Shown piece by piece: positions 1 to 64,000 of a stretch of DNA of 64,000 nt. A program made the position numbers and the translations under genes. Every line of letters begins with the position of its first letter. The first letter of the stretch is position 1. The DNA is from Gilvimarinus xylanilyticus. GTDB lineage: Bacteria; Pseudomonadota; Gammaproteobacteria; Pseudomonadales; Cellvibrionaceae. The notes beneath the pieces are model-generated. The model worked only from the letters and a program-made list of their open reading frames with translations, was not told where the DNA came from and did not search any database. The stretch lies in NCBI RefSeq assembly GCF_024195295.1, contig NZ_JAMFTH010000003.1:131501-195500 (forward strand), read 5' to 3'.

Positions 1-164
1 GCCAGCGCGCCGATCACAGTCGCAACGCCCTTACCACGTTGCTGCAGACCGTGGACCATACCGACGCCTCCATCGCCCAGATGGCCCACAGTGCCGAGCG
101 CCAGAAGGAGATTGCCCAGACCAGCTTGGAAAGCTTAAACGTCATTCGCCTGGCCGAGAAATAG
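1..164 (+). CDS. C-terminal fragment of a helical protein, possibly a methyl-accepting chemotaxis protein
   Basis: An open frame enters from the left edge and ends at TAG 162-164, giving about 53 residues that finish in RLAEK. The visible part is Gln-, Ala- and Ser-rich with heptad-like spacing and no Pro or Gly, which suits the end of a long helical coiled coil such as the cytoplasmic tip of a chemoreceptor. No family-specific motif is visible in the fragment, so the assignment is a guess from composition. The true start and most of the protein lie outside the window. Confidence 0.4.
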   Translation, partial: QRADHSRNALTTLLQTVDHTDASIAQMAHSAERQKEIAQTSLESLNVIRLAEK

Positions 165-192
165 TTTACACTGGCGCTTTGCTTAGCGGCGC

Positions 193-220
193 CATGTCTT
201 ACGTACCATGTCTTACGTAC
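193..220 (+). repeat. 14-bp tandem duplication over the trmO start
   Basis: CATGTCTTACGTAC occurs twice head to tail (193-206 and 207-220). Each copy carries an ATG. The first (194) opens a nine-codon frame that ends at 223; the second (208) is the trmO start in a different frame. Confidence 0.85.
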
Positions 221-933
221 TAGAACCCATCGGAGCGGTGCGTTCCTGCTTTACCGCCAAATTCGGCATTCCCCGCCAAAGCGGGCTGGCGAGCAACGCC
301 CGCGCGGTGCTGGAGTTTTACCCGCCCTATGATCAGGCCAGCGCGTTTACAGGGTTGGAAGAGTGCAGCCACCTGTGGGTGGAATTTATTTTTCACCAGT
401 TCAAGGCCACCGAATTCCGCCCCCGAGTGCGCCCGCCGCGCTTGGGCGGCAACCAAACCCTGGGGGTATTCGCCACCCGCGCGCCCAACCGCCCCAACCG
501 TCTGGGCCTGTCGGTGGTTAAACTGGAACGAGTCGAAATAACCGGCGGCAAAGCCCGCCTGCACATCAGCGGCCACGACCTGTTAGACGGCACCCCGATT
601 CTGGACATAAAACCCTATGTCCCCTACGCCGACAACCTACCCGAGGCGCGCAACACCATTGCCCCGGCCCCGCCGGCGCTTATCCCCGTACGCTTTAGCG
701 AGCCGGCATTGGAGCAGTGCAAAAACCACAGCGCCCGCCTGGGCCAAGCGCTGCAGCCGTTGATTGAGCAACTGCTGGCCCAAGACCCTCGCCCCCAGTA
801 CCAACAACCGGACCCCGAACGCCGCTACGCCATGACCCTGTTTGATCTGGATGTGGCCTGGCACTATTGGCTGAAGGGGGAAAGTCATGGGGTCGAGGTT
901 TGTAGCGTCCGACGTCTGACGTCTGACGTCTGA
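208..933 (+). CDS. trmO: tRNA (adenine(37)-N6)-methyltransferase TrmO
   Basis: TrmO (TsaA/YaeB family) uses SAM to methylate N6 of t6A37 in tRNA-Thr, a cytosolic tRNA modification. The 241-residue product has the family N-terminus (LEPIGAVRS, residues 6-14), the central FHQ and the RAPNRPNRLGLS stretch (about 91-102) that forms part of the SAM-binding site, followed by LLDGTPILDIKPYVPYAD. The length is normal for the family. The last residues (LTSDV) and the stop codon are encoded inside a short run of a 7-bp repeat, so the C-terminal tail is probably not conserved. The start is embedded in a 14-bp duplication. It is a single-gene unit ahead of serA. Confidence 0.93.
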   Translation: MSYVLEPIGAVRSCFTAKFGIPRQSGLASNARAVLEFYPPYDQASAFTGLEECSHLWVEFIFHQFKATEFRPRVRPPRLGGNQTLGVFATRAPNRPNRLGLSVVKLERVEITGGKARLHISGHDLLDGTPILDIKPYVPYADNLPEARNTIAPAPPALIPVRFSEPALEQCKNHSARLGQALQPLIEQLLAQDPRPQYQQPDPERRYAMTLFDLDVAWHYWLKGESHGVEVCSVRRLTSDV

Positions 934-935
934 CG
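911..935 (+). repeat. Heptamer tandem repeat (GACGTCT)n
   Basis: Three and a half copies of GACGTCT span the end of trmO; the TGA stop (931-933) lies inside a unit. It is the same family as the longer GATGTCT array at 8025-8103. Confidence 0.85.
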
Positions 936-1007
936 GGTTTTATGCTATCATCGCGCGCTTTTCCTACCCCCTAAATCCATTCGCCGCAAGCTGAGGTCTG
1001 ACCGACT

Positions 1008-2237
1008 ATGGCCAAGAAGTCACTGGACAAAAGCAAGATTAAGTTTCTGCTGCTGGAGGGCGTCCACCAGAGCGCCATCGAAACCCTGCACGCCGCCGGT
1101 TACGAGAACATTGAGTATCTGAAAACCGCCCTGTCCGAGGACGATTTGATTGAAAAAATCAAAGACGCCCACTTTGTCGGTCTGCGCTCGCGCACCCAAT
1201 TGACCCGCCGGGTGTTTGAAAACGCGCCCAAGCTGATTGCCGCTGGCTGCTTCTGCATTGGCACCAACCAGGTAGATTTGCAAGCGGCCCAGGAGCACGG
1301 CGTCGCGGTCTTTAATGCGCCCTACTCCAACACCCGCTCGGTAGCCGAGCTAGTGGTGGCCGAAGCCATCTTGATGATGCGCGGCATTCCCGAGAAAAAC
1401 ATTGTCTGCCATCGCGGTGGCTGGTTGAAATCGGCGGCGGGCTCTTACGAAATTCGCGGCAAAACCCTGGGCCTGATCGGCTACGGCTCGATCGGCAGCC
1501 AGACCAGTGTGCTGGCCGAATCCATGGGCATGAAGGTCAAGTTTTACGATGTAATCGCCAAGCTGCCTTTGGGCAACGCCTCGCAGGTGCGCTCGCTGGA
1601 TGAGCTGCTGCAAAGCGCCGACATTATCAGCCTGCATGTACCGGAAACCGGCTCGACCAAAAATATGATTGGCGAGCGCGAGCTGGGGCTGATGAAAAAA
1701 GGCGCCTACTTAATTAACGCCTCGCGCGGTACCGTGGTGGATATTGATGCCCTGGCCACAGCGGTTACAAACAAGCACATTGCCGGCGCGGCGATTGATG
1801 TATTCCCGGTCGAGCCCAAAGGCAACGACGACGAATTTGTCAGCCCACTGCGCGGCCTGGACAATGTCATCCTCACGCCCCACATCGGTGGCTCCACCCA
1901 GGAAGCTCAGGAAAACATCGGTGTAGAAGTGGCGGAGAAACTGGTGCGCTACTCGGATAACGGCACCACCATTACCTCGGTCAACTTCCCCGAGGTGGCG
2001 CTGCCCGAACACCCCGACGCCCACCGCCTGCTGCACGTGCACGCCAATGTGCCCGGCGTGCTGTCGGCCATTAACCGGGTATTTTCGGACAACGACATCA
2101 ATATTTCGTCGCAGTACCTGCAGACCAACGACAAGGTCGGCTATGTGGTGCTGGATGTACACTCGCCCTACAGCGAAACCGCGCTGGAGCAGCTGCGCAA
2201 TATCGAGGGCACCATTCGCTGCCGGGTCTTGTTCTAA
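1008..2237 (+). CDS. serA: D-3-phosphoglycerate dehydrogenase SerA
   Basis: SerA catalyses the first step of phosphorylated serine biosynthesis, oxidising 3-phosphoglycerate with NAD+ in the cytosol. The 409-residue protein has the short form domain order: substrate domain, a Rossmann NAD domain with GLIGYGSIGSQ (about 155-165), the catalytic Arg region (LRSRTQLT), the ASRGTVVDIDAL motif and the HIGGSTQEAQENIG segment with catalytic His. It ends in an ACT regulatory domain (from about 335, LHVHANVPGVLSAIN) that binds serine in E. coli SerA, to which this length matches. It converges with the minus-strand gene at 2242 with only four bases between the stop codons and no terminator in between. 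Confidence 0.96.
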   Translation: MAKKSLDKSKIKFLLLEGVHQSAIETLHAAGYENIEYLKTALSEDDLIEKIKDAHFVGLRSRTQLTRRVFENAPKLIAAGCFCIGTNQVDLQAAQEHGVAVFNAPYSNTRSVAELVVAEAILMMRGIPEKNIVCHRGGWLKSAAGSYEIRGKTLGLIGYGSIGSQTSVLAESMGMKVKFYDVIAKLPLGNASQVRSLDELLQSADIISLHVPETGSTKNMIGERELGLMKKGAYLINASRGTVVDIDALATAVTNKHIAGAAIDVFPVEPKGNDDEFVSPLRGLDNVILTPHIGGSTQEAQENIGVEVAEKLVRYSDNGTTITSVNFPEVALPEHPDAHRLLHVHANVPGVLSAINRVFSDNDINISSQYLQTNDKVGYVVLDVHSPYSETALEQLRNIEGTIRCRVLF

Positions 2238-2241
2238 ACAA

Positions 2242-4014
2242 TCAATCCAACTGATCCAGCGTCTGCGCCAGCTTGGCAATTTCGCTGTCTACCACGCCCC
2301 CGGTTTGCCGCAAAATGGCAAACCGGTCGGCGGCCTCACTAATCGCCGCTTCAAACACCTCGCTTAGGCCATGCTCAAGCTCGGCCATTGCCACCAGCTG
2401 GCGCATCTCAACAATCAGGTTATCCACCAGCACCTGCGCCTGCTCTGTGCCATAAGCGTACTGAATTTCAATATTGGCGACGCTTTCTTTCACGCCGGTC
2501 ACCAACTCGGCAATACGTAGCTGGTGATTCTGCAATTCGTATAAATCGTTCGCGTGCTCCAGCTGTAATTCGGCCAAAGTGCCCAAAAAGTGACTCCATT
2601 CGACCAACTGAGCGGCTCGCAGGCTCACCTGCATTTGCACGGGAAAAAGCGCACGCAAAGCGCCAACGGCCAAAAGCAGACCCCGCTCGTTCTCCACGGG
2701 CTCGGCCTCTGCCTCTAATGTGGCGAGCGTCTGCTTTATTCCCGCATCGGGGTATTCGCTGAAATTGTAAAACCGTTGCGCGCCCGCGTGTGTTACCGCA
2801 AAGGCCAGGGGCCAATCCAGTGCGGTAAATACACGGGCCAATAAACTCGCCACCTCTTCCACACTGGAGGCGCTAACCACTTCTCGGGCAAAAACCTGCA
2901 GCTGCAAGAACACCGCATCATTACCCCCGCTATCAGGTGCGACGGAAACTTCCAGCTTGGCGTAGAGGTCATCCACCTCACTCTCTAAGGTCTGAATACA
3001 GCTCTCGGTCTCGCGCACCAGCTGTTCTAAGCGCGCCACTTCATCGCTGGCGCTGTGCTCCTCGGCATCGCGCAGGGCCCGGCGCAGACACCTTAGCTCA
3101 CCTTGTAACTCGACGATTGTTTTGCGCTGAGCCTGATTGGTGAGCCGCAACTTCTCTACAAACGCCCTTTGCTGATCATCATTGGGAGCCTGCTGAACTT
3201 GCTCAAGCCAGCGGCTTGCAGCACCCGCGCCGTCCTGCAAAGCCGCCACCTGGGCCAAAACCGGGCGCTTATCGCGGTAAAGATCTGGGTCAGCCTTATG
3301 CACTTGGTGGTGCACTTTCGCCACCAAATCGCGGTGCTTATCTTGCGAGGCCAACACCGATGACAAGGACACCCGGCCATCGTCGGTTTGGGTCTGACGC
3401 TGTAAATGCGCAATAAGCGCTTGGTACTTGCGCCGGTAGCTGTTCAACTTGTCGATACGCCGGGCTAAAGTGGCATTTTCACTGTGCAGCTTTTTATTGT
3501 CTGTCTCGACCTGGCGCAGAGCCTTAAGCCGTTGACGCAACAGCCGTTCGCGATCGTTTTCCGGTTCGACCACGGGCTTAGCGTTATTGAGTAATAAGGT
3601 AATTAACCGGGCTACACGTCGCTCTAATACCAGCCAGGCGGCTTGCTCACCGGTGGCCTCATTGGCCTCTTGCTCGGCCTGTAAATACTGGTAACGCACC
3701 GAGGCAATACGGGCGCTGAACGGATCTTGCGGGGCGTAGTCACCCAGGGCTTTGCCGGTTAAATGGCGATACCGCTCCAGCGACTGAGCCGCCAGTGCGG
3801 CCCAATCCGGCGCTGCCTCCTGCGTCGGTTCGCGCTCGCTATCGGGGGTTTCGGGCTCGGTGCTGCGCCCCGCGCGCAGGCGCTGGCACAGATTCATCAG
3901 CCGCCGGGTTTGCCGCCGCAGCCTGATCACCCACCACAGCAACACCGAGGCGGCGATCAGTACTAACACCAAGAGCTGCGCGAGAATAATGACCAGCAAA
4001 TTAACGTCTGCCAT
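2242..4014 (-). CDS. Membrane-anchored coiled-coil protein of unknown function
   Basis: The 590-residue protein begins with one transmembrane helix (about residues 6-30, rich in Leu, Val and Ile, ending WWVIRLRRQTRR), so most of it is probably cytoplasmic. Residues 150-360 are dominated by Glu/Gln/Arg/Leu heptads, for example around the LRQVETDNKKLHSENATLARR-like stretch, and should form long coiled coils. A more globular part (about 370-480) has the size and pattern of a GAF-like sensor domain, and a last helical section (500-590) resembles a signalling helix bundle. No catalytic motif is recognised. It overlaps nothing and sits tail to tail with serA. It could be a scaffold or a degenerate signalling protein; the family is not known to me. 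Confidence 0.75.
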   Translation of the reverse strand: MADVNLLVIILAQLLVLVLIAASVLLWWVIRLRRQTRRLMNLCQRLRAGRSTEPETPDSEREPTQEAAPDWAALAAQSLERYRHLTGKALGDYAPQDPFSARIASVRYQYLQAEQEANEATGEQAAWLVLERRVARLITLLLNNAKPVVEPENDRERLLRQRLKALRQVETDNKKLHSENATLARRIDKLNSYRRKYQALIAHLQRQTQTDDGRVSLSSVLASQDKHRDLVAKVHHQVHKADPDLYRDKRPVLAQVAALQDGAGAASRWLEQVQQAPNDDQQRAFVEKLRLTNQAQRKTIVELQGELRCLRRALRDAEEHSASDEVARLEQLVRETESCIQTLESEVDDLYAKLEVSVAPDSGGNDAVFLQLQVFAREVVSASSVEEVASLLARVFTALDWPLAFAVTHAGAQRFYNFSEYPDAGIKQTLATLEAEAEPVENERGLLLAVGALRALFPVQMQVSLRAAQLVEWSHFLGTLAELQLEHANDLYELQNHQLRIAELVTGVKESVANIEIQYAYGTEQAQVLVDNLIVEMRQLVAMAELEHGLSEVFEAAISEAADRFAILRQTGGVVDSEIAKLAQTLDQLD

Positions 4015-4086
4015 AGGCCTCTCTCAGAAGTACTATCCGAGTATAGCAGCCCGCTGAAAAACGCTATCCGTTCGCACTACAGCGTT

Positions 4087-5271
4087 TTAACTTTGCTCCA
4101 GCATAAAGGTGATAGGAAACACAAACTCAAAGTGCTCGGCGGGTAAGGAATCGGGCACCGGCGGGTAGGGGGCGGCATCTTCAATCGCGTCTTCCACCGC
4201 ATCGTCCAGCTGCTTATAACCCGACTCCAGCAACGGCTGAATATCCACCAGCTCGCCATTGCCATCGATCACTACCGCCATGCGCACACTGCCGGTCTGG
4301 CGCAGCTTCATGGCCCGGCGCGGATACTTAATTTCCTGATGGGTCAGCTTAACCAATAAGGCGGTATAGTCTTGCAGCACCTGCAGCGACTCGACCGAGA
4401 AATTGGGCAGGTCCTGCTCTTCTTGCGCGGGGGCCGAGGACTGAGCCTGCGCAACCTCAGTGGAGGGGTCTGGCTCCGGCTCAGCCGGTGATTCGACTGT
4501 ACTGGAGACAGCGGCGCTTATCTCGCCCGCCGGCGTACTGTGCGAGGCAACCTCGGCGGCACTGGCCAACTCGGGCGGTTCGGGTAACGGCTGGGCGGCT
4601 TTCACGACCGACACAGTGGCGGAGGCTTGCGATGACGACTGCGCTGGCGCCTGGGGCTCGGGCGGGGCAAGCCAGCTGGCCACCACTTCGCGGCGCTGGG
4701 CTGTGGGCTCTATGCTCATAAACCGCTCGATATCCTGCCCCGCCGAAGCGCCCAAGAGTGCCGCCTTAAACTCGGTGCTGGGGGGCACCGCGCCAATCCA
4801 ACCCAACAAAAGCAAATTGAAAAAGTTGGGGTCTTCTACGCTGGATAAAGTCTGCCCGTTTAAATAAATCCGCACCCCAGCGCCGTCGGTGGTTTCACTG
4901 ATGCTTAACACGTCGGTGGCCCGCAAGCTTCCCTTAAGCGCGTTAAAGAAATCGGCCAGCGAGCTGGCACTGGCGCGCTGCATATCGGGGCTGGCATTAA
5001 TCGCAATGCTCTGCAAAAACAGACGCGACAGCTTTCCCGCAGTCATCCGGTCGGCGGTAAATTTAAGCACCAGAGCGCGACTTCCCCGTGTATCGATAAC
5101 CGCCTGTGCGGTCTCTGGCTGGCCGGGAGCGTAAAGCCCCATTAAAAACGACTCGCGCTCAAGCTCAACAAAAGGCGCCACCCCCACAGGGGCCGAGCTG
5201 GAACGCACTCCTTGCGCGCTCGCCGTCACACACACCGCCGCGATTATTAAAGCGAAAATCAATCTGCTCAT
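4087..5271 (-). CDS. Periplasmic chalcone-isomerase-like / TonB C-terminal fusion protein
   Basis: The start at ATG 5271 gives a clean signal peptide (MSRLIFALIIAAVCVTASAQ); a GTG twelve bases upstream is possible. Residues about 25-190 look like the bacterial chalcone isomerase-like periplasmic domain (segments LVLKFTADRMTAGKLSRLF and GAGVRIYLNGQ). A Pro/Ala/Glu/Ser-rich linker of about 100 residues follows. The C-terminal 80 residues match a TonB C-terminal domain (YPRRAMKLRQTGSVRM, then YPPVPDSLP and an FVFPI strand). It lacks the N-terminal membrane helix expected of TonB, so it may interact with TonB-box-type partners without being an energy transducer. It is divergent from the dsbD-like gene across about 150 bases. 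Confidence 0.8.
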   Translation of the reverse strand: MSRLIFALIIAAVCVTASAQGVRSSSAPVGVAPFVELERESFLMGLYAPGQPETAQAVIDTRGSRALVLKFTADRMTAGKLSRLFLQSIAINASPDMQRASASSLADFFNALKGSLRATDVLSISETTDGAGVRIYLNGQTLSSVEDPNFFNLLLLGWIGAVPPSTEFKAALLGASAGQDIERFMSIEPTAQRREVVASWLAPPEPQAPAQSSSQASATVSVVKAAQPLPEPPELASAAEVASHSTPAGEISAAVSSTVESPAEPEPDPSTEVAQAQSSAPAQEEQDLPNFSVESLQVLQDYTALLVKLTHQEIKYPRRAMKLRQTGSVRMAVVIDGNGELVDIQPLLESGYKQLDDAVEDAIEDAAPYPPVPDSLPAEHFEFVFPITFMLEQS

Positions 5272-5419
5272 TACCACAACCACTGCTTTTTAAAAGTGAA
5301 TATCGAGGGCAGCGTATTATGCGTAATGGTTATTATCGTTTTGTGACAGCACATTTTCGCCAAAAAGGATTTTTCGGGTTAGAGTGCAAGCCTTACTTAT
5401 TACATAAAGCACAGGGTTT

Positions 5420-7423
5420 ATGAGTTTTATTATTCGCTGCTTTTTACTTTGCGTGGTCTGCTTTGTCAGCCAGACAGGCGTGGCGCAAACCGAGGCCTCG
5501 GGCGATCACGTGCGCGTGCGACTACTGGCCCCGGAACAACTCGCCGCCGGACAAACCCACACGCTGGGTTTTTACTTCGAGGTCGACCCCCACTGGCATG
5601 TGTACTGGCGCAACGCCGGCGACTCGGGTGCGGCACCTAAATTTAATATCCGCAGCAACGGCGCCAGCACTGGCGATATTCAGTGGCCCTTTCCCACCCG
5701 CCTGCCGGTGGAGCATTTAACCAACCTGGGTTACGAAGGCAATGTCGCCTACTTATTTGAGCTGACCCCCAAGGCCGACGCAAATTCGGTAACGCTCAAT
5801 ATCGATCTGGAATGGCTGGTGTGCAAAATCGATTGCATCCCAGGCTTTGGCAGCATGACTACAGAGTTGCCCGTGGGCAGCGAAGCGAGCTGGAGCGCGG
5901 AAGACAAAGCGCTAATAGAAAACTGGCAGGCGCGTATTCCCCAGGCGGCTGCCAACAGCCCCTGGCAAGCCGAGTCGTTACTGACCGGCGCGGCCAATAC
6001 CTTGCAACTTAGCCTGAACGGCAGCGGCGAAGCGCCCGAGGTATTTCCGCTGGACGGCGCGCTGCTGGCGGCGGCCAGCCCCGAACGCAACAGCACCGAC
6101 AACGGCCACCGCTATGCCTTTAAACGCCAGCCGGGCGTCGACCTACCTGCCCACACCGGCTTTGTAATCAGCGACGGCGAACAGGCCTGGCAGCTGGACA
6201 AAGTCCCTCTAGGCAGTGCGCCACCGCCTGAGGCCAATCAACCCCTGTGGTTGTTACTGCTGGCCGCGTTTGTGGGCGGCGTTATTTTAAATTTAATGCC
6301 CTGCGTGTTCCCGGTGTTGTCGATCAAATTATTCGGCCTGATTAACAGCGGCGCAGGCGCCAGTGCTCGTACCCGCGAAGGCTTACTGTACAGCGCCGGA
6401 GTACTGGCTACCTTTGCCGCTCTGGGCGCCTTGCTGCTGGCACTGCGTGCCGGTGGCGCGGCCATTGGCTGGGGCTTTCAGTTGCAGTCCGCCCCCGTGG
6501 TGCTGGGTTTAATTGTTTTATTCTGGCTGATGGCGCTGGCCTTTAGCGGCGTATTTGAGTTCGGCCACCGTTTAATGCAAATGGCAGGCTCCGCGTCGGG
6601 CGGCTCGTTTGTCACCGGTGTGCTCGCCGTGTTTGTCGCCGCGCCTTGCACCGGGCCGTTTATGGGCGCCGCCCTGGGCGCGGCGGCGGTGCTCCCTGCG
6701 GCCTCAGCCATGGCAATATTTTTGGGGCTGGGGGCGGGCCTTGCCGCACCCTTTTTATTGCTGACCTTATCACCGGCGCTACTCGCCCGCCTGCCCCGCC
6801 CCGGCCCCTGGATGGACACCCTGCGCCAGCTTTTCGCCTTTCCTTTATACGCCACGGTTATCTGGCTGCTGTGGGTATTGGGCCAGCTAGCGGGCGACAG
6901 CGGCTGGCTGCTGGGCAGCAGCTTATTACTGACCCTGGCGTTTTGCCTGTGGCTGGGCGGCAAAGGCGGCAAGCTCTGGCGCCTGGTGGCATGGGTGCTC
7001 GCCCTGGCCGCATTGGTGGTCACCTTTGCCCGCTTAGCCCCCAGCGAATCTGCTACCACCGCAGATGATGGCATCTGGCAGGGCTACAATGCCGAATTAA
7101 TTCAGCAGGCCCGCGCCGACAGCCAAGCGGTGTTTATCGACTACACCGCCGCCTGGTGCATTACCTGCCAGGTGAATAAAAAGCTGGTGCTGAATACCGA
7201 ACACACCACCGAGTTGTTTAAGCAGCACAATGTGCTCGCCATTCGCGCCGACTGGACCCGTCACGACCCGGCCATTACTCAGGCGCTGAGCCAACTGGGG
7301 CGCAACTCCGTACCTGTTTACGCCTGGTATGCGCCGGGCGCCGAATCTGCCCAGCTCTTGCCGCAAATTCTGCAAGAGCGCATGATTAATGACCTATTTA
7401 AAACCTCAACAGGAGATCAGTGA
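5420..7423 (+). CDS. Thiol:disulfide interchange protein DsbD/ScsB-like
   Basis: The 667-residue inner-membrane protein would move reducing power from cytosolic thioredoxin to periplasmic thiol proteins. A signal peptide (1-22) is followed by an N-terminal periplasmic domain with Cys135 and Cys139 (LEWLVCKIDC), closer to the ScsB/DUF-type alpha domain than to classical E. coli DsbD. About eight membrane helices then contain the two conserved cysteines in NLMPCVFP and VAAPCTGPF. The C-terminal thioredoxin-like domain has AAWCITC. All three cysteine pairs needed for the electron relay are present. The next gene, a periplasmic redoxin, begins at the last base of the stop codon and is a plausible partner. 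Confidence 0.88.
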   Translation: MSFIIRCFLLCVVCFVSQTGVAQTEASGDHVRVRLLAPEQLAAGQTHTLGFYFEVDPHWHVYWRNAGDSGAAPKFNIRSNGASTGDIQWPFPTRLPVEHLTNLGYEGNVAYLFELTPKADANSVTLNIDLEWLVCKIDCIPGFGSMTTELPVGSEASWSAEDKALIENWQARIPQAAANSPWQAESLLTGAANTLQLSLNGSGEAPEVFPLDGALLAAASPERNSTDNGHRYAFKRQPGVDLPAHTGFVISDGEQAWQLDKVPLGSAPPPEANQPLWLLLLAAFVGGVILNLMPCVFPVLSIKLFGLINSGAGASARTREGLLYSAGVLATFAALGALLLALRAGGAAIGWGFQLQSAPVVLGLIVLFWLMALAFSGVFEFGHRLMQMAGSASGGSFVTGVLAVFVAAPCTGPFMGAALGAAAVLPAASAMAIFLGLGAGLAAPFLLLTLSPALLARLPRPGPWMDTLRQLFAFPLYATVIWLLWVLGQLAGDSGWLLGSSLLLTLAFCLWLGGKGGKLWRLVAWVLALAALVVTFARLAPSESATTADDGIWQGYNAELIQQARADSQAVFIDYTAAWCITCQVNKKLVLNTEHTTELFKQHNVLAIRADWTRHDPAITQALSQLGRNSVPVYAWYAPGAESAQLLPQILQERMINDLFKTSTGDQ

Positions 7424-8028
7424 TGAACATCATCAAGCAAGGTTTACTGGCTAGCGTTTTATCCCTACCCGCTCTGGCATTTGCCGTTGCCACCCCGGGC
7501 GAGCCCGCGCCGGATTTTTCCGAAACCGACGCCGCAGGCGACACCCACACCCTGACCGACTACGAAGGCGAATGGCTGGTACTGGAATGGTTTAACAAAG
7601 ACTGCCCCTATGTGCGCAAACACTACGGCAGCGACAATATGCAATCGTTGCAGGAAAAGTACACCGCCAAAGACGTTAACTGGCTGACTATTATTTCCTC
7701 CGCTGAAGGCAAGCAAGGCTACTTAGAACCCGCTGAAGCCATGGCCGAAGCCAAAGCCCACAACATGCACAACAGCGCCCCCCTACTGCTGGACCCGGAC
7801 GGCAGCATGGGCCGCGCCTACGGCGCCAAAACCACACCGCATATGTACATCATCAACCCCGAGGGCACCTTGGTATACGCCGGCGCCATCGACGATAACG
7901 ACTCCGCCAACCCAGCGGTTATCCCCGACTCTAAAAACTATGTCGTTGCCGCGCTGGATGCTGCGATGGCCGGTGAGCCGGTGGAAGAGCCATCCACTCG
8001 GGCGTATGGGTGTAGTGTTAAATACTGA
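7423..8028 (+). CDS. Periplasmic redoxin / AhpC-TSA-like thioredoxin-fold protein
   Basis: The ATG at 7423 is preceded by AGGAGA at 7411-7416 and is preferred over a GTG three bases upstream. The product of about 201 residues has a signal peptide (ending LAFA) and a thioredoxin-fold redoxin domain. APDFSETDAAG is the typical N-terminal strand, and the active-site region NKDCPYVRKHY has a single Cys in place of a CxxC, as in the DUF-type 'thioredoxin family' peroxiredoxin relatives. TTPHMYIINPEG carries the cis-Pro. A second Cys near the C-terminus (YGCSVKY) could resolve it. Translational coupling with the DsbD-like gene suggests that gene keeps it reduced. Confidence 0.85.
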   Translation: MNIIKQGLLASVLSLPALAFAVATPGEPAPDFSETDAAGDTHTLTDYEGEWLVLEWFNKDCPYVRKHYGSDNMQSLQEKYTAKDVNWLTIISSAEGKQGYLEPAEAMAEAKAHNMHNSAPLLLDPDGSMGRAYGAKTTPHMYIINPEGTLVYAGAIDDNDSANPAVIPDSKNYVVAALDAAMAGEPVEEPSTRAYGCSVKY

Positions 8029-8103
8029 TGTCTGATGTCTGATGTCTGATGTCTGATGTCTGATGTCTGATGTCTGATGTCTGATGTCTGATGTCTGATG
8101 TCT
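8025..8103 (+). repeat. Heptamer tandem array (CTGATGT), about 11 copies
   Basis: An uninterrupted, perfect run of CTGATGT covers 79 bases, beginning at the TGA stop codon of the redoxin gene. Related shorter runs occur at 911-935 and near 13852-13880. Confidence 0.97.
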
Positions 8104-8112
8104 AAATTATTT

Positions 8113-8144
8113 GGCCACTTTTCATTGAGTGGCCGCTCTTTTTT
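8113..8144 (+). terminator. Rho-independent terminator after the redoxin gene
   Basis: A 7-bp stem GGCCACT/AGTGGCC with an 8-base loop (8120-8127) is followed by GCTCTTTTTT. It closes the dsbD-redoxin operon and excludes starts for the next gene inside it. Confidence 0.8.
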
Positions 8145-8155
8145 ATTGTGAATTT

Positions 8156-8746
8156 ATGTCCCTACCTTTTTCTCAAGCCTGCGAAAACAACAAAGACCCA
8201 ATCCTTGCCATTTTAAAATCGGCGTTTGCCAAATCCAGTCGAATACTGGAAGTCGGCTCGGGCACCGGGCAGCACGCGGTTTACTTCGCGCCCAATCTGC
8301 CGCATGTAATCTGGCAGACCAGTGATCTGGAAATCAATCACGCCGGTATCAACCAGTGGATAAACGCCGAGCCCAGCGATAACTTACATCGGCCAGTGGT
8401 ATTCGATTTATCCAACCCCCAGTGGCCGGGTAAGTTTAATGGCGTTTACTCGGCCAACACCGCGCATATTGTCAGCTGGCCTTTGGTGCAAAACCTATTT
8501 CATGAAGTGGGACAGCATTTACCCCAAGGTGGCGTTTTTGCGTTGTACGGCCCCTTTAATTACGGCGGCAAATACACCAGCGACAGCAACGCCGCTTTCG
8601 ACCAAATGCTGCGCGAACGCGACCCGGCCAGCGGCATTCGCGATTTTGAAAAAATTGAAGCGTTAGCAAACGAAAACGGCTTAACGCTAAAAGAAGACTG
8701 CGCCATGCCCGCCAACAACCGTTTACTGTTATGGAGCAAGCTATGA
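8156..8746 (+). CDS. DUF938 family SAM-dependent methyltransferase-like protein
   Basis: The ATG at 8156 lies just beyond a terminator; upstream in-frame starts fall within that terminator and are rejected. The product of about 196 residues has a class I methyltransferase fold with motif I ILEVGSGTGQHAVYFA, an acidic TSDLEINHAGI after strand 2, and YSANTAHIVSW and GGVFALYGPFNYGG, all characteristic of the DUF938 family. The substrate of this family is unknown. The last codons overlap the start of the MAPEG gene (ATGA), so the two are coupled. Confidence 0.85.
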   Translation: MSLPFSQACENNKDPILAILKSAFAKSSRILEVGSGTGQHAVYFAPNLPHVIWQTSDLEINHAGINQWINAEPSDNLHRPVVFDLSNPQWPGKFNGVYSANTAHIVSWPLVQNLFHEVGQHLPQGGVFALYGPFNYGGKYTSDSNAAFDQMLRERDPASGIRDFEKIEALANENGLTLKEDCAMPANNRLLLWSKL

Positions 8747-9159
8747 ACTACGACTACAGCGTTACCTTTATCGGCTTTTTTATCGCGTTGCTAACGCTTT
8801 TTGTCCAATCGATTATCGCCGCCGGCAGTAAAGCCAAACAACCGGGGGCGGTACCGGGCAAAATCAGCGACGAACTTTCCCACGACTCGTTTGTATTCCG
8901 CGCCCACCGCACCTTTATGAACTCGCTGGAAAATATGCCGCTGTTTATCGGCAGCGTATTTCTGGGCATTTTTGCCGGTGCCCACCCGCGCTGGTTAGGC
9001 GTGGCGGTCATGGTCTACGCTTTCGCGCGCATTGTGCATATGATTCTTTACTACGCTATTGCCACCGAGAAAAACCCCAGCCCGCGCAGTTACTTTTTTG
9101 GAATTGCGTTGTTGACGCAGATTGGGATTTTGGGGTTGGTGGGGACGGCGTTGGTCTGA
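8743..9159 (+). CDS. MAPEG family integral membrane protein
   Basis: The start ATG 8743 overlaps the preceding stop as ATGA, with GGAGC seven bases upstream; an in-frame ATG at 8731 is less likely. The 138-residue product has four membrane helices. It has the MAPEG signature region FRAHRTFMNSLENMPLFI in the first loop/helix 2 and FARIVHMILYY in helix 3. MAPEG proteins are membrane enzymes of eicosanoid and glutathione metabolism; bacterial members are mostly uncharacterised. The last ~45 codons are duplicated at 10449-10575 as a gene fragment. Confidence 0.88.
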   Translation: MNYDYSVTFIGFFIALLTLFVQSIIAAGSKAKQPGAVPGKISDELSHDSFVFRAHRTFMNSLENMPLFIGSVFLGIFAGAHPRWLGVAVMVYAFARIVHMILYYAIATEKNPSPRSYFFGIALLTQIGILGLVGTALV

Positions 9160-9177
9160 GGTCTGCAGTGTTTTGAC

Positions 9178-9197
9178 CCGCCTGAGGCGGTTTTTTT
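9178..9197 (+). terminator. Rho-independent terminator after MAPEG gene
   Basis: CCGCC TGA GGCGG is followed by seven T residues. A diverged copy lies at 10592-10613 within the duplicated segment. Confidence 0.85.
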
Positions 9198-9200
9198 GTT

Positions 9201-9423
9201 CGCCCGTGTCGCCGGGCGTGGCGAGTTACTTTTCTGTTGTTTGGGCAACAGAAACCTAACGAAAAGAGAAGCCCACCCCGGCGAATGGCCCAAACGGGTG
9301 CCCTCACTACGGTCGATTTTTGAGGGCCGTATCGACAGGACGTCCGTGTCCTGGCGATACTTGCGCAAACGTCCTGTTTGCTTACCCCAAAAAATCAACC
9401 TGCGTTCGGCTCATTCGCAGGGG
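9201..9423 (+). repeat. Structured dispersed repeat, copy A
   Basis: Starts with CGCCCG TGTCGC CGGGCG (hairpin 0), then a hairpin TTCTGTTG/CAACAGAA and a conserved GGGTGCCCTCACT block. The hairpin ATCGACAGGAC/GTCCTGGCGAT-like and the hairpin GCAAAC GTCCT GTTTGC follow, ending near the TTCGGCTC...GCAGG stem. Homologous to copies A', B, C and B' elsewhere in the window. ORFs read from it on either strand are not credible genes. Confidence 0.85.
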
Positions 9424-9498
9424 CTCCTTATAAATAAAGCGACGCTAAAGCGTTACTTTTTATTGATTTAAGGACACCCAAAGATTCGCGAACATCGG

Positions 9499-9548
9499 GA
9501 TCAGGCCTTACATTTTACACATTGTGTTAAATGTATGTCCTGACCCTC
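9499..9548. repeat. REP-like palindrome
   Basis: An imperfect inverted repeat reads ATCAGGCCTTACATTTTAC then, reversed, TAAATGTATGTCCTGACC. The same motif is at 10388-10436 and, in longer form, 10958-11106. The rest of 9481-9680 shows no gene. Confidence 0.7.
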
Positions 9549-9680
9549 ACCCACTCTTCGGTTAAAAAATTGCCTAATGGGTGACCCTCATCTACTTCGG
9601 GACGAGTAAAGCTTAACGCCCACTAGAGGCAACGCTAACCAGCGTGTTGTGGCTACCGGCAGGCGTTGACGTAGGAAGCA

Positions 9681-9710
9681 AAAAGCCCCGTAGCTTGCTA
9701 CGGGGCTTTT
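9681..9710. terminator. Bidirectional terminator downstream of the 9763 gene
   Basis: AAAAGCCCCGTAG, loop CTTG, CTACGGGGCTTTT: a perfect 13-bp stem with T-runs on both strands. It lies just past the stop of the minus-strand gene at 9763. Confidence 0.88.
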
Positions 9711-9762
9711 TGTGTAACTTAAGTAACCAACAATAATGGTGCCGGAAATGTGTTCGCAATAT

Positions 9763-10272
9763 TTAAGAGCGATTCATCGCCTGGAGCTCGGGGATTATTT
9801 TTTCCCAGTTTTTGTCGACAAAGTCTATGTCCGCTTTACTCGGGGGCATTTGTTTTAGCAACATTGCCGTTTTTTCGTTTCCGGCGGCGGGCAGCGCATT
9901 CCCTTTAAGTTTATGTATCACCAAAAGGCCAATCCGCATTTTATTCCGCATGTAATCGCCGTAGCTGTCCCAACTCTGGTTATCCAGTATGGCTTCGGCT
10001 TTGTCATAAAGGCCTTGCTCTTTCAAGCCAGCCTCAAATAATTGGTCTTGTTTGGTGTTGCTAAGTAACATGATATCAGCCGGGTCATCGTAATCGGCGA
10101 ACGCTTCTAAATCCGAAAACTCATCCATCCCGTTTTCGATGGGCCCTAGCTCGGTAGAGGTTGCTGAAATTCGCTGAATAAGCTCCATGGTTAGTGGCTC
10201 GTCGGCGGTGGCGGGAGTAGATATAAACACTAACGCGAATACAGCGCTAAGCAAGGGGGTAGTCCATTTCAT
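9763..10272 (-). CDS. Secreted/periplasmic protein of unknown function
   Basis: The 169-residue product starts at an ATG preceded by GGAG and has a signal peptide (MKWTTPLLSAVFALVFISTPATA, cleavage about residue 23). The mature part is acidic and helical (GPIENGMDEFSDLEAFADYDD; DFVDKNWEKIIPELQ) with no cysteines and no known motif. Its helix pattern resembles small periplasmic helical proteins. It is the only gene between the two copies of a segmental duplication, so it may have been copied in or left between them. The family is not recognised. Confidence 0.75.
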   Translation of the reverse strand: MKWTTPLLSAVFALVFISTPATADEPLTMELIQRISATSTELGPIENGMDEFSDLEAFADYDDPADIMLLSNTKQDQLFEAGLKEQGLYDKAEAILDNQSWDSYGDYMRNKMRIGLLVIHKLKGNALPAAGNEKTAMLLKQMPPSKADIDFVDKNWEKIIPELQAMNRS

Positions 10273-10387
10273 TGAATGATCTCCATGATAAATACAAAGT
10301 AAAAGTGCCTAAACTAAAGCCGGATTAGGGTACGTCTTACACCGTATTGGCTGCTGTGATGTGGATCACGCCATGAGGAACAGCGGT

Positions 10388-10436
10388 GTCAGACCTTACG
10401 TTTTACACCTTGACGTGAAATGTAAGGCCTGACCCT
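10388..10436. repeat. REP-like palindrome
   Basis: AGACCTTACGTTTTACACC pairs with TGAAATGTAAGGCCTGACC across a short TTGACG loop. It is the same motif as 9499-9548 and the 10.96-11.1 kb repeats. Confidence 0.8.
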
Positions 10437-10448
10437 CCTCTGCTCTTT

Positions 10449-10575
10449 CGCCCGCATTGTGCATATGATTCTTTACTACGCCATTGCCACCGAGAAAAAC
10501 CCCAGCCCGCGCAGTTACTTTTTTGGGATTGCGTTGTTGGCGCAGATTGGGATTTTGGGGATGGCGTTGGTCTGA
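10449..10575 (+). pseudogene. Duplicated 3' fragment of the MAPEG gene
   Basis: Encodes ARIVHMILYYAIATEKNP through the C-terminus as in 8743-9159, with an internal loss of a few residues near the end (ILGMALV against ILGLVGTALV) and stop at 10573-10575. No start codon or upstream half is present. Confidence 0.88.
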
Positions 10576-10591
10576 GGTCTGCAGTGTTTTG

Positions 10592-10613
10592 AGCCGCCTG
10601 AGGCGGGCTTTTT
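10592..10613 (+). terminator. Duplicated terminator hairpin
   Basis: AGCCGCC TGA GGCGGGCT followed by TTTTT; a diverged copy of the terminator at 9178-9197. Confidence 0.65.
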
Positions 10614-10617
10614 GTTT

Positions 10618-10839
10618 GCCCGTGTCGCCGGGCGTGGCGAGTTACTTTTCTGTTGTTTGGGCAACAGAAACCTAACGAAAAGAGAAGCCCACCCCGGCGA
10701 ATGGCCCTAACGGGTGCCCTCACTACGGTCGATTTTTGGGGGCCGTATCGACAGGACGTCCGTGTCCTGGCGATACTTGCGCAAACGTCCTGTTTGCTTA
10801 CCCCAAAAAATAAACCTGCGTTCGGCTCATTCGCAGGGG
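10618..10839 (+). repeat. Structured dispersed repeat, copy A'
   Basis: Nearly identical to copy A (9201-9423), with the same three hairpins and GCAAAC/GTTTGC stem. It is the copy carried by the right half of the segmental duplication. Confidence 0.85.
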
Positions 10840-10902
10840 CTCCGTATAAATAAAGCGTCGCGAAAGCGTTACTTTTTATTGATTCAAAGACACCCATAGG
10901 GT

Positions 10903-11106
10903 ATCGGGGTCAAGGGTACCGGGGTCATACAAGGGTACCGGGGTCAAAGGGTACCGGGGTCAGACCTTACAAATCACACCGGGGCCAAATTAGCCTATCT
11001 ATTTCATCGTGTGAAATGCAAAGGGTACCGGGGTCAGACCTTACAAATCACACCGGGGCCAAATTAGCCTATCTATTTCATCGTGTGAAATGTAAGGCCT
11101 GACCCC
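10903..11106. repeat. Tandem GGGTACCGGGGTCA units and a 71-bp direct repeat with REP-like ends
   Basis: GGGTACCGGGGTCA occurs four times with short spacers between about 10909 and 10962, after a variant GGTATCGGGGTCA. A block that runs from AGGGTACCGGGG through ACAAATCACACC to ATCGTGTGAAATG is then present twice head to tail (about 10949-11019 and 11020-11090). The outermost parts, CAGACCTTACA and TGTAAGGCCTGACC, form the same palindrome as the REP-like motifs. No gene is present. Confidence 0.85.
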
Positions 11107-11218
11107 GATACTTTCAGAACAAGAGGTCTTACTCCGATGTCTACAGGGGAATCATTGAGCGCAATCCAACTGCCAAAGATTAGAATTTTTAAAAATTTCA
11201 GCATAAAGCCTCTTTAGG

Positions 11219-11275
11219 CATATAACGCTTAAATCAGGTGCGCCGTAGGCGTCACCTGGATTTACTTGTTAGGCG
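11219..11275 (-). other. attC-like recombination site 1
   Basis: On the minus strand it reads GCCTAAC (R'' box), an arm AAGTAAATCCAGGTGACGCC, a short loop, the partner arm GGCGCACCTGATTTAA, and GCGTTATAT (R' box). The arms pair except for extra bases on one side only, which is the extrahelical-base signature of integron attC sites. The TAA stop of the adjacent gene lies inside the R'' box, a common feature of gene cassettes. Confidence 0.75.
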
Positions 11276-11910
11276 CGTAATGAAAAAGGCTCTTGATTTT
11301 TAAGGAATTCAAAATCTTTTAGACCGCAGTCAAAAATTCTCTCGAAAATACTCTGGTCACCTGCATTATGAGTGCATAGACACAGATAGTAGTTCTCATC
11401 GTTATGAATAGCATAGATAATCCATTCGCCAGTAATTTTCTTCCTTTCTGAGCGTTCTTCTAATGGTTTCTCAAGAGCGTTATAGAGTAGATCATTTATC
11501 ATATCCTTTGTTATGTGATCTGACTTTTCTGGCGATAGTGCTTCATCGACTATTCCCGATAGTCTACTTCCTCTCAGTTCATTCATTATATTTTGAGGGG
11601 TGAAGTGTGCAGAAAAATAATGTTTATGCCATAAACCTTTTAAAGGCTCTCTATTGAACATAGATGGAGGCTTAGTGAAGCTTCCTTCGTCTCCATTTTC
11701 TAGGGAGATTAACTCATCAATTATTTCTTTTGGAAATATCCCAAACTCGTTCTCATAAATATACAAGTCCAGCCAGAATAGCTCACTGATCCTGTTCTTC
11801 AATGAGCAATCTTCGAGATAGAAATCGCTGAATTTTTTCAATTCTTCCGAAGTAAGAGTTACATCCTTGTTGTTTAGAAAGGCAGTGTATTTTCTATTTT
11901 TTTCGAACAT
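11269..11910 (-). CDS. Cassette gene 1, hypothetical protein
   Basis: The 213-residue protein has no signal peptide or membrane helix and is rich in Glu, Lys, Asn and aromatic residues. It uses AT-rich codons unlike the GC-rich neighbours, which suggests foreign origin. Recognisable segments are ELFWLDLYIYENEFGIFPKE and GEWIIYAIHNDENYYLCLCTH; the latter has the alternating strands of a small alpha/beta domain. I know no family for it. The stop codon sits in the R'' box of an attC-like site and the ATG lies about 25 bases after an ATTAGGC core-like sequence (11934-11940). The gene therefore fills a cassette almost completely. Confidence 0.7.
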   Translation of the reverse strand: MFEKNRKYTAFLNNKDVTLTSEELKKFSDFYLEDCSLKNRISELFWLDLYIYENEFGIFPKEIIDELISLENGDEGSFTKPPSMFNREPLKGLWHKHYFSAHFTPQNIMNELRGSRLSGIVDEALSPEKSDHITKDMINDLLYNALEKPLEERSERKKITGEWIIYAIHNDENYYLCLCTHNAGDQSIFERIFDCGLKDFEFLKNQEPFSLRA

Positions 11911-11933
11911 GTTGAACCTATTTTATATGTAGC

Positions 11934-12100
11934 GCCTAATAGCTAATTCATGAGCATGGTCATATATAGACATTATGTGTATATCTACCATATGTTCCTA
12001 GGCCTGAACCTCATCTCCGCATCTATAATATGGCACGCCCAAACCGGAGGTTTTAGCATCACGCGCAAGCGTCGGATAAGGCTTTATCACTTTGTTATAA
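11934..12100 (-). other. Degenerate attC-like site 2
   Basis: A candidate R'' box TTATAAC (minus strand of 12094-12100) lies just after the stop of cassette gene 2. A candidate R' box ATTAGGC (11934-11940) lies just before cassette gene 1. The 167-base interval contains imperfect inverted repeats but pairing of the outer arms is weak. About 50 bases next to the R' box are homologous to 13521-13570. It could be one long attC or two partial sites. Confidence 0.4.
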
Positions 12101-12109
12101 ATTCTTAAG

Positions 12110-12619
12110 CTACGTACTCATGGCCTCCTTGAATTCCTCTGCTTTTTTCTCAAAATTTTCTTGCGCCTGGTAAAACCTGGGCAATCCTCCCACCTCAATA
12201 GAATTTGGAGGAAAAAACTGAACTATATGTCCTCTAGCAGAATGTGCTGCTTTATAGCTATCCATGAGATTTGGGTAGTAGAGTGAGATGATCATCTCAA
12301 CTTGCTCAAGAAAGCCAGCAACAGATGAATCTTTGACTATCTCATATGCTCTTTCCTCTGGCACTTGCCCTTTAACATACCCGATCATGCCAATATAGAT
12401 ACTGCCAAAATAGGATTGCCACTTTGAAAATGAAAGGTAACACTCCTCTAGCTTTTGTCTCCGGTGTTTGAGACTCTCTTGCTTTACTTCGTGATCATGC
12501 TGGGCCTTCTGCCTTTTATTATGGCCCGAATTGGTGAACATCATTACAACAGCTGCAATCACCATCGAGACTAATGCACCGATAATTGCGCCGAGTATTT
12601 GAGGTGGCAGTTCTTTCAT
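12110..12619 (-). CDS. Cassette gene 2, small membrane-anchored protein of unknown function
   Basis: The 169-residue protein starts 20 bases after the GTTATAA core of the next attC-like site. One membrane helix is near the N-terminus (LGAIIGALVSMVIAAVVMMF, about residues 9-28), followed by a charged coiled-coil stretch rich in Lys, Gln, Glu and His. A helical domain with aromatic residues completes it (SFSKWQSYFGSIYIGMIGYV). It is probably anchored in the inner membrane with the rest in the cytosol. The AT-rich composition matches the other cassette genes. No family is recognised. Confidence 0.7.
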   Translation of the reverse strand: MKELPPQILGAIIGALVSMVIAAVVMMFTNSGHNKRQKAQHDHEVKQESLKHRRQKLEECYLSFSKWQSYFGSIYIGMIGYVKGQVPEERAYEIVKDSSVAGFLEQVEMIISLYYPNLMDSYKAAHSARGHIVQFFPPNSIEVGGLPRFYQAQENFEKKAEEFKEAMST

Positions 12620-12637
12620 TCCGAAATCCGATTAGAT

Positions 12638-12713
12638 TTATAACGTATGGGTAAGAGGCCGGCTTTAGCCAGTCCCAGTAAGCGAGGCGAACGATTTTAA
12701 CCAATTGTTATAC
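12638..12713 (-). other. attC-like recombination site 3
   Basis: On the minus strand it begins GTATAACAATTGGTTAA (R''/L'') and ends TTACCCATACGTTATAA (L'/R'). The ends pair well, as GTATAAC..ATTGGTTAA against the reverse complement TTATAACGTATGGGTAA. The central part contains GCCGGC-type stems. It lies 8 bases after the stop of cassette gene 3 and 20 bases before the start of cassette gene 2. Confidence 0.7.
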
Positions 12714-12720
12714 GAAAAAT

Positions 12721-13512
12721 TCACTTTCCCAACTCAAGTATCGGTGGAAGCTTTATGAGGCCAGCTTGCACTATGGTTAGAGCAGCTATGACGATGGTGA
12801 GCCAGAGCATTTTTCTTTGCGTGGATATGCTTTCAAAGTGTTTTCGCTCTTCTTCCTCGTACGACTCTATAGCTGCGATTCCATGACCAGTAATTTTATA
12901 GTGAATCTGAGATTTATTTAGATGCTCTGTTTCTGCGAGAGCGTCTAAGTAAAGCTCTATGCGGTGATGCTGATCGTCACGGCTTGGGTGTAAGTACCAA
13001 CGAATGTCATACATTAAAGTCATTATGTCTAGGGAGGATATTTCTTCCCGACCGTTGAGCTCAGCTTCTAGAACGGTCTTGAGGATGTCAATTCGTTGCT
13101 TGGTGATAAGTTTTTTTCGGTTGTAAATAGTTTGTGAGATTTTGCTATGTGTAGAGTAAATCCATGCTTTTATGTATGGCGCCCTAAAAACAGTTCCGAC
13201 TGCAAAATCCCACCAGCCAAAGTATGTTGTTGTATAAAGTCCATGGTAATGGGTAAATTCAAATTTATTTTCGATTAGTGATTCGAAGTCGTGCGTTGCA
13301 TGTATTGAGTATCTATCTCCGTCGTATTCAAGGCACTCTAAAGAGTTGCCATTTGCTGAGCAGACAATAAGTTCTTTGCCGGCCCCCGTGGATACGCGAG
13401 TCGTATAACAGTTAACTGCGGCACCTTCATCTCCGGATCGCGGTATGCGATTTGGTGATGGCCGGCGCAGAGCTATTCCCAATAAAGCTCTTTTGATTAT
13501 CGATGAAATCAT
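12721..13512 (-). CDS. Cassette gene 3, hypothetical protein with C-terminal membrane helix
   Basis: I place the start at ATG 13512 because a GTTATAC core-like box lies at 13521-13527, so an in-frame ATG at 13566 would fall inside the previous recombination site. The product of 263 residues has a soluble N-terminal part, a Trp/Tyr-rich middle (YHGLYTTTYFGWWDFAVGTVF) and a helical region. It ends with one membrane helix near the C-terminus (MLWLTIVIAALTIVQAGLI) and a short tail, and would be tail-anchored. No family is recognised. Base composition is AT-rich like the other two cassette genes. Confidence 0.65.
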   Translation of the reverse strand: MISSIIKRALLGIALRRPSPNRIPRSGDEGAAVNCYTTRVSTGAGKELIVCSANGNSLECLEYDGDRYSIHATHDFESLIENKFEFTHYHGLYTTTYFGWWDFAVGTVFRAPYIKAWIYSTHSKISQTIYNRKKLITKQRIDILKTVLEAELNGREEISSLDIMTLMYDIRWYLHPSRDDQHHRIELYLDALAETEHLNKSQIHYKITGHGIAAIESYEEEERKHFESISTQRKMLWLTIVIAALTIVQAGLIKLPPILELGK

Positions 13513-13520
13513 GGCTTTGT

Positions 13521-13570
13521 GTATAACAGCTAATTTATTGGCATGGTCATATTCATATATAGACATTGTA
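13521..13570 (-). repeat. Half attC-like sequence homologous to 11934-11985
   Basis: The plus strand reads GTATAACAGCTAATTTATTGG followed by ATGGTCATA...ATATAGACATT; the same order of words occurs at 11936-11985. It carries a GTTATAC-type core on the minus strand right before cassette gene 3. Confidence 0.55.
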
Positions 13571-13962
13571 TATATCAGACCATTCGTTCATATATAAATT
13601 TACGAACCTGCAGGGACCAAGCACCCACTATTTGTTGTTTCTAGTAAGCCGCCCAAAGCCTCCACTGAAAAACAAGCAACTCAGAAACGAAAAATGAAGG
13701 GCATGCGTCAATGATTAGATACTGCCCTGTTCTGTTCCCAGCCTCCTGGCTACGCGACGGTTTTATAATTGTTTTGCGAGACAACAATAAACGCATGTAT
13801 CGGTGAGGAAAATAGTGCCATGGGTTAACCCGTTTTGCAACGGGTTTACGTCGGACGTCTGATGTTGGAGGTCTGATGCAAAACACAAAATGGAAACAAG
13901 GCGACAATGCAACGAACTCGGGTGGGGTGGTCGCCCGTTTACTGATAAGCCAACCCGGTGTG
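13571..13962. other. Gene-free stretch
   Basis: No convincing gene. It contains an inexact run of the GACGTCT/GATGTCT heptamer family near 13852-13880 and then runs into structured repeat B. Short reading frames on the minus strand have no start signal or family resemblance. Confidence 0.6.
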
Positions 13963-14197
13963 CACTACGAAGTGCCGCTTTTGGGCCCCGTATATCCCGC
14001 CGAACGGAGGCCTGCTTTTTGGGGGTACGCGCACAGGACGTGCGCACAAGCATCGCCAGGCCATGGACGGCCTGTCGATGCGGCCCTGAAAAACAGGCTG
14101 GAGTGAGGGCACCCGCAGGGCGGGATCTCCGGGGTGAGTTTCTTGGCTACTTCTTTACTCATCTAAAGAAGTAGCTCACCCGCCCGGCGACCCGGGC
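13963..14197 (-). repeat. Structured dispersed repeat, copy B (inverted)
   Basis: Read on the minus strand it has GCCCG GGTCGC CGGGC, then a hairpin GCTACTTCTTTA/GTAAAGAAGTAGC. The GGTGCCCTCACT block follows, then ATCGACAGGCC/GGCCTGGCGAT and the stem GCGCAC GTCCT GTGCGC, with a 3' end CACTTCGTAG. It is about 90 per cent like copy B' (19771-20046) but lacks a 40-50 bp insert found there. Confidence 0.85.
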
Positions 14198-14346
14198 ATA
14201 CAGAAAACCCCGCTTCCAGCGGCCCAATCCACATTATCAAGAAAAGTAAAACCCCCTTTCTAACATCTATGAAAACGTATGCATAAACTCCGCACCCCTG
14301 CCCGCCTGTGGCAAACTAATCCCCTAAAAATAAACAGGAGACCACC

Positions 14347-17300
14347 ATGGGCCCGTATGCAACCCACACACTGTTAGCCAGCTTGATCGCAGGCAGCGCT
14401 TTACTCAGCGCCTGCCAACCCGATACCCCCGCCACCGAACAAAGCGTGCAAAGCCCGCCCATGACGGGGCAGATGACCGCGTTTCGCTCGGTGCTGGACG
14501 GCAAGCCCCGCGTGTTGACCCTGCGCCTGGGCGATGACTTAAGCCTTGCCTATGACACAGACGCGGGCACTTTATTTAAAGTGTTGGAAGGCCAGGTGGA
14601 GTTTTCCGGCGCGGTGTACGACCAGAAGCACGGCCCCCAGCCTGGGACCCCGGGGCGGGATTACCTGAAAAATGAAAACGCGCGCTGGCAAGGCGACATT
14701 GAATTTAAAGGCCACCGCTTAAATGGCAACACCCCCACCCTGCTGTACGCGGGCGACGGCGTAAAAATAGAGGAAACCCCCCGTTATCAGATGCAGGGGG
14801 AGCAGGCGGTGGTAACGCGCCAGTTTGTGGTCACTGGCGGTACGGCGAGTTTAAGTGGCTTACAACTGCCACAAAACCATTCTGTGAGTGGCGCAGGTGA
14901 ATTGAACGGTGATCGCCTGATTCTGAAACCGGGCACTACGGAATTAACCCTACACTATTCCGCCCTGCCCCAAGCAAGCGAGCAAGCCAACGGGCAAAAC
15001 GATGCACCGGCCGAGGCAGAACAGCACCCGGGCGAAGCATTAATAGCCGGTAGTGACTGCGCCGCCTGCCACAACCCCGAGGTAAAAACCGTGGGGCCGT
15101 CTTACGCCTCCATTGCGCAGCGTTATATCAATGAAAGCGGCGCGCGGGACATGCTGGCGCAAAAGATTATTGACGGCGGTGCGGGCAACTGGGGGCAAAT
15201 ACCCATGACCCCGCACCCCAGCTTAAGCGCCGAAGACGCCGCCACCATGGTGGATTATATTTTCACCCTGGCACCGGCTGCCGAGCCCGTTGCCGACGGT
15301 GCTAACCCCATGGCGCAACCGGCGGTGGCGGTTAACTTAAAAGACACCACGCCCGAGCTAAACGAAAACACGGCGGGCGCGCTGTTTTACCTGCATTATT
15401 TTTCCGGCGACCAACCCAATGTGGACGTACTGCGCAATACGCCACCGGCGCTGGCGGCGCACAGCGCGCAAATTCATTTGCCCGACATAGACGCCTTTGA
15501 GCCGATTAAAGAGCGTTTTGCGTATCAGGTAAAAACCAACTTAAAGCTGGACAAACCGCTGCAAACCACCTTGCGTTTGGTGAGCGACGATGGCTCGTAT
15601 TTGTATTTAAACGGCGAGCTCGCCATCAACCACTGGGGCTTTCACGGCCCCGACCCCATGGATGCCAAGATCGATTTAGAAGCGGGCCTGCACCCACTGG
15701 AAATTATTTATTTTCAGGGCACCTCGGGCGCGGCGTTGTCGCTGCAATGGAAAAACCCCGCCACCGGCAAGTTTGAGTTAATCCCAGAATCCATGCTGGT
15801 GGTTACGCCCAATGATTCGCGCACGGTAGAGCCGGTGGTTACCGACCCGGACATTGTGAAAACCGTGCCCGGAGATACGCGCGAAGTGGCGGGCGTGCAC
15901 CCATCATTCAATTTGCACCAGGCACGCCCAGAAGAATTTGAACCCATGGTGGGCGGGTTGGACTTTTTGCCCGACGGCCGGTTAGTGGTCTCCACCTGGG
16001 ACCCGGAAGGCTCGGTGTATATTGTCTCGGATTGGGATGCGGCGCCGGAAAATATTCAGGTTAAGCGCATCGCCCGCGGGCTTGCCGAACCCTTGGGTTT
16101 AAAAGTGGTGGACGGCGATATTTACGTGCTGCAAAAGCAAGAGCTGACCCGCCTAGTGGATGTGAACGGCGATGAAATTATTGACGAGTATCGCCTGGTA
16201 GCGAACGACTGGTCCGTGACCGGCAACTTTCACGAGTTTGCCTTTGGCCTGGAGTATCAAGACGGCTATTTTTACGGCGCTTTGGCCACCGCCATTTTAC
16301 CCGGCGGCGCCAGTGCCGACCCGCAAGCGCCCGATCGCGGCCACGCGTTTAAGGTGAACAAAAGCACCGGCGAAGTCACCATGATTGCCTCGGGCCTGCG
16401 CACCCCCAACGGCATAGGTTTTGGCATTGACGAGCAACTGTTTATTGCCGACAACCAAGGCGACTGGGTTCCGTCCAGCAAAATTATCGAGTTAACCGAA
16501 GGCGCCTGGTACGGTTCACGCTCGGTGGATTTTGCCGGCACCGAAAACTTAACCGAAACCCTGCCGGTGGTGTGGCTGCCGCAAGATGAAATTGGCAACT
16601 CGCCGGGCGAGCCCGCGCCGCTGAATGTCGGCCCCTACCAAAACCAGATGATTCACGGCGAAGTCACCCACGGCGGTATTAAGCGCGTGTTTGCCGAGCG
16701 CATTAACGGCCGCTTGCAGGGCGCGGTATTTCGCTTTACCCAGGGCTTAGAAGCCGGGGTTAACCGCTTGCAATGGGCGTCCGATGGCTCGCTGATTGTG
16801 GGTGGCGTAGGCAACCCCGGCAACTGGGCCCACGCCGGTGGCAAGTGGTATGGCTTGCAGCGTTTAAACTACAACGGCAATACCGCCTTTGAAATGCTAA
16901 GCGTTAGCGCGCGCAGCGACGGTTTTGAAATTACCTTTACCGAGCCGGTCGCTGCCGGGCAAAACATTACCGCCGAAGATTTTGAGGTTATTCAGTGGCG
17001 TTACGAACCCACCAGCGAATACGGCGGCCCGAAACTGGACAAAGGCCCGCTAAAAGTTGAAGCGTTTTCGCTGTCGCAAGATCGCCGCCGCGCGCAGTTT
17101 AAATTGGCCGGGCTAAAAGAAAACCACTTGGTGTATTTCCGCATTAAGCGCGGCTTTGTGAGCGAAAGCGATAACGAGTTGTGGACCACCGAAGCCTGGT
17201 ACACCTTAAACGCGATTCCGGAAAATAAACCCGTTGCAATCAACACTGACTACCAGCCAAGTAATAACCACTTAAGCGAAGCGGAAAAAACCGACGGCTG

Positions 17301-17928
17301 GCAGTTATTGTTTGACGGTAAAACCCTAGACGGTTTACGCAATTACAACAGCGATCAATTAGGCAAGCGCTGGGTAGTGGACAATGGCGCGCTGCATTTA
17401 ACCGGCCGCACCGCCGCCGACGAAGGCTGGAAAACACCGGGTGGTGGTGATGTAATCATTACCCCGGCGCCCATGGAAAACTTTGAGCTTTATTTGGAAT
17501 GGAAGCTGGCCGAAGACGGCAACAGCGGTATTCTTTATAAGGTAAAAGAAACGCCCGAGCTTGAGCACTCGTACCAGAGCGGGCCCGAGTACCAGCTGCT
17601 GGATAACCCGGGCCACCCGGACGGCAAAATAGAAAAACACCGCGCGGGCGATTTGTACGATTTGATTAAATCCAAATTCGTGACCGTGCTGCCCGCCGGG
17701 CAATGGAACCGCACCCGCCTGGTGGTTAACAACGGCAAAATCGAGCACTGGTTAAACGGCTATAAACTGGTACAGGCGGATACCACCTCGCCCGAGTGGC
17801 AGCAGTTAATTGGCAACAGCAAATTTGCCGACTGGCCCGAGTTTGCCAATAACAGCGAAGGGCATATTGTGTTGCAAGACCATGGCGATAAAGTGTGGTT
17901 TCGCAATATAAAACTCAAACCGCTTTGA
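14347..17928 (+). CDS. Multidomain lipoprotein: cytochrome c, PA14, sugar-dehydrogenase-like propeller, DUF1080
   Basis: A good site (ACAGGAGACCACC) precedes the ATG. The 1193-residue protein has a lipoprotein signal with Cys23 (LLSAC). Residues about 225-310 hold a class I cytochrome c domain with C238-A-A-C-H242 and a likely Met287 ligand (PMTPHP). A PA14-like domain follows (about 340-490, DGSYLYLNGELAINHWG). A six-bladed propeller resembling PQQ-type or 'heme-binding' dehydrogenases comes next (about 530-870, GLDFLPDGRLVVSTW; LRTPNGIGFG). The C-terminal DUF1080/3-keto-disaccharide hydrolase jelly roll starts near 985 (LLFDGKTLDGLRNYNSD). It is probably a surface or periplasmic enzyme oxidising or cleaving oxidised sugars. 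It stands alone with its own terminator. Confidence 0.88.
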   Translation: MGPYATHTLLASLIAGSALLSACQPDTPATEQSVQSPPMTGQMTAFRSVLDGKPRVLTLRLGDDLSLAYDTDAGTLFKVLEGQVEFSGAVYDQKHGPQPGTPGRDYLKNENARWQGDIEFKGHRLNGNTPTLLYAGDGVKIEETPRYQMQGEQAVVTRQFVVTGGTASLSGLQLPQNHSVSGAGELNGDRLILKPGTTELTLHYSALPQASEQANGQNDAPAEAEQHPGEALIAGSDCAACHNPEVKTVGPSYASIAQRYINESGARDMLAQKIIDGGAGNWGQIPMTPHPSLSAEDAATMVDYIFTLAPAAEPVADGANPMAQPAVAVNLKDTTPELNENTAGALFYLHYFSGDQPNVDVLRNTPPALAAHSAQIHLPDIDAFEPIKERFAYQVKTNLKLDKPLQTTLRLVSDDGSYLYLNGELAINHWGFHGPDPMDAKIDLEAGLHPLEIIYFQGTSGAALSLQWKNPATGKFELIPESMLVVTPNDSRTVEPVVTDPDIVKTVPGDTREVAGVHPSFNLHQARPEEFEPMVGGLDFLPDGRLVVSTWDPEGSVYIVSDWDAAPENIQVKRIARGLAEPLGLKVVDGDIYVLQKQELTRLVDVNGDEIIDEYRLVANDWSVTGNFHEFAFGLEYQDGYFYGALATAILPGGASADPQAPDRGHAFKVNKSTGEVTMIASGLRTPNGIGFGIDEQLFIADNQGDWVPSSKIIELTEGAWYGSRSVDFAGTENLTETLPVVWLPQDEIGNSPGEPAPLNVGPYQNQMIHGEVTHGGIKRVFAERINGRLQGAVFRFTQGLEAGVNRLQWASDGSLIVGGVGNPGNWAHAGGKWYGLQRLNYNGNTAFEMLSVSARSDGFEITFTEPVAAGQNITAEDFEVIQWRYEPTSEYGGPKLDKGPLKVEAFSLSQDRRRAQFKLAGLKENHLVYFRIKRGFVSESDNELWTTEAWYTLNAIPENKPVAINTDYQPSNNHLSEAEKTDGWQLLFDGKTLDGLRNYNSDQLGKRWVVDNGALHLTGRTAADEGWKTPGGGDVIITPAPMENFELYLEWKLAEDGNSGILYKVKETPELEHSYQSGPEYQLLDNPGHPDGKIEKHRAGDLYDLIKSKFVTVLPAGQWNRTRLVVNNGKIEHWLNGYKLVQADTTSPEWQQLIGNSKFADWPEFANNSEGHIVLQDHGDKVWFRNIKLKPL

Positions 17929-17970
17929 GCGCGTTGGCCGCTTAAATAGCTACTGCTCAATTACACTTTT

Positions 17971-18001
17971 GCGCCCCGTTAACCGGGGCGCGCGTATTTT
18001 T
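17971..18001 (+). terminator. Rho-independent terminator
   Basis: GCGCCCCG TTAAC CGGGGCGC followed by GTATTTTTA, 40 bases after the large lipoprotein gene. Confidence 0.85.
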
Positions 18002-18156
18002 ACTGGTTTATACGCACTCTGCACGCTCGGCGTGGTGCCTGCGACGGTCCGTTAGCGGGCGCGTTTTTCATCAAACTTATGGCACTTCTATTAGTAACTG
18101 GCTTATCCGGCTGTTAGTCGCTACCATTTACCATCCATGCGATACAAGGATAGGTT

Positions 18157-19347
18157 ATGAAGCTCCCAGCCCCCATCAAAGCAGCAACCCTGTTGCTCGC
18201 CTGCAGCGCCTCGCAGTCTTACGCCATCAGCGAAGAATTTATCGACCCCGAAGACGGCATGCTGGATGCCAGCCAGTTTTTAAGCCAGCACATGCTGGGC
18301 TTTTTGCCCGTGCCCATCATTATTACCGAACCGGCCACTGGCAATGGCCTGGGGGTTATGGGTGTGTTTTTCCACGAGTCCGAGGCACAAAAGCAAGGCA
18401 AACAAACCACCGGGATCATCCCCGAAAACATCAGCGTATTAGGCGCGGCGGCCACCGAAAACGGCAGTAAATTTGGCGGCGCCGGGCACATGGGGTTTTG
18501 GCGCGGCGATACCATTCGCTACAAGGGCGGCATAGGTTACCCGGATATGAATCTGGATTTTTACCGTATCGCCAACGTCGATTTGCAAAACCCCATTGAG
18601 CTGAACGTAAGTGGCCCGGCCATACTGCAAAAACTCACCTTTCGCCTGGGCGACAGCAAATGGTTTGCGGGCTTTTACCAAACCTATCAGCACATGGAAA
18701 CCAAGCTCGCCGAGGATATTAATATCGACCTGCTGCCCGACGATGAGCTGAACGAAAAAGTCGAGGCGTTTTTGCAAAACCGCCTCAACATCAGCGAAGA
18801 CACCTCGGGCCTGGGCTTGATTCTTGAGTATGATTCGCGCGACAACCCCATGAACCCCGAGGCCGGTTACAACTACCGCGCCCGCGCCGTGCGCTTTGAC
18901 GACGCCATTGGCAGTGATTTGAACTACACCCAGTATCAATTTACCGGGCTTAATTACTGGAAGCTGAGCGACACCTTCAACCTGGGCCTGCGCCTGGATT
19001 ACCAAAGCGTGGAGGCCGCCAGCGGCGAAACCCTGCCCCCCTACGCCCTGCCCGGCTTGCGCATGCGCGGTGTGCCCGCCGCCCGCTACCAGAATAACCA
19101 GGCCTTTATCACCGAAATTGAAGCCACCTACAAACTGACACCACGCTGGCACCTTAAAGGCTTTGGCGGCGCGGGCTTTGTCGCCGACAGCTGGAGCAAC
19201 CTAACCAGCGACGCCGAAGACGTAGAAAGCTACGGCACCGGGTTTCGCTACCTGATCGCCAAGCGCTACGGCTTTACCATGGGCGTGGATGTGGCCTGGG
19301 GGCCGGAGGAGTCCGCTTACTACATTCAAGCCGGTTCCAGTTGGTAA
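18157..19347 (+). CDS. Outer-membrane beta-barrel protein of the Omp85/BamA superfamily without POTRA domains
   Basis: The 396-residue protein has a signal peptide (cleavage about residue 23, SQSYA) and a barrel of alternating strands ending in Trp, with the typical C-terminal outer-membrane strand (YYIQAGSSW). Internal LGLILEYDSRDNPMNPEAGY matches the first strands of the Omp85/surface antigen D15 barrel, and LRGVPAARYQ resembles its conserved xRGF loop region (LRMRGVPA). No POTRA repeats are present, unlike BamA or TamA. It is probably a patatin-less short Omp85 homologue of unknown function. It is monocistronic. Confidence 0.82.
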   Translation: MKLPAPIKAATLLLACSASQSYAISEEFIDPEDGMLDASQFLSQHMLGFLPVPIIITEPATGNGLGVMGVFFHESEAQKQGKQTTGIIPENISVLGAAATENGSKFGGAGHMGFWRGDTIRYKGGIGYPDMNLDFYRIANVDLQNPIELNVSGPAILQKLTFRLGDSKWFAGFYQTYQHMETKLAEDINIDLLPDDELNEKVEAFLQNRLNISEDTSGLGLILEYDSRDNPMNPEAGYNYRARAVRFDDAIGSDLNYTQYQFTGLNYWKLSDTFNLGLRLDYQSVEAASGETLPPYALPGLRMRGVPAARYQNNQAFITEIEATYKLTPRWHLKGFGGAGFVADSWSNLTSDAEDVESYGTGFRYLIAKRYGFTMGVDVAWGPEESAYYIQAGSSW

Positions 19348-19434
19348 GCCCATGGCCAAAGGCAAACTGATTCGCTGGAACGAGGCTGCTGCTTTCGCAA
19401 CACATTGCTGAAATTGAATTTCAGCCTTCAATAT

Positions 19435-19664
19435 GCCCGTATCGCCGGGCGTTGCGAGGTACTTTTGGTCTTGGCCAAAAGTACCCAAAAGCCGCGCCCC
19501 AACATCTGGCCCTGCGGGTCCCCTCATTCCAATCGATTTTAGCGGGCCGTATCGATAGGCCGTCCGTGGCCTAGCGATACTTGCGCAAACGTCCTGTTCG
19601 CTTACCCGCTAAAATAGATTTCCATTCGGCCTGGATGTAAACGGGGCAAAAAAGCACTTCGTAG
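19435..19664 (+). repeat. Structured dispersed repeat, copy C
   Basis: GCCCG TATCGC CGGGC is followed by a long hairpin GGTACTTTTGG TCTTGG CCAAAAGTACC and CCTGCGGGTCCCCTCATT. Then come ATCGATAGGCC/GGCCTAGCGAT, GCAAAC GTCCT GTTCGC and the 3' end GCACTTCGTAG. The stems differ from copies A and B by paired, compensatory changes. The 85 bases before it and about 100 bases after it hold no gene. Confidence 0.85.
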
Positions 19665-19770
19665 CACGCACTTGTTTGGTTTAGTCGGAAGCGGGGCGAA
19701 ACCCCCAGACGGTTCTACGCTTTCAGCTCTGGTTAAAAGTCAATTTCTCCCATAACTGAGTCGAACATGT

Positions 19771-20046
19771 GTCCGCTACGAAGTGTTGCTTTTGGCCCCG
19801 TATATCCCGCCGAACGGAGGCCTGCTTTTTGGGGGTACGCGCACAGGACGTGCGCACAAGCATCGACAGGCCATGGACAAGGTGAATTGCGCAGCAAGAG
19901 AGGGTGCCCTGGGGTACGGCCTGTCGATGCGGCCCTCAAAAACAGGCTGGAGTGAGGGAACCCGCAGGGCGGGATCTCCGGGGTGAGTTTCTTGGCTACT
20001 TCTTTACTCATCTAAAGAAGTAGCTCGCCCGCCCGGCGATACGGGC
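19771..20046 (-). repeat. Structured dispersed repeat, copy B' (inverted)
   Basis: On the minus strand it has the same architecture as copy B, including the AGCTACTTCTTT/AAAGAAGTAGCT hairpin, with an extra segment of 40-50 bases between the halves of the ATCGACAGG hairpin. It faces copy C across about 100 bases. Confidence 0.85.
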
Positions 20047-20273
20047 TTATCAAACAAGAACCGGGCTTCAGCATGAAGCCAAACAACAGCTCCCCTAACC
20101 CAGGCAACCTTCTCACGCACCTTGTTATCGCCAATGACATAAACCCCAACCCACAACGGTTGCCCTGGCATAAGCAGCATTCGAGTAACAGATGGCTTTT
20201 CAACGCTCAGCTAAACAATTTCGACCTCTGGCCGATAGAGGTTCTATCAACGACCTAATGATAAGGACTTTAA

Positions 20274-20900
20274 ATGCCACGCCGCCTTTTACTTGCCACT
20301 GCCTTGTTAATTTCCAGCCTTTTAACAGGCTGCGGTATTATTGAATGCCAAATTTGCGGCGGCTATGACGCCGACACCAGTGCCAATGCATCGGCCCACA
20401 CCAGTGCGACCGCCAGCGCCCATACCACGGTGGGCACCGATTACCCCGCCCCCGTGACCATTACCGCCACCGGCTATGGCGCTCTGGACCCGGCGCTTGC
20501 CAGTAACCCACCCCAGCAAGAGTTGATGGCTCTGCGCGCCTCCGAGGTGGAGGCCTATCGCACCCTGGCCGAGCGAGTACGTGGCGTAGAAATTACCGCC
20601 GATACCCGAGTCGCCGACTTTCTGACCGCGCACGATCGCATTTTCGCCTTGGTAGATACCTTTGTACTGGCGAAATCCCGGGTGATCAGCCAGGGGGTGA
20701 ATCGCAGTGGTTACTTTGAAACCACCGTGGCACTCAGCCTGGATACCGACTTTTACCGCGACCCGGTCGCCACCATGGAGGCGGAAGTTAACAACCCGGT
20801 AAGCAAAAGCCAGACTTTAAGCCCCGCGCTGCCGCGCACGGCCTCGACCAGTGCCGTGCATTTTGACACTGGCGCCTATGCGTCATTCACCGACAGGTAA
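20274..20900 (+). CDS. flgP: LPP20-family lipoprotein, probable FlgP
   Basis: The 208-residue protein has a lipoprotein signal (LLISSLLTGCG, lipobox LTGC with Cys about residue 20). A low-complexity Ala/Thr/Ser/His stretch (about 34-52) follows. The LPP20 domain then has ALRASEVEAYRTLAERVRGVEI (about 85-107) and VTTFLDT-like strands. In Vibrio, FlgP forms part of the outer-membrane-associated basal-body rings of the sheathed polar flagellum. The next gene is flgT, five bases downstream, which supports the assignment. Members of LPP20 are diverse, so the FlgP name rests mainly on context. Confidence 0.75.
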   Translation: MPRRLLLATALLISSLLTGCGIIECQICGGYDADTSANASAHTSATASAHTTVGTDYPAPVTITATGYGALDPALASNPPQQELMALRASEVEAYRTLAERVRGVEITADTRVADFLTAHDRIFALVDTFVLAKSRVISQGVNRSGYFETTVALSLDTDFYRDPVATMEAEVNNPVSKSQTLSPALPRTASTSAVHFDTGAYASFTDR

Positions 20901-20905
20901 CCCCC

Positions 20906-22150
20906 ATGAAACTGCCGCAATCTATTCTGTTTGCCGCCGTATTCATCAGCTTGGCCCTGACCGCCCAGGCGGAGATGATTATTGCCCAGGGCAAGAGCGC
21001 GATTAGCAACGGCGACCTTACCCGCGCCCGACAAGAGGCCATAGACGATGCGGCGCGTACGGCCTTAATGCAGGCGGGCTTTGATTTAAGCAGCAGCACC
21101 GATGTGGTTAATGTAGTGGAGGTAAACGACCGGATACAGGTTAAAACCCACGGCCAGATTCACAGTATGAATGTGATCAAAGAAACCCGCGCACAAAACA
21201 CCTACACGGTTACCGTAAAGGCGGATGTTGAGCAGGCCAATGCGCACTGCCCCAGCCAGCGCTACAGCAAAAGCCTGCTGGTTACCGCGTTTGCCAACGC
21301 CGCGCGGGATTCGCAGCGCGTGGGCCAACTGTACGACACCCAAACCGAATTAAGCCGCACCCTGGCCGAGCGTTTGTACCCGCAGTACAACCTGGAGATA
21401 CAAGCACAGCCCGAGCTGACCCTGGCGAGCGAAAACCGTCTGCTGCACAACGACTACGAAGTCTTTAACGCCGTGCAATTGGTGGCCAGCCAGTATCAAA
21501 CTCAGTATGTGGTGACTGGTATTATCGAAGATATGTCCATGGCAAGCGCTGACTACTACCGCCAAAACGCTCTGGGGCGCGGCACCAACCGGGTGACCAG
21601 CACCCTAAAAAGCTGGGTGGGGGCCGAGCGGGACGACCTGCGCGAGCGCCATTTTCGCTTTCGCCTGATGCTTCACGACGGCGTGACCGGCACCCGCATT
21701 TTTGACCAGACCTACGCCACCCGTGGCCTGTGGGAGCTGGACTACGCGGCCCAGACCAACTTTGCCAGCCCGGCGTTTTGGGATACCGACTATGGCCAGC
21801 AAGTAAGCCAGCTGGTGGACTCGGCGGTCAGCGATATCAGCGAAAAAGCCCTGTGCCAGCCCTTTATGGCGCCCCTTAAAGTCGCGAGCGGAGATCAATC
21901 GGTGTATGTGCTCGCCGGTGCCAACAGCGGCGTTAACGTGGGCGACACCTTTGAAGTGTATGCCGAAGGCCAGGCACCGTTTACCAATATTGAACACTTT
22001 GGCACCATGGCCCTGGCCCCGGTCAGCTATAAAAAGCTGGATGTGACCCAGGCCAAACTGCAAATTACCCAGACCTACCCCGGCTACAGCGTGGGCAAGT
22101 TTGACGCCCCCCTGCACCCCAATCTGCGCTATATGGCCGTCGCACACTGA
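20906..22150 (+). CDS. flgT: Flagellar assembly protein FlgT
   Basis: FlgT is a periplasmic component of the H-ring around the basal body, needed for assembly of the polar sodium-driven motor in Vibrio. The 414-residue product has a signal peptide (MKLPQSILFAAVFISLALTAQA) and the FlgT N-terminal domain with ARQEAIDDAARTALMQAG. The middle domain has SKSLLVTAFANAARDSQRVGQL, and the C-terminal domain begins near YVLAGANSGVNVGDTFEVY. Length and domain order match Vibrio FlgT. It follows flgP by five bases. No other flagellar gene is in the window, so this is a split-off flagellar pair. Confidence 0.85.
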   Translation: MKLPQSILFAAVFISLALTAQAEMIIAQGKSAISNGDLTRARQEAIDDAARTALMQAGFDLSSSTDVVNVVEVNDRIQVKTHGQIHSMNVIKETRAQNTYTVTVKADVEQANAHCPSQRYSKSLLVTAFANAARDSQRVGQLYDTQTELSRTLAERLYPQYNLEIQAQPELTLASENRLLHNDYEVFNAVQLVASQYQTQYVVTGIIEDMSMASADYYRQNALGRGTNRVTSTLKSWVGAERDDLRERHFRFRLMLHDGVTGTRIFDQTYATRGLWELDYAAQTNFASPAFWDTDYGQQVSQLVDSAVSDISEKALCQPFMAPLKVASGDQSVYVLAGANSGVNVGDTFEVYAEGQAPFTNIEHFGTMALAPVSYKKLDVTQAKLQITQTYPGYSVGKFDAPLHPNLRYMAVAH

Positions 22151-22154
22151 TGTA

Positions 22155-22178
22155 TCATGCCCGCTTTTGCGGGCATGA
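22155..22178 (+). terminator. Strong hairpin between flgT and the flavoprotein gene
   Basis: A perfect 10-bp stem TCATGCCCGC/GCGGGCATGA with a TTTT loop. There is no U-run, and the next ATG begins only six bases after it, so it may terminate poorly or affect translation of the next gene. Confidence 0.6.
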
Positions 22179-22184
22179 TGTTGT

Positions 22185-23378
22185 ATGAACCACTATGATT
22201 GCGTGATTATCGGCGCGGGCGCCGCAGGGCTGATGTGCGCCGCCACCGCCGGTCAGCGCGGGCGTAAGGTTGCGCTGTTAGATCACGCCAATAAAGTGGG
22301 CAAAAAAATCCTGATGTCCGGCGGCGGTCGCTGCAATTTTACCAATTACGATATCAGCGCCGAGAACTATCTGTCGGGCAACCCGCATTTTTGCAAATCC
22401 GCACTGTCGCGCTATACCCAGTGGGACTTTATTGCCCTGGTGGAAAAATACGGCCTCGCCTATCACGAAAAAACCCTGGGACAGCTGTTTTGCGATAACA
22501 AAGCGCGCGATTTGCTAAACATTTTACTGGCCGAGTGCGACAAGGGCGGCGTGGATATCCGCACTCACACCGAGATTTTCCAGGTAGAACAAGCCCCCAC
22601 CGGTGGCTTCTCGCTTACTACCAGCGCGGGGCGCTACGAGTGTCAGTCGCTGGTTATCGCCACCGGCGGGCTTTCTATTCCCACCATGGGGGCGACCGGT
22701 TTCGGCTACGATATAGCCAAACAGTTTGGCCACACCGTAACCCGCCGCGACGCCGCGCTAGTGCCCTTTACCTTTAAGGGGCCGTGGCTGGCCCTGACAC
22801 AAAGCCTGGCTGGGGTTGCCGTGCCGGCGCAAGTTAGCTGTGCGGGACAAAGCTTTGCCGAGGCGCTGCTGTTTACCCACAAAGGCATCAGCGGCCCCGC
22901 CGCCTTACAAATTTCCAACTACTGGTATCCGGAAGACTCCATTACAGTGGACTGGCTGCCCGGTGTGGATTTACCGAATCAATTAAAACAGTGGCGCCAA
23001 AATGCCGAGAAGGCTTCGCTGGGCACGCTGCTCAGCACTTACTTACCCAAGCGCTTTGTGGTGCAATGGCTGGAATTTCACGATGAAAAAGAACTCTTAC
23101 AGAAACCTTTAGCCGACTGGCGCAACCGGGATATAGACGCACTGAGCGATATCCTCCAAATGTGGCAAATGCGACCCACCGGCACCGAGGGGTACCGCAC
23201 TGCAGAGGTCACCCGAGGCGGCATCGACACCGACGATGTCTCCTCCAAAACCTTTGCCAGCCAAAAAACACCGGGGCTGTATTTTATCGGCGAGGTGCTG
23301 GACGTTACCGGCTGGTTAGGGGGCTACAACTTTCAATGGGCCTGGGCGAGTGGCTATTGTTGCGGCAATCATGTGTAA
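22185..23378 (+). CDS. YhiN/HI0933-family NAD(P)/FAD-dependent flavoprotein
   Basis: The 397-residue protein starts with a dinucleotide-binding fold, DCVIIGAGAAGLMCAATAG, followed by HANKVGKKILMSGGGRCNFTN, the hallmark of the HI0933/YhiN flavoprotein family. LVIATGGLSIPTMGATGFGYDIA and the C-terminal GLYFIGEVLDVTGWLGGYNFQWAWASG are also characteristic. Family members bind FAD; a reaction has not been established. The gene is monocistronic, preceded by a hairpin. Confidence 0.92.
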   Translation: MNHYDCVIIGAGAAGLMCAATAGQRGRKVALLDHANKVGKKILMSGGGRCNFTNYDISAENYLSGNPHFCKSALSRYTQWDFIALVEKYGLAYHEKTLGQLFCDNKARDLLNILLAECDKGGVDIRTHTEIFQVEQAPTGGFSLTTSAGRYECQSLVIATGGLSIPTMGATGFGYDIAKQFGHTVTRRDAALVPFTFKGPWLALTQSLAGVAVPAQVSCAGQSFAEALLFTHKGISGPAALQISNYWYPEDSITVDWLPGVDLPNQLKQWRQNAEKASLGTLLSTYLPKRFVVQWLEFHDEKELLQKPLADWRNRDIDALSDILQMWQMRPTGTEGYRTAEVTRGGIDTDDVSSKTFASQKTPGLYFIGEVLDVTGWLGGYNFQWAWASGYCCGNHV

Positions 23379-23719
23379 ATGAACTGAAAGAATTAAAACG
23401 AAGACAGTCTGAACAAAACGAAGACATACTTTTGGCTCTATTTTCCGTATACCTTTGATTTTAATAAACAAATCAAATGTCTTCGTTTGGGGGCTTCGTT
23501 ATTGAGCTCAAAAGCACCCCCGACCATCTCCAGCAATTACAGATTATTGATACCTATTCTTATATAGAGTCTAGAGCTCTCAGGACTAACAACGAAAGGA
23601 GTTTAAGAATTACCAAAGAGTACGAGGCTGAGTCGACGCCTGGTGACGAGGCGAGAACAATATTACTTGCAGTAACTCAGACCTAGACTGACATGTGCTG
23701 GGTGACAAGCGGATAACTG
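23379..23719. other. Gene-free stretch with a 12-bp inverted repeat
   Basis: AAACGAAGACAT (23416-23427) and its exact reverse complement (23477-23488) flank about 50 bases. No credible gene; a 69-codon frame starting in the second arm has no start signal or family. Confidence 0.5.
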
Positions 23720-24003
23720 TCAGATCAAGGCTGAGTACTTCATACCATAACGGCTCATTAACTTACGGCAGGCGGCAATCTCGCAATTGGCATGATGGTA
23801 AATATGTATAGCAAGGGCCCGCTGCCAGCGTTCGAACATCCAGCGAATAAACGCTTTAAACACGGCTGTTACTGGTCGGCACTGTGAGCCCAAAAATCTT
23901 TAAAACAACACTTAACTGACTTGTTAAAGCAGATGTTGCCTCACAGGTATTCCAACCCACCATCATCTAGTGGATGCTCTTCAATATCAAAGAACACATC
24001 CAT
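23720..24003 (-). pseudogene. Remnant of a TM0106-type RecB-like nuclease gene
   Basis: Read on the minus strand from ATG 24003 it gives DVFFDIEEHPLDDGGLEYL and then a stop. Later frames give CFKDFWAH and FERWQRALAIHIYHHANCE, RKLMSRYGMK. These match in order the nuclease core of TM0106/cyanobacterial RecB-like proteins (family words: FDIEGDPL..GGLEYL, FKDFWAH, IYHY..YE, LKRLM). It has a stop codon and at least one frameshift, and only this core survives. Confidence 0.6.
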
Positions 24004-24480
24004 GGGTGAAACGACTCCTTTTCCATCCGTTAATTACCCACAATTACCTCTACTTAGTGTATTTACACACAACAGAGATAATCGCGGATAATTTTTAACC
24101 GCCACATAGATTATTGCCCGCCCACGAACCTGAGCCCTTTTCTTGACCACTTTAACTCGACTGATCCGAGCGCTGCAGGGACAAGTCCCACGAGGCTTTG
24201 CAACGCTCAGCCGCCCACCCCCAAATGAAAGCTCGATTAGGTCACAAAAAACGAGCAAATAGCACGCTTTACCGAAAATACCTAATCTGAGACTTCGATA
24301 AAACACGCTGAAAGTGGCAGTTAATAGATTTACACGAAAACGTAACTCATTGAAAAAATTAAATAAATATCCCATACCACACCCGATGAATATTAGCCGG
24401 GCGGGTGAGTAGACCATTCATTAGTGAACCACTATACAAAACCATCGGAACAAATTGACACGCATCCGTTGACGTACTAG
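24004..24480. other. Gene-free stretch upstream of the beta-helix protein
   Basis: Only an unconvincing minus-strand frame (24034-24417, no start signal, no family) is seen. It may hold further decay products of the nuclease gene. Confidence 0.5.
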
Positions 24481-24488
24481 CCTTACTT

Positions 24489-24499
24489 TGGTCTTACCA
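24489..24499. promoter_or_regulatory. Candidate GntR operator (TGGTCTTACCA)
   Basis: Differs by one base from the TGGTATTACCA element found throughout the uronate locus. It lies 101 bases before the start of the beta-helix gene, with TACTATAT-like -10 material shortly after it. Confidence 0.5.
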
Positions 24500-24599
24500 T
24501 TAGGCCACCTTACTATATTTGAATTTGCACCAACTTTTGGCGCAATTTTAATCAAATAACATAAAAAACACTTACCAATTACCCTCCATGGAGGCACTA

Positions 24600-26078
24600 A
24601 TGAAGAATCAACACCATAAAAATATGACTTCGTTACAACTTCTCATCGCTGCTACCGCATTAGTTAGTACAGCCAGCTTTGCAGCCACCCTTCCGGTTTA
24701 TAACTCAGTAGAGCTCCAAAATGCGCTAAAGAGCGCAAGCCCTGGCGATGAAATTGTGGTTCACGCGGGCTCATATACGGGCAACAGAAGTACAAGCGGT
24801 GAAGGCCGAGCTCATTTTTTCAGTGACAAAAGCGGGACTGTCAATTCCCCGATTGTTTTGCGTAGCGCTTCAGCCTCAAGTAAACAGGTACTAAGGGGCG
24901 ATAATGTTGATACAGGGTATGTTCTTTTGCTCGAAGGGGATTACTGGGAAGTTAAAGACCTTAAATTTACCGGTGCACAAAAGGGGATCATGCTCGAAGG
25001 GGCGAATCACAACTTAATCGATAATGTAGAAGTTTATAACGTAGGCCAGGAAGCCGTGCACTTTCGCGACAGCAGCTCTTACAACAAGCTGACTAATTGC
25101 TATATTCACGACACAGGCAAGCGCGAGGGTAAAGAAGGCACCGGTGAAGGGGTGTATGTCGGCACTAATAACGGCCATCAAGAATCGCCACCCGACAATA
25201 GCGATTACAATACCATCGGTGGCTGCACTATCGGCCCCTGGGTTACTGCCGAGGCTTTTGATGTTAAAGCGGGCACTACCGGGACAGTCATAGAGTACAA
25301 CCATGTAGATGCCCGGGGTATTGTAGGCACATCTGCGTCACCACAGGCTGACAGCTTTGTGGACTTGAAAGGCACCGATGCTCTTGTACGCAATAACGTT
25401 ATGGATTACATGGGTGATAACAATATCACTCATGCAATTTACAGTTACCGCGAGCACACCAGCTCAAATATCTACGATAATGAATTTAACCTTCCTTTTT
25501 CAGCGGGAACCTTCCGGGCGCAAGAGCCTACTATGCACATTTCAAACAATCAGCGTTTGGATGGAGGCACAACACTAGTATGGAAAGAATATCAAATCAG
25601 AAATATTGATTATTCTTTGGATCAATCTATTGAGCAGCCCAATAATGGACCTTATTCCTGTTTTGATGAATTAAACGGATCATGTGGAGGAAGCCCAAGC
25701 AGTTCGAGCAGCAGCTCTTCCAGCTCTCAGGCATCATCGTCTTCCGACTCAAGTAGCTCCAGCAGTTCTAGCAGCTCCAATAGCACGTCAAGTAGCGCTA
25801 ACAGTTGCGATCAAGTTGCGATGGACGAGAGAACTGAAGTTGAGCTTGGCGCTGCCAGCTGTGTTTCCTTCCCCGAAAACCTGCAAGGCAGAACTCTGCA
25901 GGTATGGGATAGCGATGCAAACAGTCAATGTGATTTCCGAGGCAACATTCAGGACCAGTCGGGCTCGGGACAACTTGATGTTACCGGGAACTACGCTTCG
26001 TCCAATAGCTTCTCCGGTAATACGCTTTTCATAACACCCAATAATGGATGTCAGTTTCTTAAGGTTAGAGTCTATTGA
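24600..26078 (+). CDS. Secreted parallel beta-helix protein with poly-Ser linker, probable polysaccharide-active enzyme
   Basis: The ATG at 24600 follows GGAGG at 24590-24594. The product of 492 residues has a signal peptide (cleavage near SFAA). A right-handed beta-helix covers about 35-350, with repeated G/N-ladder turns (KDLKFTGAQKGIMLEGANHNLIDNVEVYNV), typical of PL1/PL9/PL6-like lyases or epimerases. A serine linker of about 35 residues and a C-terminal domain of about 85 residues with three or four cysteines (NSCDQ, AASCVSF, SQCDF, NGCQF) follow. Poly-Ser linkers are common in Cellvibrionaceae CAZymes and suggest the C-terminal module binds glycans. A candidate uronate operator lies upstream. 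The precise substrate is unknown. Confidence 0.8.
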   Translation: MKNQHHKNMTSLQLLIAATALVSTASFAATLPVYNSVELQNALKSASPGDEIVVHAGSYTGNRSTSGEGRAHFFSDKSGTVNSPIVLRSASASSKQVLRGDNVDTGYVLLLEGDYWEVKDLKFTGAQKGIMLEGANHNLIDNVEVYNVGQEAVHFRDSSSYNKLTNCYIHDTGKREGKEGTGEGVYVGTNNGHQESPPDNSDYNTIGGCTIGPWVTAEAFDVKAGTTGTVIEYNHVDARGIVGTSASPQADSFVDLKGTDALVRNNVMDYMGDNNITHAIYSYREHTSSNIYDNEFNLPFSAGTFRAQEPTMHISNNQRLDGGTTLVWKEYQIRNIDYSLDQSIEQPNNGPYSCFDELNGSCGGSPSSSSSSSSSSQASSSSDSSSSSSSSSSNSTSSSANSCDQVAMDERTEVELGAASCVSFPENLQGRTLQVWDSDANSQCDFRGNIQDQSGSGQLDVTGNYASSNSFSGNTLFITPNNGCQFLKVRVY

Positions 26079-26233
26079 TTAGGTAATCTCTCTTTCGAAA
26101 TCCGTGTAACCTCAACGAGCATAATGGCTTGCGACCAGGCCTTTATGCTCAAATCGATTTTGGTTTACAGCTCAGGCCCCTCCAATCCACATTCAATCGC
26201 CGGAAAATATTGTTTGCACTAGATTTACGGTTT

Positions 26234-26740
26234 TTCGAGCGACCTATTCGCCTATGAAACGTCCTCGCAGATCATCCACCGGCGGGTGGATACCACCCCA
26301 GATTCTTGACAAACTGCATTGATCGGAAGCGTCCCGGTATGTTGCCCACCGCAGGGTAACATCAGTGCTGGGCCCGCGCTCAAAGGCGAGAGATGCATTC
26401 TTTGGTGCTTCAAACGCACCCATACCGCCCGGGAAGTACTCACTTCCGGTTATCGCGGTTAACACCACAGCCGCCGCACGGGAAAAAGTAGAGTAATCCG
26501 ACATATAGCCGTCAAAGGGCGAAATGACAAAAATGGCCGTTGGTAAGACCACCAGTTTTCCACCAAAATCCATCCAACCTCTGCAATATCGATTTGCGGC
26601 GATTCAATATAGTCTGGATCGCGCCCGCTATAGAGCTTAACTTTACCGCTATTCTATGGCTGATTTTCCGCAAGCGGATCCCACTCCATGAGCTTATATT
26701 TTGAGGAAAGCAGTTCAGAATATGGCTGCTGGATATATCA
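26234..26740 (-). pseudogene. Remnant of a vanadium-dependent haloperoxidase-like (PAP2 superfamily) gene
   Basis: The minus strand encodes, in one frame, DYSTFSRAAAVVLTAITGSE, YFPGGMG and RWATYRDASDQCSLSRIWGG with IHPPVDD, the conserved C-terminal half of vanadium-dependent haloperoxidase-like proteins (H-S-T-F-S-R-A and GGIHxxxDD motifs). Upstream, in another frame, EWDPLAENQP, KVKLYSGRDPDY and ILVENWWSYQRP give earlier parts of the same family. Frameshifts and a stop separate the pieces and no start is visible. Confidence 0.6.
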
Positions 26741-26752
26741 CACAATCTGTTT

Positions 26753-27672
26753 TTGTGGGGAAGTTGCGCCTATTTTATAGACGGGCCTCTTCTGTACCTT
26801 TTTGTCAGATCGTTGCTCTACAAAGACTTTAAGCTGCGGCGTGTACACCTGCTTCACGCCCTGCCGGTCGCACTTTATTTCTTTCACATGCTGATATCGT
26901 TTTACCTGCAAAGTTACGAACGCCGTGAGATGCTGGTTGAAACACAGCATATCGCGTACTCAGCGACCTATTTGTACTTTGATGCTGCGAGGCGCTTCAT
27001 TCGCGCTATTTACGCACTGCTGTGTCTCAAGCTGGCTTAAACTTATGGAGAACAGCTTAAAAACGTGTTTGCCAATCTGAATAAGCGCGATCTCGCCTGG
27101 CTAAAAGTTATGCTGTTGGGCTTTTTCCTGGGACGCGGTCTTGCTAACACTTAAGCTATACGGTTATGCCACCGATAATGTCAACCTGGACCTATTCAAT
27201 ATCGTGGGTTTATCAGGATACTATTTAACGTTTTTTATGCTGAACTTGCTGATTCGGTTAAAATTCACGCTCTTTGCCTCAGTGGCCGCAATCGACGAAA
27301 CGATCCACCAACCACTAAACCCGTAAAGTCTTCCAGTTGAAAATAAGGCTTATCACGAAGAGATCAAAGAAAACATGCTTCGGACGAAAATTTATACCCA
27401 ACCGGACATTACTATTGATCAATTGGCAACCACGTTAAATCTCTCGACTAATCGACTGTCTCAAATCCTAAAGGAGGACTTTCACGTCAATTTTTACGAA
27501 TTTATTAATAGTTACCGTATAGAAGATGCAAAACAGCAATTAAGGGCTCCTGCCGGCGCCAACAAGACCATTATGTAAACCTATTACGAAGCTCGTTTTA
27601 ATAGTAAACTGGTTTTTAATACCTTTTAAAGGTAAAGAAGGCTGTACACCAAGCCAGTACCGAAACCAATAG
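26753..27672 (+). pseudogene. Broken AraC-family regulator with membrane-embedded N-terminal part
   Basis: Three open pieces in order form one gene. The first (26753-27040) encodes membrane helices starting FIDGPLLYLFVRSLLYKDFK. The second (27141-27326) encodes two more helices. The third (27375-27578) encodes an AraC helix-turn-helix, ITIDQLATTLNLSTNRLSQI. After an internal stop the C-terminal words ARFNSKLVFNTF and GCTPSQYRNQ complete the second helix-turn-helix. A frameshift lies between 27040 and 27141 and stops at 27324 and 27577 interrupt it, so it is not functional. Confidence 0.7.
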
Positions 27673-27968
27673 AAGAAAATTTCATCAACTTAATAGCCTG
27701 AACAACCGCTACGCTCCCCCTGTAGCTACCCCCTTGTTCCGTCCTTGATGTGAAACCATCCCTAAGCCAATCCTGCCGCAGCTCCATATGCCTTCAATTG
27801 ACAGCGCATCATCGGACAAGATCAAACGTTTCTTTCGCGCTATTTTACGGCCGGAGAGCATCTAAACTTAGCAGAACAGCCATCTGGACTTACCAGTTGA
27901 CAGCATTACCAATAACAAGAACAATGGGAAGTGCAAAACTAATTGAACCAAACCAATAATAAACAGAG
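27673..27968. other. Promoter region of the large poly-Ser lipoprotein gene
   Basis: No gene is credible here. The right part holds the operator-like element and -35 box described separately; the left part is probably debris of the broken regulator. Confidence 0.5.
27885..27902 (+). promoter_or_regulatory. Operator-like TGGACTTACCA joined to a -35 box
   Basis: TGGACTTACCA is followed directly by GTTGACA. The same operator/-35 arrangement occurs at 48995-49012 and 52501-52518. It lies 84 bases before the lipoprotein start. Confidence 0.5.
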
Positions 27969-27978
27969 GTGCCCCCTA

Positions 27979-30900
27979 TGACGCCACGCAAACTATCAAC
28001 CTTAATATGTTTTTCCGGCCTGCTTACCGCCTGTGGAGGTAGCGACCTGGGCCACGACACACCAACGCCGGGCTCTGACCCGGTATCCAGCAGCTCTTCC
28101 AGCTTGGATATTAGTTCCAGCAGCTCATCGAGTAGCGAAATATCCAGCAGTTCGTCCAGTAGCGGCAGTACCGTTACCCCCGAGAACCCATCAGTGCGTC
28201 AGGGTTTCTTTATCGACAGTGTGGTGGCCAATTTGCGTTACCAGACCGAATCCGGTGTTGGCTACACCACAGCGGATGGCCAATTTAATTATCTGGCAGG
28301 TGAAATGGTGACTTTTTCGATTGGAGACCTAACCTTCCCGTCCGTTAAAGCTCAACCCACGATAACGCCCCTAACCCTGGCTGGCACCGATGACCCCAAT
28401 AATACAATCGTTATCAATATTGTTCGCTTGCTGTTGTCACTCGATCAGGACAGCAATCCGGATAACGGCATTACCATTGATGAGCTTGCCCACGGCGCGG
28501 CCACGGCGGCGCTCGACTTTTCATTAGACCCCAGCGCCTTTGCGGAATCTTCTGCGGTACTCAATTTACTGAGCGCCTCGGGCTCCAGCAGTATGACGCT
28601 CGTTCCTGAAAGTGAGGCTTTCAGCCACTTCCAAAATACATTGGATACTCAGGTGAATCACTCGGTGGTAGCCTCGGCGGACGGACCGGGTGAAACTTAT
28701 GAATTGTTTGACGAGGTCTTCGGCGGCAACGCCGTGGAGAGCCCCGTATGTGACCCGGCAACGGACTCTTTTGGACCGCGCATTACCGAGGTGATGGACG
28801 AGACGCTGGAAGAATACGTATTTGCTTTCCACTTATTACGAGATGTGGACGGAGATCGCTGTATTGATTCAATCACCGACCGTCAGCGTATCGAGGTGAA
28901 AACCTATTCTGCCTCGCCCGCCGATCGCGTCGCCACTGAAGGGGAAATTCATACCTACCGCTGGAAATTTAAACTCGACGATGGGTTCCAGGCGTCATCA
29001 TCGTTTACCCATATCTTTCAGATTAAAGCGGCGGGCGGTGACGACAGCATGCCCATCTTAACCCTTACTCCTCGCGCAGGTTCGCAAGATCAACTTCAGG
29101 TTTTGCACGCCGGCAGTACCGAGCTTGGCGCTACCGAAGTCGCCACGGCCGACTTGTCGGAATTTAGAGGACAATGGATTGAAGCCTTTGTTCGAACCAA
29201 GAATACTGATAATGGTAGCCTGGAAATTCGTTTAAGCACACTCAGCGACAACAACACCTTAATTGACTGGAGCGACAATAACATCGACATGTGGCGGGAA
29301 GGCGCCAGCCTTAATCGCCCCAAATGGGGACTTTATCGAGGCCTAAACAACAGCGATATGTTGCGCGATGAAACCATTTTTTTTAACGATTTCTGTATTG
29401 CCGAAAGCACCAATATCTGTGCTTCAGACGTAAGCGATGACAACCACGGCGGAGGCAATGGAGACGGTGATGATGGTGACAGCGAAACACCTATCAAAGA
29501 TGGCTTTGGTTTTGAAGCAGAGGCTGTAGGGCAAGCTCCCGTTGAATTTGATATTGAAGGCGACATTATCGTGTCCGCCGAGCAGGCGCGCGAAGGTATG
29601 CAGTCGGCGAAGTTCAGCCACGCCTCAGAGGGGCAGGTACGGATGCGCCACAATTTTGGTGCACAGCCCACAGGCTCACTTAAAACGTCCATCCTGATTC
29701 CGGAGAATGTTGGTGTCGACAGCTTAATCACGGTGTATGCCGAGACGTATAACTCAGCCAATCGCGCAATTGACCTGCTGTTTAAACCAGACGGTACACT
29801 GCGTCGCAGAGAAGGCGGCAGCCAGATTGATTTGCAAGCCTATAATTTTAATGAGTGGCTAGATATAGAGTTACAGTGGCAAGATTTGGCGCAAAGTAAT
29901 GAATACACACTCGTTATCAACAACCGTGTTGTCGGAACCTTTACCGCGACCACTCCGGGTCTGACGCCTGAGAGAGTTGAGTTTAAATTTGGCGGTAACA
30001 GCAGCGCCATCAGCAATGAATCTATTTATGTAGATGCCGTTACCATCTCTGACACCGTCACCGGCAACCAGGGAAGTAGCTCCTCGATTTCCAGTGCCGC
30101 CTCCAGTAGCAGCGAAAGCAGCCAGTCCTCAAGCACAGTAATCAGCAGCTCTTCAAGTTCGCTAAACACTAGCAGCTCCAGCTCAGAAGCATCAAGCAGC
30201 TCCAGTTCTGTGACATCCATCAGCTCAAGCTCGGTCGCATCCAGTAGCTCAAGCAGCTCTGTCAACAGCACTGGTTTTGCCGTGGGCCAGGTAAACAATC
30301 CCGATTTTGGTTTCGAAACCGATGCTTTTGATGCGCCACCAGCCGACTTTGATAGCGAGGGCTCCATCGCGGTGGCAAACGACGTTGCCCGCGAAGGTAC
30401 TCAGGTAGTGAAACTTACCCACCCTGTAGAAGGGCAGGTAAGAATGCGCCGTGAATTCGGATCAAATGACAGCGGTACGATTAAAGCTTCGCTTTTTTTC
30501 TCTCCCGAAACCGATCAGGATTCTCTTGTTACGCTTTATGCCGAAGAGTACAACTCAGCCAATCGCGCTATCGACATTATCTTCAAAAGTGATGGCAGTG
30601 TTAGACGCCGAGAAGGTAGCGAGCAAGTAGATATCATGAACTATGATCTGGGCGGCTGGATTGACCTGGAGATTCAGTGGGATAACTTATCCACTAGCAA
30701 CGAGTACGCACTCGTGATCAATGGCATCAACGTGGGCACTTACGCCGCTGCAACATCTGGTTTAACACCAGAGCGAGTGGAATTTAAATACGGCGGCAAC
30801 AGCAGTGCCGTAACCACAGAGCCTTTGTACCTGGACGCTATTTCAATGCCCAAACCCGAAGCCGGCGGTGGCGACCCCGAAGAAGGCAACACCTACTCTT

Positions 30901-31457
30901 TTGAGGAAGATACTCTCGGTCAGGCACCAGCTGATTTAGAAAACGATGCCGACACTCCAAGCCATGTACAAGTCAGCAGCGATCTTGCCAAAGACGGTAC
31001 TCAATCCGTTAAGCTGTCCCATCCGGATGAAGGTCAGGTAAGGCTGCGCGCCAATTGGGGTGCTAAAGACACAGGCTCTGTCAGTGCAGCGGTGTACATT
31101 CCAGCCGCAAACACGGCTGATGTGTTGATGACGGTGTACGCCACAACATATAACTCCGCCAATCGCAGCATGGATATTATTCTCAAACCAGATGGTGATT
31201 TAAAACGCCGCACGCAGAGCGGTCAAGAAGATACCACAAGTTACAACTTTGATGCGTGGAACACCATTAAACTGAGCTGGACAGAAATTACCACCAGCAA
31301 TGAATACACACTGTGGGTAAACGGGGTTAATCAAGGCACCTTCCCCGTTGCCACACCAAACCTTACCCCCGAGCGTGTCGAGTTCAAGTTTGGCGGAAAC
31401 GCCTCTGACACCTCTCCGGAAAGTGTATATCTGGACAGCGTTGTATCCTTCGAGTAA
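27979..31457 (+). CDS. Large poly-Ser lipoprotein with jelly-roll lyase-like domain and three repeated C-terminal domains
   Basis: The protein of about 1160 residues has a lipoprotein signal with LLTAC (Cys about 19) and two Ser-rich linkers (about 38-66 and 700-765). Residues 75-260 form an unknown domain. Residues about 270-490 look like a concanavalin-type polysaccharide-lyase domain (HTYRWKFKLDDGFQ; FTHIFQIKA; GQWIEAFVRTKN). Three tandem domains of about 175 residues follow (about 515-690, 780-950, 965-1162). They share EGQVRMR, YNSANRAIDI, RREG and LTPERVEFKFGGNSS and are likely binding or jelly-roll modules. The start could be the ATG at 27979 (MTPRK); the annotation depends little on this. 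Substrate is inferred from the neighbouring uronan locus only. Confidence 0.8.
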
Positions 31458-31499
31458 GCGTATAGCACTTCCAAGGTTGAAGAATACACAACTTCCTAT

Positions 31500-31526
31500 G
31501 CCCCCTCTCTATGAGGGGGCTTTTTT
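31500..31526 (+). terminator. Rho-independent terminator
   Basis: GCCCCCTC TCTAT GAGGGGGC followed by TTTTTT, 42 bases after the large lipoprotein stop codon. Confidence 0.92.
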
Positions 31527-31972
31527 ATCTGTAACTTCCCCCAACTTGCACCCCATCGCTTATATCTCGGCAATAAATCTACCGATACAATATTGCGCAC
31601 AGGGAAAGGCCAACACCGGTTCTGACGAATGCGGACCTTTCAAACCCAGCAGCTCCGCGACCACATCAAAATCGTCCCAAGCCACTCGGCGCTGATTTTT
31701 AATTGTGTCAAATCTTACGGACAACGTTCAAATCATTCTGGAACCTATTTAAAAAATTCAGACTACCAAGGAATTTTAACACTAATTTAATGCCCCTTCA
31801 GGAATCCTGTTTTGTTACCATATAGGCGACTTGACTGAGTTTGGTTATTGTAAATAAGCGAACGGCAACCACGGTGGGAACATCTCTTATTTCAAAGCTG
31901 GGACTCAGTCCTTCGGCTGGCGGCTAAACAACCCGCCTCTCTGGTTCATCTGCATGGATTCAGGTGAGGGAA
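31527..31972. other. Intergenic stretch left of the IS3 element
   Basis: No intact gene. The minus strand of 31560-31727 has an open frame of about 55 codons with protein-like composition (RRVAWDDFDVVAELLGLKG) but no recognised family. Positions 31855-31970 are GC-rich with several short complementary segments (for example GGGACTCAGTCC, TCCTTCGG, GGCGG/CCGCC) that could fold; I cannot match them to a known RNA. Confidence 0.4.
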
Positions 31973-32012
31973 GGTAATCCCCCCATTTTTAACCGAAGCT
32001 AAAAGTAGAAGG

Positions 32013-32861
32013 CTATGCGGCTAACGCCAGTTTTTGTGTTGGCGTTATGCCACCCAAGGCCATGTTCGGCCTTTCGTTGTTATAAGTCCACAACCGATTG
32101 GTAGCGTGTTGCTGAACCTCTTCGATGCAACTGAAGAGGTATTGCCCCAGCCAGTCATAGCGAACTGTGCGGTTGTAGCGTTCGAGATAAGCATTCTGCT
32201 GTGGGTTGCCGGGCTGGATACACTCCAACTTAACACCACGGTTTTCCGCCCAAGTCGCAATGGACCGCTAATGTACTCGGGACCGTTGCCACAACGTAGC
32301 TGCTTGGGCTTGCCGCGCCATTCAATGATCTGATCCAAGGCGCGTATTACCCGCGCTGCCGGTAAGGAAAAGTCCACTTCGATCGCCAAGCCTTCACGAT
32401 TAAAGTCATCAATCGCATTGAATAGCCGGTAACTTCGACCACCTTCAAGCTGGTCGTGCATAAAGTCCATTGACCAGCAGTCGTTCACAGCCTCGGGACC
32501 GATAACGCTTCCGGTTTCTCTCTCACAAGCCGCTTCTTCGGCTTGATGCGGAGATTAAGTTCCAACGCCTTGTATATCCGGTAAACACGCTTGTGGTTCC
32601 AGCCATAGCCTTTGACGTTCCTCAGGTACAGATAACAGAGCCCAAAACCCAGTTGCGCTGATTATGGGTTAACCGGATCAACCAATCGGCAATCTCGGCG
32701 TTTTCGCTGCTGAGTGTGGGCTGATAGCGGTAGCAGGTCTCACTGATACCAACGGCCACACAAGCCACACGTATACTGGCATCTTTGTGCTTAACCGCAT
32801 CCTGCGCCACCTCGTTGAGCCGAGATGGCTTTACCACTTTTTTGAAGCGCTTTCTGAACAA
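32013..32861 (-). pseudogene. IS3-family transposase orfB, frameshifted
   Basis: The catalytic subunit is spread over several frames. SIRVACVAVGISETCYRYQP leads to LTHNQRNW, then in another frame [36 protein letters not shown], then [29 protein letters not shown], then [19 protein letters not shown]. These include the DDE-region words of IS3 transposases (WSMDF with the first Asp, NGPEY in place of DNGPEF with the second Asp changed to Gly, and the Glu in AYLERYNR). At least three frameshifts near 32640, 32490 and 32250 destroy it. Confidence 0.85.
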
Positions 32862-33096
32862 TCTCGGCCTTCAGGCGCTCTTCAGTGTACATCTTCTTTA
32901 AACGCCGGCTCTCTTCCTCCAGCTCGTTGAGCCCGGCCATAATGTTAGCGTCCATTCCACCGTATTTGTTGCGCCATTTGTAGAAAGTGGCAGAGCTCAT
33001 ACCGTGCTCACGACACAACTCTGGAACCGGAGTTGCGGCGTCAGTTTGCTTAAGGATGGCCATGACCTGGCTATCTGAATACTTCGATTTGTTCAT
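32791..33096 (-). CDS. IS3-family transposase orfA
   Basis: The ATG at 33096 has GGAG eight bases upstream. The product of about 101 residues has an IS3/IS911 helix-turn-helix (YSDSQVMAILKQTDAATPVP; HGMSSATFYKWRNKYGG) and a C-terminal leucine-zipper part (LNELEEESRRLKKMY) used for multimerisation and frameshifting into orfB. It appears intact, although its partner orfB is broken. Confidence 0.88.
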   Translation of the reverse strand: MNKSKYSDSQVMAILKQTDAATPVPELCREHGMSSATFYKWRNKYGGMDANIMAGLNELEEESRRLKKMYTEERLKAEIVQKALQKSGKAISAQRGGAGCG

Positions 33097-33275
33097 GCAG
33101 AATCTCCTGCGCAAATGATACGAGAAAACTCTACTTTTGGCCCCTGTTAATTTCCGGGGGGATTACCGGGCGAGAGCAGGGTGCGGTAAGATTTTTTCGT
33201 CGTTCATTTGTAATAACCAAACCTCCAACCCAGTCGATCAATAAATCAGCGGGTACCAGCGTTTCATCCAGACAA

Positions 33276-33306
33276 CAAAAAACGGGCGACTTTTCCGTCG
33301 CCCGTT
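33276..33306 (-). terminator. Terminator of the first TonB-dependent receptor gene
   Basis: AACGGGCGAC/GTCGCCCGTT stem with a six-base loop; the minus strand continues into a T-run (A-run at 33276-33282 on the plus strand). It lies about 40 bases after the receptor stop codon. Confidence 0.88.
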
Positions 33307-33347
33307 TTCAATCAACGCAGTAGAAAAGACTCTACATAGGTGAGGTT

Positions 33348-36248
33348 TTATAGCTTATACCTTAAACCCAGAAAGTATTTGGTGCCGCTATACTCTATGC
33401 GGTTAAACGCATCTTCGGCCACCCGGTACTCAACATAGGGCTCGTTGGTAAGGTTGAGCGCCTGAAACTTAACTTGCAGGTTCTTGGTCAGCTTGTAAGC
33501 CAAAGAGAAATCAACCGAGCTAGTGTCATCCACAAAGCGATTGGTTTGCCCAAAATCACTGCCAAACGGCTTCAGGTAATCTGAACGATACTTATAAGAA
33601 ACACGGGTGGTAAATCCGTAATTCTCCCAGTAAACCTCTGTGTTGTAGCTCTCTTTGGAAAAACCAGGCAGGTTCGCGGGATCGATGACAACATCATCAG
33701 TCATCTCCGAGCCATTTTCGTAGTAATTAAAGTCGGTGTCAGCCAAGTTGATACCGCCCATTACACCCAATCCGTCAAACGGCTCGGGCAAGTGCGTAAA
33801 GCCATGCTGCACGCTCAGCTCGATACCGGAAATGCTGGAAGACTCTGAGCTGTTCTGGATCAGGCCGTTGACATCCATCGTGATCAACTCACCATTGATG
33901 TTAAACGTTTCCTGAATACTGGAGGGGTCGGCAACCTGCAAGCCAGCGTCAAAGTCTTTGTAGTACAGCGCCGCCGAAAGCATGGTATCTTCACGCGGGT
34001 ACCAGGATAGAGAAAGGTCGTAGTTAAGTGACTCTGTCGCCTCCATGTTTGGATTGCCCAACGCGGTTGCAGTACCTGCCGCAATGGCATCCTCAAGGCT
34101 TGGGAATTCTTCTTCGCCATCACCCAAATCCAGATCGCGCCCGGCTCCCATCCACCACATATCCGGACGAGAAATTGCCGAGTACACCGCCGCTCGCATC
34201 TGCAAGGTCTCGGTTAAACCAAAGTTTAAATTCAAACTTGGCAGCACATTCACATAGCTATTGGTAAATACTTCCTCACTCAAGGTACCCGCAACCGGCT
34301 GGAAGGTGTAACTGTCATCGGATACATCGTCGGGCGTTCCGGCGTCATTTTCTACAACATTGTAGTCCTGCCGATAACCAATAGACTCAATACTGGTTTC
34401 AATAACCCGAATGCCAAAATTACCGGTCACATCAACGTTGCCTAACTGGGTCGAAAAGTTAACTTTGGCAAAAATCGCGCTGATGTCTTCGGTTAGGTTA
34501 ATGTCCGCACCGCTTGGGTCTTGCGGCGATAGAGACCAGTCTTCGGGGCCCCACATCCGCTCAAAAGCGCAGAGCGTGTCGTAGGTAGCCCACTGATTAA
34601 AACTGCTGTTTGCATCTTCACCATAACCCTCTTGCGGGTAGGGTGTTGCGCAGTTCTGTTCGATGGTAAAAATATCGGCAAAATTCGTATCCGTGTATTC
34701 GATACGATCTTCATCGTAGTTGTTATGCTCGTGAGTAGAGACGCGCACACCACTTTCAAACGATGTAAAGAAACTGCCATCCAGCTCGTATACCGCACCC
34801 AGAGCCAGAGCGCTGATGGTGTCATTCACTTCTAACTCGCCATAGCGCGCGCGCTGGTTGGCATCGTAAAAGCTGTAATCATTCAGCAAATTATTATCAA
34901 TGCCGGTGCCCGCGGGATCTTCCGGGTCTTCATACACAGACACCGATGGGTAATTACTGTTGCCTTGATTGGTAAAGTCGTACCACAGGCGGTCCGAGCG
35001 GAAACGAGTCTGCCAGGTTTCCTGATAGCGAGTAGTATCTGAGTAGGAAAGATCCGCGCTAAGCATGAGTCGATCAGTCGCATTCCACTCAATATTTAAA
35101 CCGCCACCCACATAGTCTTCGTCGCGCTCGCGGTACTCACCGTAGCTGCTGATACGCGACTCACCAGTGTAAGAAAGCATCGCATTTTCTTCGTTAGTCG
35201 TCCAATTGCTGATGCGACGACGGCCATCATCAAAGTAGAGGTCGTGCCGATCTTCATAGTAAAAACGATTCGACCATTGACCATCTGCGGTAACATTCCA
35301 GTCTTCGTTAGGTTGCCATTGCAAAGTCGTCATTACCGCGTCACGCGATTCTTCAGACTCCATCTGGCGGAAGTAGAACGAGTTTGGGATGAAATAATAA
35401 TCACCATTGGCACTGGCACCACCACCGGCTGCGGCGTTATCATCGCTCCAAGAGCAGTTACTCCCGCCATCCAGGAACCTGTCTGAATTACAGTTGCGCA
35501 GGGTAGAGCTAGTATTGTAGCTCTCTTCGGGCGTTGATGATTCGTGCCCTGCATAACCAATAGCAAACCCAATATCACCAATACCCGTTTCAAACGAATC
35601 CGTATAGGATACCGATCCGCGATAGCCAAGACCGTCATCATCATTTAACTTGGCATCGTAGTCGTTATAGTTGCCCTTAACTTCAGCCTGGAAACGGCGT
35701 TTGCCGTAATCCAAAGGACGAATGCTTTGCAGATTAATTAAGCCTGCAACACCGCCTTCAACCAGATCGGCCGACTGTGATTTATACACAACCGCACCAT
35801 TCACCAGCTCTGATGGAAACTGCGAGAACGCCACTGAGCGGTTACCACTGCCTGAAGAAATTTCACGGCCATTGTAGGTGGAATAACCCAGAAACGGGCC
35901 AAGGCCACGCACGGATATTTCGCTTGAATTGCCTTTAAAACGATCACCCGTGACCCCCACAATACGCTCAAGAGTCTCGGCCACTGACAAGTCGGGTAAC
36001 GCTCCCATCTCGGCGGCGGAAATCACATCCACAATGGTTTCAGCATCGCGCTTGATTTCGATGGAGTTACGCATGGTGTCACGAAACGATCCGGTTACCA
36101 CCACCTCTTCAAGTTGCATAGTGCCATCATCATCTTGGGCTAAGGTAACCTGGGGTTGGAACAGGACTGATGCTATAGCGACCGAGAGCATACTGCGGGC
36201 GCCAAGTAATGAAGGTCTTGCCTGTAATGACTTACTCAGGGAGCTCAT
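33348..36248 (-). CDS. TonB-dependent outer-membrane receptor 1
   Basis: The ATG at 36248 is chosen because AGGAG lies eight bases upstream; an in-frame start 15 bases earlier lacks a site. The product of 966 residues has a signal peptide (ending VTLAQ), a TonB box (LEEVVVTGS) and a plug domain (LPDLSVAETLERIVGVTGD; GGVAGLINLQSIRPLD). A 22-stranded barrel ends in aromatic YFLGLRYKL. Receptors of this type (TIGR01782-like) import oligosaccharides in Cellvibrionaceae, Xanthomonas and Caulobacter. It is divergent from a beta-helix/PL38 operon across a shared operator palindrome, so it probably takes up the uronan oligomers. Confidence 0.92.
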   Translation of the reverse strand: MSSLSKSLQARPSLLGARSMLSVAIASVLFQPQVTLAQDDDGTMQLEEVVVTGSFRDTMRNSIEIKRDAETIVDVISAAEMGALPDLSVAETLERIVGVTGDRFKGNSSEISVRGLGPFLGYSTYNGREISSGSGNRSVAFSQFPSELVNGAVVYKSQSADLVEGGVAGLINLQSIRPLDYGKRRFQAEVKGNYNDYDAKLNDDDGLGYRGSVSYTDSFETGIGDIGFAIGYAGHESSTPEESYNTSSTLRNCNSDRFLDGGSNCSWSDDNAAAGGGASANGDYYFIPNSFYFRQMESEESRDAVMTTLQWQPNEDWNVTADGQWSNRFYYEDRHDLYFDDGRRRISNWTTNEENAMLSYTGESRISSYGEYRERDEDYVGGGLNIEWNATDRLMLSADLSYSDTTRYQETWQTRFRSDRLWYDFTNQGNSNYPSVSVYEDPEDPAGTGIDNNLLNDYSFYDANQRARYGELEVNDTISALALGAVYELDGSFFTSFESGVRVSTHEHNNYDEDRIEYTDTNFADIFTIEQNCATPYPQEGYGEDANSSFNQWATYDTLCAFERMWGPEDWSLSPQDPSGADINLTEDISAIFAKVNFSTQLGNVDVTGNFGIRVIETSIESIGYRQDYNVVENDAGTPDDVSDDSYTFQPVAGTLSEEVFTNSYVNVLPSLNLNFGLTETLQMRAAVYSAISRPDMWWMGAGRDLDLGDGEEEFPSLEDAIAAGTATALGNPNMEATESLNYDLSLSWYPREDTMLSAALYYKDFDAGLQVADPSSIQETFNINGELITMDVNGLIQNSSESSSISGIELSVQHGFTHLPEPFDGLGVMGGINLADTDFNYYENGSEMTDDVVIDPANLPGFSKESYNTEVYWENYGFTTRVSYKYRSDYLKPFGSDFGQTNRFVDDTSSVDFSLAYKLTKNLQVKFQALNLTNEPYVEYRVAEDAFNRIEYSGTKYFLGLRYKL

Positions 36249-36373
36249 AATTTCTCCTACCATTTATACTTTATATTTGATGAGTCGCTGTCGACTTGAG
36301 CTGAAGTGCGTCACAAACCCTACGGCCTGCAAAAAACGCAATGCAGAGTATGAATCAAGTCAACACGATGGTA

Positions 36374-36390
36374 AAGTGGTATTACCACTT
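36374..36390. promoter_or_regulatory. Operator palindrome between receptor 1 and the lyase operon
   Basis: AAGTGGTATTACCACTT is a perfect 17-bp palindrome in the divergent promoter region; TAGACA-like -35 material follows on the plus strand. It is the best-formed example of the TGGTATTACCA element in the window. Confidence 0.75.
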
Positions 36391-36442
36391 AGACAGTGTT
36401 TTAAATATTTTTACATAGTGTAGATATCCGAGGTCAAATCAC

Positions 36443-38125
36443 ATGAATCGTCGAGAAAATAAACATAAAGCTTTAGAATCATGGACTTACAGATCATTGC
36501 GTGGAGCGGCCGGAATAGCATTGTTGACAGCTTCACTATTAAACCAGGCCGCTTCAATTGAAAATTTAAATGCCTCAGTTCCCAATTATTCGTTCGCAGG
36601 CTACAAAAACGGGCAAGCACCGTTGCAATTCGCAACCACCAACACCCTTCTCGTCACCGATTTCGGCGCAAAAGCCGACGATGGTAAAGACGACACTGTG
36701 GCGTTTCAGCAGGCGCTAAAGGCCGCCAACCAGTCGGCTTCCGCGGTTCTACTGAAGATTCCGGCGGGTCGATTTATTCTTAGCGATATTCTTTATCTTG
36801 AGCGCGACAATCTTATTGTGCGCGGCGCTGGCAGCAAAGCCACCACGCTATATTTTCCGCGTCCCATGCGCTACTTGCCTGACCCGCCTGAGCTGGCTGA
36901 ACTGCGACAATACCTTACGGAAATGAACAAGAGACAGCGTGAAAAAGACAATAATATTGACTTGCCTTTCTCACAGTATTCCTGGTCGGGTGGATTTATC
37001 TGGTCTCGTATTGAAGGCGAGCGGGTAAAACCTTACCTTGAACAATACGATCAACCCGCCAAAACCCTCGCCCGCCCCATACAAGGCCAGCAGGGCGACA
37101 ATCGACTCGTGCTGGATAACGCTAGCCCGTTAAGCACAGGGCAAATAATCAACATTAACTGGTACAACAAAGAGGGTAAAGATTCACCTCTGTTAAAAAC
37201 TCTCTACCCCGGCATTGAGGTCAAGGGCAGTCATCACTGGAACTTTCCCGAACGGCCGCTGGCCTCACAAACCTCTCGCATTGCCGCCATTGAAGGTAAC
37301 ACCCTGATTCTCAATGACGTACTGCTGCACGATATTCAGGGCCACACCACCGACATTACGCAAAAAGAGTATTTGCAAAATATAGGCATTGAAGAATTTT
37401 CCATTGAATTCCCACCGTCGGCATACATCGCCCACCATGTTGAGCAGGGCTTTAATGCCATTTATTTAACCCGTCTGTTTGATGGCTGGGTGAAAAACAT
37501 CGACATCATTAACGCAGACAGCGGCATACTCACTGAAGAAACCGCCAATGTCAGTATTAAAGGCATCACTACTAAGGGCGTTCATCAAGCCCATTACACC
37601 GTTGCTATGGGTGATACGCACAATATTCTGACAGAGAAGCTCAACGTAAACAGCAACGCGATTCACCCATTGAGCTTCAACACTTTTTCAACCAAAAGCG
37701 TGTATTCCAACTGCACAGTTCATCACGGTCCCATACTCGACCAGCATTCGGGCGCCAACCATCAAAACTTGTTTGATGCCATAACGGTTTACGCCAAGCT
37801 CAATGAAGGGCAACTGGCAAAGCGCCACTACCCATTGTTTAAAGGTGGCGGTGCGGGCTACTGGAAGCCCACCCACGGGGCAGGCAGCACCTTCTGGAAC
37901 ATTAACGTTGTATTTGAAAACGGATTGGATGCGGATACGCCGATCACTCTTTACGGCGTCGATGACGGTCCCGATGCGAACTTAATTGGCGTGCACGCCA
38001 ACACCCAGGTTGATATTGATTACGGCCCCAATGCCAACATTCAAATGCAAAATCAACGCATAGAGCTGGCGCCTTCGCTGTATCAATACCAATTAAACCA
38101 GCGTTTGCGGGGAGATGCCCCTTGA
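36443..38125 (+). CDS. Secreted beta-helix protein of the pectate-lyase-like superfamily
   Basis: The 560-residue protein has an N-terminal hydrophobic signal after a basic stretch (AAGIALLTASLLNQAAS). A right-handed beta-helix of the Pectate_lyase_3 type follows, with the entry motif DFGAKADDGKDDTVAFQQAL (about 75-94) and PAGRFILSDILYLERDNLIVRGAGS. Later turns include VKNIDIINADSGILTEE and SNCTVHHGPILDQHSG. The family contains lyases, hydrolases and phage-like depolymerases; no specific catalytic set was identified. Its stop overlaps the start of a PL38-like gene (38122), so it is the first gene of an operon with two such lyases. A role in the same polymer is likely. Confidence 0.82.
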   Translation: MNRRENKHKALESWTYRSLRGAAGIALLTASLLNQAASIENLNASVPNYSFAGYKNGQAPLQFATTNTLLVTDFGAKADDGKDDTVAFQQALKAANQSASAVLLKIPAGRFILSDILYLERDNLIVRGAGSKATTLYFPRPMRYLPDPPELAELRQYLTEMNKRQREKDNNIDLPFSQYSWSGGFIWSRIEGERVKPYLEQYDQPAKTLARPIQGQQGDNRLVLDNASPLSTGQIININWYNKEGKDSPLLKTLYPGIEVKGSHHWNFPERPLASQTSRIAAIEGNTLILNDVLLHDIQGHTTDITQKEYLQNIGIEEFSIEFPPSAYIAHHVEQGFNAIYLTRLFDGWVKNIDIINADSGILTEETANVSIKGITTKGVHQAHYTVAMGDTHNILTEKLNVNSNAIHPLSFNTFSTKSVYSNCTVHHGPILDQHSGANHQNLFDAITVYAKLNEGQLAKRHYPLFKGGGAGYWKPTHGAGSTFWNINVVFENGLDADTPITLYGVDDGPDANLIGVHANTQVDIDYGPNANIQMQNQRIELAPSLYQYQLNQRLRGDAP

Positions 38126-39468
38126 GTCTGACAACAATTAAAAAGTCGATATCGACGCCGCTGAGTATGGCAACATTTGCTATCTCTGCGCTCGCACTGG
38201 CCACGCTAGCGGGCCACAACAGCCGGGCCAACACGCCCTCAACACCGCAGCCTGCTTCGGACTTGAGCTCCCAATGGCAACAACAGGCGCAAGAACTAAC
38301 ACCGCGTGAAGCCCCCGCTCTCGCCTGGGCGCTTGCCCAGTTGACGGACAATGCCGACAAACTTGTGGCAAGCCAGGAAACCTATAGCGTTACTTTTAAC
38401 ACCGCCACGCCCCCTAGCGGCAACCCGCGTGACTATACCAGTACCGGGCCTTACTGGTGGCCAAACCCCGCTACCGATGATGGCCTGCCCTGGGTGCGAA
38501 AGGACGGCGTTGTAAACCGGCAGGTGCGAGGCAGACAAACCGATTCAAGCGAGCTGAATCATTTTTCCCTGGCCACGGGCACACTCGCTCAGGCCTACGC
38601 ATACACCCAGAATGAAGCCTACGCACGAAAGGCGGCGGAGTTGATGGAGGTTTTTTTATTCGACACCACCACTGGCATGACACCCAATTTTCGTTATGCA
38701 CAGGCTATACCCGGCATTACCGATGGCCGCGGAATAGGCATTATTGAGTCGCGAAAATTTATTAGTGTGATCAAGGCCCACACCCTGCTTCAAAATTCAA
38801 GCATCTACCGACACCAGATTGCGGACAAACTTAACAATTGGATTGCCGCTTATCTGCAATGGCTGCTAACCAGCCCCAATGGCATTGAAGAATCACGCAC
38901 ACACAACAATCACGCCAGCTTCTATGATTATCAGATCGCTTACTTTGCACAATTTATTGGTGATCACTCAACGCTGTATAAAGTGCTTGATAAGCTGTAT
39001 AAAAAGCGTATCCAGCCCCAAATAGAGCCAGGTGGCAAACAACCGCACGAGCTGGAGCGAACTCGCCCCTACCACTACAGCGTGTTTAACCTCGAAGCAT
39101 TTTGGGGGCTTGCCCTTCTTGCCGCTGATGGCGGCCAGCTCGATTCAGTTCTTGGCCCCAGTCATCACAATAAGCAAGTGCCACTGATGGTTCAGGCCCT
39201 GGATTATGTTAACCAGGCGCAATTCAGTCTGCTGGAACAAAGCAATTACGCCTCAGACAGTGTTAGCCGGGAACCCCTTATACAGGTGAATTTAATTGCC
39301 GGCTACCTGTACGACCAACGCTTCAAAGATTACGCCAAGCAGCTCATGCTGAAACACGGCGAGTACGATTGCGCGTTGATCTACCCGGTTCAAATTAACT
39401 ATGCGACAGATTCAAGTGCCGCAGGCGCAAAAAAAATTGATAAAGGTGACGGTTTATGTCAGTTATAA
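38122..39468 (+). CDS. PL38-like alginate/glucuronan lyase family protein, first copy
   Basis: The 448-residue protein has a signal-like N-terminus (AISALALATLAGHNSRA) and an (alpha/alpha) toroid of the alginate lyase Pfam family (PF05426). TGPYWWPNP (about 113-121) and the catalytic-region words N262-N263-H264 (THNNHASFYDYQ) and ELERTRPYHYSVFNL (Arg/Tyr) match PL38 enzymes, known from beta-1,4-glucuronan lyases. It cuts by beta-elimination, leaving unsaturated ends. It overlaps the preceding beta-helix gene by 4 bases and the next related gene by 13 bases. Assignment to glucuronan rather than alginate rests on the PL38-like motifs and the neighbouring uronate genes. Confidence 0.82.
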   Translation: MSLTTIKKSISTPLSMATFAISALALATLAGHNSRANTPSTPQPASDLSSQWQQQAQELTPREAPALAWALAQLTDNADKLVASQETYSVTFNTATPPSGNPRDYTSTGPYWWPNPATDDGLPWVRKDGVVNRQVRGRQTDSSELNHFSLATGTLAQAYAYTQNEAYARKAAELMEVFLFDTTTGMTPNFRYAQAIPGITDGRGIGIIESRKFISVIKAHTLLQNSSIYRHQIADKLNNWIAAYLQWLLTSPNGIEESRTHNNHASFYDYQIAYFAQFIGDHSTLYKVLDKLYKKRIQPQIEPGGKQPHELERTRPYHYSVFNLEAFWGLALLAADGGQLDSVLGPSHHNKQVPLMVQALDYVNQAQFSLLEQSNYASDSVSREPLIQVNLIAGYLYDQRFKDYAKQLMLKHGEYDCALIYPVQINYATDSSAAGAKKIDKGDGLCQL

Positions 39469-40682
39469 AATATATAAGCAAACGCGTAAGCGCTGAAATT
39501 ATTGTGCCACTCGGCGCACTGGTGTTATTGCTCGGCATTGCTTCTACATATGCGGCCACTAGCGCGCAGGACACAGAAACCAATTTACCAGCGCAAGTTA
39601 TTAATGCCGAACGCAGCCGAATTCTGGAAAAGGCACAGAATTATTTATCTCAAATACCGTCCACAGTGGTCGATTACCACTCCCCCAGAAGCTCTGGTAA
39701 TGCTCACGAGTTTTACTCCGAAGGAGACTACTGGTGGCCAGACCCAGACAACCCCGACGGTCCGTATATCCGTAAAGACGGCCTATCTAATCCGGATAAT
39801 TTTATTCAGCACCGCCTACAATTGATCGCTCTTAGCGATCTGGTCGGCACATTGGCATCAGCGTATCTGATTGAGCCAGACACCAAATACCTAAAAAAAA
39901 TAGACATTCATCTTAACGCCTGGTTTGTCAATGAAGATACGAAAATGGCACCGCATCTCAAATTTTCCCAAGCGATTAAAGGCCGCAACACCGGTCGCAG
40001 TATTGGCATTATAGATACCATTCATTTGACCGAAGTGGCGCGCAGTATTTACCAACTAGAAAAACTGAAACCGGGCTCTTTAACCAGCGCACCAGAGACG
40101 AAACAATGGTTTGCACAGTATCTGCAGTGGCTGGTGACTTCAGACTTCGGACAAGCTGAACGTCAACACCCCAATAACCACGGAGTTTGCTGGGCTATGC
40201 AAGCATCCGCCTTTGCACAGTTGGTTGGTAATAATTCTTTACTGGAGGACATTCGAGACGACTTCAAGGAGGTTTTCATCAAGAAAATGATGGCTCACGA
40301 TGGCTCTTTCCCTGCTGAGCTTGCTCGGACAAAGCCTTACGGCTACTCTCTATTTGTCTTGGATGCCATGGCTACCACCGCAACAATTATCAGTACCAGC
40401 GAGGATAATTTATGGCTCTATACCGCCTCTGATGGTCGGGGAATGAGACGTGCAATAGATTACATGCTGCCTTATATCCAAAACAAATCCAACTGGCCAT
40501 TACCACCTGATGTTCTGCACTGGAATGATTGGCCGGTTCGCCACCCCGCGCTATTGTTTTCCGCACTGGAGTTTGACAAAGAACAGTATTATATGACTTG
40601 GAAAGATGAAGAAGCAGATCCTAAAGAATACGAGGTGTTACGCAACTTACCTGTACGTCATCCACTTATCTGGCTCAAATAG
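39456..40682 (+). CDS. PL38-like alginate/glucuronan lyase family protein, second copy
   Basis: The 408-residue paralogue of the preceding gene has a signal anchor (VPLGALVLLLGIASTYA) and the same toroid words: GDYWWPDPDNPDGPYIRKDG, HPNNHGVCWAMQ with N240-N241-H242, and ELARTKPYGYSLFVLDAM. The pair probably arose by duplication and has diverged, perhaps in mode (endo against exo) or in product length. It ends the operon; no clear terminator follows before the convergent uxuA gene, whose terminator at 40855-40881 lies beyond. Confidence 0.82.
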   Translation: MSVIKYISKRVSAEIIVPLGALVLLLGIASTYAATSAQDTETNLPAQVINAERSRILEKAQNYLSQIPSTVVDYHSPRSSGNAHEFYSEGDYWWPDPDNPDGPYIRKDGLSNPDNFIQHRLQLIALSDLVGTLASAYLIEPDTKYLKKIDIHLNAWFVNEDTKMAPHLKFSQAIKGRNTGRSIGIIDTIHLTEVARSIYQLEKLKPGSLTSAPETKQWFAQYLQWLVTSDFGQAERQHPNNHGVCWAMQASAFAQLVGNNSLLEDIRDDFKEVFIKKMMAHDGSFPAELARTKPYGYSLFVLDAMATTATIISTSEDNLWLYTASDGRGMRRAIDYMLPYIQNKSNWPLPPDVLHWNDWPVRHPALLFSALEFDKEQYYMTWKDEEADPKEYEVLRNLPVRHPLIWLK

Positions 40683-40854
40683 ATAATCGACCAAACTCGG
40701 ATCAGGTAACGGGAAAATCAAATCGCTTGCTAGACTTGTGTTTCACCTCTGAGCCGCTCCTGTCACTCCAGCTTGCCTTCTCTTGAGAGGAATCGCGAGA
40801 AAAATACTAACGAAAAAGAGGATACCTTGATAGGCGGAAAGATAATATGAGCTT

Positions 40855-40881
40855 AAAAAGGCCGGCGGTGAAGCCGCCGGC
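40855..40881 (-). terminator. Terminator of uxuA
   Basis: GCCGGCGG TGAAG CCGCCGGC with five A residues upstream on the plus strand, giving a T-run on the minus strand 20 bases past the uxuA stop. Confidence 0.88.
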
Positions 40882-40903
40882 ATGTCAATATAGACAAGGA
40901 GGT

Positions 40904-42085
40904 TTAGGGATTCAATTGACTTACAGCGTGAATAACACCGCGCAGCTCGGCCAGTCCACGCATCCGGCCGTTGTAGGAATAACCTGGCTTAACACCTTCG
41001 GCTTTTTCTTCATCGACCATTAAGTGACCGTGATCGGGACGCATAGGAATAGAAACCATGCTCTCTCCGCTTTGTTTACGGCGACGCTCTTCTTTAAGCA
41101 GAGCATTGATGAGCCCCACCATATCGTTATCGCCATCCAAGTGATCCGACTCAAAGAAAGAACCATCTTCTTCACGTTTTACGTTACGTAGGTGAACGAA
41201 ATAGATTCGCGAACCAAACTCTTCTGCCATAGCCACTAAGTCATTATCGCAGCGAGCGCCATAAGACCCTGCACACAAAGTAAGACCGTTTGCAGGACTA
41301 TCGACAGTAGTCAATATTTTACGGGCATCGTCTGCGGTAGAGACCACTCGTGGCAAACCGAACAAAGAAAACGGCGGATCATCGGGGTGAATACACAATT
41401 TCACGCCAGCTTGCTCTGCAACGGGCACCACTTCTCTCAGAAACTCCATAAGGTTATGGCGTAAACCTTCGGTGCCCAGCGCTATGAACTGCTCAATCGC
41501 AAGCTTGATTGACTCTCGCGTGTAAGACCCTTCTCCTCCAGGCAAGCCAGCGATAATATTTTTCTCTAACAAGAGCTGCTCGTGCTCGCTCATAGCCTCG
41601 AATCGAGTCTTGGCTTTGTCAAGAACCGCCTGAGTGTAATCGGACTCTGCGTTTTCGCGTTTAAGTATATAGACGTCGTAGGCTGCAAAATCGGTAATCT
41701 CAAATCGCAGAGCTTGGCTACTGTTAGGTAAACGATAACTGAGATTCGTTCGAGTCCAGTCCACTACCGGCATGAAGTTATAACACACCGCTGGAATACC
41801 AGCCTTACCAACACTTTTAATAGATTCTTTGTAGTTTTCTATCAACTGCTGGTAATCGCCGCTGCGAGTTTTAATGTCGTTATGCAGTGGAATGCTTTCT
41901 ACAACATTCCAATCCAAACCCGCTGCCTGAATTAGCTCATTGCGCGCTTTAACCTCTTCCTCAGGCCAAACTGCACCTGTGGGTATTTCATGCATAGAGG
42001 TAACAATGTGGGTTGCCCCTGCTTGCTTAATCTTTGCTAGCGATATGGAATCACTTGGCCCGAACCATCTCCAAGACTCTTGCAT
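40904..42085 (-). CDS. uxuA: Mannonate dehydratase UxuA
   Basis: UxuA dehydrates D-mannonate to 2-keto-3-deoxygluconate in the cytosol, the last step of the glucuronate branch before KdgK. The 393-residue protein has the family start ESWRWFGPSD. Metal-ligand and catalytic words include KLCIHPDDPP (His and Asp), TLCAGSYGARCDNDLV with the metal-binding Cys, IYFVHLRNVKRE and MRPDHGH. Length is the usual one. It has its own operator (42135-42145) about 50 bases upstream and its own terminator, so it is a single-gene unit within the uronate locus. UxaC and UxuB supply its substrate. Confidence 0.95.
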   Translation of the reverse strand: MQESWRWFGPSDSISLAKIKQAGATHIVTSMHEIPTGAVWPEEEVKARNELIQAAGLDWNVVESIPLHNDIKTRSGDYQQLIENYKESIKSVGKAGIPAVCYNFMPVVDWTRTNLSYRLPNSSQALRFEITDFAAYDVYILKRENAESDYTQAVLDKAKTRFEAMSEHEQLLLEKNIIAGLPGGEGSYTRESIKLAIEQFIALGTEGLRHNLMEFLREVVPVAEQAGVKLCIHPDDPPFSLFGLPRVVSTADDARKILTTVDSPANGLTLCAGSYGARCDNDLVAMAEEFGSRIYFVHLRNVKREEDGSFFESDHLDGDNDMVGLINALLKEERRRKQSGESMVSIPMRPDHGHLMVDEEKAEGVKPGYSYNGRMRGLAELRGVIHAVSQLNP

Positions 42086-42134
42086 CTTTACATTCCTAAC
42101 TTAATTCGCGGCGACGACTTTAGATCGCCCTAAC

Positions 42135-42145
42135 TGGTATTACCA
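42135..42145. promoter_or_regulatory. Operator TGGTATTACCA upstream of uxuA
   Basis: Exact element, 50 bases before the uxuA start, with a second half-site (TTTTACCACTT) directly beside it. Confidence 0.7.
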
Positions 42146-42230
42146 TTTTACCACTTATAGGGGGATTTTGCGATAACTAAATATAGTGGCCTATTATTTT
42201 TACAGCTTAATGTCGAGGGCTGCGTGCGCC

Positions 42231-44645
42231 TCAGCGCGCCGCAACCTCAACATATACCCCTTTTACGTTTTGCGTTTTAACTTGCACTACAATTGGGTGT
42301 TCGTCTTGCGGGGATACCTCAATGGCGGCATAACCGTTAGCGGCTTCGATAACACTGCTACGCCCTGGGGTACCAAACCCATCGACCAACGCGTCGTTAA
42401 ACCCCAGCGCTGAGAAGTAGATTCGATCTGAATAGGTCGTCAGACGACGGCCTTCTTTATCTTCGGCAGCCACTTCAACCAAAACATTGCCGTTATCAAG
42501 CTTACGTTGAGTGACATTCAATCGCTCAAATTTACCTGGCTCACCAATGTAATAAGTCACTTGAGTTTCGTCGCTGGCAGCCTTCTCGTCACCATTGCGA
42601 CCAATAACGTGCAATTGATTCTCACCTTCGCTAAAAGGAACCTGCCAAACCAACCCAGAGGCTGGGAATTGCCCTTGCTGGCGCATCTTTTCACCCAGAG
42701 ATTCATCGTTTAGGAACAACTCGGCGGTTTCGGTGTTACAGAAAACACTTACTTCACGACCTTCTTGCGGACCATAGCGATGTGTCCATGTATGAGACTC
42801 GATATAGCACAGAGGCTCTGGCGCCCAATAGCTGGCATAGACGTAGTAAGAGTCTTTGGGTTTACCTGCGCGATCGAACAGGCCCTTTTGATTCACATAC
42901 GGAATTGGGTTCTCTGGGCGCAGCGGGGTACCAAAGTCCCGAATCGCCCATTGTGCGGTTCCCGTTAACCCCGGCAATGATTCGCTCACCATCAGATGCC
43001 AATCGAAAAGATCGACCATATAGTTCTCATTCCAGTCCGAAGACTTGGCAACGCTCTTCACAACTGTTTGATTCACGGCTTCCTCAACGGATACCTGAGC
43101 ACCTCGTATCCCCTTCGAATCGATCGGATTCTCGGTATGGCGGCCTACGTGGCTGGAACCGCCGTACTCCATATGAATCATATTGGGGTATTTTTTCTGC
43201 GCCTCTACCAAAGCTTCTTCGTATTGACCATAGGCACCGCCATACCAGCCCGCCCAAATAGAAGGCGAGAAAGAATCAACGATATCTGAGCCCGGGTAAT
43301 ATTTACGAATACTGGTTAGGCGTGAGCTATCCTTCGCTTTAACAATATCGTTTAGCTTTTTCAGATAAGGGACCAAGATCTCATCACGACCACCACCGGG
43401 GAAATCTTCTTCCCAGTAAATTTCGTTGCCGAGTGACCAAAAGGCAATACTGGCGTGGTTAAAGTTCTGTGCCAGCTGCTCGTGCAGTAATTGTTCGGTA
43501 TTTTTCTCCCACTGTTCGCCACCTTTACCACCGCGACACCAGGGTAGCTCGTCCCACACAATCAGTCCGATTTCATTGGCGGCCTTGTAAACCTCTGGAT
43601 CTTGCGGATAGTGTCCCAGACGGACCAGGTTTGCCCCCATATCCTTGATCAATTGCATATCATTGCGGTGCTGTTCATTACTCATGGCCGCGCCAACACC
43701 GGCAATTTCTTCATGTCTGTGTGTTCCGCGAAGCAAGATCCGCTCGCCGTTCACAAAGAAACCTTCTCCTGGAGCCTGCTCGAACCATCGATAACCGAAC
43801 GAAGACTCTGCCACATCCAACGAACGGTCACGCTTGCGCTCCACGAGCTCAACCTTAATCGTGTAAAGGTTAGGCTCTTTAGGAGACCACAGTTTTACAT
43901 CGTCAACGTTGTTCAGAGTTAGGGTTTCTTGCGACTGACCTTTATCAACCTCCACATCCCGTTCGGTGGTAGCAATCAAATCGCCATCCGGACCAACAAG
44001 GCTTGCTTTTAAGCGGGCCTTAACTTTCTTATTGCTATCAAGGAACACCGTCAGGTCAGTGGTGTAGTCTTGGTCTTTCACATTGTCGGCGCGCGCTTCA
44101 AATCGATCGATTAACGCGTCGTTTTTGCTGACTAACCATACATCACGCGTAATGCCACCGTGAATAAAGAAGTCCGACTTTTGCGATGGTATAAGATGCG
44201 GGTTATAGGCGTTAGAAACACGCACCAGAAGCTTATTCTTTCCGCGGGTTTTAATCGCATCGGTTAACTCAATGTTAAAGCCAATATAACCCCCAACATG
44301 GGAACCTACATGCTTACCATTGAGGTAAACATCCGTTTCCATGTTAGAGCCTTCAAAATGCAAAAAGTGGCGATCGGCTTTATTCGCTTTAAACGATTTT
44401 TTATACCAGCTAACGCCGCGACGATAACCGGGGACCTGATCGACGGTATCTTTGGCGTTCCAGGTGTGAGGCAAGGTAATGGCTTGCCAGTGGTCGGCGC
44501 TATCGCTCGGTTTGTCGATACCGGTTTCGGAGTACTGCCACTCGCTGTTAAACAGTACTTTAGAGGTTTTGGCATGTGCTGTCTGGCCCGCCAGGAACAG
44601 ACTAAGAACCATCGCCACCAAGGAGAATAGCTTTATCTTTTTCAT
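42231..44645 (-). CDS. GH2-family glycoside hydrolase (beta-galactosidase/beta-glucuronidase type)
   Basis: The start at ATG 44645 gives a signal peptide (MKKIKLFSLVAMVLSLFLAG); a GTG nine bases upstream is possible. The 804-residue protein has the GH2 order: sugar-binding jelly roll (NMETDVYLNGKHVG), an immunoglobulin-like domain and the TIM barrel. Proton donor Glu408 (FWSLGNEIYWE) and nucleophile Glu493 (HMEYGG) are visible. Extra C-terminal domains follow. In a locus of glucuronate catabolism a beta-glucuronidase is most plausible, but GH2 also includes galactosidases. It is the last gene of a GH105-kduD-GH2 operon, 45 bases after kduD. Confidence 0.88.
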   Translation of the reverse strand: MKKIKLFSLVAMVLSLFLAGQTAHAKTSKVLFNSEWQYSETGIDKPSDSADHWQAITLPHTWNAKDTVDQVPGYRRGVSWYKKSFKANKADRHFLHFEGSNMETDVYLNGKHVGSHVGGYIGFNIELTDAIKTRGKNKLLVRVSNAYNPHLIPSQKSDFFIHGGITRDVWLVSKNDALIDRFEARADNVKDQDYTTDLTVFLDSNKKVKARLKASLVGPDGDLIATTERDVEVDKGQSQETLTLNNVDDVKLWSPKEPNLYTIKVELVERKRDRSLDVAESSFGYRWFEQAPGEGFFVNGERILLRGTHRHEEIAGVGAAMSNEQHRNDMQLIKDMGANLVRLGHYPQDPEVYKAANEIGLIVWDELPWCRGGKGGEQWEKNTEQLLHEQLAQNFNHASIAFWSLGNEIYWEEDFPGGGRDEILVPYLKKLNDIVKAKDSSRLTSIRKYYPGSDIVDSFSPSIWAGWYGGAYGQYEEALVEAQKKYPNMIHMEYGGSSHVGRHTENPIDSKGIRGAQVSVEEAVNQTVVKSVAKSSDWNENYMVDLFDWHLMVSESLPGLTGTAQWAIRDFGTPLRPENPIPYVNQKGLFDRAGKPKDSYYVYASYWAPEPLCYIESHTWTHRYGPQEGREVSVFCNTETAELFLNDESLGEKMRQQGQFPASGLVWQVPFSEGENQLHVIGRNGDEKAASDETQVTYYIGEPGKFERLNVTQRKLDNGNVLVEVAAEDKEGRRLTTYSDRIYFSALGFNDALVDGFGTPGRSSVIEAANGYAAIEVSPQDEHPIVVQVKTQNVKGVYVEVAAR

Positions 44646-44689
44646 AGTAAACACACAATGTTAGTTAATATTTAAACGCAGAATGACGC

Positions 44690-45466
44690 TTACCGCGCCA
44701 TCCAACCGCCGTCGACCAAAAGCACGTGACCATTCACATAATCAGATGCCTTACTGCTCAGGTAGATGGCGGTTCCAGCTAAATCATCGGGCATACCCCA
44801 GCGCGCTGTGGGAATGCGAGCACTGATACTCGCCGAGCGCTCCGAATCTTTGCGTAGATTCTCGGTGTTGTCGGTTTCGAAATAACCGGGGGCAATGGCA
44901 TTCACCTGAACATTATCTTTGGCCCATTCGTTCGCCAAAGCTTTGGTCAACTGCGCCACCCCTCCTTTACTTGCCGCGTACGCAGGTACGGTGATGCCGC
45001 CGGAGAAGCTCAATAATGAGGCGATATTGATGATTTTTCCCGACCCGTTTTTAAGCATGGAACGACCCACTTCGCGACACATACGAAACACACCGTTGAG
45101 GTTAGTTTCAATGACGTCATCCCAATCTTCATCGGAAAATTCGTGCGCCGGATCTCGATGAATAGTACCCGCGTTATTAATGAGAATATCAATGCGACCA
45201 AACTCTTCCAGCACCTGCGCCACAGTCGAGCGGATCGAGTCCGCCGAACGCTGGTCGCAACCCAGCGCGCGAATATCCAACTTGTGCTCTTTGAACAGAT
45301 CGCAGGTTTTTTGCAAACTTTCGGGGCGAGAGCCCAAAGCTACTACCTTGGCACCGGCCTGCGCCAGCGCCAGTGCCATCGCCTGACCCAAACCGCGGCT
45401 CGCGCCGCTAACAAGCGCGACTTTTCCTTCAACGGAAAATAACTTTGAAATGATTGAATCCGTCAT
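44690..45466 (-). CDS. kduD: 2-dehydro-3-deoxy-D-gluconate 5-dehydrogenase KduD
   Basis: KduD reduces 2,5-diketo-3-deoxygluconate, the product of KduI, to KDG. The 258-residue protein is a classical short-chain dehydrogenase. It has the GASRGLGQAM cofactor motif (about 20-29), NNAGT (about 96-100), the catalytic Ser/Tyr-x3-Lys in NIASLLSFSGG and YAASKG, and IAPGYFETDNTENLR. The last word is typical of KduD. It lies between the GH105 and GH2 genes, 9 bases after the GH105 stop, and complements KduI encoded at 48110. Confidence 0.9.
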   Translation of the reverse strand: MTDSIISKLFSVEGKVALVSGASRGLGQAMALALAQAGAKVVALGSRPESLQKTCDLFKEHKLDIRALGCDQRSADSIRSTVAQVLEEFGRIDILINNAGTIHRDPAHEFSDEDWDDVIETNLNGVFRMCREVGRSMLKNGSGKIINIASLLSFSGGITVPAYAASKGGVAQLTKALANEWAKDNVQVNAIAPGYFETDNTENLRKDSERSASISARIPTARWGMPDDLAGTAIYLSSKASDYVNGHVLLVDGGWMAR

Positions 45467-45475
45467 ACTGCCCTC

Positions 45476-46726
45476 TTATTTCTCAAGCAACTGGTAGACT
45501 TCGGCGGCGGCCAAAAGCAAAGCCCCTGTGCCGTATAGCTGAGTATCTTCAGCTGTGGCACTCTCGGGTGCGTACCCCACTTGCTGTACAAAACCAAGTT
45601 TGCCGTTGGGCTGGACGGTACTAACGAGCGATTTCCAGCCTTTTTCAACCGCCGGGAGGTACTCGTCCGCAGGAAGCACACCGCTATTAATACCCCACGC
45701 GAGAGAAAACACGATAAGTCCGGTAGCGCTGGATTCGGCGTTTTGTGCTTCACTCTCTTCGAGTAATGAAGCTGGCCAGCTGCCGTCCGCCTTTTGAGCC
45801 CGCAGCAAAGCAGCACTCACATCTTTAAACAGCTCTACGTATTCTTCGCGATCTTCAAAGTCCTGCGGAATATGAGGTAACGTACGGGCTATGCCTGCCA
45901 ATACCCAACCGTTGCCACGTCCCCAGTAAATTGGCTTGCCGTTTTCTGCCTTACGGGTGAAATAACGACTGTCGCGTAAGAATAGGTGATCTTCATCGCT
46001 GTAGAGATAATCAGTCGTAACCCAAAATTCGCGATTCATAAACTCTAGGTAATCGTTATTACCCGTAATTTCCGCTAACTGAGCCCACACCGGCGGTGCC
46101 ATAAAAATTGCGTCAGCCCAGCACCAGCGTACCGTGCACCAGGGGTCGACATATTTGCGGTTAGCACCATAAATGATCTCCTTTTCAGGGTGCTCAAATT
46201 CCAGGCTGCGATCGCTTTGATTTTCCAGTACCCAGTCAAACACCGCCTCGACATTCTCTTTCATCACAGGCTCTTGGTAGGTTTCGTACAAATCAAGGTA
46301 CACCTGCCCAATAGCGTGATCATCCGCGTGATAACGGCGCGGCCCTAAACGCCAAAGATTCACGGCCGCGATGTTGCGCACCGCCTGCTCATAAGCTGGC
46401 TGATCCGATACCCGCCCCCAATCCAGCAAGCCCGAGTGCAAGGGGGCATACATCCAGCCCTGCGGCAAGCCGCTGGCCCGACCTTCCAGGCGCATTTTGT
46501 TGGAGCGGATGTCGTATTGATCCAATTGCCAGTCGGCCACCTGATTGGCCACTTGACTTACAGAGTCCCGAGTGAAGTCGGCGCTAAGAGAGGTTTCCGC
46601 GGTGCCCGGTTTTTCATATTTCACCAGTTCAGGCCAATCCAGCCCCTGGCTTTGATCTATCTCAGCGGTAGCGCAGCCGCAGGCGATAACTCCTGCGAAT
46701 AACGCAGACAAGGGTTTCAGAAACAT
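45476..46726 (-). CDS. GH105 unsaturated uronyl hydrolase, lipoprotein
   Basis: The start ATG 46726 has GGAG ten bases upstream; an upstream in-frame start has none. The 416-residue protein has a lipobox (VIAC, Cys16), so it is anchored in the outer or inner membrane facing the periplasm. The (alpha/alpha)6 barrel has the GH105/YteR words YHADDHAIGQVYLDLYE (catalytic Asp), CTVRWCWADAIFMAPPVWAQL and YWGRGNGWVLAG. These enzymes remove the terminal 4,5-unsaturated uronic acid left by lyases, yielding the substrate of KduI. First gene of the operon with kduD and GH2; divergent from the DUF4861 gene across the operator at 46809-46819. Confidence 0.9.
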   Translation of the reverse strand: MFLKPLSALFAGVIACGCATAEIDQSQGLDWPELVKYEKPGTAETSLSADFTRDSVSQVANQVADWQLDQYDIRSNKMRLEGRASGLPQGWMYAPLHSGLLDWGRVSDQPAYEQAVRNIAAVNLWRLGPRRYHADDHAIGQVYLDLYETYQEPVMKENVEAVFDWVLENQSDRSLEFEHPEKEIIYGANRKYVDPWCTVRWCWADAIFMAPPVWAQLAEITGNNDYLEFMNREFWVTTDYLYSDEDHLFLRDSRYFTRKAENGKPIYWGRGNGWVLAGIARTLPHIPQDFEDREEYVELFKDVSAALLRAQKADGSWPASLLEESEAQNAESSATGLIVFSLAWGINSGVLPADEYLPAVEKGWKSLVSTVQPNGKLGFVQQVGYAPESATAEDTQLYGTGALLLAAAEVYQLLEK

Positions 46727-46808
46727 AAGAATCTCCAAATCATTATTGTAAGTAAGCAAAACCAGCTACTAATCAGCCGTATGCTTTAAAGATTGCCAAC
46801 TGGTAATG

Positions 46809-46819
46809 TGGTAATACCA
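46809..46819. promoter_or_regulatory. Operator TGGTAATACCA between GH105 and DUF4861 genes
   Basis: Perfect inverted element in the divergent promoter region, flanked by additional half sites (TGGTAATG at 46801-46808, TGGTAATT at 46851). Confidence 0.7.
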
Positions 46820-46889
46820 ATGATGTTATAGTATATTTCCTGGTAATTAAAGTCCAAGTTTTAACAAAAAATTACCGGAGACCACGCGA

Positions 46890-48098
46890 ATGCTAAGACT
46901 CACTATAGCCTCCATCGCGGCGGGCATAGCCCTTTCTGGCGCACCCTGCCTCGCTACACCAGCCACCGAAACCGTCTCATACTACTCGGTCACCAACCCC
47001 TTGTCGCAACCGCGCGAAGAAGTGGTCAGCATCCAATTAAATGGCCTCGCTCACGGAAAAGACCAGGTGGTCATAGTTAATGGCAGAGAAGCCCCCAGCC
47101 AAACAGCAGGAATCGAACTTCTCACCCAGGTAAACCTAGCACCAAACAGTGAACAAACGATTGCCGTGCACCATTTAAACGATGGCTCACTGCAAGTGGA
47201 CTATCCACCGCAAACGTATGCCGAATTGGCGGTACGAGTCGGTGGCGAGGCAGATAAAGAGGGCAATTACAGCGGTGGCAACTACCACAATGCCACCTTC
47301 ATGCAACTCCCACCCACCCACACTATCGGCAATAAGCTGTTTAAATACGAAGGTTTTGGCTGGGAGTCTAAGCAAGTCGCTTATCGTTATTACTTTGATC
47401 ACCGCGGCGCCATCGATATATTTGGTAAGACTCAAAACGGGCTTTCTCTGGCTGAGACCGGTCTCGACGGCGGCGATTATCACAGCATGGCCGATTGGGG
47501 TATGGACATATTAAAAGTAGGCCCCTCACTGGGGTTGGGCGCTGTAGGGGCCTGGCTCGATAACCGTTTGATTAAACCCGAGCAGGTAACCGACATGTCG
47601 GTAGCAATAGCAAACGGTCCACTGGAATCGAGCGCGACGGTGACTCATACAGGCTGGCGCCCCGAGTCGAAAACACTGGAACTAACGACCCGGTACAGCA
47701 TCCGCGCCAACTCCTACCTGACCCGCGTAGACGCCCAAGTCGACGAATTACAGCAACTCGCCACCGGCATTGTTGACCATGATGTGCAAGTACTTACTTA
47801 CACACCCAAGGATAGTAAATGGGGGTATCTAGCGAGCTACGGCAAGCAAAGCCTTAATGATGACAACCTGGGCATGGCAATCTTTTTTCCCATGAGCCAG
47901 TTTGACGCCCTGCAAAAAGATGAGAACAACCAACTTGTGATTCTGAACAATCAGACCGAGGGTGTTCACTATTATTTCGGCGCATTTTGGTCGACACACC
48001 CTCAAGGTCCAAAGTCAGTTGAACAATTTAAAGCACAGCTCGCGAACGAGATCTCTAAACTGAACAACCCTATTCGCCTACAACCCACCAACCCTTAA
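46890..48098 (+). CDS. DUF4861-family secreted protein
   Basis: The 402-residue product has GGAG nine bases before the ATG and a signal peptide (cleavage about residue 22, PCLA). It has the DUF4861 pattern of a beta-sandwich: NPLSQPREEVVSI, YEGFGWESKQVAYRYYFDHRGAIDIFGK, DGGDYHSMADWGMDILKVG and GVHYYFGAFWS. Family members are found near GH105/GH88 and polysaccharide lyases and are thought to act on uronic-acid oligosaccharides, but no activity is firmly known to me. It is cotranscribed with kduI (12 bases apart), divergent from GH105-kduD-GH2 under the same operator. Confidence 0.85.
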   Translation: MLRLTIASIAAGIALSGAPCLATPATETVSYYSVTNPLSQPREEVVSIQLNGLAHGKDQVVIVNGREAPSQTAGIELLTQVNLAPNSEQTIAVHHLNDGSLQVDYPPQTYAELAVRVGGEADKEGNYSGGNYHNATFMQLPPTHTIGNKLFKYEGFGWESKQVAYRYYFDHRGAIDIFGKTQNGLSLAETGLDGGDYHSMADWGMDILKVGPSLGLGAVGAWLDNRLIKPEQVTDMSVAIANGPLESSATVTHTGWRPESKTLELTTRYSIRANSYLTRVDAQVDELQQLATGIVDHDVQVLTYTPKDSKWGYLASYGKQSLNDDNLGMAIFFPMSQFDALQKDENNQLVILNNQTEGVHYYFGAFWSTHPQGPKSVEQFKAQLANEISKLNNPIRLQPTNP

Positions 48099-48109
48099 AA
48101 AGGTGAACC

Positions 48110-48940
48110 ATGAAATTACGCTACACTGCGGACATTAACAGCTACAAACGCATGACCAATGCCGAGCTTAAGGAAGCATTTGTCGTCGATGACTTATTCA
48201 CTCCAGGCGAAACCGTGCTTACTTATACCGACGTGGATCGTGCGATCGTCGGCAGCATCGTGCCGCAACAAAAACCCCTGGAACTACCTCAATCCAAAGA
48301 GCTGGGCTCGGACTATTTTTGTGAACGCCGCGAAATAGGCGTTATCAATATAGGCGGCGACGGCGTGATTGAGGTGGACGGCGAGCGCTTTGCCATGACC
48401 TACAAAGACTCTCTGTACATTGCCCGCGAGAGCCGAGATATTCAATTTACCAGCAATGATCCCAAGCAACCGGCCCAATACTATCTGGTCAGCTACCCGG
48501 CTCATCGCACCACTAAAACCACCCACGTAAGCAAACCCAACGCCAAACATATTGAGCTGGGTAGCGCGGTAGAGTCCAATGAGCGCACCATCAACCAATC
48601 CATACGCCCGGGTATTGTCGATAGTTGCCAGCTAGTCATGGGTTTTACCGAGCTGGAAGAAGGCAGTGTTTGGAATACCAAACCGCCGCATACCCATCGT
48701 CGGCGCAGTGAAATCTACATGTATTTTGAGTACAACGACGACAACCGCGTTTTTCACTTTATGGGCGAACCCAGTGAAACCCGCAGCCTAGTATTGGCAG
48801 CGGGTACCGCCGTAATTTCGCCCGCTTGGTCCATCCACAGTGGTGCTGGCACCAGCAACTACACATTTATATGGGCAATGGGCGGCGAAAACCAAACTTT
48901 TGACGACATGGATCATATTCCCATCAGCGAGATTTCTTAG
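48110..48940 (+). CDS. kduI: 5-dehydro-4-deoxy-D-glucuronate isomerase KduI
   Basis: KduI converts the open form of unsaturated uronates (5-keto-4-deoxyuronate) to 2,5-diketo-3-deoxygluconate for KduD. The 276-residue protein has the family N-terminus (LRYTADINSYKRMTNAELKE), the cupin core with metal ligands in PPHTHRRRSEIYMYF (two His and Glu) and the late His in PAWSIHSGAGTSNYTFIWAM. Length matches. A good site (AAAGGTGAACC) precedes the ATG. It is the second gene after DUF4861. No terminator is evident before the next promoter region. Confidence 0.95.
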   Translation: MKLRYTADINSYKRMTNAELKEAFVVDDLFTPGETVLTYTDVDRAIVGSIVPQQKPLELPQSKELGSDYFCERREIGVINIGGDGVIEVDGERFAMTYKDSLYIARESRDIQFTSNDPKQPAQYYLVSYPAHRTTKTTHVSKPNAKHIELGSAVESNERTINQSIRPGIVDSCQLVMGFTELEEGSVWNTKPPHTHRRRSEIYMYFEYNDDNRVFHFMGEPSETRSLVLAAGTAVISPAWSIHSGAGTSNYTFIWAMGGENQTFDDMDHIPISEIS

Positions 48941-48994
48941 TCGCTCCCAGTAAGGTCGGTGTTATGGAGCGCGCCCTTACAACAGTACAACCAC

Positions 48995-49012
48995 TGGCCT
49001 TACCACTTGACT
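48995..49012 (+). promoter_or_regulatory. Operator-like TGGCCTTACCA with -35 TTGACT upstream of receptor 2
   Basis: TGGCCTTACCA followed by CTTGACT; 17 bases later TACCTT is a possible -10. The arrangement matches 52501-52518. Confidence 0.55.
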
Positions 49013-49147
49013 ACATGTCCACATTGTTTTACCTTCCTAATACTCGCCATAACTGTGGAATCCGCATCTAAACAGCTAGATGCTCTACAAAACAGCAAGA
49101 TTGGCGGGCAAACGTGCTTCAAATAATAAATAAACGAAGGACTCACT

Positions 49148-52138
49148 ATGAAAAAGCGAACGTATCAGCCTCACTTAGAACTATTCAAGAAATCCGTGCT
49201 CGGCGCCTCAATCGCCCTCGCCGCTTCCGGTACGATGGCTCAAGCACAATCAGACTCCGCGAAATTAGAGGAAGTTGTCGTAACGGGTATCCGTGCATCA
49301 CTCGCAAGTGCCATTGATGCGAAACGTGAATCAACAAAGTTAGTTGAAGTCATCATCGCTGACGATATCGGTAAGCTGCCCGACCAAAACCTGGCGGAAG
49401 TAATGGAGAACATCACAGGTGTTCAAATTACCCGTACAGCGGGTGTGGGTACCGGTGTGCAAATTCGCGGCACCAATGCCAACCGTGTCGAGATCAATGG
49501 TGTCTCTACAGTGGGCTCAGGCAGTGGTCGTAGCGGCATTAACTTTGAAGATATTAACCCAGCGATTATTGCCGCAGTTGAAGTAACCAAATCGCCAGAC
49601 GCCAAAACAATTGAAGGTTCTGTAGGTGGTACTGTTAACCTAAAAACCATTCGCCCACTAGACCTAAGCGAAACTTTAGGCTTTGTCAGAGCCCAAGGCG
49701 AACACAGCAGCCTGAGCACAGAGGGCATCAAGCCTAGATTTGCGGGCGCTTACGGCGACAACTGGGAAACCAGTGCTGGCGATTTTGGCTTCGTTGTCAG
49801 CGGTAGCTACACAGAGCAAGAGGCTCTGTCATTCCGTCCACGCGTCGATCGTGACAACATCAATAACTTTTCAGGTAACAGTCCGTCAGAGTTTCTTGGC
49901 ATTCAGTTCATGGTGCAAGAGCAGGAAAACGATGACTATGAAACTGTTAACCTCGCATCTACTTTCGAGTGGGCACCTAGCGATGCATTAAAGTTCTCTT
50001 TTGATGCCATTATCAACAATCAAGAAAGAAGCCGCGACGCGTACAAAATTGAAGCCTCTGGTGTGAGTAACCTAAGGGCCATTAGTTATCCAGACAGCTT
50101 CGAAACGGTCGACTTTGGCGTTGGAGATGTCGGGAATAACGGCGTGGTTGATGCCGCCTTAACCGGCCGTCTTTCACCGGACCTTGCGTACGATGATGAC
50201 GACCCAAACATGCGCTTCACCAGCGAAACAAATTCACGTATTACCGATACTGAGCTGTTTAGACTTGCCGGCGAATGGCAAGGGGATAGGTTAAAAGCGA
50301 GTTTCGAGCTGGCACGGTCTAACTCGGATACCACTACGCCAAAACTCAACACCACTTTGAATTTCATCAACCCGAACTGCCCATTAAAGGGCGGCGTAGA
50401 TCCTAACGCCATTACAACCAGTACCGGTGCCGATAATTGCGTACCATATGTTTATGATTTGACTGGTGGATCGTTAGCATTTGGTATTGACTTTGAAAAC
50501 GAATATGCGCCAACTCCCGAGCAGTTAACCGATCCCAATAATGTGGTTCTTCGCGCGTTAGATGTAAGCCGTAACTCGCAAGACAACACTGACGACCAGT
50601 TCCGGTTAGATTTCACCTATGATCTAGATGTTCTCGGTGTCACCTCTGTAGACTTCGGCGTTCGTTACAACAAAGCCTCAGGCGAACAGATAACCATTAA
50701 CGATAAAATCGGTAACTTTAACAATCTAGTGGACACCCCAAGAGGGACGCTATTTGCAGATCTTCTTGTCGAAGGTCCTGACAATTACGGTGATGCAGAT
50801 GGGCGCGATTTGTTTATCAGTAACTTTCTGTTAATTGATCCAGACCGCTCTTTCTCTGATCCAGACGGCACGATTGAGACTCTTGAAGCTGCCTTCGCCG
50901 CCAATAGAGAACTCTATCCTGAGGGTACGGGTGCTACTTCTTTGAATCTACAAGAAGATTTAGATCCATATTACCAAATTGATGAAGAAACCTCAGCGCT
51001 TTACGCTCAAGCAAACTTTGAGTACGGAATTTTGACAGGTAATGTTGGTTTTCGGTACTTAGAAACTGATATTGACTCAACAGGGTATGCACCATCTATC
51101 GGTGGATCCGATCGTAGCTTAATCACTAATAGCAGTAATTACGATTTCCTATTACCTCGTTTGAACTTAAAAGTTCAACTCACGGATGACCTTCTGATCC
51201 GAGCAGGTTACGGTTCAGACATCAGACGTCCTGACTTTGATGATGTACGAATCGGCTATTCTTTTAGTCAAGCTGAGAACGCGGCCGTAAGTTTAGGAAA
51301 TCCTGGGGTGGAACCCGAAGAAGTCGATTCGTTTGACATTGCCGCCGAGTGGTATTTCGCACCGTCGGCGTTGCTGAGTGTCGGATACTTCCATAAAGAA
51401 CGTACCAATTTATTTGGCTCATATTATGAAGGTGCAGCGTTGTACCCAAGCGATACAACCACTGGTGGCCTGGAGCGCGATGCCACGCAACCCTGTGAAG
51501 ATGGCGGCATCTGGAACCCAGAAGTGATACCCAACACCTTTGGTGATCCAAACTCTCAGGGTTTGTGTGTTGACTTTACAAGACCTGAAAATGTTGAGGG
51601 AACCACCAAACAAAAAGGTATCGAACTACAATTCCAGTATGATCTTGCAGATTTTGAAGATTCTCTAGGCTGGGCCTCTGGTTTTGGTATTTTAGCTAAC
51701 TATACCTTCCAAGAGTTTAGCGGTGATACAGGTGAAGATACGACATCCGGCCGCGGCCTGGCCGTACTGGGTGAGGTTACTCTTCCACGGGGCTTATTAG
51801 ACTTCTCAGAAAATGCTTACAACATTACAGCTTACTATGAGAAGTATGGTCTATCAGCGAGAATGCGCTACACCTGGCGTGAAGCCTTCCGTTCATTAGA
51901 CTTTGCTGGTGGTGCTAGCGGCAGCAGTACCTTTAGCTTCCCTGTTTATAACCATGACAGAGGTCAGCTAAATGCCAGCATCAGCTATGCCGTTACCGAT
52001 CAGTTAAGTTTAGGGGTGGAAGCTGTTAACCTTACTGAAGAAGATATTACTCAAACCTGTGTGTCTGAATCTGGCCCCGTATGTTTCTCGGGTTATCCAG
52101 ATCGCAGAATTACATTTGGTGCGAGCTACCGCTTCTAA
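49148..52138 (+). CDS. TonB-dependent outer-membrane receptor 2
   Basis: GAAGGA precedes the ATG. The 996-residue protein has a signal peptide (ending GTMAQA), a TonB box region (LEEVVVTGIRASL) and a plug (LPDQNLAEVMENITGVQITR; IEGSVGGTVNLKTIRPLD). The barrel ends in an aromatic strand (FGASYRF). It belongs to the same oligosaccharide-importing TIGR01782-like class as receptor 1 but is only distantly similar. Position after KduI and before the PL14-like gene, and an operator-like element upstream, suggest it imports oligomers of the same uronan. A strong terminator follows. Confidence 0.92.
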   Translation: MKKRTYQPHLELFKKSVLGASIALAASGTMAQAQSDSAKLEEVVVTGIRASLASAIDAKRESTKLVEVIIADDIGKLPDQNLAEVMENITGVQITRTAGVGTGVQIRGTNANRVEINGVSTVGSGSGRSGINFEDINPAIIAAVEVTKSPDAKTIEGSVGGTVNLKTIRPLDLSETLGFVRAQGEHSSLSTEGIKPRFAGAYGDNWETSAGDFGFVVSGSYTEQEALSFRPRVDRDNINNFSGNSPSEFLGIQFMVQEQENDDYETVNLASTFEWAPSDALKFSFDAIINNQERSRDAYKIEASGVSNLRAISYPDSFETVDFGVGDVGNNGVVDAALTGRLSPDLAYDDDDPNMRFTSETNSRITDTELFRLAGEWQGDRLKASFELARSNSDTTTPKLNTTLNFINPNCPLKGGVDPNAITTSTGADNCVPYVYDLTGGSLAFGIDFENEYAPTPEQLTDPNNVVLRALDVSRNSQDNTDDQFRLDFTYDLDVLGVTSVDFGVRYNKASGEQITINDKIGNFNNLVDTPRGTLFADLLVEGPDNYGDADGRDLFISNFLLIDPDRSFSDPDGTIETLEAAFAANRELYPEGTGATSLNLQEDLDPYYQIDEETSALYAQANFEYGILTGNVGFRYLETDIDSTGYAPSIGGSDRSLITNSSNYDFLLPRLNLKVQLTDDLLIRAGYGSDIRRPDFDDVRIGYSFSQAENAAVSLGNPGVEPEEVDSFDIAAEWYFAPSALLSVGYFHKERTNLFGSYYEGAALYPSDTTTGGLERDATQPCEDGGIWNPEVIPNTFGDPNSQGLCVDFTRPENVEGTTKQKGIELQFQYDLADFEDSLGWASGFGILANYTFQEFSGDTGEDTTSGRGLAVLGEVTLPRGLLDFSENAYNITAYYEKYGLSARMRYTWREAFRSLDFAGGASGSSTFSFPVYNHDRGQLNASISYAVTDQLSLGVEAVNLTEEDITQTCVSESGPVCFSGYPDRRITFGASYRF

Positions 52139-52206
52139 GTTAAAATAGCTTAAGGGGAAAGTACTTTAAACTACCTCCCTTTCTGTCTTACAGCATAGCT
52201 GACATG

Positions 52207-52239
52207 AGACCAGCCTCATTCGAGGCTGGTCTTTTTGTT
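52207..52239 (+). terminator. Terminator after receptor 2
   Basis: AGACCAGCCTC ATTC GAGGCTGGTCT, an 11-bp perfect stem followed by TTTTG. Confidence 0.92.
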
Positions 52240-52500
52240 TAGGGACAGCGCAAGATTAAAAGATAGCGGTTTAACCCGCTTTTACCTGTGACGAGAACAT
52301 GCAACTTCTTAGTGGGCAATTGGGACGGCCCACGCCTGGGGAACGCAACAGCACCTTCTTGTTCACCTCAAAAGCCCTTAATACCGACGCCAGCCTACCT
52401 ACAAGTAGGTGATAAAAACTCGAGAACGTCGCCTTGACGCCCACTCAGACGTTTTGCGAACCATTTAGTCAACCCTACTTAATTAGCGCATCGCCACAAC
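52240..52500. other. Gene-free stretch between terminator and PL14 promoter
   Basis: No gene seen. Some short GC-rich inverted segments (AGCGG/CCCGCT near 52265-52280) but no clear element. Confidence 0.5.
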
Positions 52501-52541
52501 TGGTATTACCACTTGACAGATTGGCTTAATTGACGTACTGT
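52501..52541 (+). promoter_or_regulatory. Operator plus sigma70-like promoter of the PL14-like gene
   Basis: TGGTATTACCA (52501-52511) directly abuts TTGACA (52513-52518), then 17 bases and TACTGT (52536-52541). A repressor on the operator would cover the -35 box. Confidence 0.65.
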
Positions 52542-52671
52542 AAAGACGCTTACTGGGAACGTGTGTGCTCTGGAACAAGCCATTGTTTTAGCCCTAAAGC
52601 TATACCATTAATATGTTCCCTTGAAGTACGCATTTTCTCCTCTATTGGTCGCTCCTTGTGGCTCTCTCTTG

Positions 52672-52699
52672 GCCGGCGATTACGCCGGCTTCTTTTTTC
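52672..52699 (+). terminator. Leader terminator hairpin just before the PL14-like start
   Basis: GCCGGCG ATTA CGCCGGC followed by TTCTTTTTTC ends 13 bases before the likely start codon. A transcript from the promoter at 52513-52541 would pass through it, so it may act as an attenuator. Confidence 0.65.
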
Positions 52700-52711
52700 A
52701 ACAACCATGTG

Positions 52712-53527
52712 ATGGTGAATATGAATAAGTGCCTGGCCTTGTTTATAGCTGCAACCCTTCATGGGCTACTACCTAAAGCAGGTTTATCCGAAAACTTGTA
52801 CACAGAAGGGTTTGAAGACGCTAGTACGGATTATCTCGATAGAGACTCAATACTTGGCACCCGGATACCTGATAATAATACAACGCCCTACAGGACTACA
52901 GAAATTGTCAATACAGAGCGATCTGGTAATGCACTAAAGTTTTTGCTATCACCGCCTGAAGGCCATAAAACCACACTTGCCCCACAGCGGTTAATCCAGT
53001 TACCGTCGACTGTAGCGAATGAGATACACCTAACATATTGGATCAAGTTCCCTACAGATTTTGACTTCAATAGCCATGGATCCCTACCAGGGATATCTGG
53101 ATCGCTCCCCAACAAAGACGCAACATTTTTCACCAACGTAAGCTGGTCAGAAAATGGAAAGATCGCTTTTATGATCAGAGGCTACAAGAACAATAAGACA
53201 GTCTCATCCTTGCCTCATTTCATTCAGTGGGATTTCGGCGGATTTCAGAAACGATTTACTCCGGGAAAGTGGCATGAGATTAGAATACGTCAAGTACTAA
53301 ATACACCCGGACATAGAAACGGAGTCATCCAAGGCTGGTTAGATGGAGTGCTAGCATGTAGCGACACGCTTAACTCGGGCGTAAGGGATACAGCCAATGA
53401 GAAGCTTCAGATAAGATATATAGATTTATCTTCAGAAACCACCTCTACAAGCAACTCGTCCAACAGTAACAATGTGAACAGCGAGTATATTCTTTTTGAC
53501 GACATCACCGTGTCTGATAGTATTTAA
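52712..53527 (+). CDS. PL14-like secreted polysaccharide lyase
   Basis: The start is uncertain: ATG 52712 or 52721, both after the hairpin; an in-frame start at 52658 would be within the terminator. The product of about 271 residues has a signal peptide (CLALFIAATLHGLLPKAG). A jelly-roll domain with HLTYWIKFPTDFDFNSHGSLPG (about 105-125), FTNVSWSENGKIAFMIRGY and FTPGKWHEIRIRQVLNTPG, RNGVIQGWLDGV follows, all typical of the polysaccharide lyase 14/PL14-like fold. PL14 members act on alginate or beta-1,4-glucuronan. A Ser/Asn-rich loop lies near the C-terminus. It is monocistronic under the uronate operator. Confidence 0.75.
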   Translation: MVNMNKCLALFIAATLHGLLPKAGLSENLYTEGFEDASTDYLDRDSILGTRIPDNNTTPYRTTEIVNTERSGNALKFLLSPPEGHKTTLAPQRLIQLPSTVANEIHLTYWIKFPTDFDFNSHGSLPGISGSLPNKDATFFTNVSWSENGKIAFMIRGYKNNKTVSSLPHFIQWDFGGFQKRFTPGKWHEIRIRQVLNTPGHRNGVIQGWLDGVLACSDTLNSGVRDTANEKLQIRYIDLSSETTSTSNSSNSNNVNSEYILFDDITVSDSI

Positions 53528-53723
53528 AAAATATACAAAAATAATCGAATAACAGTTTTTAGAATGCTTGCCACTCAATAGTCACATGAACTGTAACGCG
53601 CTCCACATTGGTTCGATATATATCTTTAAAAGCTATTCAGCAATACATCCAGAATACTTTCAATCATAGTGGAACCCTGGTTACGAAAGCCTAACCAAGG
53701 CTCCTATTAGCAAGTAACTACAG

Positions 53724-55019
53724 TTAATCAATTAATATAGAGGGCAACCAAGTTGATAAACTTGGGACGCAAATAATGATTAAAAGTGCCACAAACATAG
53801 CTACGTAGAGGGGAAGCAGCGGAGGGATTACCCGCGCTAGCGATGTTTTCCCAATACTGCACCCAACAAACAAAACACTGCCGACCGGCGGTGTGCACAG
53901 GCCTATTGATAGGTTAAGAATCATTATAATCCCAAAGTGAATCGGCGATATCCCTAGCGCTTCTACAATGGGTAGGAAAATAGGTGTAAAGATTAGGACC
54001 GCCGGTGTCATATCCAAGAAAGTGCCCACCATAAGCAGCAGTATATTAATCATTAGCAATACGATAATCGGGTTATTGCTAAAGCTTAAAAAGTAATCGC
54101 TTATTGATTGCGGAATATTCTCATAAGACAATACCCACGACATGGCGGAAGAGGCTGCAATAAGCAACATCACAATGGCTGTGGTGCATACAGATTTATT
54201 TAATACCTGCGTCAGCTCTTCAAACTTCACTTCTTTATAAATAAACGTTGAAAGCACGAAAGAGTAGAGAACTGCAATAGCACCCGCCTCTGTGGGCGTA
54301 AAGTAACCAGAAACTATCCCTCCAATAACCAAAAAAACCAGAAATAAGCTTGGTAATGCATCCAGCGTCTTTTTCATCACTTGCCCAGACTGCTTCTGGG
54401 TAGGCACGCCAAAACCCTTTATTTTGGCGTAAATGCCACTCGCAATCATTAAACAGAGGGCTACAAGAATTCCGGGAAGGTAACCTGCCAAAAACAAGGC
54501 TGCAATAGATACACCGCCACTGGCCAGTGAATAGACAATCAATATATTGCTCGGAGGAATCAACATTCCAGTAGTGGAAGCCGTTACCGTCACCGCAGTA
54601 GAAAATTCTCGGCTATAACGATCTTTCTCCATCTCCGGAATCACAAAGCCGCCTATCGCAGACGTTGCAGCGACAGCTGAGCCCGATATTGCACCGAACA
54701 GGGTACAAGAAAGAATGTTTACAAATGCCAACCCGCCGGGCAATCGCATCACCAAGATTTTGGCAAACTCAATCAATCGATGCGCAATTCCACCCTGCCC
54801 CATCAAGAACCCCGACAAGATGAAGAACGGGATAGCCAAGAGCGCAAAGCTATCAACACCAGCCGACATGCGTTGCGCCATGGTTGTGGTTGTCGAGATA
54901 AAATCGAGACTAAAGAGCAACGCAAAAAAACCGGATAATGCAATAGATACACCGATAGGAACATTTAGCAGCAGTAGCGCGATAAAGCTGGCAATAAGAA
55001 TTACAACTGAAATATCCAT
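53724..55019 (-). CDS. dctM: TRAP transporter large membrane subunit DctM
   Basis: The 431-residue protein has about 12-14 membrane helices and DctM signature stretches (LNVPIGVSIALSGFFALLF; LLAIPFFILSGFLMGQGGIA; GFVIPEMEKDRYSREFSTAVT; TASTTGMLIPPSN; LCTPPVGSVLFVGC). Together with DctQ and DctP it forms a sodium-dependent tripartite carrier in the inner membrane. It follows dctQ by 10 bases in the kdgK-dctP-dctQ-dctM operon, so the cargo is probably an acidic sugar such as glucuronate, KDG or a unsaturated uronate. Confidence 0.93.
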   Translation of the reverse strand: MDISVVILIASFIALLLLNVPIGVSIALSGFFALLFSLDFISTTTTMAQRMSAGVDSFALLAIPFFILSGFLMGQGGIAHRLIEFAKILVMRLPGGLAFVNILSCTLFGAISGSAVAATSAIGGFVIPEMEKDRYSREFSTAVTVTASTTGMLIPPSNILIVYSLASGGVSIAALFLAGYLPGILVALCLMIASGIYAKIKGFGVPTQKQSGQVMKKTLDALPSLFLVFLVIGGIVSGYFTPTEAGAIAVLYSFVLSTFIYKEVKFEELTQVLNKSVCTTAIVMLLIAASSAMSWVLSYENIPQSISDYFLSFSNNPIIVLLMINILLLMVGTFLDMTPAVLIFTPIFLPIVEALGISPIHFGIIMILNLSIGLCTPPVGSVLFVGCSIGKTSLARVIPPLLPLYVAMFVALLIIICVPSLSTWLPSILID

Positions 55020-55029
55020 AGCACTTCCA

Positions 55030-55509
55030 TTAAATATTATTCGAATAGTTTTTGTAGAACTCGGCAGTAAATAACACGAACAGTAAGCCGCTCATAGGTA
55101 TCACAAGATAAACAAGACTAATGGATAGCCCCAAGGACGCAGAAGTCTGTTCTAAATCCCATGCAAGATACGCTAAACAGCTACCCCCCACGAAAAGAAT
55201 GCATGTACTAAAAACGGTTACAAATATAAGAACCAGACTCACGATTCTGTTCTTAACGTTATCCGAAAACTTATTTACAAAGTAATCGAGCCCTAAGTGA
55301 GCGCCTTTGCGATAAGCGTGAGCCGCCCCCAGGAAGGCAATCCATATAAGAAAGAACCGTGCTAACTCTTCGGTAAAGGAGCTCGGGTTACTAGTAAAGA
55401 ACCTGGTAACTACTTGCCAAGTAACATCCAGCACCAAACCGATCATTAAAAAGCTGGTAAAAACCTCTAACACGTAATCAATACGATTACATACCTTAGT
55501 TAGTGTCAT
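55030..55509 (-). CDS. dctQ: TRAP transporter small membrane subunit DctQ
   Basis: The 159-residue protein has four membrane helices and the DctQ words FLMIGLVLDVTWQVVTRFF and ARFFLIWIAFLGAAHAYRKGAHLGLDYFV. It couples the binding protein DctP to DctM. The start overlaps the last base of the dctP stop region (shared base 55509) and the gene precedes dctM, so the three are translated from one message. Confidence 0.92.
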   Translation of the reverse strand: MTLTKVCNRIDYVLEVFTSFLMIGLVLDVTWQVVTRFFTSNPSSFTEELARFFLIWIAFLGAAHAYRKGAHLGLDYFVNKFSDNVKNRIVSLVLIFVTVFSTCILFVGGSCLAYLAWDLEQTSASLGLSISLVYLVIPMSGLLFVLFTAEFYKNYSNNI

Positions 55510-56477
55510 TAGTGAACCTCTCTAATCTTGTTGTACAGCTCACCTAGATCAGAGCTTTTTATCTGTTCGTGAATTGGTCTTACACTCTCCAGAAATTGAC
55601 TTTTATCCGCCTCGAAAACCGTGACCCCTGCCGTCTTAACTTCAGCTAGAGATTCCTGACTAACTTTTTCCCACAACTTACGCTCAAAAGCGACCGAGTC
55701 GTCCATGGCTTTATTGACCCATTTTCGCTGCTGATCATTCAACAGATCCCACGTTTTGGTTCCCGTGATGACAACATCGGGAATCGAAGTGTGCTCATCT
55801 AGAATCAGGTATTTAGCCACCTCATAATGCTTAGACAGATAGAAACTGGGGAGATTGTTCTCGGCACCATCGACCACGCCTTGCTGTAACGATGTGTACA
55901 ACTCACCCCAGGATATGGGTGTAGGTGCGCCGCCCATCGCTTTTACCATGGCGACGGCAGAGGGGCTGTTCATAACCCGGATTTTCATGCCTTGGAGATC
56001 TTTGGGAGAACTGACAGCGCGCTTTGTGGTGTAAAAGCTCCGGCTACCGGCATCATAGTAACCTAAGCCTCTAATACGGTAAGGCTCACCGGCCTTCATT
56101 AACTCTTCCCCGATACTTCCATTCAACACGGCCCATAGATGATCACTACTGCGAAACAGGTAAGGCGTGCTGAATATCCTCATCTTAGGGATAAATGGCT
56201 CTAGCGAGCTAGCAGAAACCTTGGTCAAATCAACACTACCAATCTGGATCAGCTCAATCAGTTCCCGTTCGCTTCCAAGCTGCCCCGATGGATATATTTT
56301 GACTCTCATTTCACCGTCAGAATAGTCTTCTAAACGTTCGGCAAAGTGAACCATTGACAAGTGCACGGGGTGCTTCGCATCCAACCCATGCGCAAGTTTC
56401 AAAATCTTTACATCCTGACTTATGCCGCAGGACGATAGGACTAATGAAAATAGAGATAGAATTACGAGTCTTATCAT
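55509..56477 (-). CDS. dctP: TRAP transporter solute-binding protein DctP, lipoprotein
   Basis: The 322-residue protein has a lipobox (LSSC, Cys16), so it is a membrane-anchored periplasmic binding protein where most DctP are soluble. The fold words ILKLAHGLDAKHPVHLSMVHF, GEMRVKIYPSGQLGSERELIE and MKIRVMNSPSAVAMVKAMGG, with Arg for carboxylate binding, are present. PTPISWGELYTSLQQGVVDGAENNLPSFYL is the classic DctP region. The ligand is inferred as a uronate or ketodeoxy sugar acid from linkage to kdgK. Confidence 0.93.
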   Translation of the reverse strand: MIRLVILSLFSLVLSSCGISQDVKILKLAHGLDAKHPVHLSMVHFAERLEDYSDGEMRVKIYPSGQLGSERELIELIQIGSVDLTKVSASSLEPFIPKMRIFSTPYLFRSSDHLWAVLNGSIGEELMKAGEPYRIRGLGYYDAGSRSFYTTKRAVSSPKDLQGMKIRVMNSPSAVAMVKAMGGAPTPISWGELYTSLQQGVVDGAENNLPSFYLSKHYEVAKYLILDEHTSIPDVVITGTKTWDLLNDQQRKWVNKAMDDSVAFERKLWEKVSQESLAEVKTAGVTVFEADKSQFLESVRPIHEQIKSSDLGELYNKIREVH

Positions 56478-56493
56478 TATATCAATCTCATTA

Positions 56494-57393
56494 CTATTGA
56501 ATTTTTCGCGCTACAATTGCACCTGGGTGCTGAATAACATGAGCGGCACATTCCTGACCCAAGGCTATCGCTTGCGCGACATTGCAATTATCAGCCTTTG
56601 CCGCAAGGTATGCACCATTAAACGAATCTCCCGCAGAGGTGGTATCGACAGGGGAAACTACCTTGGTCAATGGGTAGTGCGATAGTTTGCCGTCTATTAG
56701 CGCAAAGCAGCCATTTTTACCATCCTTGATAATGACTTCTTTCACATCCAATTGCCGGTAATGATCTACGCAATCTTCAAGAGTTTGATGTCCATATAAT
56801 TCTTTTTCATCATCCAAGCTTGGCAATGCTATATCGACTAATTTAAGGAACGAAGCAATAGTAGTTTTTGCCTGAGATTCAGAACACCACCCCTTAGGCC
56901 TATAATTAGTATCAAATGCAACTACGCCTCCGCGCTCGCGGAAACGATTAACAAATTCAGCGATTTGCGTTCGATCTGTGTCGTCGAACAGAGAGAGCGT
57001 TATTCCGCTTAGATATAAATAATCAAATTCAAAAAGGCTGGCCAGAGCATCTGGGTGATCCTTTATTATTGATCTCACGGGAGCATTATCACGCCAGTAC
57101 TCGAAACTACGCTCTCCCTCATCATCCGTGTCGATAATGTACAAACCTGGGACCTTTCCCTCGCAGCGCAGCACCAAGTTTGTTTTAACTCCCTCTGAGC
57201 GCCAAGCATCTACCAGATAGTCACTGTACCCGTCATCTCCCAAGGCTGTGTAGTAGGTTACATCGGCGCCAGCACGAGCCATGTATACAGCACTGTTAAG
57301 CGTATCGCCGCCATACCCCAAGTGATAACTCTGATTTACAGTTTTTGTCAGTTCCAACATGCATTCGCCGAATGCCACTATTTTATTCTTCAT
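56494..57393 (-). CDS. kdgK: 2-keto-3-deoxygluconate kinase KdgK
   Basis: KdgK phosphorylates KDG to KDPG, the joint product of both uronate branches, which then enters the Entner-Doudoroff aldolase (not in this window). The ATG at 57393 has GGAAG 7 bases upstream and is preferred over a GTG at 57405. The 299-residue PfkB-family protein has FGECMLELT, the substrate loop GGDTLNSAVYMARAGADV and VVAFDTNYRPKGW, and the DTTSAGDSFNGAYLA anion-hole/catalytic-Asp motif. First gene of the kdgK-dctPQM operon, with the operator at 57430-57440 directly upstream. Confidence 0.93.
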   Translation of the reverse strand: MKNKIVAFGECMLELTKTVNQSYHLGYGGDTLNSAVYMARAGADVTYYTALGDDGYSDYLVDAWRSEGVKTNLVLRCEGKVPGLYIIDTDDEGERSFEYWRDNAPVRSIIKDHPDALASLFEFDYLYLSGITLSLFDDTDRTQIAEFVNRFRERGGVVAFDTNYRPKGWCSESQAKTTIASFLKLVDIALPSLDDEKELYGHQTLEDCVDHYRQLDVKEVIIKDGKNGCFALIDGKLSHYPLTKVVSPVDTTSAGDSFNGAYLAAKADNCNVAQAIALGQECAAHVIQHPGAIVARKIQ

Positions 57394-57429
57394 CCAATCT
57401 TCCACAATGGCGCTTATTCATCACATTAT

Positions 57430-57440
57430 TGGTAATACCA
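57430..57440. promoter_or_regulatory. Operator TGGTAATACCA between kdgK and the GntR regulator
   Basis: Perfect element 37 bases before the kdgK start, followed by another half-site (CTTACCA). It may also affect the regulator gene 190 bases downstream. Confidence 0.7.
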
Positions 57441-57627
57441 CCTTACCATGATACGATACTCGCAACTTCCGATAAAAACAAGGTTAAACAAGCGTTGAAA
57501 CCGGTTAATCTTCTCGTTAACTTAGGTTAAGATATAGGGTCCCTAGTGGCTTGACCTTTTGATAGCCATCTTGCAGAGAGCTCACCTCATATCGTTACAA
57601 GCCCAATGAATCAGCAGGTTAAATACA

Positions 57628-58323
57628 GTGGAATTTCAAACAATTAAAGCAGAACGTTTATACATTAAGGTCGCGGAACAGCTTTCTAGCTTAGTTAAGG
57701 ATGGCACCCTCAAGCCCGGAGATAAATTTCCAGCCGAACGTGATCTTGCAGAAAGACTAGGCGTCAGCCGTCCGACAATACGCGAGGCCATGATTGCGAT
57801 GGAGCTGTCCGGTATTATCGAAATTCGTACCGGATCCGGAATATACGTATGCGACACAAAACCTAGACTCGATACCGGGGATAAAGGGGTCGGCCCGTTT
57901 GAAATCCTGGAGATTCGATATATTCTCGAAGCTGAAGCCTGCGCCCTCGCAGCCGCGCGTATCACCGACGAAGATATCGCTAAACTTAAAGCGGCTCTAC
58001 AAGATATGGCCGAAGAAGAGAAACATGAAGACGCGTCTGAAAAAGCCGACTGGACCTTTCATAAAATCATCGCAGACGCCAGCCAAAACAGTGCTATTTC
58101 AGCCGTTGTTGACTGGCTATGGAAGCTGCGCAATGAATCCGAGCTAAGCACGGCGTTCCTGGAGCGTTTGCGCAAAGAAGGGGTCCATCCCTCTATTGAT
58201 GATCACAAACGCATTATAGAAGCCCTGGAGCAGCGTAACCCTGAGAAAGCTCGCAACGCCATGCGTATTCACATCGACAATGCCTCTGAAGCGGCGGCCA
58301 CTTACTTCGGCCGCCCAAGCTAA
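57628..58323 (+). CDS. FadR-type GntR transcriptional regulator of uronate genes
   Basis: The first codon is GTG with AGCAGG ten bases upstream. The 231-residue protein has a GntR winged helix (residues about 8-75: GTLKPGDKFPAERDLAERLGVSRPTIREAM, then GIIEIRTGSGIYV) and a C-terminal all-helical FCD domain (EILEIRYILEAEACALAA, with DWTFHKIIADASQN carrying metal-ligand His). This is the class of ExuR/UxuR/KdgR-like sugar-acid regulators, which bind TGG-N-CCA type palindromes. The nearby TGGTAATACCA elements are its probable sites; the effector is likely KDG or a uronate. It is convergent with uxuB. Confidence 0.88.
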   Translation: MEFQTIKAERLYIKVAEQLSSLVKDGTLKPGDKFPAERDLAERLGVSRPTIREAMIAMELSGIIEIRTGSGIYVCDTKPRLDTGDKGVGPFEILEIRYILEAEACALAAARITDEDIAKLKAALQDMAEEEKHEDASEKADWTFHKIIADASQNSAISAVVDWLWKLRNESELSTAFLERLRKEGVHPSIDDHKRIIEALEQRNPEKARNAMRIHIDNASEAAATYFGRPS

Positions 58324-58337
58324 AGCTTACCTACCTA

Positions 58338-58361
58338 TCACCGCTCCTTAGCGAGCGGTGA
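58338..58361. terminator. Hairpin at the gntR/uxuB junction
   Basis: TCACCGCTC CTTAGC GAGCGGTGA, a 9-bp stem that contains the uxuB stop codon. No T-run, so its role as a terminator is uncertain. Confidence 0.5.
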
Positions 58362-59823
58362 TATTAGCCAATACATCGACCACCCCCTGTGACTGCAAAC
58401 TCTGGTAATACTCAAATACCATTGACTCAAACACATCGTCTTGTTGCAAAGACTCGGGGAAGACACCACTTTGCAACATCATAGTACTTACCAACTGTGC
58501 AGAATCTTTTGAGTTAGCCCTAATAATCCCTTCTAGCGTCCCCAGGTTCGGGTCACTCACCGAATAAGAACCACCCACGGTATAACCCACTAAATATTGC
58601 AGCCACGCCGCCACCGCCAAGGCTATACACTGTGGCGCTATGCTCTTCTGCCGAAGGTCATACGCAGAAAATAACAAACGCTGTGGCAATTTTAACGATC
58701 CGTCAGTCGCCACTTGGGCATTGCGATAAGGAACGTATTTATTTTTAAACCGCTCGATAACAGCGCGACTGTACTGATCAATATCAATTCCAGATGGCAC
58801 TTGAAGAGACTGGCTTTGTTCTGAAGCCATTAAGCGCGCAATAAAAGCTTCCACCTCGGGACGCGAGATGGTTTGGTGGATAAACTCATCTCCCAATAGT
58901 GAACCGATATACGCTAGCGCCGAGTGACAGCCGTTAAGCATCCGTAATTTTAGCTTTTCGTAGGCCGCCACATCTTCCACCAAGAGCGCACCGGCCTCTT
59001 CCCAAGCGGGCCGAGAGGACAGAAAATTATCCTCTATTACCCACTGTTTGTAGGGTTCACACAACAATGCCCCCGCATCATGCAAACCGATGTCTTCGGA
59101 TATTTCTTGCACTACCTGTTCTGTTGCAGCGGGAACAATACGATCCACCATGGTCGAACAAAAACGTACATTGTCGTCAAGCCAGCTGCGCAGATCGGCT
59201 TGCAGGGTATCGGCAAAATCCTTAACAACATTTTGCAGAATCTCACCATTGTTGGGCAGGTTGTCGCAGCTCACAATAGTGATACCCGCTAACCCGGCCT
59301 CTTTGCGGGCAAGCAGTGCACGGGCCAAATAGGCCGGCAAGCTAGTGCAAGAGCCTGACTCAATATCCGCTGCCACAGCTTTGTTAGCCGTATCCAAACG
59401 CTGACTCGCCTGGCAATAGCCTTTTTCGGTCACAGTGACAGTCACTATTTTGGTCGTCTCGTCAGCGATCTGATCAATGACTGCCTGGGCATTTTCACTG
59501 CCCACCAATATATCTTCCAGACAACTAATACAGCGCAAATTATCTTCGTTTAACGAGCGCTCTTTAATGGTGTACAAATAATCTTGCGGCTTGAGGGTAT
59601 CTCTTACCCCCGGGCTGCGCAGACTTACACCCACAATAGACCAGTAGTCTTGGGTTTCATCGTTAGCAATTTGCGTATAAAGAGCCTGATGGGCCCGGCT
59701 AAACGCCCCAATGCCAATATGTACAATTTTGTTATCAGAGCGATTGCCCATTGAAGCTGGCTGGCCGAGAGCGGCTTTTGCCTGCGAGAGATTCGCCTTA
59801 TTTAAACGCGGTTGAGAAATCAT
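58348..59823 (-). CDS. uxuB: Fructuronate reductase UxuB
   Basis: UxuB reduces D-fructuronate to D-mannonate with NADH, between UxaC and UxuA. The 491-residue polyol dehydrogenase has the NAD-binding GIGAFSRAHQALY (about 36-48), TVTVTEKGYCQ, VSCDNLPNNGEIL, FCSTMVDRIVPA and RMLNGCHSALAYIG with the catalytic Lys/Asn/His region (KLKLRMLNGCHS). These words match the mannitol dehydrogenase/UxuB family. Overlap of 4 bases with uxaC means translational coupling in a uxaC-uxuB operon. Confidence 0.93.
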   Translation of the reverse strand: MISQPRLNKANLSQAKAALGQPASMGNRSDNKIVHIGIGAFSRAHQALYTQIANDETQDYWSIVGVSLRSPGVRDTLKPQDYLYTIKERSLNEDNLRCISCLEDILVGSENAQAVIDQIADETTKIVTVTVTEKGYCQASQRLDTANKAVAADIESGSCTSLPAYLARALLARKEAGLAGITIVSCDNLPNNGEILQNVVKDFADTLQADLRSWLDDNVRFCSTMVDRIVPAATEQVVQEISEDIGLHDAGALLCEPYKQWVIEDNFLSSRPAWEEAGALLVEDVAAYEKLKLRMLNGCHSALAYIGSLLGDEFIHQTISRPEVEAFIARLMASEQSQSLQVPSGIDIDQYSRAVIERFKNKYVPYRNAQVATDGSLKLPQRLLFSAYDLRQKSIAPQCIALAVAAWLQYLVGYTVGGSYSVSDPNLGTLEGIIRANSKDSAQLVSTMMLQSGVFPESLQQDDVFESMVFEYYQSLQSQGVVDVLANITAR

Positions 59824-61238
59824 AAATGGTAGGCCTTCTTCGCAAGGTTGTAGGTTAAATCAACAGCCACCTCTTGGGCATCGTTTAGGCTTAAACGCCC
59901 GGTATTGACCAAACCGGCCAGATACGCACAGTCGCAACGCCGCGCTACATCGTGCCGCGCCGGGATAGACAAGAACGCCCGGGTGTCGTCGTTAAAGCCA
60001 ACCGTGTTGTAAAAGCCAGCGGTTTCGGTCATCTGCTCACGAAACCGCTTCATACCCTCGGGACTATCGTGAAACCACCAGGCAGGCCCGGCTTTTAGGC
60101 TTGGATAATGCCCGACTAACGGTGCAATCTCGCGTGAATAATTCGTTTCATCCAGTGTAAACAGGATGATTTCCAGATCTTTACTATTGCCCAAACGACT
60201 GAGAAGCGGCCGGAGATTCTCGACAAACTCAGCCCTAAGTGGAATATCGGCCCCTTTGTCCCGACCAAAATTCTCGAACAAGCTTTGGTTGTGATTGCGA
60301 TAACTGCCTGGGTGAATTTGCATCACCAGGCCATCGTCGATGCTCATTTTTGCCATTTCGGTGAGCATTTGCGCCCGGAAAAGCTCTGCCTCGTCGCGAC
60401 TGCAGCCCCCAGCGCGGACAGTTTGGTACAGCTTGGCTGCTTCCGCTTCAGATAAATCCGCCGTGGCCGGCGTGGGGTGACCGTGATCTGAAGAGGTCGC
60501 ACCATGCTGTTTGAAAAACTCGCGCCTTTGCCGCAGTGCGTTCAGGTACCCTGTAAAACTGCTGACATCTTCCGATGTCAGCTTGCCCAAAGTGTCGACA
60601 TTATCGTTAAACCCGCCGTGGTCCGGGTCCACCACATTATCCGGCCTAAAGGCCGTAATTACTCGGCCCTGCCAATCCGACTCCATAATCTTGCGATGGT
60701 GCGCCAAATCGTCCAAGGGAGACTCGGTAGTTGCCAAAACTTCTATATTAAAGCGCTCAAACAACTGTCGCGGGCGGTAATCATCCTGCTTTAAGGCATT
60801 CTCGATGGTGTCATAGTAGTGATCTGCCGTTTCGGGTGATAGCACGCTATCCAGCGAGAAGACGTTCTTAAATACATAGTCGAGCCAAGTGCGGCTGGGT
60901 GTGGCACGGAACAGGTAATAGTGTTTGGCAAACAAGCGCCAGGCATCGCGGGGGTCCACCTGTGACGCCTCGGGGTTTACGCGGTTTTTTAAGCCTAAGT
61001 CCGAAAGTTCAACGCCCTGGCTGTAGAGCATACGAAATACATAGTGGTCGGGCTTAATCAACAATTCGGTAGGGTTGGGAAAACACTCGTTGTCGGCAAA
61101 CCATGATGGATCCGTATGACCGTGAGGACTGATGATTGGCAGCTTTTTTACGCTGTCATAAAGTTCACGGGCGATTGTTCGCTCTCGGGAATCTGAGGGA
61201 AACAAACGGTTTTCATCAAGTTGTAGGGGTATATTCAC
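59820..61238 (-). CDS. uxaC: Glucuronate isomerase UxaC
   Basis: UxaC isomerises D-glucuronate to D-fructuronate. I place the start at GTG 61238 because GGAG lies eight bases upstream; an in-frame GTG at 61301 would put the start within the operator. The 472-residue protein has amidohydrolase-like words: ISPHGHTDPSWFADN (metal His pair), EVLATTESPLDDLAHH, ITAFRPDNVVDPD, GLVMQIHPGSYRNHN, LFTLDETNYSREIAPL and GPAWWFHDSPEGMKRFREQ, all UxaC hallmarks. It is the first gene of the uxaC-uxuB operon, 52 bases after the operator element at 61290-61300. Confidence 0.94.
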   Translation of the reverse strand: MNIPLQLDENRLFPSDSRERTIARELYDSVKKLPIISPHGHTDPSWFADNECFPNPTELLIKPDHYVFRMLYSQGVELSDLGLKNRVNPEASQVDPRDAWRLFAKHYYLFRATPSRTWLDYVFKNVFSLDSVLSPETADHYYDTIENALKQDDYRPRQLFERFNIEVLATTESPLDDLAHHRKIMESDWQGRVITAFRPDNVVDPDHGGFNDNVDTLGKLTSEDVSSFTGYLNALRQRREFFKQHGATSSDHGHPTPATADLSEAEAAKLYQTVRAGGCSRDEAELFRAQMLTEMAKMSIDDGLVMQIHPGSYRNHNQSLFENFGRDKGADIPLRAEFVENLRPLLSRLGNSKDLEIILFTLDETNYSREIAPLVGHYPSLKAGPAWWFHDSPEGMKRFREQMTETAGFYNTVGFNDDTRAFLSIPARHDVARRCDCAYLAGLVNTGRLSLNDAQEVAVDLTYNLAKKAYHL

Positions 61239-61289
61239 GGGTGACTCCAGATATATAAGCTTAAAGCAATACCTTCGGGCGTCCGCCTG

Positions 61290-61300
61290 TGGTAATGCCA
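61290..61300. promoter_or_regulatory. Operator-like TGGTAATGCCA upstream of uxaC
   Basis: One base from the consensus, extended to GTGGTAATGCCACTT as an imperfect palindrome. It lies 52 bases before the chosen uxaC start. Confidence 0.6.
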
Positions 61301-61545
61301 CTTTGCCAATATATCGATTTCGAGATTAGGTTTCAAGATTACTTATTCCACCCACTGCAGCGCGACAGACGCGCCAGATTTTTGATCATCTAAAGCGCTC
61401 ATTTTCTGTCTACTCCAGCGATATAGTCTCATCAACCATATTATTGGTAGGGTTGTCATACCAATTTAGATCAACTATCATCCTGTCCAAGCTATTAATA
61501 GGCTTCTTAACAGCCTTCATAAAATTCAACGAATAGGTTTATTAA
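61301..61545. other. Divergent promoter region uxaC / tpiA
   Basis: No gene. It contains ATTGGTAGGGTTGTCATACCAAT (61443-61465), a pair of TTGGTA/TACCAA arms spaced more widely than the uronate operator, which could be a different regulator site for the tpiA operon. Confidence 0.5.
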
Positions 61546-62322
61546 ATGAATGCAATCACCAACCCGTCTGGGGGCCGCCGTTCATTGATTATCGCCAATT
61601 GGAAGCTCAATGGCGGCATTGACCTAATGTGTACTTCTATTGCCACCCTGGTGGGAAAAGAATTTGATACGGACATTGCAGTTTGTCCGCCCTATATCTA
61701 TATACGCGACATGCTTAGCCTGCTTCACCATTCTGAAGTTCAGATTGGTAGCCAGAATGTCAGTAAATTTGAATCGGGTGCCTATACCGGTGAAACCTCT
61801 GCGGAAATGCTCAAGAAAGTTGGCTGCAGCCTTTGCTTAATAGGCCACAGTGAGCGAAGACAAATGTTTCGCGAAAACAATATCAGCTGCAATATCAAGG
61901 TTAAAAATGCACTAATCCATGGCCTAGTGCCTGTTTTGTGTATAGGGGAAAACGCTGAGGAAAAAGAAGCAGGCATCACCAAAGATATTATCTTTCGCCA
62001 GATCGACGAAGGCTTAAAGGAAATTCAGGACTACGAGGGCGATGTATGTATTGCCTACGAACCTGTTTGGGCCATCGGCAGTGGAAAATCTGCTGATCCC
62101 GAGCTAGCACAAGAAGTACATCAATTTATTCGAAAGTGCCTGAAAGAGAAATACGGTGCGGGCTTTGCGCAAAAAAACCGGATTTTATATGGCGGCAGCG
62201 TAAGCCGTAAGAATGCGTGCGAACTACTAGAAAAGCCCGATATAGACGGCTTGCTTGTGGGTGGCGCCAGCCTAGATCCAGAACATTTTCTGCAAATATG
62301 CACGCAATGCGAACTAAATTAA
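61546..62322 (+). CDS. tpiA: Triosephosphate isomerase TpiA
   Basis: TpiA interconverts glyceraldehyde-3-phosphate and dihydroxyacetone phosphate. The 258-residue protein has the catalytic Lys in NWKLNGG (about 17-23), His in LIGHSERR (about 98-105), Glu in AYEPVWAIGSGKSA (catalytic Glu and hinged loop 6) and the phosphate clamp ILYGGSVS and GLLVGGASLD. All catalytic residues are present. Spacing of 14 bases to fba and an 8-base overlap from fba to fbp suggest a gluconeogenic operon. Uronate growth makes triose and pyruvate, so such enzymes beside the uronate locus fit. Confidence 0.94.
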   Translation: MNAITNPSGGRRSLIIANWKLNGGIDLMCTSIATLVGKEFDTDIAVCPPYIYIRDMLSLLHHSEVQIGSQNVSKFESGAYTGETSAEMLKKVGCSLCLIGHSERRQMFRENNISCNIKVKNALIHGLVPVLCIGENAEEKEAGITKDIIFRQIDEGLKEIQDYEGDVCIAYEPVWAIGSGKSADPELAQEVHQFIRKCLKEKYGAGFAQKNRILYGGSVSRKNACELLEKPDIDGLLVGGASLDPEHFLQICTQCELN

Positions 62323-62335
62323 CAGTGGAGAAAGC

Positions 62336-63418
62336 ATGACAAACTCATTAAATAACATATCTCCAGGTGTGGTAAGCGGAAGCGACGCCGAAATTATCTA
62401 TGATCATGCCCTTGAGAATGGCTACGCTCTTCCGGCCGTTAATGTTGTAGGAACAAATTCTGTTAACGCCGTCTTGGAATGCGCCAAGCGGATTCGCTCA
62501 CCGGTGGTAATTCAGCTATCAAATGGCGGAGCGGCCTTTTTCATTGGCAAAGGATTAAGTGATGATCCGATAGAAAACTCTATACAAGGTTCTATCGCGG
62601 CCGCTCATTATATAGACGTAGCCGCTAAGTCCTATGGCGTACCGGTTATTCTTCATACCGATCACGCAGCCAAAAAATTACTACCGTGGATCGACGGTCT
62701 TTTGCACGCCAATGAGAGCCACTTATCAAAGTCCGGCCGGACGCTTTTTAGCTCACACATGCTCGACCTTTCAGAAGAGCCATTATCGGATAATATCGAG
62801 ACTTCTGCACAATACTACAAAAAGCTTAACGACCTGGGAATGGGAATTGAAATTGAGCTAGGCTGCACAGGCGGTGAAGAAGATGGGGTTGATAATAGCG
62901 ATATCGATAGCAGCCAACTATACACTCAGCCCGAGGAAGTCGCGCAAGCGTTCACAGAGCTATCAAAGATTGGTTCGAACTTTAATATTGCCGCTGCGTT
63001 TGGGAATGTTCATGGCGTGTACAAGCCAGGTAATGTACAGCTGCGCCCGGACATTCTTAAAAATTCCCGAGATCATCTAAGGGCTCACCTTTCAGGAAAC
63101 AGCGACCACCCCTTGCGCTTTGTGTTCCATGGCGGTTCAGGTTCATCCATCGAGGATATTCACAATGCTATCAGTTATGGCGTAGTGAAAATGAACATAG
63201 ACACTGATACACAATGGGCCAGCTGGAAAGGTGTATTGGACTATTACGCCGATAAATATGAATACCTTCAGTCCCAAATCGGCAACCCGGACGGCCAGGA
63301 CAAGCCCAATAAGAAACATTATGACCCTCGTGTATGGTTAAGAAAGGCAGAGGTATCAATGGTCGAACGGCTCAAAACCTCGTTCTCTGATCTGAAGTGT
63401 GTTAACCGCTATGAATGA
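62336..63418 (+). CDS. fba: Class II fructose-bisphosphate aldolase
   Basis: Condenses the two trioses to fructose-1,6-bisphosphate in gluconeogenesis. The 360-residue metal-dependent aldolase (FbaA type) has YALPAVNVVGTNSVNAVLE, the Zn-binding VILHTDHAAKKLLPW, IEIELGCTGGEEDGVDN, the glycine-rich AAFGNVHGVYKPGNV, LRFVFHGGSGSS and VVKMNIDTDTQWA words of E. coli FbaA. It starts 14 bases after tpiA and ends 8 bases inside the next gene. Confidence 0.94.
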   Translation: MTNSLNNISPGVVSGSDAEIIYDHALENGYALPAVNVVGTNSVNAVLECAKRIRSPVVIQLSNGGAAFFIGKGLSDDPIENSIQGSIAAAHYIDVAAKSYGVPVILHTDHAAKKLLPWIDGLLHANESHLSKSGRTLFSSHMLDLSEEPLSDNIETSAQYYKKLNDLGMGIEIELGCTGGEEDGVDNSDIDSSQLYTQPEEVAQAFTELSKIGSNFNIAAAFGNVHGVYKPGNVQLRPDILKNSRDHLRAHLSGNSDHPLRFVFHGGSGSSIEDIHNAISYGVVKMNIDTDTQWASWKGVLDYYADKYEYLQSQIGNPDGQDKPNKKHYDPRVWLRKAEVSMVERLKTSFSDLKCVNRYE

Positions 63419-64000
63419 TTCAAACCGGAACAAGACCTTCTCGCAATTCCTCCTAAGGAAGTCGATCGACCCGGGATTAGGAGGTGTCGTCAATGACATA
63501 TTGTCAGCCTGTATCGATATTGCCAATACTCTATCCAAATCGCCAATAGAGGGATTAACGGGAAGCTCAGATAAATCTAACAGCTCTGGCGAGACACAAA
63601 AAACTCTAGACCTTCTGTGCAACCAGATTCTTCGGGACCAGCTACGCCATAATCAGTCTGTCAAGCATTTCGCTTCCGAAGAACAGAATAATGCAATAAA
63701 CGTCAACGAAAGTGGGGCGTTTTCGGTTGCCTTTGATCCACTCGATGGCTCAACCAACATTGATATTAACGGCTCTGTAGGGACAATATTCTCAATTCTT
63801 CCTGCCCTTTCTTCATCTAGTCCAGAGGAGTCTTTTCTCCAACCCGGATCCAATCAGCTATGCGCCGGCTATGTGATATACGGTCCCGCCACTCAGCTGG
63901 TCATCACATTTGGAAAGGGTACTTATATTTTTACACTAGATGTAGAAAAAGAGGTCTTTGTTCTTACCGAAGAAGGCGTGCGCGTTCCATACGAAACGTC
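63411..64000 (+). CDS. fbp: Fructose-1,6-bisphosphatase class I, C-terminus outside window
   Basis: The frame starts at ATG 63411, overlapping the fba stop by 8 bases, and continues unbroken to the right edge (196 residues seen). N-terminal FSQFLLRKSIDPGLGGVV is followed by LDLLCNQILRDQL and HFASEEQN, and then the metal-binding DPLDGSTNIDINGSVGTIFSI, the class I FBPase signature. LCAGYVIYGPATQLVITFGKG follows as expected. It makes fructose-6-phosphate, completing gluconeogenesis with tpiA and fba. About 130 residues remain beyond the window. Confidence 0.92.
   Translation, partial: MNDSNRNKTFSQFLLRKSIDPGLGGVVNDILSACIDIANTLSKSPIEGLTGSSDKSNSSGETQKTLDLLCNQILRDQLRHNQSVKHFASEEQNNAINVNESGAFSVAFDPLDGSTNIDINGSVGTIFSILPALSSSSPEESFLQPGSNQLCAGYVIYGPATQLVITFGKGTYIFTLDVEKEVFVLTEEGVRVPYET

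Follow-up and report, generated by a model that had tools for sequence, protein, structure and literature searches.

TwoAYGGAY (Rfam RF01731) has been an RNA motif without an assigned function since 2010, when it was tabulated by Weinberg et al. (PMC2864571). Rfam gives its type as cis-regulatory, while the 2010 table has 'probably not' (PMC2864571), and a match of the motif to CsrA sites was proposed earlier (PMC4333381). Among DNA repeats, the sections of the literature that we drew on describe REPINs and the RAYT- and TIRYT-associated REP/TIR families as non-coding, located near gene ends and present as inverted doublets plus singles (PMC3116915, PMC3733652), and bacterial MITEs such as NEMIS, ERIC and RUP as gene-free, folded and inserted beside genes (PMC3733652). 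The repeat family described here shares these traits. It was recognized from five structured copies in a 64,000-nt stretch of the Gilvimarinus xylanilyticus genome (the window, i.e. the whole DNA analysed). The earlier note on this DNA had allowed that the family might already be catalogued. By its RF01731 match the core is indeed a known motif and not a new one, but the larger arm around it was not found in print; the literature searched, as far as its consulted sections go, treats TwoAYGGAY as an RNA motif and holds no description of the arm family as a repeat or mobile element.

Five copies around a TwoAYGGAY core

All five copies were located in the window by sequence comparison. Copy A (9202-9432, forward strand) consists of an H1 hairpin, a long H2 hairpin, H3, the core and a tail. 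Copy A' (10618-10848, forward strand) is 96% identical to A. The duplicated DNA also takes in the final part of the MAPEG gene upstream, which is common to both neighbourhoods (9014-9139 and 10439-10564), so a segmental duplication is more likely for this pair than two insertions. Copy B (13963-14205, reverse strand) has an H2 of the GCTACTTCTTTA type, and copies C (19435-19670, forward strand) and B' (19771-20046, reverse strand) are the left and right arms of an inverted twin, separated by a spacer (19671-19770, no strand). The covarying stems quoted in the earlier note (CAGGAC/GTCCTG, CAGGCC/GGCCTG and TAGGCC/GGCCTA) were correct, as were the three unrelated versions of H2. The last stem reads GCAAAC/GTTTGC in A and GCGCAC/GTGCGC in B as described but contains a mismatch in C (GCAAAC/GTTCGC), and the ending CACTTCGTAG, or a close variant of it, was found in B, B' and C but is absent from A and A'.

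Four of the five copies, and 17 of the 24 matches genome-wide, reached or passed the RF01731 gathering score of 43 bits. These were the cores of A (9304-9407, reverse strand, 47.4 bits), A' (10684-10846, reverse strand, 48.9 bits) and B (13980-14142, forward strand, 59.2 bits, the best match in the genome) and the core hairpins of C (19544-19607, reverse strand, 43.3 bits). The core of B' (19790-19991, forward strand) remained below the gathering score at 37.4 bits and is split by a loop insert. Relative to copies A and C, the RNA motif runs on the complementary strand, not on the one on which the repeat had been described.

The insert in B', module X, is a 39-nt piece with two small hairpins placed directly after GGAC in the core loop (19879-19917, forward strand), and it is missing from B. 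Such modules of ~40 nt were observed within the GGA loops of some copies, with 22 distinct examples in Gilvimarinus DNA and the conserved segments GGTGAAT and AGAGAGG.

A terminator-like hairpin, H0, was observed outside H1 in four of the five window copies: with a T-run just outside A (9178-9200, forward strand), and outside A' (10594-10617, forward strand), B (14200-14222, reverse strand) and B' (20054-20080, reverse strand). A variable hairpin often occupied this position in other copies when examined by eye. The idea that H0 is a pre-existing terminator that is always targeted was not supported, as the gene pair at the empty site in G003 and G007 shows no intervening terminator by eye. The 14 promoter-like sites found do not clearly exceed the 9.8 expected (sd 3.2).

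Structural conservation and the GGA loops

Selection for structure, suggested in the earlier note, was supported by covariation, pairing and strand tests. Compensatory changes were observed in 23 of 55 stem pairs across 21 of the 32 copies in this genome (the other 11 had loop inserts, were partial or were not chosen), and none of 500 shuffles equalled that number. Paired cells in this alignment, whose structure was predicted from the same copies, amounted to 97.7%, compared with 90.2% after shuffling and 34-45% with the partner slid by 1-3 columns. Of 132 profile matches, 93 survived filters that considered completeness, length, score, flanks and duplication; the covariation analysis used 92 of these. 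An in-house imitation of R-scape with 40 null sets found seven significant pairs, all within the predicted structure. That structure had itself been derived from these copies on the Rfam strand, a choice that can favour G-U. Among inferred changes away from Watson-Crick pairs in the core, 67 produced G-U and 15 produced A-C, a count that, like the covariation test, rests on a tree of repeats probably subject to gene conversion. In A, A' and C, the strand favoured by the G-U pairs of the core is the minus strand. No such strand preference was observed in H1 (G-U 2, A-C 8) or H2 (G-U 13, A-C 9). A covariance model of 25 mixed sequences, with 6 pairs, was of poor quality and was set aside.

The GGA of the core loops was strongly retained. 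It was present in both loops in 88 of the 92 genus copies, where the GGA columns were 97-100% conserved versus a mean of 79%, and a by-eye alignment of 25 sequences from several families contained it in all 25 first loops and in 20 second loops. Many core loops read NGGAC or AGGAC instead of AYGGAY. The H6 loop contained GGA in 90 of 92 copies and was ACAGGACGTT in 34. CsrA/RsmA sites have as their consensus a hairpin-loop GGA in an ACARGGAYGU-like context, and the H6 loop presents GGA in such a context. Judged by sequence, the GGA loops of the core may be putative CsrA/RsmA binding sites. A more speculative suggestion, which we regard as doubtful, is that a selfish element spreads CsrA-type decoys, the GGA hairpins of each copy titrating the protein and the GGA loops doubling as landing sites for module X, with hairpins moving into hairpins.

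Distribution, inverted twins and occupied sites

The five copies proved to be a small sample of a family that is genus-wide and patchily class-wide. The arm, a multi-hairpin unit of ~230-270 nt with the core inside, was observed in 32 copies in this genome and in all eight Gilvimarinus genomes, but only in 10 of 51 genera among 58 relatives. RF01731 matches were carried by 24 of 369 gamma-proteobacterial genomes including our own, patchily and often in multiple copies; 10 of the 24 had 6 or 7 matches among the seven candidates scored per genome. All these counts are lower bounds, with seven candidates scored per genome in the 369-genome survey and at most 39 in the 58 relatives. Plasmid and phage collections contained no match to the Gilvimarinus arm or to a twin from a distant family (f181), and none of three core or H2 patterns had an exact match in viral contigs.

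In f181 an inverted twin was observed at 13 of 15 loci, mostly spanning 620-700 nt and in three cases with one partial arm; these loci account for 20 of the 21 RF01731 matches listed for G215, G325 and G419, one in G215 having been left out. Convergent partner arms were found at 5 of 33 other loci, and only three close twins were found among the 32 copies of our Gilvimarinus genome. This larger unit was not visible from the five window copies alone. Within that genome, 22 of the 32 copies followed a same-direction ORF at a distance of at most 250 nt, in a count from simple ORF calls that had no control. Many copy sites were common to different species, which suggests that movement is rare or old, and different H2 types were found behind matching flanks.

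Two comparisons of filled and empty sites were obtained. A twin of ~675 nt separates two genes that are contiguous in five of seven relatives (G001, G002, G003, G006 and G007; the other two were not assessable). A copy at L042:9680-9964 lies within ~410 nt that G003 and G007 lack; this site has ~120 nt of additional DNA to one side and is the weaker evidence of the two. At both filled sites at least 50 nt of additional unmatched DNA adjoin the arms, so the ends of the element are not clean. No target-site duplication was seen by eye at these two sites or at 11 f181 twins.

No transposase was found for the arm family. Genes for Y1 (HUH) transposases matched in 7 of the 8 Gilvimarinus genomes. 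They occurred in 17 of 20 carriers, which only somewhat exceeds the 12 of 20 non-carriers. None was seen flanked by arms, although in L043 two copies have one at a distance of ~1.5 kb. The carriers G007, G419 and G130 had no Y1 match, and a Y1 transposase as obligate partner is therefore unsupported.

Origin of the repeat and comparison with known systems

The earlier note offered a non-autonomous mobile element or an RNA family as options, and this DNA seems to qualify as both. Our best reading, with a probability of roughly 60%, is a gene-free mobile element that is non-autonomous and has a core under selection as RNA, putatively for CsrA/RsmA-type binding. The sequences themselves display structure with covariation, dispersal, the inverted twin, one twin set against adjacent genes in five relatives, and H2 types swapped behind matching flanks. 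The full unit would be two long arms in inverted orientation, of which the window repeats would be copies, mostly as single arms. From outside to inside each arm would comprise the terminal hairpin H1, the long hairpin H2, the small hairpin H3 and a closed two-hairpin core with GGA loops, the sequence of H2 being replaceable as long as pairing is kept. Such a unit would spread as DNA into intergenic spaces, moved by an enzyme encoded elsewhere, and single arms would be twins that decayed or split. The RNA strand of the core would be transcribed, and binding of its GGA hairpins by an RNA-binding protein, most probably one of the CsrA/RsmA type, would be the reason for its retention.

The same conserved GGA columns and core strand preference would also be expected of dispersed regulatory RNAs of the chromosome, either CsrA/RsmA sponges or 3'-end elements, that multiply through ordinary duplication and gene conversion without being mobile. 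The sites common to species, the duplication of A/A' along with gene DNA, and the H2 switches, which resemble conversion, point the same way. We nevertheless consider this possible but unlikely, given the patchy, multi-copy presence across distant families, the entire twin between genes adjacent in five relatives, and the inverted twin form with its similar ends. Another alternative is a giant REPIN/TIR-type element moved as single-stranded DNA by a RAYT or TIRYT (Y1 HUH) transposase, with the covariation reflecting DNA hairpins. For REP and TIR families, the portions of the literature used report inverted doublets, heterodimers and positions close to the 3' ends of genes (PMC3733652, PMC3116915), and Y1 matches are widespread in Gilvimarinus. 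We think this improbable, however, as three carriers have no Y1 match, the arms are several times REP length, and RNA is at least as good an explanation for the one-strand preference of the core.

The location of copies just downstream of same-direction ORFs and the terminator-like hairpins beside four window copies are also what would be expected of a structured transcription terminator or 3'-end stabiliser that had spread owing to its influence on the genes beside it. Yet the conserved arm does not include the hairpin and T-run, and in those copies the strand that the core favours runs antisense to the gene upstream, making this very improbable.

A mobile element with an RNA-selected core would differ from each of the known systems. 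Like RF01731, the window core has two GGA-loop hairpins within an outer closing stem, but RF01731 models the core alone, whereas here H1, H2 and H3 accompany it in a larger dispersed arm that also has an inverted twin form. The inverted doublet characteristic of REPINs was the unit at 13 of 15 f181 loci, but the accompanying Y1 transposase did not match in G007, G419 or G130, and arms of 230-270 nt with a covarying multi-hairpin core contrast with the 20-40 nt given for REP/TIR repeats in the consulted sections (PMC3116915, PMC3733652). As in MITEs, filled and empty sites were found (one twin against five relatives, one copy against two), but no target-site duplication was seen, and the twin mostly spans 620-700 nt or more, compared with 70-300 bp and TIRs of 15-30 bp for NEMIS, ERIC and RUP in the part of the source used (PMC3733652). 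If TwoAYGGAY belongs to a dispersed element that is sometimes twin-armed, its patchy occurrence in multiple copies would be explained, and its function becomes a set of testable questions about the mover, core transcription and CsrA/RsmA titration; if such titration is true, a mobile element would tune a global regulator through copy number. Module X resembles the double-hairpin elements of mitochondrial DNA, as far as our partial sources describe them, in being a tiny two-hairpin piece within the loops of other hairpins. It differs in being bacterial, in its conserved GGTGAAT and AGAGAGG, and in that its mobility is putative, and would be a bacterial parallel to these organelle elements.

Identity and structure of the core

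The five structured copies described in the earlier note (9201-20046) were all observed, and an Rfam search identified TwoAYGGAY (RF01731) as the core of each. Matches fell on the minus strand in copies A (9202-9432, 47.4 bits), A' (10618-10848, 48.9 bits) and C (43.3 bits), and on the plus strand in B (59.2 bits) and B' (19771-20046, 37.4 bits), the gathering score of the family being 43. TwoAYGGAY has been described as a probable RNA found in gamma-proteobacteria, Clostridiales and the human gut and graded as probably not cis-regulatory (PMC2864571), and a CsrA-binding motif has been put forward for it (PMC4333381); other papers cite it to illustrate RNA structure.

Aligning 21 of the 32 copies in the window's own genome, we found compensatory changes at 23 of 55 pairs, with 97.7% of cells paired compared to 90.2% after shuffling and 34-45% with slid partners. 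The stem covariation proposed from the window alone held across 92 genus copies, in which seven pairs were significant (E < 0.05, R-scape-like null), all among the structure's 60 pairs and none elsewhere. Inferred changes away from Watson-Crick pairs in the core, read on the Rfam strand, comprised 142 to another Watson-Crick pair, 67 to G-U, 15 to A-C and 62 to a mismatch. Since the A-C and mismatch counts are near 1:4, a rough no-selection expectation, the excess of changes to G-U indicates a preference for one strand; this preference was absent from the outer hairpins H1 and H2. Both core loops carried GGA in 88 of the 92 copies, and by eye across families GGA was present in the first loop in 25 of 25 and in the second in 20 of 25. 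These sequence patterns suggest that selection acts on the core either as RNA or as one DNA strand, and that the GGA loops are what stays constant in it. Of the proteins that read loops of this kind, CsrA/RsmA is the best known, and for that reason we propose the loops as candidate CsrA/RsmA sites.

A 39-nt module (X) directly follows GGAC in one of the core loops of B' and is absent from B. Scanning 537 kb of Gilvimarinus sequence with a pattern for X returned 22 distinct examples. They begin with NGGA, followed in most cases by (C/G)AAGGTGAAT; next come a hairpin that varies but keeps its arms matched, AGAGAGG or a near variant, and a further hairpin whose loop is usually CTGG. The scan placed 20 of them within or next to element copies and two elsewhere (L041:3444, L114:1042); by context, 19 lay within core loops, while these two and L042:7409 occupied another hairpin, GCGC-AGGGA-GCGC. 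A loose pattern returned two matches in 242 kb from other genomes, neither resembling X, and no other Rfam family matched at E 0.5 (four loci). Beside the long hairpin H2 we observed another insert, Y, whose hairpins are GTGAATCCCTTCAC-like (L035, L038, L042, L045 and others), with 7 of 9 occurrences in or near element copies.

Twin form and distribution among genomes

In a distant gamma-proteobacterial family, f181 (G215, G325, G419), 13 of 15 fetched loci had two convergent arms, one of the remaining two having its arms in opposite order and the other a single arm. The distance between profile ends was 548-704 nt in eleven of these twins and 619-704 nt in all but one of the eleven; outer hairpins add to this length. 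By eye the twins end in about GGTGGATCGTTTCGCACGCC and its inverse. Most paired one strong with one weak profile match; both arms were weak in L158 and L160. Some inverted match was found at 14 of 33 loci from other genomes, and inspection left convergent partners at five (L075, L127, L135, L136, L140), those of L127 and L135 matching over 85-97 nt only, and one divergent partner (L133). Five of the 14 were rejected as stems of the core itself and three as short matches. The clear close twins of the own genome were C/B' and two in L048, the remaining copies being single or farther apart. Inside an arm of one f181 twin (L147, 3505-3775) lies another repeat of ~270 bp with ends like GGGAATCTCTGC, which G215 carries in many copies and G419 in several.

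The own genome (3.93 Mb) held 32 copies by profile in fetched regions and 24 RF01731 matches, 17 above cut-off. Among 58 genomes of relatives, 17 matched (own included; 10 above cut-off), including all eight Gilvimarinus genomes. Matches were present in 24 of 369 gamma-proteobacterial genomes (own included; 16 above cut-off), ten of which had at least 6 or 7 each among the seven candidates scored per genome, and in none of 14 control genomes.

Filled, empty and altered sites

One L048 twin (6034-6707) stands between two genes whose matched ends are separated by 7 nt in G003 and G007, 14 in G002, 66 in G001 and 65 in G006; in G004 and G005 one side had no match. The simplest reading of these alignments is that the twin inserted in the own genome's lineage. 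The insert includes ~50 nt on each side missing from G003, G007 and a paralogous twin, to which it is 86% identical over the arms. The L042:9680 copy lies within ~410 nt missing from G003 and G007.

Other sites were common to genomes, yet altered. The H2 type was kept in 6 and changed in 18 of 24 flank-matched pairs (own, G003, G007), several of which have a copy in common and whose orthology was called from a 55-nt flank alone. Between L039 and L108:3168, H2 was replaced with flank and body each 86% identical, and in G003 and G007 the two types of the C/B' twin stand in reversed order.

Several neighbouring features were also observed. The segment 9014-9432, which holds the end of a MAPEG gene and copy A, has a duplicate 1.4 kb away (10439-10848), and 9497-11106 holds six GGGGTCAGRCCTTACA copies in both orientations (≤2 mismatches; 0.06 expected), fitting GGGGWSAS, a motif reported for TIRs of Y1 transposases. 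Three minus-strand ORFs in 11200-13620 (11269-11910, 12110-12619, 12721-13566) adjoin attC-like sequences by eye and are integron-cassette-like; Pfam gave a sub-threshold match for one of them and none for the other two. Another part of G001 shares 98% identity with 11265-11950. A Y1 transposase match in L043 (~4785-5117) lies ~1.5 kb from two element copies.

Proposed spread and relation to known repeats

We infer that a DNA unit spreads, given the inserted twin, the twin form itself and the patchy distribution. It would land or survive in intergenic spaces, often behind gene 3' ends, where 22 of 32 copies stand in a count made with no control set. Y1 genes were found in 17 of 20 carriers, none being matched in G007, G419 and G130, versus 12 of 20 non-carriers, and no transposase for the element was found among these 40 genomes. 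The literature searched gave no description of the variant with long twin arms, replaceable hairpin and loop module. The repeats are not categorically new: they place a known RNA motif with no assigned function within a known kind of genomic repeat.
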